Origin: an uncultured Chitinophagaceae bacterium
Lineage (GTDB): Bacteria; Bacteroidota; Bacteroidia; Chitinophagales; Chitinophagaceae
NCBI GenBank assembly: GCA_903904335.1
Contig: CAIVCF010000144.1
Location: 1-35,830, forward strand
Length of the DNA stretch: 35,830 nucleotides
Direction of reading: 5' to 3'
This document shows, piece by piece, positions 1 through 35,830 of the stretch. Made by a program: the position numbers and the translations under genes. The notes beneath the pieces were generated by a model, which was not told the DNA's origin, ran no database searches, and saw only the letters and a list, made by a program, of their open reading frames with translations. Within the stretch, counting starts at the first letter, position 1, and every line of letters begins with the position of its first letter.

Positions 1-223
1 CTGCGAAATCGTTGCTCTTATAAATTCTTTTATAAATCAAATTCTGTTTATCAATCGAATAACTACCTTTTATTGTAAGGTCTCCTGATTTAGAAATTAA
101 AAATTCAGACGATAAATTCGAATTAATTAATTTGGTAATTAAATCAAAAACTTCTGTTTTCGATTGACCTGTTAAATGTATCGTTACAAACGAAGTAATT
201 ATTATCAGGAAAAACTTTTTCAT
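1..223 (-). CDS. 5' end of a secreted protein gene (partial, runs off the left edge)
   Basis: Reading leftward from an ATG at 223-221, an open frame continues without a stop to the window edge, about 74 codons. It begins MKKFFLIIITSFVTIHLTGQ, a basic start followed by a hydrophobic stretch and a likely signal-peptidase site just after TG-Q, the form common in Bacteroidota exported proteins. The mature part (SKTEVFDLITKLINSNLSS...) is lysine- and serine-rich and I do not recognise a family. It lies to the left of the tRNA-Asn scar, so it may belong to an element integrated on that side. Function unknown; only the export signal is supported. Confidence 0.6.
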   Translation of the reverse strand, partial: MKKFFLIIITSFVTIHLTGQSKTEVFDLITKLINSNLSSEFLISKSGDLTIKGSYSIDKQNLIYKRIYKSNDFA

Positions 224-341
224 CTTTATACTTTTAAACATAGTTACAAAAAGGATTTTGAAAGTTATCATACTTCTTGCCATCTTTTCTGCCTGCTTTT
301 GGTCAAAATCGTGAAAAAGGAGGATAAAAGAAAGATAAACT

Positions 342-356
342 AATCTCTTAGAGATT
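342..356. repeat. Perfect 7-1-7 inverted repeat
   Basis: AATCTCT-T-AGAGATT is a perfect dyad 53 bp to the left of the tRNA scar. It could be a protein-binding site near the attachment site (recombinase, excisionase or repressor). Its function is inference only. Confidence 0.4.
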
Positions 357-408
357 GAAATGACATTGAGTATCAATGGATACGAAGGGAGAGAAAATTA
401 TTTGGACG

Positions 409-451
409 ACTGTTAATCAGAGGGTCTCTGGTTCAAGTCCAGATTCGGGAG
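409..451 (+). pseudogene. 3' half of tRNA-Asn(GUU), attachment-site scar
   Basis: The segment contains a 7-nt anticodon loop CTGTTAA (410-416, anticodon GTT), the 3' anticodon stem TCAGA, variable region GGGTC, a perfect T-arm (TCTGG/TTCAAGT/CCAGA, 427-443), a 3' acceptor strand TTCGGGA (444-450) and discriminator G451. The 5' half is missing: upstream bases do not pair with the anticodon stem beyond GA, and no D-arm or TCCCGAA acceptor strand is present. Integrative elements that target tRNA genes leave this kind of scar, and a tyrosine recombinase gene lies 200 bp downstream. The fragment end points mark the probable crossover region in the anticodon stem-loop. Confidence 0.8.
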
Positions 452-453
452 CT

Positions 454-489
454 AAAAGACTGATAATCAATCGATTACAGTCTTTTTTT
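454..489 (+). terminator. Intrinsic terminator after the tRNA fragment
   Basis: AAAAGACTG and CAGTCTTTT form a stem that is followed by further T residues, directly downstream of the tRNA scar. It looks like the native terminator of the tRNA-Asn gene, carried along with its 3' end. Confidence 0.7.
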
Positions 490-494
490 ATGCC

Positions 495-564
495 TAGGTA
501 CCTCACTTTCTCTCTTAATTAGGTACCAAAATCGGGACCATTTTTCATTTTTATCGGGACCATT
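495..564. repeat. Cluster of paired direct repeats, possible integrase arm sites
   Basis: TAGGTACC occurs at 495-502 and 520-527, and ATCGGGACCATT occurs at 531-542 and 553-564. All share a GG(T/G)ACC core and are spaced about two helical turns apart. They lie between the tRNA scar and the integrase gene, where arm-type sites or excisionase sites of tyrosine-recombinase elements are usually found. The repeats are seen directly; the binding role is inference. Confidence 0.55.
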
Positions 565-651
565 GATTTTCCTCTGAAACCCTACTCAGATAAGGCTCTT
601 AATTATTAGCCTAAACAATTATTTATCATCATCCCTCAAAACTGCATTATT

Positions 652-1866
652 ATGTCAAAGAATAATATCACTATACTTATTGTAATAATCAAGTCTAAAA
701 TAAATCGTAATGGACGAGCTCCATTATACATAAGAGTATCTCAGAATTATCAAAGGAAAACTATCTCTACAGGATATAATGTAGACCCAAAGAAATGGGA
801 TAAAGCAAAGATGAAAGTAAAAGGAAATGACGAAGAAGCAAATGCTATTAATGAATACCTACAACAAACAAAAAGTAAACTTGTAAGCCTTTATAACGAT
901 ATGCTTAAACAAGGGGATTTTCATCTTGATAAGTTAGTAGATAGATTTTTCGGAAGAGATTATTCTCCCATGACCTTAATGGAGCTCGTTAAATATCACA
1001 ATGAGGACTTTAAGAAGCGTATAGGGATCGATTACAGCTTCTCTACTTATGAGAAGTATGATATTCTCAGAAAGAAATTAGAAGCCTTCCTGCCCTTTAA
1101 ATATGGCAAACAGGATATACGCTTAAGGGACCTTACTATCCAATTTGCAGTTGACTTTGATTACTACCTGAAGAGCCATGATAATAACCAGCACAATACA
1201 GTAGTGAAGTATATCATCAATTTAAAGAAGATGATAAATATGGCTGTTACCAATGACTGGATGGTTAAGAGCCCTTTTACCAAGTTCAAAGCATCCTTTA
1301 AAGATGTGGAAAGGATTTATTTGTCATTGGAGGAATTAAAGGCTATAGAAAACAAGGAATTTAAAATGGAAAGATTAAGCCTTATTAAAGATATGTTCCT
1401 GTTTCAATGTTATACTGGATTAGCATATAGTGATATGGCTAAATTAACCTTGGATGATATTAAATCAGGCATAGATGGAAATAAATGGATAATCATCAAC
1501 AGAAAGAAAACCGATGTAAGAAGTGCAATACCATTACTTCCTTATCCTTTGATGCTGATAGAAAAGTATAAAGACCATAAAAAGGGGAAATACCTTTTGC
1601 CATGTTACAGTATACAGAAATTTAATTCATACTTACAGGAGATAGCAGATCTGTGTGGAATAAATAAGAACCTTACTTCCCATGCAGGTAGGAGAACTTT
1701 TGCAACAACTGTGGCATTGGCAAATGGGGTATCTATAGAGACCATTAGTAAGATTCTGGGCCACAGCACAACAAAGATTACACATCAGTATGCAGTAGTA
1801 ACTGATTTGAAGGTTAGTCAGGAAATGGGAATATTAAAAGGTAAAATGAATAAAGGAGCAGTATAA
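652..1866 (+). CDS. Bacteroidetes-type tyrosine recombinase / site-specific integrase
   Basis: This 404-residue protein has the usual three-part layout: an N-terminal arm-binding domain (about residues 1-90), a SAM-like core-binding domain (about 105-205) and a C-terminal catalytic domain. Catalytic elements visible are the Lys of the beta-hairpin (NRKKTD), HAGR (TSHAGRRTF), the second His in LGHSTTKITHQY and the Tyr nucleophile in HQYAV. The first catalytic Arg position of the family reads TGLAYSD, so Arg is replaced by Ala, as occurs in some Bacteroidetes integrases (IntDOT has Ser there). With the tRNA-Asn scar 200 bp upstream it is very likely the integrase of an element that used that tRNA gene. 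Length is normal and the frame is intact, so it is probably functional. Confidence 0.93.
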   Translation: MSKNNITILIVIIKSKINRNGRAPLYIRVSQNYQRKTISTGYNVDPKKWDKAKMKVKGNDEEANAINEYLQQTKSKLVSLYNDMLKQGDFHLDKLVDRFFGRDYSPMTLMELVKYHNEDFKKRIGIDYSFSTYEKYDILRKKLEAFLPFKYGKQDIRLRDLTIQFAVDFDYYLKSHDNNQHNTVVKYIINLKKMINMAVTNDWMVKSPFTKFKASFKDVERIYLSLEELKAIENKEFKMERLSLIKDMFLFQCYTGLAYSDMAKLTLDDIKSGIDGNKWIIINRKKTDVRSAIPLLPYPLMLIEKYKDHKKGKYLLPCYSIQKFNSYLQEIADLCGINKNLTSHAGRRTFATTVALANGVSIETISKILGHSTTKITHQYAVVTDLKVSQEMGILKGKMNKGAV

Positions 1867-1880
1867 ATCGCTCCTTTATT
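1849..1880 (+). terminator. Terminator hairpin overlapping the integrase stop codon
   Basis: AATAAAGGAGC (1849-1859) and GCTCCTTTATT (1870-1880) form a perfect 11-bp stem with a 10-nt loop that contains the integrase stop codon. It could terminate integrase transcription, or block readthrough into the next gene 45 bp on. The run of T residues is short, so efficiency is uncertain. Confidence 0.55.
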
Positions 1881-1924
1881 AAATTACCTATTAATTTTAT
1901 TGTAAAATACAATAATCTGAACTT

Positions 1925-3103
1925 ATGACAGAGACACCAGGCCATATTGTTCTTAAAAGAAAAGATGGATACATACAATTGGGATACAATTACTATCTAC
2001 CAACAGAGAATGTTCAAGGAAATAATATAATAAAACAGGCAAGGCTATTTAGAATTGAAGAATATAAAAAAGAGGAAAAGATTTTATATTTAAAAAATGA
2101 CGGAGATGCTAATGAGCACCTTTTTGAGCAATCTGCAATATTAATTAACAATTGGCTAATTGAAAATGAGCCAGTGAAAATAGTAATTAAAAATAGTTAT
2201 AGGGAAGCAATAATAGACTGGTCAAGACCACCCGAAGTGACTTTCCAGAGACCCAATTTGGTAGAATTAATTAGAAAACCTGAAACATTTACTGAACAAC
2301 TTAATGTTGATATATGCGATTCGAATTTTGAAGATGGGCTTATACGCTGCAAGGTCTATAGCAAGAAAATGAAAATGGAAATTGAAGTAAATGTTGAAAA
2401 TAGTTTTATCGCTAAATCTTTTGACTCTGTTAAGGATTATTTCAAAAAAGTTTTAAAAAAACCATTTGATATTGAAATAACTATTACACACGAAGGAAAG
2501 AACATTCTCAGTCAATCTGTAAAATCGGAGACGATAAAATCTATCGACGCTTCGGTAATTACAAAAATTGAAGAATTGCAGATTGACGATTTATTTAATG
2601 GCTTAGATAACGATGAAATAATTGAACTAAATCAGTTCCCGCCTACAATACTTGAAAAAGCAAAAGAAGAAAATTGGTTATGGGATTATCTTATTCAAGA
2701 AAATAAAACAAAACATTATTATCATTTAAGATACCTATCCTCTTTACAAGAAATTGAATTTGATAAACTTAAAATTACAGGCAAGCCCTTGTCTTTTTTA
2801 TTTGTAATAAAAAGTAGCAATAGTCTTTTTCTAGTTTGGGAAACATATGAGACTGAAGAAGCCACATATATCTGGGAAATAAAAGAATCATCAGAATCGG
2901 GAAAACGGGAAAGATGCAATGAATTGATCGATATAATAAAGGGGATTCGAAGAAACAAAAAGTTAGAATACATAAGAGAAAATCACAAAGATTTTAAGAG
3001 AATTTTTCATCAATATCAATTAGATAAATTTGGATTTGAAACATGGAAAAAGGAGATTAATGAATTTTTAATAAAAGACAGTATTCTGATCATAAAACGG
3101 TAA
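1925..3103 (+). CDS. Hypothetical protein, probable cargo of the integrated element
   Basis: A 392-residue, AT-rich gene starts 58 bp after the integrase. I do not recognise its family. The protein is acidic/lysine-rich with no signal peptide and no membrane segment, so it is likely cytoplasmic. The N-terminal half looks beta-rich (for example IRCKVYSKKMKMEIEVNVE), and the C-terminal third mixes an aromatic strand pattern (FLFVIKSSNSLFLVWETYE, about residues 288-306) with helical, charged segments. No nuclease, helicase, ATPase or toxin motif was found by eye. Its position beside an integrase and its base composition suggest accessory cargo; a defence or regulatory role is possible but unsupported. 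Confidence 0.75.
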   Translation: MTETPGHIVLKRKDGYIQLGYNYYLPTENVQGNNIIKQARLFRIEEYKKEEKILYLKNDGDANEHLFEQSAILINNWLIENEPVKIVIKNSYREAIIDWSRPPEVTFQRPNLVELIRKPETFTEQLNVDICDSNFEDGLIRCKVYSKKMKMEIEVNVENSFIAKSFDSVKDYFKKVLKKPFDIEITITHEGKNILSQSVKSETIKSIDASVITKIEELQIDDLFNGLDNDEIIELNQFPPTILEKAKEENWLWDYLIQENKTKHYYHLRYLSSLQEIEFDKLKITGKPLSFLFVIKSSNSLFLVWETYETEEATYIWEIKESSESGKRERCNELIDIIKGIRRNKKLEYIRENHKDFKRIFHQYQLDKFGFETWKKEINEFLIKDSILIIKR

Positions 3104-3212
3104 GTATCTAAATACTTCCGCTCAACTGTCATATCGTTTGTGTTTATCGCCATAACAAAATTTAGTTTATTCTATCTAAATTCTGTTACCGAATTATCTG
3201 ACCTTTACAAGC

Positions 3213-3510
3213 ATGACATCAGTCTTTTAATGATGCACTGTCGCCACTGCCCAGTGGGCACCTTTGGGCAAGAGAAAAGAAATAGAGTATTAATTTTTTA
3301 TTCCTACTTTTTTGCTTGTCCAAAAAAGTAGCAAAAAAAGACCCCCTAAAATGATAACACCGCATTTTCGGGTGGGTTCCTTGATTTAGCTGTTGTGCTA
3401 CTGTGACTTCAACAGTAGCACCTTGATGCGTTATCAAAAATGAATGTTATTTTCAATTAGCATGTTTGCAACTTGAAAATGGTTACTTACTATGACATCA
3501 GTATTTTAAT
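3213..3510. repeat. Hairpin-rich intergenic unit bounded by 19-nt direct repeats
   Basis: This fills most of the gene-free stretch 3104-3523. ATGACATCAGTCTTTTAAT (3213-3231) recurs with one change at 3492-3510. Between them are hairpins CTACTTTTTT/AAAAAAGTAG (3304-3313 with 3322-3331, loop GCTTGTCC) and TGCTACTGT/ACAGTAGCA (3396-3404 with 3412-3420), plus a small CCACTG/CAGTGG dyad near 3244. Similar 'TTTTTTGCTTGTCCAAAAAA' hairpins are, from memory, frequent interspersed repeats in Bacteroidota. No convincing protein is encoded here. It could be a non-autonomous mobile unit or the right edge of the integrated element. Confidence 0.5.
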
Positions 3511-3523
3511 ACTAATCATCGCA

Positions 3524-4816
3524 TTATCCGAAAGGTTGATCGATCGAAATGCTTTGACGGGAAAAGAAGTGCGGGCCGTCTTCTGCAACGTACACACAAT
3601 CTTCTAATCGAATGCCGAATTCGCCCGGAATGGAAATGGTCGGTTCATCACTGAAACACATGCCCGGAGCGATCAATGTCTTATTTCCTTTTACGAAATT
3701 GGTCCATTCATGTCCATCTAATCCGATACCATGTCCTGTTCTATGCGGCAAGCCGGGTAATGCATATCCTTTACTGAATCCGCCTGCTACAATAACTGCT
3801 CTTGCAGCAGCATCCACCGTTTCGCAAGCCGCACCAATTTTAATGGCAGCAAAAGCGGCGTCTTGTGCTTTCTTCTCCAGATTCCAAACATCTATTTGTC
3901 TTTGTGTTGGCTTGCCCACCACAATGGTTCTGGTGATATCAGATGCATAACCTTCGCAACCGGTGCCGCCGTCCACCATTAAAATATCACCTTCACGGAT
4001 TGTTTGTGGTGTGATGCTTCCATGCGGCAAAGCGGAATATTTTCCTACCTGTACAGAGGCACCGCCATTGAAACCAAGCTTGCGAAATGCCGCAGAAATA
4101 TTATTACTTAATTCTGTTTGCGACATGCCCGGATGAATGGTTGCAAACGCAGCTTTGTATGCTTCAATCGTCACATCATTTGCTTTTTGCATCAATGCGA
4201 TCTCTGCTTTGCTCTTATAGATCCTGCAACCCGCAATAACAGGAATGGCTTCTGTTATTTCAAAACCTGGCGCTTCTTTTTTAACACCATCTGCTATAAA
4301 AAAACGAACGCGTTCTTCCATACCGATCCTCTTGTGTTTCACACCGCGATCTTTTACAATGCCCACAATTAATGCATACGGACTTTCGTGTTCTTCCCAA
4401 CATCTAACTTCATCACCGAAAGAAGGAATGATCAATTCTCTTGCTCTGTCTTCTTCAAACTTAGGACATACATAAGCGATCGATCCTCTGGCAGGGATCA
4501 CTATTCCGAACGTGCGTTCACTTTGTCCCCAATGCATACCCGTAAAATAAAAACAGGAAGTAGTTCCTTCCATAAAAACAGCATCTAATTTTTCACGCTC
4601 CATTAATTGCTGTGCTTTTGCGATACGTTGTTTTCTTTCTTCCACAGAAATGGGAATGATGCCATCCGTAAGCGGTGAGAGATCACGAATGATCTTCGGA
4701 AGATCATCATTCATATTTTTTGCTGCATTCGTGTTGCCAAATATTTTATCACTGAATGTGAGCGCTGTTGCAGACAGTGCTGCCAAGCCCAAAAATTTTC
4801 TTCTGTTATGTGTCAT
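3524..4816 (-). CDS. Tat-exported M24 family metallopeptidase (Xaa-Pro aminopeptidase-like)
   Basis: I start the gene at the ATG at 4816, because it gives a textbook twin-arginine leader, MTHNRRKFLGLAALSATALTF, with nothing conserved before it; a longer in-frame ATG at 4855 exists. The 430-residue protein has a creatinase/prolidase N-terminal domain and a pita-bread M24 catalytic domain. Metal ligands are visible in order: Asp in MVDGGTG, Asp in SDITRT, His in HRTGHGIGLDGHE, Glu in FSDEPTISIPGE and Glu in IRLEDCV. It probably removes N-terminal residues next to proline in the periplasm. It lies 113 bp downstream of the ATP-grasp gene on the same strand, so the two may be co-transcribed. Substrate specificity cannot be read from the sequence. 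Confidence 0.92.
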   Translation of the reverse strand: MTHNRRKFLGLAALSATALTFSDKIFGNTNAAKNMNDDLPKIIRDLSPLTDGIIPISVEERKQRIAKAQQLMEREKLDAVFMEGTTSCFYFTGMHWGQSERTFGIVIPARGSIAYVCPKFEEDRARELIIPSFGDEVRCWEEHESPYALIVGIVKDRGVKHKRIGMEERVRFFIADGVKKEAPGFEITEAIPVIAGCRIYKSKAEIALMQKANDVTIEAYKAAFATIHPGMSQTELSNNISAAFRKLGFNGGASVQVGKYSALPHGSITPQTIREGDILMVDGGTGCEGYASDITRTIVVGKPTQRQIDVWNLEKKAQDAAFAAIKIGAACETVDAAARAVIVAGGFSKGYALPGLPHRTGHGIGLDGHEWTNFVKGNKTLIAPGMCFSDEPTISIPGEFGIRLEDCVYVAEDGPHFFSRQSISIDQPFG

Positions 4817-4929
4817 GCGTTTCGTATTAATGTGTTGAAGATATTGATAAAACAACTATCATCAATTATTTGCGCAGGAACAAATTAAAGGAGCAGGTGT
4901 GCAATTGTAAGACTGATTTTTTTATACAG

Positions 4930-6483
4930 CTATACGGCGCATTCTTCATTTAATACTTTTACCATCTTCTCAAAAAATTCTCCAGCCCTTTCTTTAGTAT
5001 TGCCGATGCAGAGGATACCGAGTTTGCCGTATTCGGACAGAGCGCCCATGAGATGAAACATGATCCCTTCCTGCTTTATATTGTCGTATAATAATTGGCG
5101 ATGCTGTACAATTTCCATCAGGTCAAGTGGCGTTAAACCTTTTAATGCATTGCTCTCCACATTATCCGATGCAAAATAAAATTTGCGATCGCCGCCTGCT
5201 GTTATAAATGCACCTGTGTCGGCATGATACACGCCATCTGTTAATAATTGTAATAATAAGAAGGGATGTGTAGTGCCGCCTTTTCTTAAATTAATTTCCA
5301 GTGCATAATGTTTCCATTCGTTTTCTTCTTTTACTGAAATAAAATCCAAGGAGAATCTTCCCAATGCACCCTGTTCACACAATGCATCTGCCACACGTTT
5401 TGTAATAAGAGCGATCTCATAGCAGTATTCTTCGTTTGCCGGAAAATGAGCACCCAGAAAGACCTGCTCATCTTCTCCACCCAATAATTGATCATGTGTG
5501 CTGATGATCTCTGATTCGCCCAACGGATCGATCCTGCATTGAACAGAAGGCGATGTTTTATGAAGGCCTTCCATAAATTCTTCGACAATGCCTCCCATCT
5601 TTTCAAATTTTTTTATGAATTGCAAAGCATTGCTGTCCCTTGCAATCACTTTCAGCATGGCATGAAATGAAACGCGTATATGTTTTTCTATATCATCTTC
5701 ATCGTCGAATATCTCGGGATAGGTATACACTGCATTACCATCTCCGCTGAAACCATCTTCTAATTTGATGACCGCTTTTTTTAATTGCGGATTTCCTCTT
5801 TTGAGCAAAGTGAGTGCCTGATACAGATCATCTTCCGTTTTCAAATGCTCATAACCCGGCGGAATATGGATACCGCATTGTTTAAATAAGGAACGGCATC
5901 CTGATTTTGTTCCGAAATGCAGGAGATCGGGATCACAACCATACACAGGAATGCCTAACCTGACAGCGAGGCTGCGTTCAAAACCGGTAACATTGAAACA
6001 GGTCATGTGTGTTGCCGATGTATCATGGATCAATTCTTTGATGCGATGGATCAATCTCGGCCTGTCCAATATTTTTTCTGTCAAGGATCTTACGGAAGTA
6101 TCATAACAGCTCAGTAAATGCAAACGTTTTCTTGCATCATCAGCCGAATGATCGGGCAGTAAATGAATATAATAATCAACGATCACCGGATCGATGGGAA
6201 GACTGCTGATATATATGATACTTGTTTGGGGCATTTGTAACAACATCAATAAGCAAAGCAATCTTTCTTCGTAATAGATATGTCCTCTCAGTTTTAAAAG
6301 GATCTCCTGATCTAATGTGAGCGAAGGAATGATGATAATGGTCTTTTTTGCCAAACGGTCGGAAAAAATATTTTCAAATTGTACAGTAAAACTTTGCTGA
6401 AGCTGATGGAACAATTTTTTTTCTTCATCAGAACCCGGAAGGGGAAACGCTTGATCAGATACATATTGTTTTTGAGAGAACAT
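4930..6483 (-). CDS. ATP-grasp peptide ligase (PGM1-like)
   Basis: A 517-residue cytoplasmic protein with the ATP-grasp fold: an N-terminal pre-ATP-grasp region, a glycine-rich ATP-binding stretch (AVIKLEDGFSGDGNAVYTYP, about 238-257), a VEEFMEG segment and the metal-binding ALEINLRKGGTTHPF motif near residue 400. The EINLR...GGTTHP pattern and the C-terminal ligase extension resemble the peptide ligase PGM1 of pheganomycin biosynthesis and related carboxylate-amine ligases. Members join a carboxylate to an amine with ATP hydrolysis; the actual substrates are unknown. No biosynthetic neighbours are visible apart from the following M24 peptidase. Family membership is fairly sure, function is not. 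Confidence 0.82.
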   Translation of the reverse strand: MFSQKQYVSDQAFPLPGSDEEKKLFHQLQQSFTVQFENIFSDRLAKKTIIIIPSLTLDQEILLKLRGHIYYEERLLCLLMLLQMPQTSIIYISSLPIDPVIVDYYIHLLPDHSADDARKRLHLLSCYDTSVRSLTEKILDRPRLIHRIKELIHDTSATHMTCFNVTGFERSLAVRLGIPVYGCDPDLLHFGTKSGCRSLFKQCGIHIPPGYEHLKTEDDLYQALTLLKRGNPQLKKAVIKLEDGFSGDGNAVYTYPEIFDDEDDIEKHIRVSFHAMLKVIARDSNALQFIKKFEKMGGIVEEFMEGLHKTSPSVQCRIDPLGESEIISTHDQLLGGEDEQVFLGAHFPANEEYCYEIALITKRVADALCEQGALGRFSLDFISVKEENEWKHYALEINLRKGGTTHPFLLLQLLTDGVYHADTGAFITAGGDRKFYFASDNVESNALKGLTPLDLMEIVQHRQLLYDNIKQEGIMFHLMGALSEYGKLGILCIGNTKERAGEFFEKMVKVLNEECAV

Positions 6484-6640
6484 GAGAACGGATTACTGAT
6501 GAACAACAATGTAAAAAATAGCGAAGGGGAAAAGAATGATTTTTATCAGTGATCATAAAAGCAAACGAATGTTGACTACTTCCAAAAGGATTTACGTAAG
6601 CAGATAAAACTTCCTTTTCTTTGCAGTTCATTGAGAAATT

Positions 6641-7207
6641 ATGATCGGTAAAATCATTATCATAACGGCACCATCAGGTGCAGGAAAAACATCTATCACG
6701 CATTATCTGTTAAAAAAATATCCCAAATTGGCATTTTCCATTTCGGCTGCCACAAGACCGCCGAGGGCTGAAGAAAAGAACGGCGTGGATTATTATTTTA
6801 TGAGCATCGAAGAATTCAGGCAGAAAATAAAGGAAGACCTTTTTGCCGAATGGGAAATGGTGTATGAGGGAAAATATTACGGCACTTTAAAAAGTGAATT
6901 GCAAAGGATCTGGAATGAAGGAAAGATCCCGATGCTGGATATCGATGTGCATGGCGCCGTTCATGTGCAGCAGCAATATCAAAATAATTCTTTATCACTT
7001 TTTATAGAACCGCCCAGTGTGGAAGAATTGAAGCATAGATTGGAAAGCCGCGGAACAGAAACAGCCGAAACAATTGCTATCAGGGTGAACAAAGCAAAAT
7101 ATGAAATGTCGTTCAAGCAACATTTTAATTATGCTGTTGTGAATGATGATCTTGAAAAAGCATGTAACGAAACAGAAAAAATCGTTACAGCATTTTTAGG
7201 TTGGTAA
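6641..7207 (+). CDS. gmk: Guanylate kinase
   Basis: This 188-residue protein phosphorylates GMP to GDP with ATP, an essential step of guanine nucleotide synthesis in the cytoplasm. The P-loop is APSGAGKT (residues 10-17), and the GMP-binding segment includes SAATRPPRAEEKNGVDYYF. The lid region RGTETAETIAIRVNKA and the closing NDDLEKA are typical. Length is normal for the family. It is followed 48 bp later by an SDR gene on the same strand, with no clear terminator between them, so they may be co-transcribed. The divergent ATP-grasp gene starts 157 bp upstream. Confidence 0.97.
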   Translation: MIGKIIIITAPSGAGKTSITHYLLKKYPKLAFSISAATRPPRAEEKNGVDYYFMSIEEFRQKIKEDLFAEWEMVYEGKYYGTLKSELQRIWNEGKIPMLDIDVHGAVHVQQQYQNNSLSLFIEPPSVEELKHRLESRGTETAETIAIRVNKAKYEMSFKQHFNYAVVNDDLEKACNETEKIVTAFLGW

Positions 7208-7220
7208 TTTTTTAAAACGG

Positions 7221-7246
7221 ATCACTTATAACACATCACTTATAAC
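7221..7246 (+). repeat. 12-bp tandem direct repeat before the SDR gene
   Basis: ATCACTTATAAC occurs at 7221-7232 and again at 7235-7246, ten bases before the SDR start codon. It may be replication slippage in the leader or a binding site; nothing decides between these. Confidence 0.6.
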
Positions 7247-7255
7247 TCAATTGCC

Positions 7256-8074
7256 ATGTCATTTCAAAACAAAACTGTTTTTATTACAGGAGCCAGCAGA
7301 GGGATCGGTAAAGCCATCGCATTGCGTTTGGCAAAAGAAGGTGCTAATATTGTTATCGCAGCGAAAAGCACGGAAGAAAATCCTAAACTCGGCGGTACCA
7401 TTTTCAGTGCTGCGGCAGAGATAGAAGCTGTCGGCGGCAAGGCTTTGGCAGTACAAACCGATATTCGTTTTGAAGAACAAATTCAAGCAGCCGTTCAACA
7501 GGCAGTTGAAAAATTCGGAGGTATTGATATCGTCATTAATAATGCATCGGCCATTCAATTGACCGGAACAGAACAAACAGAAGCCAAACGTTTTGATCTG
7601 ATGCAGAGCATCAATGTTCGCGGAACATTTTTAGTGGTAAAAAATTGTGCGCCGTATTTACAAAAAGGAAACAATGCACATATACTTACTTTATCTCCGC
7701 CCATTAATCTTGATCCCAAATGGTTAGGTCCGCATGTAGCTTATACCATTACCAAATACAGTATGAGCATGATGGCGATCGGTTGGGCAAAAGAATTCAA
7801 AAAAGATAAGATCGCATCCAATGCTTTATGGCCACGCACCACTATTGATACGGCAGCCGTGAGAAATCTATTGGGCGGTGAAGCATTGGCAAAGATGAGC
7901 CGTACAGTTGATGTGCTGGCAGATGCCGCTTATTATATTTTATCGAAACCATCTGAAGCATGTACGGGCCATACTTTTATTGATGAAGAAGTCTTTGCAA
8001 AAGAAGGTATCACCGATCTGTCGAAATATTCGGTTGTTCCCGGCGGACAATTGTATCAGGATCTGTTTGTATAA
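7256..8074 (+). CDS. Short-chain dehydrogenase/reductase, HSDL2-like
   Basis: A 272-residue classical SDR. The cofactor motif TGASRGIG is at residues 11-18, the NNASA motif near 95-99, and the catalytic residues are Ser147, Tyr163 and Lys167 (YTITK). The sequence around LSPPINLDPKWLGPHVAYT and the C-terminal NALWPRTTIDTAAV...GHTFIDEEV matches the HSDL2 / AtuB-like subgroup, NAD(P)-dependent oxidoreductases thought to act on hydrophobic alcohols or fatty-acyl-type substrates. No signal peptide, so cytoplasmic. The substrate is unknown. It follows gmk closely and is itself followed by a clear terminator. Confidence 0.92.
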   Translation: MSFQNKTVFITGASRGIGKAIALRLAKEGANIVIAAKSTEENPKLGGTIFSAAAEIEAVGGKALAVQTDIRFEEQIQAAVQQAVEKFGGIDIVINNASAIQLTGTEQTEAKRFDLMQSINVRGTFLVVKNCAPYLQKGNNAHILTLSPPINLDPKWLGPHVAYTITKYSMSMMAIGWAKEFKKDKIASNALWPRTTIDTAAVRNLLGGEALAKMSRTVDVLADAAYYILSKPSEACTGHTFIDEEVFAKEGITDLSKYSVVPGGQLYQDLFV

Positions 8075-8146
8075 ATATTTTTAAGATGTAAAAATGATCC
8101 GCTATACATAGTGTTAAGTGAAACGTCTCTAAGGATATATCATAAG

Positions 8147-8170
8147 AATCAGACTTAATCTGATTTTTTA
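8147..8170 (+). terminator. Intrinsic terminator of the gmk-SDR unit
   Basis: AATCAGA (8147-8153) pairs with TCTGATT (8159-8165) across a 5-nt loop and is followed by a T-rich tail. Confidence 0.75.
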
Positions 8171-8199
8171 TAAAAAGTTCAATCGTTCAACTGCTTTAC

Positions 8200-8313
8200 G
8201 TTAATGAATGCAGCAGAGCCGGTCAGAGACCGGCTTTTATTGTACATCTGAAGAGGCGCTGCGCTAAACTCTTCAGATAGCGGGGATATAACGCGCCCTT
8301 CTAATTCATTAAC
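8200..8313. other. Branched structured intergenic element (candidate ncRNA or palindromic repeat)
   Basis: Three nested helices are visible in the gene-free stretch 8075-8680. The outer arm is GTTAATGAAT (8200-8209) with ATTCATTAAC (8304-8313), 10 bp perfect. Inside are AGCCGGTC/GACCGGCT (8217-8224 with 8228-8235, 3-nt loop) and ATCTGAAGAG/CTCTTCAGAT (8246-8255 with 8269-8278). Together they give a three-way junction. The first inner hairpin is followed by TTTATTGT and alone could be a terminator. A structured RNA, or a mobile palindromic element, are the other options. The rest of the gap to 8680 shows only AT-rich sequence and no convincing ORF. Confidence 0.55.
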
Positions 8314-8680
8314 AGAAGAAATGAAATTATTGTAAACGTTAATTGGCAGACAAGCAAGTAAGCACTGCTGTATCCTATTAAAATATATGCTATTCTACAC
8401 TTTAAAAAATAGCCTGATAAATAATGTTATAACGATTGTTATACAAACAGCCTGACTTTTTCTTCTGTAGATATCCATTACCCATATTGCAGGTTCTGTT
8501 ACTATTATGAAATATGCAGGGAGTTAACAGATACTCAAACGATCCCTCTAAATACCCATACATCATCATTATGTGTGAATGATGCAACTCTTTTTCAAAA
8601 TTGTATAAGCATTTACTAAACTATTGAATTGAACTTTATGTGGTCACAAAAATAATTTTTTCATCAAAAAAAAAAATAAA

Positions 8681-9004
8681 ATGGGATACCACGAAAACAA
8701 AAAATGTATTGACGCTTGCCTTAAATGTGCTGCTATTTGTAATCATTGTGCAGCATCCTGCCTCCAGGAACCCGACCCGAAAATGATGGTGAAATGTATT
8801 CAATTGGATATGGAATGCGCAGCTGTTTGCTATGCAGCCGTTCAATTAATGAGCTTGGGTAGTAATAAAGCAGCAGAGCTTTGCCGTATCTGCGCAGCTC
8901 TTTGTGAAGACTGTGCCAATGAATGTGCAAAACACAATAATGTTCATTGTAAAGAATGTGTTGAAGCTTGTAGAGACTGTGCTGAAGTATGCAAAAAAAT
9001 GTAA
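8681..9004 (+). CDS. Four-helix-bundle copper-binding protein (DUF326, Csp-like)
   Basis: A 107-residue protein with 19 cysteines in repeated CxxC/CxxxC spacing over the whole length (for example Cys 9, 13, 16, 20, 23, 27 and 68, 71, 75, 78, 82), plus His 4, 22, 85 and 89. This is the pattern of DUF326 copper-storage proteins, whose Cys-lined helical core binds many Cu(I) ions. No signal peptide is present, so it is probably a cytosolic (Csp3-like) form. An A-rich leader of 11 consecutive A residues precedes the ATG. The cupin gene starts 29 bp after its stop, and a shared terminator follows, so the two look like an operon. Confidence 0.93.
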   Translation: MGYHENKKCIDACLKCAAICNHCAASCLQEPDPKMMVKCIQLDMECAAVCYAAVQLMSLGSNKAAELCRICAALCEDCANECAKHNNVHCKECVEACRDCAEVCKKM

Positions 9005-9033
9005 CCGTACTATTTGGCTTAAAAAAAATAAAC

Positions 9034-9432
9034 ATGAAAGGATTTAAAGGAAATATTGAGAAAGAAACTTTAGAAAATGAGAATTTCCGGAAAGTGCTCT
9101 ATACCGGCAAACATCTGCAACTTGTACTCATGAGCCTGAAAGTTGGAGAAGACATTGGGGAAGAAGTTCATTTGAACAATGACCAGTTTTTCCGGTTTGA
9201 AAGCGGATCAGGTAAATGTATCATTGATGGGAATGTGTATGCGATTGAAGGAGGTGATGTAATTGTTGTACCTGCCGGTGCAAAACATAATATCATCAAC
9301 ACGAACAGTTCAGAGAAATTCAAAATGTACACCATATACGGTCCACCTAATCATCAGGAAGGAACTATCCGATCAACAAAGGAAGATGCGGTAAAAAATG
9401 AAGAGCAATTTGATGGAAAAACAACAGAATAA
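9034..9432 (+). CDS. Small single-domain cupin protein
   Basis: I choose the ATG at 9034 (132 residues) over the upstream one at 8989, which would overlap the DUF326 gene. The conserved cupin motif 1 is visible as GEEVHLNNDQFFRFESGSG, and motif 2 follows around GDVIVVPAGAKHNIIN, so metal ligands are probably the His/Gln/Glu of the first and the His of the second. Such proteins bind a metal and may be enzymes or sensors; the reaction is unknown. Pairing with a copper-binding gene suggests a role in metal or oxidative stress, which is inference. Confidence 0.88.
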   Translation: MKGFKGNIEKETLENENFRKVLYTGKHLQLVLMSLKVGEDIGEEVHLNNDQFFRFESGSGKCIIDGNVYAIEGGDVIVVPAGAKHNIINTNSSEKFKMYTIYGPPNHQEGTIRSTKEDAVKNEEQFDGKTTE

Positions 9433-9444
9433 ATTGTACTGATA

Positions 9445-9481
9445 AAATAGTTCAAACAAGTGAAGTTCGAACTATTTTTTT
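9445..9481 (+). terminator. Terminator of the DUF326-cupin operon
   Basis: AAATAGTTC (9445-9453) pairs perfectly with GAACTATTT (9469-9477), followed by more T residues. Confidence 0.75.
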
Positions 9482-9616
9482 AATCATACCCATATTAAAA
9501 ATTAAAGAGAATACAATCCTGTTGATCACAGGAATAGCAAAGAATTTGAGGCGGGAATAATACTTGATTGAAGTGATAAAGCAAAGGCTGACGATCAATT
9601 AAAATCAACTCAATTC

Positions 9617-10186
9617 ATGAAAGAAGATTTAGAAACATCAGATATAGTTCAGGAAAAAAAATATTTGGTCTCCTATGAAGTTGATCTGTTTTTTACCGGC
9701 TTATACAATGTTTATAAGTTTATCAGACGGTTCTTAAAAGAGTTTTGTTCACTCCCATTTGAGTTTAAGGAGATTATCAATCAATGTTATCAGGTGGGGT
9801 ATAAATCTTTGGCTTTAATTTCTTTAACCGGATTTATTACCGGTATCGTGTTTACAAAACAATCACGCCCATCCTTAGCAGAATTCGGAGCAAGTTCCTG
9901 GCTACCTTCATTAATATCCATCGCTATTATCAGGGCATTGGCTCCATTGGTCACGGCATTAATAGTAGCGGGCAAAGTAGGTTCAAATATAGGAGCTGAA
10001 TTAGGTTCTATGAAGGTGACCGAGCAAATTGATGCCATGGAAGTGTCCGGTACAAAACCCTTTAAATTTTTGGTGGTGACACGTATTACAGCCATCACTT
10101 TAATGCTGCCTGTATTGGTGTGTTATACAGGATTGATCGGGATGCTGGGTTCTTATCTGAATATCCATCAAAATGAATTGATGTAA
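9617..10186 (+). pseudogene. mlaE: MlaE-family ABC transporter permease, 3'-truncated
   Basis: The 189-residue frame matches the MlaE permease family of lipid-transport ABC systems: the membrane segment SLALISLTGFITGIVF, the ALAPLVTALIVAGKVGSNIGAEL core and MKVTEQIDAMEVSGTKPFKFL are typical. Family members run to about 240-270 residues. Here the frame ends just after GMLGSYLNIHQNELM, so the last one or two membrane segments are absent, and the DNA after the stop does not resume the family in any frame I could see. No mlaF-type ATPase follows. It is most likely a degraded duplicate; a shortened functional protein is the less likely alternative. Confidence 0.75.
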
Positions 10187-10328
10187 AATGGTAAGCATTC
10201 AGATCTTTGGACAATAAGGGTCATTTTTTTATTTTCTAAACAAAAAAAATTCTTCATCAATATTAGAAGAAAAACTATATGTCTGTGAATGCAGAAATGA
10301 ATTAATTTACAACACACAAAACAAATAC

Positions 10329-11792
10329 ATGCGAAAAGCAAATCATTACATTTTATCAGCAAGTTTTATTTTTATTTCTTTCCTTTCATCAGCTCAAAAA
10401 AAAGCAAGCGTTGATCCGATTGATGGTTTTAAATCAGAAGCGATCGGCGATCTGCAAGGAAAGTATGCAGACTATAAAAAAATCGCTTTACAGATCTGGG
10501 ATTATGCAGAATTAGGATTTAAAGAAGTAAAGAGCACGGCCTTATTGCAGCAAACACTCAGTAGCAGCGGATTTGCAGTGCAGGCAGGTGTTGCAGGCAT
10601 GCCAACAGCATTTATTGCAACATACGGTTCAGGTAAACCTGTGATCGGAATATTGGCAGAGTTTGATGCATTGCCGGGCTTATCGCAGGAAGCAAGTCCC
10701 GAAAAACAATCAGCAGGAAAAAATGCAGGACATGGATGCGGCCATCATTTATTCGGCACCGCATCTGTTGCAACCGCCATCGAATTAAAAAAATTAATGG
10801 ATGAAGGAAAGATCCATGGCACCATCAAATTATTCGGCACTCCTGCAGAAGAAGGAGGCAGCGGTAAAGTATATATGGTCCGTGATGGATTTTTTAATAA
10901 TGTAGATGTGGTGGTACATTGGCATCCGGCATCTTCCAATGCTGCATCTTATAGTTCTTCATTAGCAGTGATCTCCGGCAAGTTTCGTTTTCATGGTATC
11001 TCTGCACATGCAGCAGCGGCTCCTGATAAAGGTCGTTCTGCTTTAGATGCAGTGGAAGGAATGGATTTTATGGTGAACATGATGCGTGAACATATTCCGC
11101 AGGAATCAAGGATTCATTATGTGATCACCAATGGCGGCAAAGCGCCGAATGTAGTTCCTGATTTTGCAGAAGTGTTTTATACAGTTCGTCATCCCAAAAG
11201 AGATCAGACACAACAGATCTTTGATCGTGTATTGAATGCAGCCACCGGGGCAACGATGGGAACAGGAACAAGTTTCGATTATGAATTGATCGCAGGCATG
11301 TATGAGGTCTTACCAAACAGAGCATTGTCCGAAGCCATGCAAAAAAATATTGAAAAAGTAGGTGGTGTAAATTATACACCGGAGGAAACTGCGTTTGCAA
11401 AAAAAATACAAGCAAGTTTTGTTTCAAAACCACCTTCAATCGAATCTGTTGCATCGGTTGAACCATTGGCTGCAAACCCTGATGTATTCTACGCTTCAAC
11501 AGATGTTGGTGATATCAGCTGGGTAGTGCCTACTGTTGGAATGGGTGCTGCCACTTGGGTTGCAGGAACACCACCACATAGTTGGCAGGCAGTTGCCTGC
11601 GGCGGAACAGAGATCGGAACAAAAGGAATGATGGTAGCTGCAAAATCAATGACACTAACGGCTATTGATCTTTTCACCAATAAAGACCTTATTCAAAAAG
11701 CGACAGAAGAGTTTAAAAAACTAAGAGGCGAGGATTTTACATATAAATGCATGTTGGGCGACAGAAAACCGGCATTAGATTTTGCACAATAA
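10329..11792 (+). CDS. Secreted M20 amidohydrolase, AbgB-like (copy 1)
   Basis: A 487-residue protein with a signal peptide (MRKANHYILSASFIFISFLS, cleavage near SSAQ). It belongs to the M20 peptidase/amidohydrolase superfamily, closest in style to aminobenzoyl-glutamate utilisation subunit B. Visible metal/catalytic motifs are AEFDALPGL, GHGCGHHLFG, the Glu pair in PAEEGGSGKV, HWHP and a C-terminal His in GTPPHSWQAV. A dimerisation (lid) domain lies between, at roughly residues 210-330. E. coli AbgB is cytoplasmic, so the export signal suggests a different, periplasmic amide substrate. The second copy follows after 43 bp, forming a two-gene operon. Confidence 0.92.
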   Translation: MRKANHYILSASFIFISFLSSAQKKASVDPIDGFKSEAIGDLQGKYADYKKIALQIWDYAELGFKEVKSTALLQQTLSSSGFAVQAGVAGMPTAFIATYGSGKPVIGILAEFDALPGLSQEASPEKQSAGKNAGHGCGHHLFGTASVATAIELKKLMDEGKIHGTIKLFGTPAEEGGSGKVYMVRDGFFNNVDVVVHWHPASSNAASYSSSLAVISGKFRFHGISAHAAAAPDKGRSALDAVEGMDFMVNMMREHIPQESRIHYVITNGGKAPNVVPDFAEVFYTVRHPKRDQTQQIFDRVLNAATGATMGTGTSFDYELIAGMYEVLPNRALSEAMQKNIEKVGGVNYTPEETAFAKKIQASFVSKPPSIESVASVEPLAANPDVFYASTDVGDISWVVPTVGMGAATWVAGTPPHSWQAVACGGTEIGTKGMMVAAKSMTLTAIDLFTNKDLIQKATEEFKKLRGEDFTYKCMLGDRKPALDFAQ

Positions 11793-11835
11793 AATTTTAT
11801 ATTCACTTTATTATTCTATCAATTAATCATTCAAC

Positions 11836-13287
11836 ATGAAAGTAAATCGTTCAGTTACATTACTGAGTTGTTTGTTGCTTCTTTGTTTATTTGCACAAGC
11901 ACAAAAACAAAAAGACAATACTGTTTTGAAAGATGAAGCGATCGCTGATATTCAAAATAAATACGATGACTATAAAAAGATCGCATTGCAGATCTGGGAT
12001 TATGCTGAAGTAGGTTATAAAGAAGTAAAGAGTTCTGCCTTGCATCAGAAAACATTGACCGACGCAGGATTTTCTGTGAAAGCAGGGATCGCAGATATGC
12101 CAACAGCATTTGTTGCTACTTATGGTAGCGGTTCTCCGGTGATTGCGATCCTGGCCGAGTATGATGCATTGCCCGGTTTATCTCAACAGGCTTTTCCTGA
12201 AAAAATAACTGCAGGAAAAGATGCCGGTCATGGTTGCGGCCATCATTTATTCGGTACTGCGTCTGTTGCTGCAGGTATTGAAATAAAAAAATTAATGGAA
12301 GAAAAAAAATTAAGCGGAACGATCCGTGTGTATGGTTGTCCTGCTGAAGAAGGCGGAAGCGGTAAAGTGTATTTGGTACGCGCCGGATTATTTACAGATG
12401 TTGATATAGTGATTCATTGGCACCCCGGTGCTGAAAATGGTGTTACGATGACGAGTGCATTGGCTAATACCTCTGCTAAATTCCGCTTTCACGGCATCTC
12501 TGCACATGCAGCAGCAGCACCCGATAAAGGACGTTCTGCATTGGATGCAGTTGAATCGATGGATTATATGGTGAACATGATGCGTGAACATGTTCCGCAG
12601 GAAACAAGGATCCATTATGTGATCACCAATGGCGGTAAAGCCCCGAATGTTGTTCCTGATTTTGCAGAAGTATATTATTATGTTCGTCATCCTAACAGAG
12701 ATATGGTAAAATCTATTTTTGAAAGAGTGGTGAAAGCGGCCAATGGTGCTGCATTGGGAACCGGCACAACAATGGATTATGAGATCATCGGCGGTACACA
12801 CGATCTGTTATTGAACAGAACTTTGGCCGAAGTGATGCAGAAAGACTTAGAAAAAGTTGGCGGTGTTACTTATACAAATGAAGAATTTGAATTCGGTAAA
12901 AAAATTCAGTCAACTTTTACAGTTAAGCCACCGGCAATTGAAACCGCAGCAACCATTAAACCGATAAAAGTTGAAGAAGATGCCGGCGGCGGTTCAACTG
13001 ATGTTGGCGATGTTAGCTATGCAGCACCAACAGTAGGTTTGCGTGCAGCAACATGGATCCCGGGAACACCTGCTCATAGCTGGCAGGCAGTTGCCTGCGG
13101 CGGAACAGAGATCGGTACTAAAGGAATGATGGTGGCTGCAAAAACAATGGCATTAACGGCCATCGATGTTTTTACATCACCTTCTTTAATTGAAAAAGCA
13201 AAAGAAGAATTCAAAAAAGATAAAGGCGACTATCAATATAAAGCATTGTTGGGCGACAGAAAGCCGGCATTAAATTACAGAGATTGA
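11836..13287 (+). CDS. Secreted M20 amidohydrolase, AbgB-like (copy 2)
   Basis: A 483-residue paralogue of the gene before it, aligned over its whole length and with long identical blocks (for example FHGISAHAAAAPDKGRSALD). It has its own signal peptide (MKVNRSVTLLSCLLLLCLFA, cleavage near AQAQ), AEYDALPGL, GHGCGHHLFG, PAEEGGSGKV, HWHP and GTPAHSWQAV. The copies differ mainly in the signal region, the linker before STDVGD (VEEDAGGG here) and a few lid-domain residues. This is a tandem duplication; the two may form hetero-oligomers or differ in specificity. A strong terminator follows. Confidence 0.92.
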   Translation: MKVNRSVTLLSCLLLLCLFAQAQKQKDNTVLKDEAIADIQNKYDDYKKIALQIWDYAEVGYKEVKSSALHQKTLTDAGFSVKAGIADMPTAFVATYGSGSPVIAILAEYDALPGLSQQAFPEKITAGKDAGHGCGHHLFGTASVAAGIEIKKLMEEKKLSGTIRVYGCPAEEGGSGKVYLVRAGLFTDVDIVIHWHPGAENGVTMTSALANTSAKFRFHGISAHAAAAPDKGRSALDAVESMDYMVNMMREHVPQETRIHYVITNGGKAPNVVPDFAEVYYYVRHPNRDMVKSIFERVVKAANGAALGTGTTMDYEIIGGTHDLLLNRTLAEVMQKDLEKVGGVTYTNEEFEFGKKIQSTFTVKPPAIETAATIKPIKVEEDAGGGSTDVGDVSYAAPTVGLRAATWIPGTPAHSWQAVACGGTEIGTKGMMVAAKTMALTAIDVFTSPSLIEKAKEEFKKDKGDYQYKALLGDRKPALNYRD

Positions 13288-13310
13288 TGTTACAATAATA
13301 ATCGATTGAA

Positions 13311-13340
13311 AAGGTGTTGATTTGTTTCAGCACCTTTTTT
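13311..13340 (+). terminator. Terminator of the tandem amidohydrolase operon
   Basis: AAGGTGTTGA (13311-13320) pairs with TCAGCACCTT (13327-13336) with one G-T pair, followed by TTTT. Confidence 0.8.
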
Positions 13341-13441
13341 ATTTGCCCGCACCTTCCAATTATTGGAAAATATTTCTTTTTTAGGGATGAAATGGGCAAG
13401 CGCTATTTTATAAAATCCAATACTGTAAAGGGTTTCATGGT

Positions 13442-13468
13442 TTGGCACAGAATTGAATACTATTCTGT
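13442..13468 (+). promoter_or_regulatory. Promoter-like site with an overlapping dyad before the small-ORF array
   Basis: TTGGCAC (13442-13448) followed by TTGA at 13453-13456 resembles a sigma-54 -24/-12 promoter, but the spacing is one base short and -12 reads GA rather than GC. ACAGAAT (13447-13453) and ATTCTGT (13462-13468) form a perfect 7-bp dyad with 8 nt between, overlapping it. The first small ORF starts 37 bp downstream. Either reading (sigma-54 site or operator) is tentative. Confidence 0.35.
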
Positions 13469-13505
13469 CAAACAAACCATTCAAAAACTTTAAAAACAAA
13501 AAATC

Positions 13506-13598
13506 ATGAAAACTCAAATCAAAATCGACCAAACAATTGCCAACACATTGTCTATTTTCTTTGTAACAATAATGTTGCTCTCAGCAATCACTGCTTAA
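13506..13598 (+). CDS. Small membrane peptide of the MK(T/A)QIK array, ORF 1
   Basis: A 30-codon ORF: MKTQIKIDQTIANTLSIFFV followed by TIMLLSAITA. It has a short basic N-terminus and one hydrophobic helix. It is preceded by an A-rich leader (AAAACAAAAAATC) and begins a run of three small ORFs that share the same first six residues pattern. The repeated start and orderly spacing suggest that these are real genes rather than chance frames, but no homologue is known to me. Possible roles are a membrane stress peptide, a toxin-like peptide or a leader; none is shown. Confidence 0.45.
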   Translation: MKTQIKIDQTIANTLSIFFVTIMLLSAITA

Positions 13599-13607
13599 AA
13601 TCAAAAT

Positions 13608-13730
13608 ATGAAAGCACAAATAAAAAATCGTGATGCAATGATATCTCTACTTTCTGTAGTGGTACTGATCATAATTATTGTCACAGGTTATGTTGATCTT
13701 TTCAGAAATAAAATAAAACAGGTTTTATGA
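13608..13730 (+). CDS. Small membrane peptide of the MK(T/A)QIK array, ORF 2
   Basis: A 40-codon ORF nine bases after ORF 1. It starts MKAQIKNRDAMISLLS, then a strongly hydrophobic helix (VVVLIIIIV, about residues 17-25), then a basic C-terminal tail DLFRNKIKQVL. This is the layout of a single-span membrane peptide. The stop codon overlaps the start of ORF 3 (ATGA), which suggests translational coupling. Confidence 0.45.
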   Translation: MKAQIKNRDAMISLLSVVVLIIIIVTGYVDLFRNKIKQVL

Positions 13731-13777
13731 AAGCGCAGATAAAAATCAGAATCGCATTACTAAAAGCACGCTTTTAA
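13727..13777 (+). CDS. Very small peptide of the MK(T/A)QIK array, ORF 3 (possibly truncated)
   Basis: A 16-codon ORF, MKAQIKIRIALLKARF, starting in the stop codon of ORF 2. The N-terminus repeats that of ORFs 1 and 2, but the hydrophobic helix is missing; it looks like an eroded copy or a basic amphipathic peptide. The convergent lysS gene ends 43 bp further on. Confidence 0.35.
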   Translation: MKAQIKIRIALLKARF

Positions 13778-13820
13778 AACATCACTTAAAAATTCAGATG
13801 TATGAAATTGTACAGTAAGA

Positions 13821-15341
13821 TCATTCGCTCTTCTCGGGCCTCATTTGCGGAAACAGCAGTACGTCTTGTATGGAAGACTGGTTGGTCATCAACATGCACA
13901 AACGGTCAATACCAATACCAATACCTGAAGTTGGAGGCATCCCGTATTCCAATGCCCGTAAAAAATCATAATCAATAAACATCGCTTCATCATCACCCCG
14001 TTCCATTAATTTGCTTTGTTCCTCGAAACGGTCGCGCTGATCTATTGGATCATTCAATTCAGTATAGGCATTCGCAATTTCTTTTCCGTTCACCATCAAT
14101 TCAAATCTTTCCACCAATCCGTTTTTACTGCGGTGTTTCTTTGTTAACGGACTCATTTCAACAGGATAATCAATAATAAAAGTGGGTTGCACATATTTGT
14201 GTTCGCTTGTTGCACCAAAGATCTCATCGATCAATTTTCCTTTGCCGATATTGTTGGGTACATCAATCTTTAATTGTTTGCAAACAACACGCAAATCAGT
14301 TTCATCCATTTCACTTACATCGATCCGTGTATTTTCTTTGATGGCATCATAAATACTGATGCGTTTGTACGGTGCTTTGAAATTTAAAACGATACCGCCT
14401 AATTGCACATCGGTTGTACCATGTAATGCGATGGCAATTTTTTCTAACAACTGTTCTGTTGTTTCCATCATCCAGAAATAATCTTTGTAGGCCGTGTACC
14501 ATTCCAGCACCGTGAATTCAGGGTTATGTGTTCTGTCCATTCCTTCATTCCTGAAATTGCGGCTGAATTCATACACCCAATCAAATCCACCAACGATCAA
14601 TCTTTTTAGATACAATTCATTGGCGATCCTTAAATAGAAAGGAACATCCAATGCATTGTGATGTGTAATAAAAGGTCTCGCAGCAGCACCGCCGGGAATA
14701 GATTGTAATACAGGTGTATCCACTTCCAATGCACCGCGTTCGTTTAAGAATTCACGGATCGTATTTATTAAAGTAGTTCTCTTTACAAATGTTTCTTTTA
14801 CCTGCGGGTTGATGATGAGATCAACATAACGTTGCCTGTAACGAAATTCAGGATCTGTCACTTCATCAAACACATTGCCTTCTTCATCGCGTTTTACAAC
14901 GGGCAATGGTTTTAAACTTTTCGTTAATAAAGTAATAGTTTGTGCATGAACAGATGTTTCTCCTGTTTTTGTAATAAAAACAAAACCGGTGCAACCGATA
15001 ATATCGCCCAGATCCAAACCGTGTTTGATCACATTATCCCAAAAAGATTTGTCTTCTTCGGGGCAGATCTCATCTCGCTTCACATACAATTGTAAAATGC
15101 CTTTGCTGTCCTGTATCTTAATAAAAAATACTTTTCCTTTATCATTAATGCTCATGACCCTTCCTGCCACACAAACATTTGCATACAGTTCTTTATTTTC
15201 TTCTGAATAATTATCCTTTATTTCTTTCGAAAAATGCGAAACGGGATACAATGCTGCAGGATAAGCATTGATGCCGGCTTGCTGCAGTTTATTTAATTTT
15301 TCACGACGAATGATCTCTTGTTCACTTAAATGTTGACTCAT
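13821..15341 (-). CDS. lysS: Lysyl-tRNA synthetase, class II
   Basis: Charges tRNA-Lys with lysine in the cytoplasm. I start at the ATG at 15341 (506 residues, MSQHLSEQEIIRREKL), which gives the usual family N-terminus; an in-frame ATG eight codons earlier lies inside the promoter region. The OB-fold anticodon-binding domain covers about residues 50-160. Class II motif 2 is visible as FRNEGMDRTHNPEFTVLEWY and motif 3 as GMPPTSGIGIGIDRL. Length is normal. Two TATATTTG boxes lie just upstream. Confidence 0.97.
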   Translation of the reverse strand: MSQHLSEQEIIRREKLNKLQQAGINAYPAALYPVSHFSKEIKDNYSEENKELYANVCVAGRVMSINDKGKVFFIKIQDSKGILQLYVKRDEICPEEDKSFWDNVIKHGLDLGDIIGCTGFVFITKTGETSVHAQTITLLTKSLKPLPVVKRDEEGNVFDEVTDPEFRYRQRYVDLIINPQVKETFVKRTTLINTIREFLNERGALEVDTPVLQSIPGGAAARPFITHHNALDVPFYLRIANELYLKRLIVGGFDWVYEFSRNFRNEGMDRTHNPEFTVLEWYTAYKDYFWMMETTEQLLEKIAIALHGTTDVQLGGIVLNFKAPYKRISIYDAIKENTRIDVSEMDETDLRVVCKQLKIDVPNNIGKGKLIDEIFGATSEHKYVQPTFIIDYPVEMSPLTKKHRSKNGLVERFELMVNGKEIANAYTELNDPIDQRDRFEEQSKLMERGDDEAMFIDYDFLRALEYGMPPTSGIGIGIDRLCMLMTNQSSIQDVLLFPQMRPEKSE

Positions 15342-15362
15342 AATTTTTCTTTGAAAGGACTG

Positions 15363-15386
15363 CAAATATAAGGCTATGCAAATATA
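15363..15386 (-). promoter_or_regulatory. Tandem -7 boxes upstream of lysS
   Basis: On the minus strand, TATATTTG occurs twice, at 15386-15379 and 15370-15363, both perfect matches to the Bacteroidota -7 consensus TAnnTTTG. No good -33 TTTG sits at 19-20 bp from either. The proximal box would give a leader of about 15-20 nt. Confidence 0.5.
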
Positions 15387-15471
15387 ATGTAACCAGCATC
15401 AGGTCTTTGGACATCAGTTGCTGCCTTCGACTCTTTCAGCGAAATAGTGGCACACTTGCATGCTCTGTTCT

Positions 15472-15954
15472 TTATTCAACTTTTTTATAAATATCGGGAT
15501 GAAAACGAATCATGAATCTCTGTAATTGCTCTTCGGTCAATTTATTCCAGCCAAATTGTTCATATAATCCATGGGCATCTTTTGTACGCAATAACCATCC
15601 TCTTAGTTGTAACAGTTCAGGATGCGATTGGATCGTTGCTATTAAAAATTTCGATAAACCCTTTCCTCTTTCTTTTTCCAAAACAAATACATCTGCGAGA
15701 TAAGCAAAAGTCGTTCTATCCGTTATCAATCTTGCAAAACCAACCTGCCTGCCGGTAGGCATGGTCTTTATATTATGATGGTATAATCCAAAACACAAAG
15801 AATGTTCAATTGATTTTTTCACTGTTTCAAAAGGAATGCCGGTTGCCCAGTAGGATTGTTCGGACAAATATTTGTGTATAACCTCTAAATTTAATTTCGA
15901 AGGATCGGTATTTATTTGGTATTCTCCTTCCTTTTTTTCATAAAAACTATTCAT
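15472..15954 (-). CDS. GNAT family N-acetyltransferase with an in-frame palindrome insertion
   Basis: I start at the ATG at 15954 (160 residues); it overlaps the end of the upstream pseudouridine synthase gene by 8 bp, suggesting translational coupling. The GNAT acetyl-CoA site is VLEKERGKGLSKFL (about residues 91-104), with the preceding strand YLADVFVLE. The acceptor substrate is unknown. Residues 65-70, MPTGRQ, sit in a loop between two strands where I expect close relatives to have a short polar turn; they are encoded by the palindromic repeat at 15743-15765. The frame is preserved, so the protein is probably still made. Confidence 0.9.
   Translation of the reverse strand: MNSFYEKKEGEYQINTDPSKLNLEVIHKYLSEQSYWATGIPFETVKKSIEHSLCFGLYHHNIKTMPTGRQVGFARLITDRTTFAYLADVFVLEKERGKGLSKFLIATIQSHPELLQLRGWLLRTKDAHGLYEQFGWNKLTEEQLQRFMIRFHPDIYKKVE
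15743..15765. repeat. Short palindromic repeat inserted in the GNAT coding sequence
   Basis: A 23-nt imperfect palindrome with centre CTGCCGGTAGG and arms reading ACC..GCCT and AGGC..GGT. On the gene strand it encodes MPTGRQ. From memory, palindromes of this type that encode PTGRQ recur in Bacteroidota genomes, both within and between genes; that recollection needs a search. No other copy was noticed in this window. Confidence 0.6.
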
Positions 15955-16534
15955 GGAACAACTTTTTGTAAATGACTTTTTTTGAAAGTTCAACCATATC
16001 TCCGGGTTGTAAATTATTTAATTCTATTTCTTCCATGCGGTAACGGATCAATCGTACTGTTGGAAAACCGATCGCTGCTGTCATCTTTCTTACCTGTCTG
16101 TTCTTACCTTCTGTTAAGATCAATTTCATCCACGGCGCAGGGATTTCTTTTCTGAAACGTATCGGTGGATTGCGCGGAGGAACATTCGGTTCTTTCTCAA
16201 AAAGGGATGCGATACTTTTTTTTGTTTGATATTTTTTTCCATCAACAGTGATTACAACTCCGTTTTGTATCTGCTGTAATGCTTGCTGTGTAGGGTTTCC
16301 GTCAACCTGTACCCAATATTCTCTTTCGTGTGAAAACCCGGGATGCAATAATCGATGGTTTATATTTTTATCGTTGGTCAATAATAATAAACCTTCACTG
16401 TCATAATCCAATCTGCCAACCGGATAAATATCTTGTGCTACATTAAAATAATCTTTCAATGTTTTTTTATCTTCCTGAGAAGTGAATTGAGATAAAACTT
16501 CGTATGGTTTATATGTAATGAAATAGCGCAACAT
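15947..16534 (-). CDS. 23S rRNA pseudouridine synthase, RluE/RsuA family
   Basis: A 195-residue protein converting a specific rRNA uridine to pseudouridine. The catalytic Asp is in the motif PVGRLDYDSEGLLLLTND (near residue 43), followed by EYWVQVDG and the family's GKNRQVRKMTAAIGFPTVRLIR. The absence of an N-terminal S4 domain and the short length point to the RluE subgroup (uridine 2457 of 23S RNA in E. coli), though the target here is inferred. It is followed with an 8-bp overlap by the GNAT gene. A terminator-like hairpin ends 15 bp before its start codon. Confidence 0.92.
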   Translation of the reverse strand: MLRYFITYKPYEVLSQFTSQEDKKTLKDYFNVAQDIYPVGRLDYDSEGLLLLTNDKNINHRLLHPGFSHEREYWVQVDGNPTQQALQQIQNGVVITVDGKKYQTKKSIASLFEKEPNVPPRNPPIRFRKEIPAPWMKLILTEGKNRQVRKMTAAIGFPTVRLIRYRMEEIELNNLQPGDMVELSKKVIYKKLFHE

Positions 16535-16549
16535 AAGTAAAATAAAAAA

Positions 16550-16565
16550 TCCCGCAGAAGCGGGA
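16550..16565 (-). terminator. Terminator-like hairpin directly upstream of the pseudouridine synthase
   Basis: On the minus strand TCCCGC-TTCT-GCGGGA is followed by TTTTTTATTTT and then, within 15 nt, by the start codon. A second hairpin, GGGAAAT/ATTTCCC at 16595-16610, lies just upstream. This could be an attenuator in a leader, or the terminator of an unseen leftward transcript. The remaining gap to 16850 is AT-rich with a 9-bp repeat GATTGCAGA (16689, 16785) and no ORF. Confidence 0.55.
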
Positions 16566-16867
16566 CTTTGTATATGGATGGGTTAGTAAGTACCGGGAAA
16601 TAAATTTCCCTACACAATATTATAAATAGTTTTACCTAATACAAAAAAAATTTCAAACAATTTTATTCACATTTTTTTTGAAGATGTGGATTGCAGAATC
16701 GGTCTCGAATAAATACTAAGAACGATTTCATCAATTCAATTTCTGCAGTTACCTATTCTTTTTAAAAAGCAGTGCAACAAATTTGATTGCAGATCATTCA
16801 AGAATAAATTATTTCTGCGTCAATCAATGATAAAAAAAATGAAATGATATTTTGCTGTTGCACCTAT

Positions 16868-16875
16868 TACCTTTG
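16868..16875 (+). promoter_or_regulatory. -7 box of the lpxD-like gene
   Basis: TACCTTTG matches TAnnTTTG 18 bp before the chosen start codon. The nearest TTTG upstream (16851) is only 13 bp away, shorter than the usual -33/-7 spacing, so only the -7 box is convincing. Confidence 0.4.
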
Positions 16876-16893
16876 ACAAACAAAATTTATAGT

Positions 16894-17841
16894 ATGAAAT
16901 TTCCTTCACCCGTTTCTTTACAATGGATCGCAACATTGATAGATGCAGAACTCATTGGCAACAGCAATGCTGCTGCAACAGGCATCAATGAAATTCATAA
17001 AGTTCAAAACGGTGATCTGGCTTTTGTAGATCATCCGAAATATTATGAAACCTGTTTAAACAGTGCAGCAAGTTTTATCATCATCAACAATAAAGATGTC
17101 ATCATCCCCGAAGGGAAAACATTATTGTATACAGCAGAACCATTTGAAGCGTATCTGAAAATCGTAAATCATTTCAGACCTTTTAATCCGTCTAAACAAA
17201 TGATCAGCGATACTGCTGTTATCGGTGAATCGACCGTTATCATGCCCAATACATTTATCGGCAATCATGTAAGTATCGGCAATCATTGTGTTATCCATCC
17301 GAATGTGGTCATTCATGATCATTCAGTGATCGGCAATCATGTTGTTATTCAGTCAGGGACCATTATTGGGAGTGATGCATTTTATTATAACGGCAAAAAA
17401 GACAGAGACGTGATGTATAAACGAATGCAGAGTTGCGGTAATGTTGTAATTGAAGACAATGTTGAGATCGGTGCGAATTGTACGATCGATCGTGGTGTTA
17501 CTGCTGAAACAAGAATTGGTAAAGGAACGATCATTGATAATTTAGTTCAATTGGGTCATGAAGTTGTGATCGGAAAAAATTGTTTGATTGCATCTCAGGT
17601 AGGAATTGCAGGTGTAACAACTTTAGAAGACAATGTTATTTTATGGGGACAGGTAGGCGTTAACAAAACAATTACACTTGGTACCGGTGCTATTGTTATG
17701 GCGCAGGGTGGTGTAACCCATACAATAAAAGGAAATAAGGTTTATATGGGAACGCCTGCAATTGATGCAGGTGATAAAAGAAGAGAATATGTTTGGATCA
17801 AAAGAATTCCTGAATTGTGGAAGAAGGTAATGGAATCATAA
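16894..17841 (+). CDS. LpxD-like UDP-3-O-acylglucosamine N-acyltransferase
   Basis: I start at the ATG at 16894 (315 residues, [20 protein letters not shown]), since the 14 codons before it overlap the -7 box and are not conserved-looking. Residues about 1-95 resemble the LpxD uridine-binding domain, followed by a left-handed beta-helix of hexapeptide repeats (about 100-275: [20 protein letters not shown] and onward). [18 protein letters not shown] carries the probable catalytic His. LpxD adds the second acyl chain in lipid A synthesis. It stands alone rather than in an lpx cluster, as the shorter second LpxD homologue of Bacteroidota often does, so its precise acyl acceptor is uncertain. Its end overlaps that of the convergent epimerase gene by 6 bp. 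Confidence 0.88.
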
Positions 17842-18807
17842 ATGCTGCTGGGCTGTTAATTCGTTGCAGATCCTTTTGAGCGATTCTTTTATGGGTGTGT
17901 ATTCGAAATTGGGAGCGTAGGATAAAAATTTTTTGTTATCGAAATAAACTTTAGCCTGAGCAGTTTTTGCAGTTTCTTTTGTGAGCATCGGATCTTTACC
18001 GGTGATCTTCGATTTCAAAGCTTCCCAACGCCAAACAATAGAAGCTAATAATGGTGTTACTTTTCTATGCGGCGGCTTCTTGCCGAAATTAATTGCGATC
18101 TCGGTGAATATTTCTTTATACGATATATTCTCTGCGCTGATAATAAACCGTTCATTGTTGGGAGCACCGTTCATTAACATGATCATCGCTCTTACCACAT
18201 CTTTCACATCAACAAAACCGCTGATGCCTTCTGTGTACCAAGGGAATTCATTGTAAGCAGATTTAAAAATTCCTGAAGAACCTTTTTCCCAATCACCCGA
18301 ACCCAAGATGATCACCGGATTAATGATCACTGCATTCAAACCTTCTCCGGTACCACGCCAAACTTCTTTTTCTGCCAAATATTTGGTTTTGCCATACTCG
18401 CTGTTACTGCTTTCTTCCGTCCAGCTCATTTTTTCATTTATTTTTTCATCCTCTCTTATTCTTCCTAAAGCAGCAACTGAACTTACGAATAATAATTTCT
18501 TTATGTTATTATTCAAACATGCATTTACCACATTTGTAGTTCCTTCAACATTTGTTTGATGCAGTATCTCTTTTTTGTCAGGCGTGAATGAAACGATGGC
18601 TGCACAATGATAAACTTGTTCCACATTTTTTATTGCATCTTCGAGCGAGAGGATATCAAGAATATCGGCCTTCACCCATTCAATTCCTGCGGGCATCCCT
18701 GAAGGGATGTTGTTTCGGTAGATGGCTCTTACTTTTTTATCCTGCTTACTTAATTCATGAACCAAATGAGAGCCCAATAAACCACTGGCACCGGTAATTA
18801 AAAGCAT
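17836..18807 (-). CDS. NAD-dependent epimerase/dehydratase family protein
   Basis: A 323-residue extended SDR. The nucleotide-binding motif is TGASGLLG (residues 5-12), catalytic Ser is in FVSSVAALG (about 107-115) and Tyr138/Lys142 form [24 protein letters not shown] and [12 protein letters not shown] are typical of the dihydroflavonol-reductase-like / sterol-dehydrogenase-like subgroup. Substrate unknown; cytoplasmic. It is not in an obvious operon: the Fur-family gene upstream has its own terminator. Confidence 0.9.
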
Positions 18808-18830
18808 AGGAAAAATTTATCGAATGTATT

Positions 18831-18860
18831 TAAAAAAAATGACAAGTATTTAACTTGCCA
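18831..18860 (-). terminator. Terminator of the sco1-fur operon
   Basis: On the minus strand TGGCAAGT and ACTTGTCA pair across TAAAT, with one G-T pair, and are followed by TTTTTTTTA. Confidence 0.75.
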
Positions 18861-18881
18861 TTAAAAACCTGCTGATCAAGC

Positions 18882-19298
18882 TTACTCACAATTTTTACAA
18901 ATGCCGCTTACAATTACATCTGCACGTTTTTGTGTAAAGCCTTTCGGTAATATTACTTCAGGAACGGTAATATTATCCAGACAATACGTTGTGCCGCAAT
19001 CATCACAAATAAAGTGCACATGGTTATCGTGATGATGACCCGTTGTGCATTCATCTTTACACAAAGCATAGCGAACTGAATTATCAGCCGTAGGGATGGT
19101 ATGAATGATACCTTTCTCTACAAAAGTTTGTAAAGTGCGGTAAATGGTAACACGGTCATACGTTTCATCTGTTTTCTTTTCGATATCTGCATGAGCCAAT
19201 GCGCCATTGGTTTCCTGAAACAATTCAAGAATTTTTGTACGGCTGCCAGTAACGCTCAGCTGATTTCGTTTTAATATTTCTGCAATTTCATTTTTCAT
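18882..19298 (-). CDS. Fur-family metal-responsive repressor (Zur- or Fur-like)
   Basis: A 138-residue protein. The winged helix includes TYDRVTIYRTLQTFVEKGII (about residues 46-65). The structural zinc pairs are Cys98/Cys101 (CDDC) and Cys134/Cys137 (CKNC), and a His-rich GHHHDNHVHF (87-96) supplies further metal ligands. It lies 9 bp after the Sco1 gene and the pair ends in a terminator. A perfect 7-1-7 inverted repeat, the shape of Fur-family operators, lies between sco1 and merC, and is a likely target of this protein. Which metal it senses (zinc, iron or copper-linked) cannot be told from sequence alone; Zur is a reasonable guess. Confidence 0.92.
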   Translation of the reverse strand: MKNEIAEILKRNQLSVTGSRTKILELFQETNGALAHADIEKKTDETYDRVTIYRTLQTFVEKGIIHTIPTADNSVRYALCKDECTTGHHHDNHVHFICDDCGTTYCLDNITVPEVILPKGFTQKRADVIVSGICKNCE

Positions 19299-19307
19299 AA
19301 TAAACGT

Positions 19308-19967
19308 TTAAGGATTGTTGTTGAAAACACCATTGGCAAAATTTCCTTTCAATGCTTTTTCTTTCAATAAGCCCTTAATATCTGTTTTTAATTTTTCAAG
19401 TTCGTTCTCCTTTAAACCATCATATACGGCACCGCGAACGATACCGTTCTTATCAACCAAAGCAAAAAATTGTGTATGGATAAAATCATCCTTGATATTC
19501 GCTACTACATTTTTCGGATCATCAATGCCGTAACTGAATCTTGCCATCTTATATAAACTGTCTTTCCTTCCTGTCAGGAAAACCCATTTTTTGGTATCCA
19601 CTTGCAATGAATCGGAATAATGCTTCATTCGCGGAACAGAATCTGTTTCAGGATCACATGAATGAGACACTATTAAAAAGTCGGGCTCATCTTTGAATGC
19701 CTCATAAATTTTTTTCATGTTGTTATTCATACGCGGGCAAATGCCTTTACAAGAGGTAAAGAAATAATTCACCACACAAACCTTGCCCTGCATATCGGCA
19801 TTTGTAAACAGAACACCGTTTTGATCGGGAAAAGAAAATGTTTGTACATAACCGCGTTTATCCAAAGTGCTTTTTGAAAGGATGTCTGTTCCGTTGAACA
19901 CGAAAAAGAAAAATAAGAGTACAAGTACAATAAAGAAAACAAGGTATCCCAATAATTTTTTGTTCAT
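19308..19967 (-). CDS. SCO1/SenC family copper chaperone
   Basis: A 219-residue protein with one N-terminal membrane anchor (LVFFIVLVLLFFFFVF, about residues 9-24) and a thioredoxin-fold domain outside the membrane. Copper ligands are Cys73 and Cys77 in TSCKGICP and His164 in FIHTQFF. Such proteins deliver copper to the CuA site of cytochrome c oxidase or keep its cysteines reduced. It is first in a two-gene operon with the Fur-family regulator and lies divergent from merC. Confidence 0.94.
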   Translation of the reverse strand: MNKKLLGYLVFFIVLVLLFFFFVFNGTDILSKSTLDKRGYVQTFSFPDQNGVLFTNADMQGKVCVVNYFFTSCKGICPRMNNNMKKIYEAFKDEPDFLIVSHSCDPETDSVPRMKHYSDSLQVDTKKWVFLTGRKDSLYKMARFSYGIDDPKNVVANIKDDFIHTQFFALVDKNGIVRGAVYDGLKENELEKLKTDIKGLLKEKALKGNFANGVFNNNP

Positions 19968-20038
19968 AGTATCAATTATAGCGTAAAGTTAGGAGATGCG
20001 TTCTCTCAAAATTATTTCTTTACAACTCTAACAAATTA

Positions 20039-20069
20039 TTTGCAACAATGTTGCATTCGAATATCTTTG
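20039..20069 (+). promoter_or_regulatory. merC promoter, Bacteroidota -33/-7 type
   Basis: TTTG at 20039-20042 and TATCTTTG at 20062-20069 are separated by 19 bp, an excellent match to the TTTG / TAnnTTTG promoter. The merC start codon is only 5 bp after the -7 box, about where transcription should begin, so the mRNA may be leaderless. Confidence 0.7.
20041..20055. promoter_or_regulatory. Perfect 7-1-7 inverted repeat, candidate Fur/Zur operator
   Basis: TGCAACA-A-TGTTGCA is perfectly symmetrical in the 7-1-7 arrangement of Fur-family sites. It overlaps the -33 element and spacer of the merC promoter and lies 73 bp upstream of sco1, which is in an operon with a Fur-family gene. Binding would block merC and could also affect sco1-fur. 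The dyad is seen; the regulator assignment is inference. Confidence 0.65.
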
Positions 20070-20073
20070 CAAA

Positions 20074-20469
20074 ATGTCTGGATTAAAAATTAATTGGGAT
20101 GCATTGGGAATAACCACTTCTTTGGCATGTGCCATACATTGTGCATTATTGCCTTTGTTTTTATCAACGCTTCCTTTATTCGGTGTCAATATCATTCATA
20201 ATCTGAGTTTTGAATTGGGAATGATCGCACTCGCATTTTGCATCGGTTCCTATTCTTTATATCATGGATACAAAAAACATCACCACAGCCTGAAGCCCTT
20301 ATTTATATTTTCTTTCGGAATGATCTTGTTGTTTACAAAACAAATTCTGCACGAATGGGAAATATGGTTTTTAATACCTGCCGTTATTTGTATCGTTTCG
20401 GCGCATGTAATGAATTATAAATCCTGCAGGGTGCATAATCATGCACATACAGACGATTGTGATCATTAA
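20074..20469 (+). CDS. MerC-domain inner membrane protein
   Basis: A 131-residue protein with about four hydrophobic segments. The MerC signature CAIHCALLPL (Cys19, Cys23) sits in the first membrane helix, and the C-terminus is His/Cys-rich (HNHAHTDDCDH). MerC of mercury operons carries Hg(II) across the membrane, but chromosomal Bacteroidota homologues without mer genes are probably transporters for other metal ions. The 7-1-7 operator over its promoter and the neighbouring Fur-family gene support control by metal supply. No mer genes are present nearby. Confidence 0.9.
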   Translation: MSGLKINWDALGITTSLACAIHCALLPLFLSTLPLFGVNIIHNLSFELGMIALAFCIGSYSLYHGYKKHHHSLKPLFIFSFGMILLFTKQILHEWEIWFLIPAVICIVSAHVMNYKSCRVHNHAHTDDCDH

Positions 20470-20621
20470 TTTTTTTGTTACCGACTTTCGCATTTCATAG
20501 CATCGCCTGTTGCGTCGTTCCCAAGGAATCCCTTTGGGGCACTCTTCAACTGTTGAATCAAGAACTGAACGTACAAGTGAGTACACAAGTAAAGTCTCAT
20601 AGCAATTCTGCAGCCGGCAAA

Positions 20622-21377
20622 CTATTTGTCTGCCCTGTTTATTTTATATTGATCGTAACATTTTTCAATGTAATAACCCAATTCCAGATCATTATACATC
20701 TGACAGAGTTGATAGGTAGGTCGATAAATGCGCATGAAATTTTCCAACTCCGGCGATTGCAGTTTTGTGATCTTTCGAACGAATGGTTTACTGAAACGAT
20801 GATCTATATATTTATCTTCTTCCTGCTCCACCAATCTCTTTTGCAGGGCTTCTAAACTTCTGTTTCTTTTGAAACGGAACATATTGATGAATTCATCCAG
20901 ATCCAATCCAACTGTTACAGCACCCGGATTATAACCCGGATTATTGCTTAGGCGAATACCCGGTTTTTTGAAATCGAAATATTTACCGTAATCCTTTCTG
21001 TTTTGAATGGAATCCAATTTATAATTGCTGTTGCGCACTTTTACATCAGGCAGACTTTGTGCATACACATGTATCATGATATCAAAGGAACTGGTGTTCT
21101 TGATCGTATCCACCGGATACTTGACCGTTTCTTTATTCAATAATTTAAAAAAAATGGAATCGCTGGAACGAATGGTGAGACTGTATCTTCCCAAAGAATC
21201 TGTAATGGTTCCTCTTCCTGAAGTGCTGATCACGGCCACTGCTTCCAAAGGTCTTCTCGCAGAAATATCATATACAGTACCGCTGATGGTAACGAATTGC
21301 GGGTTTGTTTTTTGTTGGGCAATGATGCATTCGCTCAATAATAACAAGATCCAAAAAAAGTGTAGCCGTTTTCCCAA
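20622..21377 (-). CDS. Secreted protein with a CarboxypepD_reg-like domain
   Basis: A 251-residue protein with a signal peptide (HFFWILLLLSECIIA, cleavage near AQQ). Residues about 28-105 form a carboxypeptidase-regulatory-like beta-sandwich (VTISGTVYDISARRPLEAVA ... GTITDSLGRYSLTI), the domain also found before TonB-dependent receptors. The rest (SLEALQKRLVEQEEDKYIDH and onward) is helical, charged and conserved in appearance but of unknown function. It is not a TonB receptor because no barrel follows. It converges on merC across a 152-bp gap holding a CCCAAGG/CCCTTTGGGG hairpin (about 20520-20539). Confidence 0.85.
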   Translation of the reverse strand: MGKRLHFFWILLLLSECIIAQQKTNPQFVTISGTVYDISARRPLEAVAVISTSGRGTITDSLGRYSLTIRSSDSIFFKLLNKETVKYPVDTIKNTSSFDIMIHVYAQSLPDVKVRNSNYKLDSIQNRKDYGKYFDFKKPGIRLSNNPGYNPGAVTVGLDLDEFINMFRFKRNRSLEALQKRLVEQEEDKYIDHRFSKPFVRKITKLQSPELENFMRIYRPTYQLCQMYNDLELGYYIEKCYDQYKINRADK

Positions 21378-21479
21378 ACTCTTAAATTGAATTGTAATAT
21401 TAATCTCTTAACAGCATTCCGCAAATCCTGACGGCTTTATTAACTCTTTTTTGGAGAAATCAATTTGTAAAAAGGGTTG

Positions 21480-22211
21480 TTAAAACTTATTGTGAATGAT
21501 ATAAGGCAGCATCGCACGCCAGGTTGGCCAATCGTGTTTGATATCAGTTCCCCAAATATCGAGATCATGCCAAATACCTTTATCCCACAATACTTGTGAG
21601 AAAGCCCTGTTTGCCTCAGGTGCTTCATAATCACCGCTTCCGCTGTAAATATGTATATGATGACTTGCTTTTATTTTATCGATATACCAGGGATCTGTAA
21701 GGTTGGGGATATAATGCATGGGACTGTTATAATACACCTGATCATCCCAAAAACCTTTTGTGTATTCAGTGAGATCATATACACCGCTCATGCTGATGGT
21801 GCCGTTAATGATATCAGGTCGTTTCAAAAATAAATTCATCGCATGCAATGCTCCTAAACTTGCACCGCAGGTATAGATCATGATATCGGCGCTTGAATTA
21901 TTTCTGATGAAAGGGATCACTTCTTCATGTACGTATTGATTGAATTGATTTTGGCGAATGGCTTTATGCTCGCCAAGCATTTCATTGTTCATCCAACTTT
22001 CTTTGTTGATGCTGTCAATGCTATAGACTTTTATTTTTCCTGCATCAATGAAAGGCTGCAGTTCATTCATCAATTGAAACCTTTCATACTCTAAATAATC
22101 TGCACCGGCTGTAGGGATCATCAATAAAGCAAAACCATAATAACCATAAACAGCAATAGGCATTTCTTTATTCAGTGCCGGACTGAACCAGGTACTAATT
22201 TGTTTATCCAT
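21480..22211 (-). CDS. Esterase, alpha/beta hydrolase (putative esterase family)
   Basis: I choose the ATG at 22211 (243 residues, MDKQISTWFSPALNKEMPIA); the longer frame overlaps parA. The nucleophile elbow is CGASLGALHA (Ser118), and candidate acid/base residues are in SGSGDYEAP and the C-terminal IKHDWPTWR (His). This matches the esterase-D / Fes-like group, cytosolic since no signal peptide is present. The gene starts 16 bp after parA, so they are probably one operon. Substrate unknown. Confidence 0.88.
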   Translation of the reverse strand: MDKQISTWFSPALNKEMPIAVYGYYGFALLMIPTAGADYLEYERFQLMNELQPFIDAGKIKVYSIDSINKESWMNNEMLGEHKAIRQNQFNQYVHEEVIPFIRNNSSADIMIYTCGASLGALHAMNLFLKRPDIINGTISMSGVYDLTEYTKGFWDDQVYYNSPMHYIPNLTDPWYIDKIKASHHIHIYSGSGDYEAPEANRAFSQVLWDKGIWHDLDIWGTDIKHDWPTWRAMLPYIIHNKF

Positions 22212-22227
22212 AATTTTATAAAAGCTT

Positions 22228-22968
22228 TTACAAACAATTCTTTTTAATCTCTTTCCACAGATCGCGATAGCATTGGGCAGCATAACTGCTCGCAGCAAAG
22301 GTTTCCAGCGGAGCTTCGTGTGTGCCCATTTTTTCTACATCGCTTAAATAAGGAATATAATTCTTGAAGAATATTTTATCGCGATAAAATTGATGCATGG
22401 TTTCATGGTGTAAATTTTTGCGATGATCCACCATGCTGAAAAAACATTTGATAGTGCTTGTATCCAAACCGTTTTCTTTAAAATAATTGGAAACCGTTTC
22501 GTAAGAACGAATAGACAATGTTGTTGGAATATTCGGCATCAAGATCCAATCGGCAGCATTCACAATATTTTCATGCAATAAAGAAATGCCGGGCGGGCAA
22601 TCCAAAATAACAATATCAAAACTTTTTTTAAGTGGCGTGAGCAGCGATGCTAATTTCTTTTTGGATTGTTTCAACTCACTCAATAAGAGATCGGCATTTC
22701 TTGCAGAAAGGTCGGCTGGGATAACAGATAAATTTTCATACGGAGATGATTGGACGGCTTCTGTCAATTCCAATTCATTACTCAATATTTTTTTGGCTTC
22801 ATTTTTTACCGAAGCTTCCACGCCAAGATAAAAGGAAGAGGAGCCTTGTGGGTCCAGATCCCATAACAATGTTCTGTTGCCTTCTTTCGCCGAAAGATAA
22901 GCCAGATTGATAGCGGCTGCAGTTTTGCCAACACCGCCCTTCAGGTTATAAAATGCAAGTGTTATCAT
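22228..22968 (-). CDS. ParA-family ATPase without an adjacent parB
   Basis: A 246-residue ParA/MinD-type ATPase. The deviant Walker A is KGGVGKT (residues 10-16), the A' motif DLDPQGSSS is near 38-46, and Walker B is VILDCPPGIS. No N-terminal DNA-binding extension. Chromosomal ParA proteins usually lie next to ParB, but here the neighbour is an esterase. Orphan ParA proteins position other cargo (protein clusters, carboxysomes, chemoreceptors), so a partner elsewhere is likely. TAGTTTTG at 22990-22983 is a probable -7 box. Confidence 0.92.
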   Translation of the reverse strand: MITLAFYNLKGGVGKTAAAINLAYLSAKEGNRTLLWDLDPQGSSSFYLGVEASVKNEAKKILSNELELTEAVQSSPYENLSVIPADLSARNADLLLSELKQSKKKLASLLTPLKKSFDIVILDCPPGISLLHENIVNAADWILMPNIPTTLSIRSYETVSNYFKENGLDTSTIKCFFSMVDHRKNLHHETMHQFYRDKIFFKNYIPYLSDVEKMGTHEAPLETFAASSYAAQCYRDLWKEIKKNCL

Positions 22969-22982
22969 AGATTATAAATATA

Positions 22983-22990
22983 CAAAACTA
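22983..22990 (-). promoter_or_regulatory. -7 box of the parA-esterase operon
   Basis: On the minus strand TAGTTTTG matches TAnnTTTG, 14 bp before the parA start codon. No convincing -33 box at the standard distance. Confidence 0.4.
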
Positions 22991-23162
22991 AGAGAAAGCG
23001 AAAAATAAAAGGCATCCCTAAAAAGGGGCGCCCTTATCCTGTGTCCTTTATCCTATGAAAACCTGAAAATGTTTAATTTAAGCGGAGTAAATAGTGATTC
23101 GCAAAACTAAATTCTACTGATGTTACTATCATCACCCCTAAGTATGATTTTGAAATGCATCA

Positions 23163-23780
23163 TCAGATCCAGCCTCTGATCCTTGCAATGGCAGAAGTAC
23201 GGGATGCAACGTCTAACTTGAGATAAATGTTGGTGATATGTGTTTTAACGGTATTTACAGATACGAATAATGACTCAGCCATTTGCTGATTGGTTTTTCC
23301 GTCATAAATAGCTTGTAATATTTCAAATTCACGTTCACTTAATGTCCGACTCAGGTGTTTATTGATTTGAGTATAGGATAAAACGGGCTGAGTGATATTT
23401 TTTCTTTGGGAATAATTGTATAGTGCAATTTCTAATCCTGCAAGAATATCTCGTTCATCAAATGGCTTAATGATATAACCGGCAGGCTGTGTTTTTTTTG
23501 CTCTTTCTATTGTTTGCCTGTCTGCATGCGATGTGATATATAAAAATGGCAATTGAAATTTTTTATTGATGAGATCAGCAATATCAATGCCGTCTGTTAT
23601 TTCTCCCAAATTAATATCTAATAAAACAGCATCGGGCGTATTTTTTTCTAATTGATGAACAGCATCTTCGGTATTATAAACAACAGAAGAAACCTGGAAA
23701 TCGATATTATTCAAACACTGTTCAATATCTGCTGCAATCAAAGGGTCGTCTTCAACAATTAATATTTTTATTTCGTTCAT
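23163..23780 (-). CDS. Response regulator with LuxR-type DNA-binding domain
   Basis: A 205-residue NarL/FixJ-type regulator. The receiver domain has the acidic pair Asp11/Asp12, phospho-acceptor Asp55 (VLLDINLGE), Ser84 and Lys105 (IIKPFDE). The C-terminal helix-turn-helix is LSEREFEILQAIYDGKTNQQ through SVNTVKTHITNIYLKL. Its gene starts 4 bp after the kinase stop codon, so this is the cognate partner of that kinase. Target genes are unknown. Confidence 0.95.
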   Translation of the reverse strand: MNEIKILIVEDDPLIAADIEQCLNNIDFQVSSVVYNTEDAVHQLEKNTPDAVLLDINLGEITDGIDIADLINKKFQLPFLYITSHADRQTIERAKKTQPAGYIIKPFDERDILAGLEIALYNYSQRKNITQPVLSYTQINKHLSRTLSEREFEILQAIYDGKTNQQMAESLFVSVNTVKTHITNIYLKLDVASRTSAIARIRGWI

Positions 23781-23784
23781 GTGG

Positions 23785-25725
23785 TCAGGTCGTTAATTTA
23801 TATTTTGTAAAGATCATCTGCACTTTTGTCCCGTTTTCATTTTTAATATGAATTTCTGCTTTCATTTTTTGAACGAAGGATTGAATTAACTGGTAACCTA
23901 ATGATGAAGATTTTTTATTCCACCCCTCCGGTAAGCCTTTGCCATTGTCATTTACTTCCAATAATAAATGTTCCTGCTGCTGTTTTAATTTCACTTCTAA
24001 TGTTCCTGTTTCTTTTTCTGTAAACGCATATTTGAGCGCATTGCTGATGAGTTCGTTTAAAATCAAACCTAAAGGAATTATGGTATCTACATCAATCTTC
24101 AAAGCATCAATATCTGTTTCCAATTTTATTTTGTCCCGTTCAATATTGTAAGAGGCAAAAAGGCTATGGGTTAATTTATCAATATATTCTTTTGCATCAA
24201 CACCTGTTAAATTATCATCCTGATATAGGTTTTGATGAATAAGGGCCATACTTTTAACACGATCCCTTCCCTCTTTAATCGCTTCCAGTGCTTTTTCATC
24301 TTCAATATTTTTACTTTGCAGATTGAGCAAGCTGCTGATGACCTGCAAATTATTCTTCACACGATGGTGAATCTCTTTCAACAAAACTTCTTTTTCATTC
24401 AGGGCTTTTGAAATGATCTTGTTTTTTTCTTCCAGCTCGGTATTTGTTTTTTGTTTATTGCGATATAAGTAAAGCGTAACGATAATAATGCCGAGAAGAA
24501 TCAGCAAACCTGCTGTATACAGAAGAATTGTGCGCTGCTTGTTTTTAATGGATAAAATATTTACCTGATTTTCTGTATTCAATAATGCGATCTCTTTTTC
24601 CTTTTGCTTTGTTTCAAATCGTGCAGATAATTCATTGGTGTTTTGAATATTGGAAAGATTTAAAAGAGAGTCGCTGTACGTTTTGTATTCTTTAAAATGC
24701 AGTAATGCTGTTTTATAATTTCCTTTTGCTTCATAAGCTTCATAGAGCATTTTGTGGAGATCTGACGTGAGCTCCAGTATATTGGAAGACATGGACATTT
24801 TCAATGCCTTGCTTAGATAGGTAATTGCATTATCATATTGTTTTAATCCAAGATAAGCTTCCCCGATTCCTGCCATACAGCCCGGATAATTTTTTGCATC
24901 AGAAATTGCCGTCTTTTGATTTTCCACTTGCCTCAGTAATTCCAGCGCTTGTGAATACTTTTTTTGCTGATTATAAGATAATGCAGTGTTGGTCAAACTT
25001 TCGTAATATTCTTTCAGGTCGTTATTATTATTTTCAGCAAGCTTGGTACAGGCTTTTGCGTAATACACAGCGCTGTCAAAATTTTTTGCTTCTGTAAAAG
25101 CATAAGAAATATTCAATAATGTTGTGAGTATTCCTTTTCTGTCATTCACTTCTTTTTTCAACAATAAGGATTCACGATAGTATTCAATAGCGTGCGCATA
25201 ATCTTTTTTGATCCGATATACCAAGCCGATATTATTAAAACTCTGAGCAATGTCTTTCTTAATTCCTGTTTTTTGCCTGCTCTGTAATGCCTGTAAATGC
25301 CAATACAATGCACTGTCTAATTTACCTTCCAGATAATAGGATAATGCCAGATTGTTTTGCGGTTTTGCAAGTAATGCGGGGTCTTGAATCTTCTTTGCAA
25401 TATCAATTGCCTTCAGATATAAAAGATGTGATGTGCTGTACAATTTTTTTGTATCGTATGCCAGGGCAAGCCTTGAATAAGTGATTATTTTTAGATAATT
25501 ATTATTCAGCTTCTCCGAAATAGAAACTCCTTTCGTACCATAGAAAATTGCAGTATCAGGATCGTCGTCAGACATGGTGAATGCGATCTTACTGCAAGCA
25601 TCAGCAATGATGCTGTCATTGGAAGAACTCTTCACGATCTTCTTCAAACTGTCTACATTAAACTGAGCTGAAGCAGAGATGCAGCAGCATAATAAGAGCA
25701 GTATGATAAAAATATTTTTCATCAA
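23785..25725 (-). CDS. TPR-containing sensor histidine kinase (HisKA_2 type)
   Basis: A 646-residue protein with a signal peptide (FIILLLLCCCISASA), a periplasmic stretch of tetratricopeptide repeats (about residues 60-350, for example SFNNIGLVYRIKKDYAHAIE), one membrane helix (ILLYTAGLLILLGIIIVTLY, about 400-420), a short coiled coil, a HisKA_2 dimerisation domain with the phosphorylated His near 455 (LLKEIHHRVKNNLQVISSLL) and a HATPase_c domain (NELISNALKYAF, NDNGKGLPEG). TPR sensors usually report on protein partners rather than small ligands. It forms a two-component pair with the LuxR-type regulator 4 bp downstream. Confidence 0.95.
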   Translation of the reverse strand: MMKNIFIILLLLCCCISASAQFNVDSLKKIVKSSSNDSIIADACSKIAFTMSDDDPDTAIFYGTKGVSISEKLNNNYLKIITYSRLALAYDTKKLYSTSHLLYLKAIDIAKKIQDPALLAKPQNNLALSYYLEGKLDSALYWHLQALQSRQKTGIKKDIAQSFNNIGLVYRIKKDYAHAIEYYRESLLLKKEVNDRKGILTTLLNISYAFTEAKNFDSAVYYAKACTKLAENNNNDLKEYYESLTNTALSYNQQKKYSQALELLRQVENQKTAISDAKNYPGCMAGIGEAYLGLKQYDNAITYLSKALKMSMSSNILELTSDLHKMLYEAYEAKGNYKTALLHFKEYKTYSDSLLNLSNIQNTNELSARFETKQKEKEIALLNTENQVNILSIKNKQRTILLYTAGLLILLGIIIVTLYLYRNKQKTNTELEEKNKIISKALNEKEVLLKEIHHRVKNNLQVISSLLNLQSKNIEDEKALEAIKEGRDRVKSMALIHQNLYQDDNLTGVDAKEYIDKLTHSLFASYNIERDKIKLETDIDALKIDVDTIIPLGLILNELISNALKYAFTEKETGTLEVKLKQQQEHLLLEVNDNGKGLPEGWNKKSSSLGYQLIQSFVQKMKAEIHIKNENGTKVQMIFTKYKLTT

Positions 25726-25787
25726 CCATTAAAATATGCAATTATCATCAGATTGGAGTAGTAGGAAAGTATGATTTTATAAACTGC

Positions 25788-27827
25788 TTATGCTTTCATG
25801 TTATCTAACTCTTTCTGCAAACGAAACATTTCATCTCTTAATCTTGCAGCTTCAATGAAATCAAGGTCACGTGCTGCTTTTTCCATTTGTTTCTTTGTTT
25901 GATGGATGGCTTTCTCCATTTGGGGAATGGTCTTGTATTCCACCTGTTCGTCTGCAGCCAATGTTACCAGACTTTGCTCCGGCTGTATGGCATAAGGATT
26001 CTTTGGATCATATCCTTTAATATCCAATACAGACGTTTGCTGCATGATCTGCTGAATACTTTTGTGAATGGTTGTTGGTGTGATATTGTGTTCTATGTTA
26101 TACGCAATTTGTTTTTCTCTTCTTCTGCTTGTTTCGTCAATAGTGCGTTGCATACTTTCCGTCATCTTATCTGCATAGAAAATAACAAGACCATCTACAT
26201 TACGGGCAGCACGGCCGGCAGTTTGTGTGAGTGATTTTTCATTGCGCAAAAAGCCTTCTTTATCAGCATCGAGAATAGCAACGAGTGAAACTTCAGGTAA
26301 ATCCAATCCTTCACGCAATAAATTTACGCCCACCAAAACATCGATCTCACCCAGACGAAGCTGACGAAGTATCTCAACACGTTCCAAAGTATCCACATCA
26401 CTATGAATATATTTTGATTTGATATTGATGCGACCTAAATATTTATCCATCTCTTCTGCCATGCGTTTGGTCAATGTGGTAACCAACACACGATCACCTT
26501 TCTTTACAGTTTTATCGATCTCATCCAGTAAGTCATCAATTTGATTGACACTCGGTCTTATTTCAATCGGCGGATCCAATAATCCTGTTGGCCTTACTAC
26601 CTGTTCAATGACCACACCACCCGTTTTTTCCAATTCATAATCGCCGGGCGTTGCACTTACAAAAACAGTTTGACCGATCAAACTTTCAAACTCAGTAAAA
26701 TTCAAGGGGCGATTATCCAATGCACTCGGCAAACGAAAACCATAATCCACCAAAACTAATTTTCTGCTTCTGTCGCCGCCATACATTCCTGCAACCTGCG
26801 GAATGGTTTGATGACTTTCATCGATCACACATAAAAAATCTTTTGGAAAATAATCCAATAAACAGAAAGGTCTGGTCCCTGCTTTTCTTCTGTCGAAAAA
26901 TCTCGAATAGTTTTCAATGCCGCTGCAATAGCCCAATTCACGAATCATTTCCAGATCATACTCCACACGTTCTTTCAATCGTTGCGCTTCAATTACTTTA
27001 CCTGTATTTTTAAAATATTCTACCTGCAACATCATCTCATCCTGGATCTCATGCATCACTTCCACCAGCATATCTTTCGGTGCTAAATATAAATTAGCAG
27101 GAAAGATAGCTGCATTCTCCATCGTACCGATACGTTTGCCACTGCTGAGTTCCAGCGATTCGATCTCTTCAATCTCATCACCAAAAAAAGTCACACGATA
27201 ACCATAATCAACATAAGGAAGATTGATATCAATGGTGTCGCCTTTTACCCGAAAAGTCCCTCTTCCGAATTCTCCTTGCGAACGATTGTATAAACTATTC
27301 ACTAATGAATGTAAAAATCCCTGGCGTGAAATAACCTGACCTTTTTCAATTCTGATGATGCCGTTTTCAAATTCTGTTGGATTGCCCATACCATAAATAC
27401 AACTCACACTTGCCACAACAATAATATCTCTTCGTCCGCTTAATAATTGGGATGTTGCCTGCAAACGAAGTTTATCCAACTCTTCATTAATGCTCAGATC
27501 TTTTTCAATGTACACATCACTTACGGGCATATAAGCTTCGGGCTGATAATAGTCGTAATAACTTACAAAATATCCCACCGCATTATCAGGAAAAAATTGT
27601 TTGAACTCACCATACAATTGTGCCACCAAAGTTTTGTTATGCGTCAACACCAAAGTTGGTTTTTGCACTTGCTGAATAACATTCGCAATGGTAAAAGTTT
27701 TACCACTCCCAGTTACACCCAATAATGTTTGAAATTTTTCGCCTTCTTCAATCCCTTTAATGAGTTCATGAATGGCAGAAGGCTGATCTCCGCTGGGTTG
27801 ATATGTTGATTGTAAATTAAAAGACAT
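25788..27827 (-). CDS. uvrB: UvrABC system protein B
   Basis: A 679-residue helicase-like component of nucleotide excision repair; it receives damaged DNA from UvrA and recruits UvrC. The Walker A is GVTGSGKT (near residue 39), the damage-probing beta-hairpin is SYYDYYQPEAYMP, Walker B is VIDESH, helicase motifs include SATPGDYE and GRAARN, and a C-terminal UVR domain (TKKQMEKAARDLDFIEAARL) binds UvrC. Full length, intact. Single gene; flanked by non-coding gaps of 62 bp and 187 bp. Confidence 0.98.
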   Translation of the reverse strand: MSFNLQSTYQPSGDQPSAIHELIKGIEEGEKFQTLLGVTGSGKTFTIANVIQQVQKPTLVLTHNKTLVAQLYGEFKQFFPDNAVGYFVSYYDYYQPEAYMPVSDVYIEKDLSINEELDKLRLQATSQLLSGRRDIIVVASVSCIYGMGNPTEFENGIIRIEKGQVISRQGFLHSLVNSLYNRSQGEFGRGTFRVKGDTIDINLPYVDYGYRVTFFGDEIEEIESLELSSGKRIGTMENAAIFPANLYLAPKDMLVEVMHEIQDEMMLQVEYFKNTGKVIEAQRLKERVEYDLEMIRELGYCSGIENYSRFFDRRKAGTRPFCLLDYFPKDFLCVIDESHQTIPQVAGMYGGDRSRKLVLVDYGFRLPSALDNRPLNFTEFESLIGQTVFVSATPGDYELEKTGGVVIEQVVRPTGLLDPPIEIRPSVNQIDDLLDEIDKTVKKGDRVLVTTLTKRMAEEMDKYLGRINIKSKYIHSDVDTLERVEILRQLRLGEIDVLVGVNLLREGLDLPEVSLVAILDADKEGFLRNEKSLTQTAGRAARNVDGLVIFYADKMTESMQRTIDETSRRREKQIAYNIEHNITPTTIHKSIQQIMQQTSVLDIKGYDPKNPYAIQPEQSLVTLAADEQVEYKTIPQMEKAIHQTKKQMEKAARDLDFIEAARLRDEMFRLQKELDNMKA

Positions 27828-28014
27828 GATGTAAATGTGCTGATGTGCAAATTAGTGAATGTGCGAATGAAAAACTTTTTGTACAGGCTTTTGTTTTTTC
27901 CAAAAGAGTCCGTTGGACACTTGTATTATCTGAACGATGCTATTCTTTTTACCGAAGAGCCGTAGTGATTAAATTTGCAAGCAGCTTTGCGCCTCTCTGT
28001 CTCTGCGGTTTATT

Positions 28015-29157
28015 TTAAGGGATCACTTCAAATAACATCACCTGCGATTTTTCCATCGGATTAAAATTATTATCTGCAATAAAAATTAAACTCTTGTGAC
28101 CGTTAGGTAAATCAGGTCCAAATGTTACGCCCTCAATATTATCCGTATATATTTTCAAATCATCCATGTTCAGCAATAATTTTTTTATAAGCGGATGCTT
28201 CGCAGGACTATTTTTTAATGATGCAGTATTGATGATATTACTTGCATCAGTCAGATCAACTAAAAAAACTTTGATCGTGCAAGCCAAACGACCGGTTGAA
28301 AAAGAACGTTCAATCACCAACAATTTATTATCACCAAGAGAAAGAATATCCGGAATACCATTGATCTTAAAAGCATTTTCAGGAACAGCGGGATAAGCTA
28401 CGGGATCTAATTCATACGCATATTGTGTGGTATTTTTTTTGCTGGCAATATCATATTTGAAAATGCGGATCCATGCACCATTTTTTTGCACATCAGCTCT
28501 TGGACCGTCTTCGTAGGTAGGCTCTTCAAGATTTACAAAAAGTGTTTTATAATTATCTGCAAATGTTAATCCTTCTAATGTTCCGTTTTGTCTCGGTCCT
28601 TTTTCAATGGCTTTCATTCTTAAATTTTCAGGCAAAGGAAATGTGTCGATATATTTTCCATCAGGATGAATGACCGTGATCGAAGGATTTTCCAACACCG
28701 TATCTTTTTGATTTACGATCCTTTCACCTTCACTTGTCCAGAACATTTGTCTAGTGATGGGATCATAGCGTAAAGCTTCAGGATCGGGCGTATGTGCAGG
28801 GTCTTGTTTTGAATTGGGATAAGGTTTATTCTCTGCATTTAAAAATGTAGTGACGTCAACAAATACAACACTGTCAATTTTCTTTGGCGTGAAAAATATT
28901 TTCGCGGTATAATATCTTGCAGGATTAACAGCAGAACGGTCATCGCTGATCATGTAATAAACCTGTTTGTTTTTATCATAATCAATACCTGATAAACCGC
29001 CTACGGTGGTTCCTTTAAAAGAAAGATTATGCGTTATCTCATACTCGCTTAGGAGTTTCAATTGACTGATGGAAACACTTTGTGCATTTACAATATTCAA
29101 ACAAAGAATGACAGCAAAAAATACAGATAATAGTTTTTCAGCGAAACGATATTTCAT
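28015..29157 (-). CDS. Secreted phytase-like (esterase-like activity of phytase) protein
   Basis: Starting at the ATG at 29157 (380 residues) gives a clean signal peptide, MKYRFAEKLLSVFFAVILCL with cleavage near NAQ; the upstream ATG at 29190 only adds hydrophobic residues. The mature part has the beta-propeller features of the phytase-like family: TTVGGLSGIDYDKNKQVYYM, DPEALRYDPITRQMFWTSEG, NGTLEGLTFADNYKTLFVNL and NIEGVTFGPDLPNGHKSLIF. Proteins of this family may hydrolyse phosphate esters, but activity is largely inferred. It follows dinB by 41 bp. Confidence 0.88.
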   Translation of the reverse strand: MKYRFAEKLLSVFFAVILCLNIVNAQSVSISQLKLLSEYEITHNLSFKGTTVGGLSGIDYDKNKQVYYMISDDRSAVNPARYYTAKIFFTPKKIDSVVFVDVTTFLNAENKPYPNSKQDPAHTPDPEALRYDPITRQMFWTSEGERIVNQKDTVLENPSITVIHPDGKYIDTFPLPENLRMKAIEKGPRQNGTLEGLTFADNYKTLFVNLEEPTYEDGPRADVQKNGAWIRIFKYDIASKKNTTQYAYELDPVAYPAVPENAFKINGIPDILSLGDNKLLVIERSFSTGRLACTIKVFLVDLTDASNIINTASLKNSPAKHPLIKKLLLNMDDLKIYTDNIEGVTFGPDLPNGHKSLIFIADNNFNPMEKSQVMLFEVIP

Positions 29158-29198
29158 AATGATGATTTGAAGAATAAATATAAGCAACAATACACTCC

Positions 29199-29684
29199 TT
29201 ATAATCTGTAAAAACCAATCAGGTCTGTTGATGACAAAGAAGTGAATCCAACTCCACGAAGCATTGTCACCAATTGCCCGCGGTGATAAGTGCTGTGATT
29301 CATCACATGCATGATGATCTTGTACAACTCATTTTCGAAAGGGATACCTTTCAAACTTTTATAAGGAATGACCTGATTCAATTTGCTTTCATCAATATCT
29401 TTTATGATTGCGGCAAACTGTTTTGATTGATCGATCCAGAATTGTAATAAAGACGATATGTCTTCTGATGAGATTGCTTTATTTTCCTGATTAAGATTAC
29501 TGCTAATTCTCTTGAGCCAGTTTTGTTCAGCACCGGCCGTATGTTCCGCAGTTTTTCTGATAGTAGTAAAACTGCTGAGTTGCTCTTTGTTTAATTGTTC
29601 AGGTGAAAGTTGTTTGATGAAAGAAATAATTATTTCATTAGCCCAAACATTATAGTCTGCGTATTCCTGTAACAACTGTTTCAT
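29199..29684 (-). CDS. DinB/YfiT-family metal-binding protein
   Basis: A 161-residue four-helix-bundle protein. The three conserved metal-binding His are at positions 48 (TAEHTAGAE), 130 and 134 (MNHSTYHRGQ). DinB-type proteins are often thiol-dependent transferases or of unknown function; this one cannot be assigned a substrate. It is upstream of the phytase-like gene with 41 bp between, probably one operon. Confidence 0.9.
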   Translation of the reverse strand: MKQLLQEYADYNVWANEIIISFIKQLSPEQLNKEQLSSFTTIRKTAEHTAGAEQNWLKRISSNLNQENKAISSEDISSLLQFWIDQSKQFAAIIKDIDESKLNQVIPYKSLKGIPFENELYKIIMHVMNHSTYHRGQLVTMLRGVGFTSLSSTDLIGFYRL

Positions 29685-29749
29685 AAAATAATTTCATACA
29701 AAATAATAAAATTGGTATTTCCTGCAATCAATTTGTGATGAGTGCAATT

Positions 29750-29780
29750 AAAAAGCCGCGATGAGTGATCGCGGCTTTTT
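29750..29780. terminator. Strong bidirectional terminator
   Basis: AAAAAGCCGCGAT (29750-29762) and ATCGCGGCTTTTT (29768-29780) form a perfect 13-bp stem with loop GAGTG and T tracts on either strand. It lies just after the M28 gene stop, whose transcription it should end. Confidence 0.9.
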
Positions 29781-29790
29781 AAAAAACTGA

Positions 29791-32016
29791 TTATTTCTTT
29801 GCAGCCTGTTCCAGATAGTTGGAAAACTTATTGATGGCTTCTGCATCAATATTAATTTGTTCCTGCGCTTCTTTCCAATCACGTTGTTCAATTGCTTCAC
29901 GGATACCCGGCATTGTTTTCACACCATAGCCTGTATAAAAACCGGGTGCATAAATGGTGTGTTTGAACCAGGGCCTGCGTGGTAATCCGTTTGCATAAAG
30001 TAATTGTTGTTCTGCCTGATACAAAGATTTATTCAATGCATCATGATCGCCGGATGAAGCGATTGATTTACTCCATGCATCTGCCAATTGATTACTGCTT
30101 TTTTCCAATGCACTCAATGCATTCTGTAAAGGAGAAAAATCTATGAAAGGAACTTCTGCTTTTGCAACAGGCATCTTTAACTTCTTAAGTGGATCAGCAG
30201 CAAGTGTATATTGTTTTGTTTTGATCAATTCATTTTCAAGAGCAGTATTCTCTCTTGTTTGATCGACCAATGCAGTTAATTCTGTTACATAACCGCTGAT
30301 GGTTTTATGCAGACTGCGAAAATCAAAAGGCAATACATCTGCATCGGCAAGGCGCAAAGCTGCACGGCCTGCGGTTTTTGCCAACGCGACACCATAATCA
30401 AAAGTAGAATCCTTGAATCTTCTGTAATCATCATAACTGTCATAGATGGAATGATATTCACCACCCGGGTCTTCACCACCATAACCGAAATTCAAGGAAG
30501 GAACGCCGAGATGCTGAATAAAAGTAGAATAATCAGAACCCGATCCCATCGCACCCAAAGAAAATGACTTTTTACTCATGGCATCTCTTTTTGCTTTTAA
30601 AGAAGGTGCTCTTACAACTTCGCTTGCTTTTCTTCTTTCATACACGCTCACATTGGTTTGCGGATCTATCACATCTTTACTTATTTCAGTAACCAAAGTT
30701 TCAAATGCATGCGAACCCTCGGCACCTAGAAAACCTCTTCCGTTTCCATCAGAATTTATATAAGCAACTGCTTTTTGTTGTAACTCTGTTCCATGATCTT
30801 CTGCCCATTCTGTAGAACCCAATAAACCGGGCTCTTCACCATCCCATGCACAATAGACTAAAGTTCTTTTCGGTTTCCATCCTGCCTTTACCAATTCACC
30901 TATCGATCTTGCTTCTTCTAATAATGCTGATTGTCCGCTGATAGGATCACCGGCACCATTCACCCATGCATCGTGGTGATTGCCGCGAATCACCCATTCA
31001 TCAGGATAGTCAGAACCTTTGATCATTGCAATAACATCATAAGCAGGTTTTAAATCCCAATTGAATTCAACTTTCAAATGCACTTTTGCTTTTCCCGGTC
31101 CAACATGATACGTAATAGGCAATGCACCTCTCCAATCATCAGGAGCAACAGGTCCATCTAATGCTTCCAATAAAGGTTTTGCATCATGATAGCTGATCGG
31201 CAATACAGGAATTTTTAAAATAGTCACTGCATCTTTCCTGTCCAAACGTTTTGCATTTTCGGTTGCACCGATACCGGGTGTTAAAGGATCGCCCGGATAA
31301 ATGACCATATCCATCACGCTGCCGCGTTGCACACCATATTCGTTTTTATAAGCACCTTTAGGATACACTTCACCCTGATAATAGCCATCATCTTTCGGAT
31401 CAGAATAAATGATGCATCCAATGGCGCCATGTTCATAAGCCACTTTTGGTTTGATTCCTCTCCAGCTTCTGCCGTATTTGGCGATCACTATCTTTCCTTT
31501 CACATCAATGCCTAATTTTTCCAATTCCTCATAATCTGCAGGCAGGCCATAATTCACAAAAACCAATTCTGCAGTAACATCACCATCAGCACTCCATGCA
31601 TTGTATGTTGGCAATTGATCTTCCTGATCTGATGTGGCATCTTCTTTCAATGCAGGTTCTTTCAATAAAGCTTTATACACTGTTGGTGCTGTTAATTCCA
31701 ATACTCTTGTTTTTGGTGAAGGAAATAAAACTTTATAGGTTTCTATTTTCACATCCCATCCATAAGATTTGTATTTGTTGTAAATAGCATCTGCTACTGC
31801 TTTTCCGCCTACAGAGCCAATGTGGTGAGGTTTTGCTGATAGCTCTTTAATATTTGCACCGACTTTTTGTGCACTTAACTGTGCATCAAATTTCTGTTCG
31901 ACTTTCGTTTCTTCTTCGGATGATCTTTCTGTGAATCCGGTTATTGTTTTTGTTTGTGCATCTGTTGTTGCATGTGATAACAAAACAATCATTCCGGCGA
32001 TTAAAATTTTTCTCAT
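29791..32016 (-). CDS. Secreted M28 metallopeptidase (glutamate carboxypeptidase II-like)
   Basis: Starting at the ATG at 32016 (741 residues) gives the signal peptide MRKILIAGMIVLLSHATTDA. The layout is that of glutamate carboxypeptidase II / transferrin-receptor-like peptidases: a split M28 domain, a PA domain (GLPADYEELEKLGIDVKGKI), the catalytic region and a C-terminal helical dimerisation domain. Zinc ligands are His and Asp in GNHHDAWVNGAGD, Glu-Glu in WDGEEPGLLGS, Asp in INSDGNG and His in EYHSIYDSYDD. It likely trims C-terminal acidic or other residues from peptides outside the cell membrane. Followed by a strong terminator. Confidence 0.94.
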   Translation of the reverse strand: MRKILIAGMIVLLSHATTDAQTKTITGFTERSSEEETKVEQKFDAQLSAQKVGANIKELSAKPHHIGSVGGKAVADAIYNKYKSYGWDVKIETYKVLFPSPKTRVLELTAPTVYKALLKEPALKEDATSDQEDQLPTYNAWSADGDVTAELVFVNYGLPADYEELEKLGIDVKGKIVIAKYGRSWRGIKPKVAYEHGAIGCIIYSDPKDDGYYQGEVYPKGAYKNEYGVQRGSVMDMVIYPGDPLTPGIGATENAKRLDRKDAVTILKIPVLPISYHDAKPLLEALDGPVAPDDWRGALPITYHVGPGKAKVHLKVEFNWDLKPAYDVIAMIKGSDYPDEWVIRGNHHDAWVNGAGDPISGQSALLEEARSIGELVKAGWKPKRTLVYCAWDGEEPGLLGSTEWAEDHGTELQQKAVAYINSDGNGRGFLGAEGSHAFETLVTEISKDVIDPQTNVSVYERRKASEVVRAPSLKAKRDAMSKKSFSLGAMGSGSDYSTFIQHLGVPSLNFGYGGEDPGGEYHSIYDSYDDYRRFKDSTFDYGVALAKTAGRAALRLADADVLPFDFRSLHKTISGYVTELTALVDQTRENTALENELIKTKQYTLAADPLKKLKMPVAKAEVPFIDFSPLQNALSALEKSSNQLADAWSKSIASSGDHDALNKSLYQAEQQLLYANGLPRRPWFKHTIYAPGFYTGYGVKTMPGIREAIEQRDWKEAQEQINIDAEAINKFSNYLEQAAKK

Positions 32017-32143
32017 GGTGTTGAATTGATTTAAAATAATTAGCTGTTCTTGCAATGTAAGAAATATGGATTAGATTTTTGAAGCTCCCATCTGATTTGA
32101 TAGCACAACTGTCATCTTGAATTCTTCAGTAAGTTATTCAACT

Positions 32144-33793
32144 TTAATGCTTAAACATTTCCGGGTGCATTTTATTCCACTGGGTTGCATCCTGATAAGC
32201 TTTCGCAACTGCAATAATTGTTGCTTCATCATATAATTTCCCAATGAGGCTGATGCTTGTCGGCAGATTTGTCTTTGAAAATCCGGTAGGGAAACAAATC
32301 ACAGGATGCCCGGTTAAATTGGTGATGGCAGATTGATTGCCCGTCCAGTTGGGGGAAATGATCACATCAAATTGATCGATCACTTCGTTCACTTTTTGCA
32401 TCAATAAATAACGATGACGTTGTGCATTGATGTATTCAACAGCCGTTGTTAATCTTCTTTGCCTGAATTCATTGGGCCAGTCATTTTTTGTTTGCCTTGT
32501 CATTTCATCATCCACATTATTTCTGGTAAAATCATCAAACTGTGCCGCACTCTCAGAGCTCAATACAGCTCGCATGATATTGAAATTATACACACCACTG
32601 TCAGGAAAATCAACAGCTATCAATTGAGCGCCGAGTTGTTTGAATGTTTGCAAAACTTTCCATTCGTTTCTTGTTGTGTCAGTGATTTGATCAAAATAAT
32701 TCTTAGCATAAGCGATCTTTAATTTTTTAATATCAACTGCTGTTTTGTAATTGAAAGGTTTGTTCACAGCACTTTGATCATATCCATCAGTCCCATGAAT
32801 ATAATTGAATACGATGGCTGCATCTTCGGCACTTCTGCAAATCGGTCCCACTTTATCTAAACTGTAACTCAATGCCATGGCGCCTGTTCTGCTGATGCTT
32901 CCAAACGTAGGCCTGAGGCCGGTTACACCGCATGTTGCTGATGGAGAAACAATGCTGCCCCATGTTTCTGTTCCGATAGCAAAAGGAACCAAACCCGCTG
33001 ATGTTGCAGATGCTGAACCTGCTGATGAACCCGATGAACCAGCTTTTAAATTCCATGGATTTTTTGTTCTGCCGCCATACCAATAATCACCCATTGCCAA
33101 TGCACCCATCGAAAATTTTGCGATCAATACAGCACCTGCTTCTTTTAATTTGGTGTAAACAAAAGCATCTTCATCAATCACCTGACCTTTATAAGGAGCA
33201 GCGCCCCATGTTGTTTTTGTTCCTTTTACTGCGAACAGATCTTTTAATCCGTATGGGATGCCATGCAGTAATCCGCGATATTTTCCATTTGCAATTTCTG
33301 CATCGGCTTGTTTGGCCTGTTGCATGGCAAGATCTTCTGTAAATGAAATAACACATTGCAACGTATCACTGTACTTTTTTAATCTGTCAATAAAAAAATT
33401 TGTCAACTCAACAGAACTTATTTTTTTGTTTTTGATCAATGCTGCCAATTGCAGAACAGAATAATAAGCCAATTCATTTTTATCTTTTGGTACAGAAATA
33501 GTATTGGGAATATTCCAGTTGATGGGTTCTTGTTTTTCAGCAAATCTCATTCCCGGCAAAACCGGATTTTGCCACAGGCTCAACGGTACATTGTTATTGA
33601 GCGAAAGTTTATGCATGAGTTTATAATTACCCAGATTTTCTTTCACGCCGTCATACATCGTGTCAATCTCTTTTTGCGTGAAAGAAAGATCAAACAATTT
33701 TGCGGCTGAGATCAAATCACTTTTAGTTATCGTGTCTTGCGCGAATGAAGAAAAAGCAATGAATACGGCGAGGGATAATATTATTTTTCTCAT
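32144..33793 (-). CDS. Secreted amidase (amidase signature family)
   Basis: A 549-residue protein with the signal peptide MRKIILSLAVFIAFSSFA (cleavage near FAQ). The Ser-cisSer-Lys triad of the amidase signature family is visible: Lys in YGLKDLFAVKG, cis-Ser in GSSGSSAGSA and nucleophile Ser in GTETWGSIVSPS. Such enzymes hydrolyse amide bonds to release ammonia or amines; the substrate is not evident. Same strand as the M28 gene, 127 bp before it, so joint expression is possible though each has its own leader. Confidence 0.93.
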   Translation of the reverse strand: MRKIILSLAVFIAFSSFAQDTITKSDLISAAKLFDLSFTQKEIDTMYDGVKENLGNYKLMHKLSLNNNVPLSLWQNPVLPGMRFAEKQEPINWNIPNTISVPKDKNELAYYSVLQLAALIKNKKISSVELTNFFIDRLKKYSDTLQCVISFTEDLAMQQAKQADAEIANGKYRGLLHGIPYGLKDLFAVKGTKTTWGAAPYKGQVIDEDAFVYTKLKEAGAVLIAKFSMGALAMGDYWYGGRTKNPWNLKAGSSGSSAGSASATSAGLVPFAIGTETWGSIVSPSATCGVTGLRPTFGSISRTGAMALSYSLDKVGPICRSAEDAAIVFNYIHGTDGYDQSAVNKPFNYKTAVDIKKLKIAYAKNYFDQITDTTRNEWKVLQTFKQLGAQLIAVDFPDSGVYNFNIMRAVLSSESAAQFDDFTRNNVDDEMTRQTKNDWPNEFRQRRLTTAVEYINAQRHRYLLMQKVNEVIDQFDVIISPNWTGNQSAITNLTGHPVICFPTGFSKTNLPTSISLIGKLYDEATIIAVAKAYQDATQWNKMHPEMFKH

Positions 33794-33855
33794 GAAAGGA
33801 AAGTTACAGCTTGAGAAAGAAAATGAAAAACTTAATTATGATTAGGTATATTTTT

Positions 33856-34356
33856 TTACAATAATTTTACCCAGATATAATTATCCAGAACAGCATTATT
33901 TTTTATCACAGCTTTTCTGCTGATGGTTTCCAGGTAAAAACCATTTTTTTGTAAAACCCGCATGCTTGCTTTATTGTGTTCGAAGACTTCTGCATAGATC
34001 CTTACGGGTTTGAATTCTTTAATAACATATTTCGTGATCAGTTTTACTGCTTCTGTCGCAATTCCTTTGCCCCAAAAATGTTCGCCGATAAAATAACCGA
34101 TCTCTATCGTTTTGCGATTGATATCATCTTTCAATATACAACCTGCACTTCCTGCAAGCATGCCTTTGTATTCAATGGCAAAATTTGTTTTGGGATTTTC
34201 TTTTTGTGTATGTTCAATCCATTCCAGTGCATCTTTTACTGTGTATGGACTGGGCAATCTGTCTCTTACGTTGTTCCAGATGTTTCTGTTATTGGCAATG
34301 GATGCCAATGCCTGTGCATCTTCTATCTTCCATAAACGTAAAATAACATCAATCAT
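33856..34356 (-). CDS. RimJ/RimL-type GNAT acetyltransferase
   Basis: A 166-residue protein beginning MIDVILRLWKIEDAQALASI, with the acetyl-CoA motif GEHFWGKGIATEAVKLIT and the C-terminal signature VFEHNKASMRVLQKNGF of the RimJ/RimL/SpeG-like acetyltransferases. The acceptor (protein N-terminus, amino acid or polyamine) is unknown. The gene begins inside the end of mgsA (8-bp overlap), so it is translationally coupled to it. Confidence 0.92.
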   Translation of the reverse strand: MIDVILRLWKIEDAQALASIANNRNIWNNVRDRLPSPYTVKDALEWIEHTQKENPKTNFAIEYKGMLAGSAGCILKDDINRKTIEIGYFIGEHFWGKGIATEAVKLITKYVIKEFKPVRIYAEVFEHNKASMRVLQKNGFYLETISRKAVIKNNAVLDNYIWVKLL

Positions 34357-34813
34357 TCTCTTTTACATTACGCGTTAGATATTTTGTGTAATCAGGGATT
34401 GTTGCTTCATATTCTTCATGCATGAAAGGTGAGGTCATTAAAAAATCAGCCGTTGCTCTATCACATGCCATCGGTATATTCCATGCAACACATAGACGCA
34501 GCAAGGCTTTCACGTCGCTGTCATGAGGTTGCGCTTCCATCGGATCCCAAAAAAATATCATGACATCTATTTCTCCCTGTGCGATCATACTGCCTATCTG
34601 CTGGTCGCCGCCAAGCGGACCACTTAATAATTTTTTAACCGGTCGATCCAATGCTTCTTCCATTAACTTACCCGTGGTGCCTGTTGCAAATAATTCATGT
34701 CTGGCCAATACTTCTTTATTAAACAGAGCCCATTCCATCAGATCAGGTTTTTTATGATCATGCGCAACCAATGCAATGCGTTTTCTTTTTCCGAGAATTT
34801 TTGTGGTAGTCAT
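34349..34813 (-). CDS. mgsA: Methylglyoxal synthase
   Basis: A 154-residue enzyme that converts dihydroxyacetone phosphate to methylglyoxal and phosphate, bypassing lower glycolysis. Family residues are visible: His and Asp in VAHDHKKPDLMEW, the phosphate loop ATGTTGKL, the catalytic Asp in GPLGGDQQIG, and His/Asp in AQPHDSDVKAL. Length is normal. First gene of a two-gene unit with the GNAT gene. Confidence 0.96.
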   Translation of the reverse strand: MTTTKILGKRKRIALVAHDHKKPDLMEWALFNKEVLARHELFATGTTGKLMEEALDRPVKKLLSGPLGGDQQIGSMIAQGEIDVMIFFWDPMEAQPHDSDVKALLRLCVAWNIPMACDRATADFLMTSPFMHEEYEATIPDYTKYLTRNVKEND

Positions 34814-34921
34814 TATTTATACGAATTAGTTGATTAACTGCAATGAAGTTAGGATAAGCAATCCGCATGAAACATCAGTGTTAACAATTTTGCAGAAAAC
34901 AGAAAGAATAAAACAAATTCG

Positions 34922-35734
34922 CTACGGTACTTTAATGATGGCATAAAGATTTATGCCTGATGCAGAACCTGTGTTATATCCGTAGGGTGTAAAATAAAAT
35001 TCTATATGCGGGGTTACAGTTCTTGATATTCTTCTGCCATAGCCCAGAGTTATTTTTCCGCTTACAAAATCTTTATTGGCAGCGAGATTGGTACTGAAAC
35101 TTTTATCAGAGCTTACAGATAACTGATGCGAAAAACTAAAAGTAAGTTTTTCAAAATCATTTAAAGCATATCCAAAAGTTCCAAAGAAAAAATATTGATT
35201 AGGGCCGGTAGCCTCATCAAAGTATCTTGTAAAATTGGCTTCTGCATCAAAATAAAATTGATCTGAGAGGTTGAGTGAATAAGACATACCCAGTTGAAAC
35301 CCTTTCTCTGCATAACCCAGATAAGGAGGTGTTGTATTTTGATAACCCGGAATAATCAAAGATCCTTTCAATGTAAAATATCTTTTCAGATCTTCTGAAG
35401 GAAAATGATAAGCCAGTCCTATGGATATATCGGCGATGCCTGTTTTTCTGAGCAGTAAACCATTTTCCCGCATTCTCTGATTGGCCAACGGAAGATTTGC
35501 AAAAAAATCCAATCTGTCAGTGATGCCGTACATGCCGAATAAACTTAAATAATGTGATGTATAAGAATTACCGTCACCAAGTGCTGTTAAATGTCCTGTT
35601 TTATCAAAATAACTTTTTGAATGATAATAGCTGTATGATGTAACGAATATCATTCGTTTCTTTTTTACCGGCCAATCTGCATAGCAGATTTGCAAAATAA
35701 AAACAGTAAGTAAAAAAGAGATGAACAGTTTCAT
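34922..35734 (-). CDS. Outer-membrane beta-barrel protein (MetA-pathway/phenol-transporter-like)
   Basis: A 270-residue protein with a signal peptide (MKLFISFLLTVFILQICYA). The mature sequence alternates hydrophobic and polar residues in short strands with aromatic ends (YGITDRLDFFANLPL, KTGIADISIGLAYHF, FYFDAEANFTRYF), the pattern of a 12-strand-type outer-membrane barrel like those annotated as transporters of the MetA phenol-degradation group. No degradative genes are near, so the name should not be read as a function. Nothing is recognised in the remaining 96 bp to the window end. Confidence 0.82.
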   Translation of the reverse strand: MKLFISFLLTVFILQICYADWPVKKKRMIFVTSYSYYHSKSYFDKTGHLTALGDGNSYTSHYLSLFGMYGITDRLDFFANLPLANQRMRENGLLLRKTGIADISIGLAYHFPSEDLKRYFTLKGSLIIPGYQNTTPPYLGYAEKGFQLGMSYSLNLSDQFYFDAEANFTRYFDEATGPNQYFFFGTFGYALNDFEKLTFSFSHQLSVSSDKSFSTNLAANKDFVSGKITLGYGRRISRTVTPHIEFYFTPYGYNTGSASGINLYAIIKVP

Positions 35735-35830
35735 TTTTATTTAAAAAATTAGGATTAGGTAGAATAAACGCAAAGAGTTTTTAAGTAATTGTAAGGATGA
35801 GGAATTTGATTCATCAATCTTATCACTACA

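Follow-up and report, generated by a model that had tools for sequence, protein, structure and literature searches.

The window analysed here, a stretch of 35,830 nucleotides forming positions 1 to 35,830 of contig CAIVCF010000144.1 from an uncultured Chitinophagaceae bacterium, carries merC on the forward strand and, divergently oriented, sco1 and a gene for a Fur-family regulator on the reverse strand. A palindrome lies in the intergenic space, close to the merC start codon. The features of the locus are listed in Table 1.

Table 1. Genes and predicted regulatory features around the merC promoter; positions are those of the window
Feature	Position	Strand	Basis
Fur-family regulator of 138 aa, PF01475, probable Zur	18882..19298	-	Pfam and alignment
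sco1, PF02630, 219 aa, CxxxC at residue 73	19308..19967	-	ORF and Pfam
Candidate -7 element TAACTTTA of sco1-fur, leader 12, operator centre -69	19984..19991	-	Sequence
-33 element TTTG of merC promoter, overlaps operator	20039..20042	+	Sequence
Operator TGCAACAATGTTGCA, predicted Zur box, core TGCAAC-N3-GTTGCA	20041..20055	.	Motif search and conservation
-7 element TATCTTTG of merC promoter	20062..20069	+	Consensus and position as given in the available part of PMC6847099
Predicted merC transcription start, A of ATG	20074..20074	+	Inferred from the -7 box
merC, PF03203, 131 aa, CAIHC and His/Cys-rich tail	20074..20469	+	ORF and Pfam

A first-pass annotation had described the palindrome as a 7-1-7 operator and had proposed a genome-wide search for the 15-mer. 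The palindrome was indeed present at 20041-20055 and the search revealed no second exact copy in 3.1 Mb: TGCAACAATGTTGCA occurs once in the whole genome (3,109,660 bases), and an exact match to TGCAACANTGTTGCA was likewise obtained at this position alone. Comparison of 38 merC sites (the window and 37 related loci) showed that the bases TTGCAAC and TTGC are invariant, with variation at the three central positions and at the final A. The 7-1-7 symmetry is a feature of the window copy; the core that is conserved reads TGCAAC-N3-GTTGCA. With up to three mismatches to this core, three matches were found in the window and 3.7 were expected, so that the exact copy alone is notable there. Nine places with at most one mismatch were found in the genome; at this density, the merC copy included, such a site would fall by chance into a given 106-bp space with a frequency of about 3 in 10,000. 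The convincing ones among the nine are those of merC and of a receptor operon. A further one (L115; contig C99, 9923-9937) is an intergenic TGTAACTTAGTTGCA ten bases 5' of an ORF whose start is signal-like and which has no Pfam match, another (L219) is intergenic and 5' of a transposase-like ORF (named by eye), and the remaining five lie within ORFs.

The merC promoter shows the layout TTTG-N19-TATCTTTG-CAAA-ATG and conforms to the Bacteroidota consensus. It is near-ideal and lies under the operator, as previously claimed: the palindrome overlaps the -33 TTTG, and TATCTTTG ends four bases before the ATG at 20074. Mapping in Flavobacterium johnsoniae placed the last G of TAnnTTTG at -5, according to the available part of PMC6847099; with the box at 20062-20069, the merC transcript is therefore predicted to start at 20074, which gives a leader of 0. 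Predicted leaders were also determined for the best 80 of 187 merC loci found in genome contigs, with TAnnTTT[GA] as the box. The merC leader was exactly 0 in 54 of the 80 loci and 0-8 nt in 77, the other three having no box; among 536 other ORFs of the same loci, it was 0 in 6 and 0-8 nt in 51. For merC, alternative in-frame ATGs were accepted in the count, which tilts it somewhat in favour of merC, and loci that are related do not count as independent. The position of the -7 box and the conserved short predicted leader thus support the earlier suggestion that merC is leaderless or nearly so, and merC is probably leaderless. Near-zero predicted leaders were likewise seen at merC loci lacking the fur gene, indicating that the short leader is independent of the operator. 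Mapped leaderless messages are few in Bacteroidota: about 3.7% of 5' UTRs are shorter than 10 nt in B. thetaiotaomicron (PMC7366714, available part), 5.5% of mapped mRNAs are leaderless in F. psychrophilum (PMC9723704, available part) and 13% of predicted leaders measure 10 nt or less in F. johnsoniae (from 87% longer; PMC6847099). merC would be a conserved case of predicted leaderless expression. In the MerC protein, residues C19, H22, C23, H64, H69-71, H111, C118, H121, H123, H125, C129 and H131 were kept in 81 of 81 sequences, the loci having been found with peptides that include some of these residues. The conserved His and Cys residues fit metal handling, and a role in uptake may be guessed from the company the gene keeps.

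Occurrence of the site was then compared with that of the regulator gene. All 37 merC loci of the main set with adjoining fur-sco1 carried the site 5' of merC (12 exact, 25 with one mismatch), and all of them kept the divergent order of sco1-fur and merC. A site with at most one mismatch was found in none of the 43 merC loci without adjoining fur, where the best had two mismatches, or in none of 40 when three contig ends with less than 400 bases upstream (L057, L061 and L063) were excluded. The remaining 613,433 bases of flanking DNA contained no copy with at most one mismatch. A regulator homologue (E<=0.001) was detected in none of 10 sampled fur-less genomes and exactly once in each of six sampled fur-bearing genomes. 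On the MerC tree, fur-bearing and fur-less loci were divided by a single split (100/99), so the pattern reflects one event and not 80 independent ones. When the search was started from the regulator, 27 of the best 30 family loci held merC and all 27 had the site, 25 of them exact; these loci overlap partly with the main merC set. An independent contrast came from a further 32 genomes of the family that have no close Fur orthologue; a MerC match was obtained in six of them. Three of these six (G044, G075 and G079) had no Fur homologue at E<=1e-10, and the vicinity of merC contained no site within one mismatch; MerC identity was 66% in G044 and 46% in G075, and the G079 protein gave no tblastn match to the window MerC and was recognised by Pfam only. 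In the other three (G062, G144 and G099), where a Fur homologue is present but more distant, a site within one mismatch lies near merC, in G099 344 bases 5' of the merC ATG. Among 147 family genomes, the exact 15-mer occurred in 18 of the 112 that have a regulator homologue and in 1 of the 35 that have none (p 0.045). The 19 family loci with an exact site included merC in 11 cases by tblastn or Pfam and in a twelfth, L101, by eye; at L100 the site adjoined a receptor gene, and the rest included oxidoreductases and genes without a clear link. Co-occurrence of site and regulator gene supports the view, taken in the first-pass annotation, of a Fur-family-type operator over the merC promoter that would be bound by the neighbouring regulator. 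A chance palindrome was rejected in view of the genome-wide uniqueness of the site and its occurrence at merC in relatives.

Some merC loci showed additional features. At L096, merC and an exact site are accompanied by the gene of a very divergent Fur-like protein (1531-1944, reverse strand; 26% identical, no Pfam match), in which, as judged by eye, the CxxC pairs are retained and Cys80 is not. At L221, the merC locus of G044, the 66% identical merC is preceded by another inverted repeat, GGTTGTCAAC...GTTGACAACC, with no TGCAAC site, and a box TACATTTG lies four bases before the merC ATG. The sequence AAAGGTAATATTATTTT was found upstream of merC in 27 of 43 fur-less loci versus none of 37 fur-bearing ones, and within it lies the mirror image of a TAnnTTT box for sco1. 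Exact sites could also be observed near genes for pyridine nucleotide-disulphide oxidoreductases at L106 and L110 and near L101.

The palindrome had further been thought to link MerC transport with Sco1. A single Fur-family operator would then jointly control merC and sco1-fur as a self-contained MerC-Sco1 (copper) switch, an explanation we consider unlikely. It agrees with the divergent order kept in the 37 fur-bearing loci and with preferred operator-sco1 distances at -39 to -42, -47, -59/-60 and -67 to -70. This periodic pattern is weak, being matched by 1.2% of random sets, and its best period is 9.2-9.3 and not 10.5, with -47 out of phase; an activator-like phasing relative to sco1 was set aside on these grounds. 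Measured over 36 rows, the operator centre lay between -39 and -105 relative to the predicted sco1 start; where two boxes fitted, the one closer to the start of sco1 was used (in the window, a second candidate box TAATTTTG would give a leader of 35 and an operator centre of -46). The spacing between the site and the merC -7 box, in contrast, was nearly constant, at 20-23 in 34 of 38 loci and 34 in the other four, where the right arm could supply the -33 TTG (by eye). Moreover, three of the four loci with fur-sco1 and without merC (L161, L172 and L189) had no site, the site being present in L182. L161, L172 and L182 came from the search with the regulator and L189 from a search of the class; no PF03203 match was found in the genomes of these four loci, that of L182 (G112) being 69% complete. 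At 41 of the 43 fur-less loci sco1 was still beside merC, without the site, and other sites often adjoin zinc-related genes. The copper/Sco1 link was rejected because the site follows merC and not sco1. The divergent genes are as annotated, a Fur-family gene (PF01475) and sco1 (PF02630); the link to copper was not supported, and the metal is most likely zinc. Nor is the switch self-contained, since a one-mismatch copy heads the operon of a ZnuD-like receptor elsewhere in the same genome.

The regulator matched PF01475 with 52.6 bits (cut-off 23.1) and was the sole match to this family in its genome. In an alignment of 43 sequences (the window and 42 loci with at least 50% identity over 120 residues), H66, C80, C84, H89, H93, H95, C98, C101, C106, C134 and C137 were invariant. 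The C4 structural zinc site, made up of two CxxC pairs (C98, C101, C134 and C137), was thus present in 43 of 43, and the regulatory His/Cys site typical of Zur was found at H66 and C80. In the HMMER alignment these two residues fell on the His and Cys of E. coli Zur, positions which we take to be zinc ligands. C80 also aligned with a Cys of M. tuberculosis FurB and with a Thr in Fur 8j6w, and the Cys of S. coelicolor Zur was placed on C80 by MAFFT and on C84 by HMMER. FurB and S. coelicolor Zur, both zinc regulators, were the best two PDB sequence matches. No cut-off was reached against the curated NCBIfam models, the Zur model scoring 40.5 of 167 bits. The AlphaFold model (pLDDT 79) showed a Fur-family fold, and all 50 Foldseek matches listed were Fur-family structures, with Vibrio Fur as the best; the fold search was discarded as a discriminator, as Zur, Fur and PerR were not separated by it. 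Neither sequence nor fold distinguishes Zur from Fur or PerR; the regulator is most likely a zinc-responsive Zur and not an iron or copper switch, and the name Zur is used provisionally. Fur fold, C4 pairs and His/Cys positions are shared with E. coli Zur (4mtd), M. tuberculosis FurB (2o03) and S. coelicolor Zur (3mwm), as are zinc-uptake targets, which are predicted for the window regulator. The latter differs from these three repressors in the additional invariant C84 and C106. Their AT-rich Zur boxes differ from the window operator.

The best other site in the same genome has one mismatch and overlaps the 5' end of a small ORF that precedes a TonB receptor gene. The best PDB match of this receptor was ZnuD (E 4e-16); among NCBIfam models, those of heme receptors scored higher than that of ZnuD, all below cut-off. 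A related receptor was found in 82 of 117 family genomes. The best 30 receptor loci contained a site with at most two mismatches in 16 cases and with at most one in 9, where about 0.07 are expected per 1,400 bases. The site was present in 16 of 22 receptor loci from genomes with a close regulator orthologue, in 0 of 7 with none and in 0 of 1 with a distant homologue (with versus without orthologue, Fisher p 0.001). It was absent at up to two mismatches from 6 of the 22, the upstream DNA being incomplete in L136 and L140, and the same-genus relative G024 had no site before its receptor. In the window genome, no site with fewer than four mismatches was found in the 4.8 kb stretch of a second receptor (47% identical), and none with fewer than three in the loci of four cobW-family matches, one of them HypB-like by eye. 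A different layout was seen upstream of the receptor operon in L130, L133, L134 and L147: there the site overlaps TACATTTG/TATATTTG (by eye) and would thus cover the -7 box and start, not the -33 element. The class search, in which 27 of 30 fetched loci were from outside the family, yielded Fur homologues 38-53% identical, and 13 of these 27 loci had a site with at most one mismatch. Their neighbours included cobW (L198, L215), TonB receptor (L200, L203, L216), ZIP (L206), MerC (L190-L192, L211) and DUF4625 genes (L200, L213, L215), and a ZigA-type COG0523 gene was present at another site-bearing locus. Members of a zinc-uptake regulon (ZnuD-like receptor, ZigA and ZIP) were thus found across relatives, the evidence within the window genome being convincing for merC and one receptor operon alone.

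That the regulator is instead the iron sensor Fur of the cell, with merC as an iron- or heme-linked target, is very improbable. No other PF01475 protein is encoded in the genome, the receptor scores higher on heme-receptor models than on that of ZnuD (all below cut-offs), and the top Foldseek match is Vibrio Fur. Against these stand Cys80, invariant across the 43 sequences and with Thr at its place in Fur 8j6w, FurB and S. coelicolor Zur as the top two PDB sequence matches, ZnuD as the top PDB match of the receptor, the ZigA and ZIP genes at other sites, and a motif equal to the predicted Desulfovibrio Zur box (PMC545781, available part). Among the neighbours of the sites examined, none was recognised as a gene dedicated to iron, although the receptor resembles heme receptors too. 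Least probable is use of the palindrome by some DNA-binding protein other than the neighbouring regulator: some exact copies do adjoin oxidoreductases or unrelated genes (L104, L106, L109, L110, L112 and L113), but site and regulator co-occur at merC and, separately, at receptor genes.

Our preferred reading, which we regard as highly likely, is that the palindrome is the operator of a Zur-type repressor encoded by the second gene of the divergent sco1-fur operon, and that merC is repressed by zinc and transcribed leaderless upon release. The site is very probably the docking site of a zinc-sensing repressor encoded next door, and its place before merC would mean that the transporter is made when zinc is short. 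From the computed site, promoter geometry, conservation, regulator co-occurrence, Zur-type positions and zinc-related neighbours we infer that the regulator binds, that zinc is its effector, that it represses, where the transcript starts and in which direction MerC transports. With sufficient zinc, a zinc-bound repressor dimer would occupy 20041-20055, cover the -33 element and spacer and deny RNA polymerase access to the merC promoter. Under zinc shortage, the repressor would be released and merC transcribed from the A of its own ATG, giving a message that is leaderless or nearly so. MerC, a small His/Cys-rich membrane protein, would presumably help to bring zinc in, and may act together with the ZnuD-like outer-membrane receptor, whose operon has a related site.

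The operator class was already known by prediction, since ATGCAACNNNGTTGCAT, which has the same core as TGCAAC-N3-GTTGCA, was predicted in 2004 as the ZUR site of Desulfovibrio znuABC-zur (Rodionov 2004; PMC545781, available part). In both systems a Fur-family gene lies in or next to the target unit, and both are predictions; the Desulfovibrio box belongs to another phylum and has ZnuABC as its target, whereas the window has MerC and the ZnuD-like receptor. As here, TonB receptors and COG0523 genes stand under Zur-type sites in the Zur regulons described in the available parts of PMC6103462 and PMC2770081; the review PMC6103462 contains neither MerC as a whole word nor 'Bacteroidetes'. The available parts of PMC9976891 and PMC12574912 contained nothing on Zur of Bacteroidota, and PMC10957091 gave no match to the terms sought. 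No tie between MerC and Zur was found in the literature searched (MerC with zinc, Bacteroidetes Zur, and the motif), a search whose scope excluded most subscription papers and RegPrecise. MerC of mercury-resistance operons has a PF03203 domain with paired Cys, as does the window merC. The window differs from these operons in having a Zur-type site; when six of its proteins were scanned (those of merC, sco1, fur and three adjacent genes), neither MerR/MerA nor any mercury gene other than merC was found. Each component is of a familiar type, but the pairing of a Zur site with a "mercury" transporter looks new.

It is plausible, and suggested here tentatively, that MerC proteins of Bacteroidota are inner-membrane zinc-starvation importers under Zur, with a message that is leaderless in Chitinophagaceae and a promoter kept there despite loss of regulator and operator. 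If true, the role of MerC in Bacteroidota differs from mercury transport. The analysis provides this phylum with a testable zinc-starvation operator, its proposed regulator and a set of candidate targets, including MerC proteins, currently classed with mercury resistance, and DUF4625 proteins, whose function is not known. The DUF4625 proteins (L200:1991-2437, L213:671-1435 and L215:2017-2742), some of them His-rich, are encoded next to the site and a Fur homologue or zinc genes, and are candidate zinc-starvation proteins.
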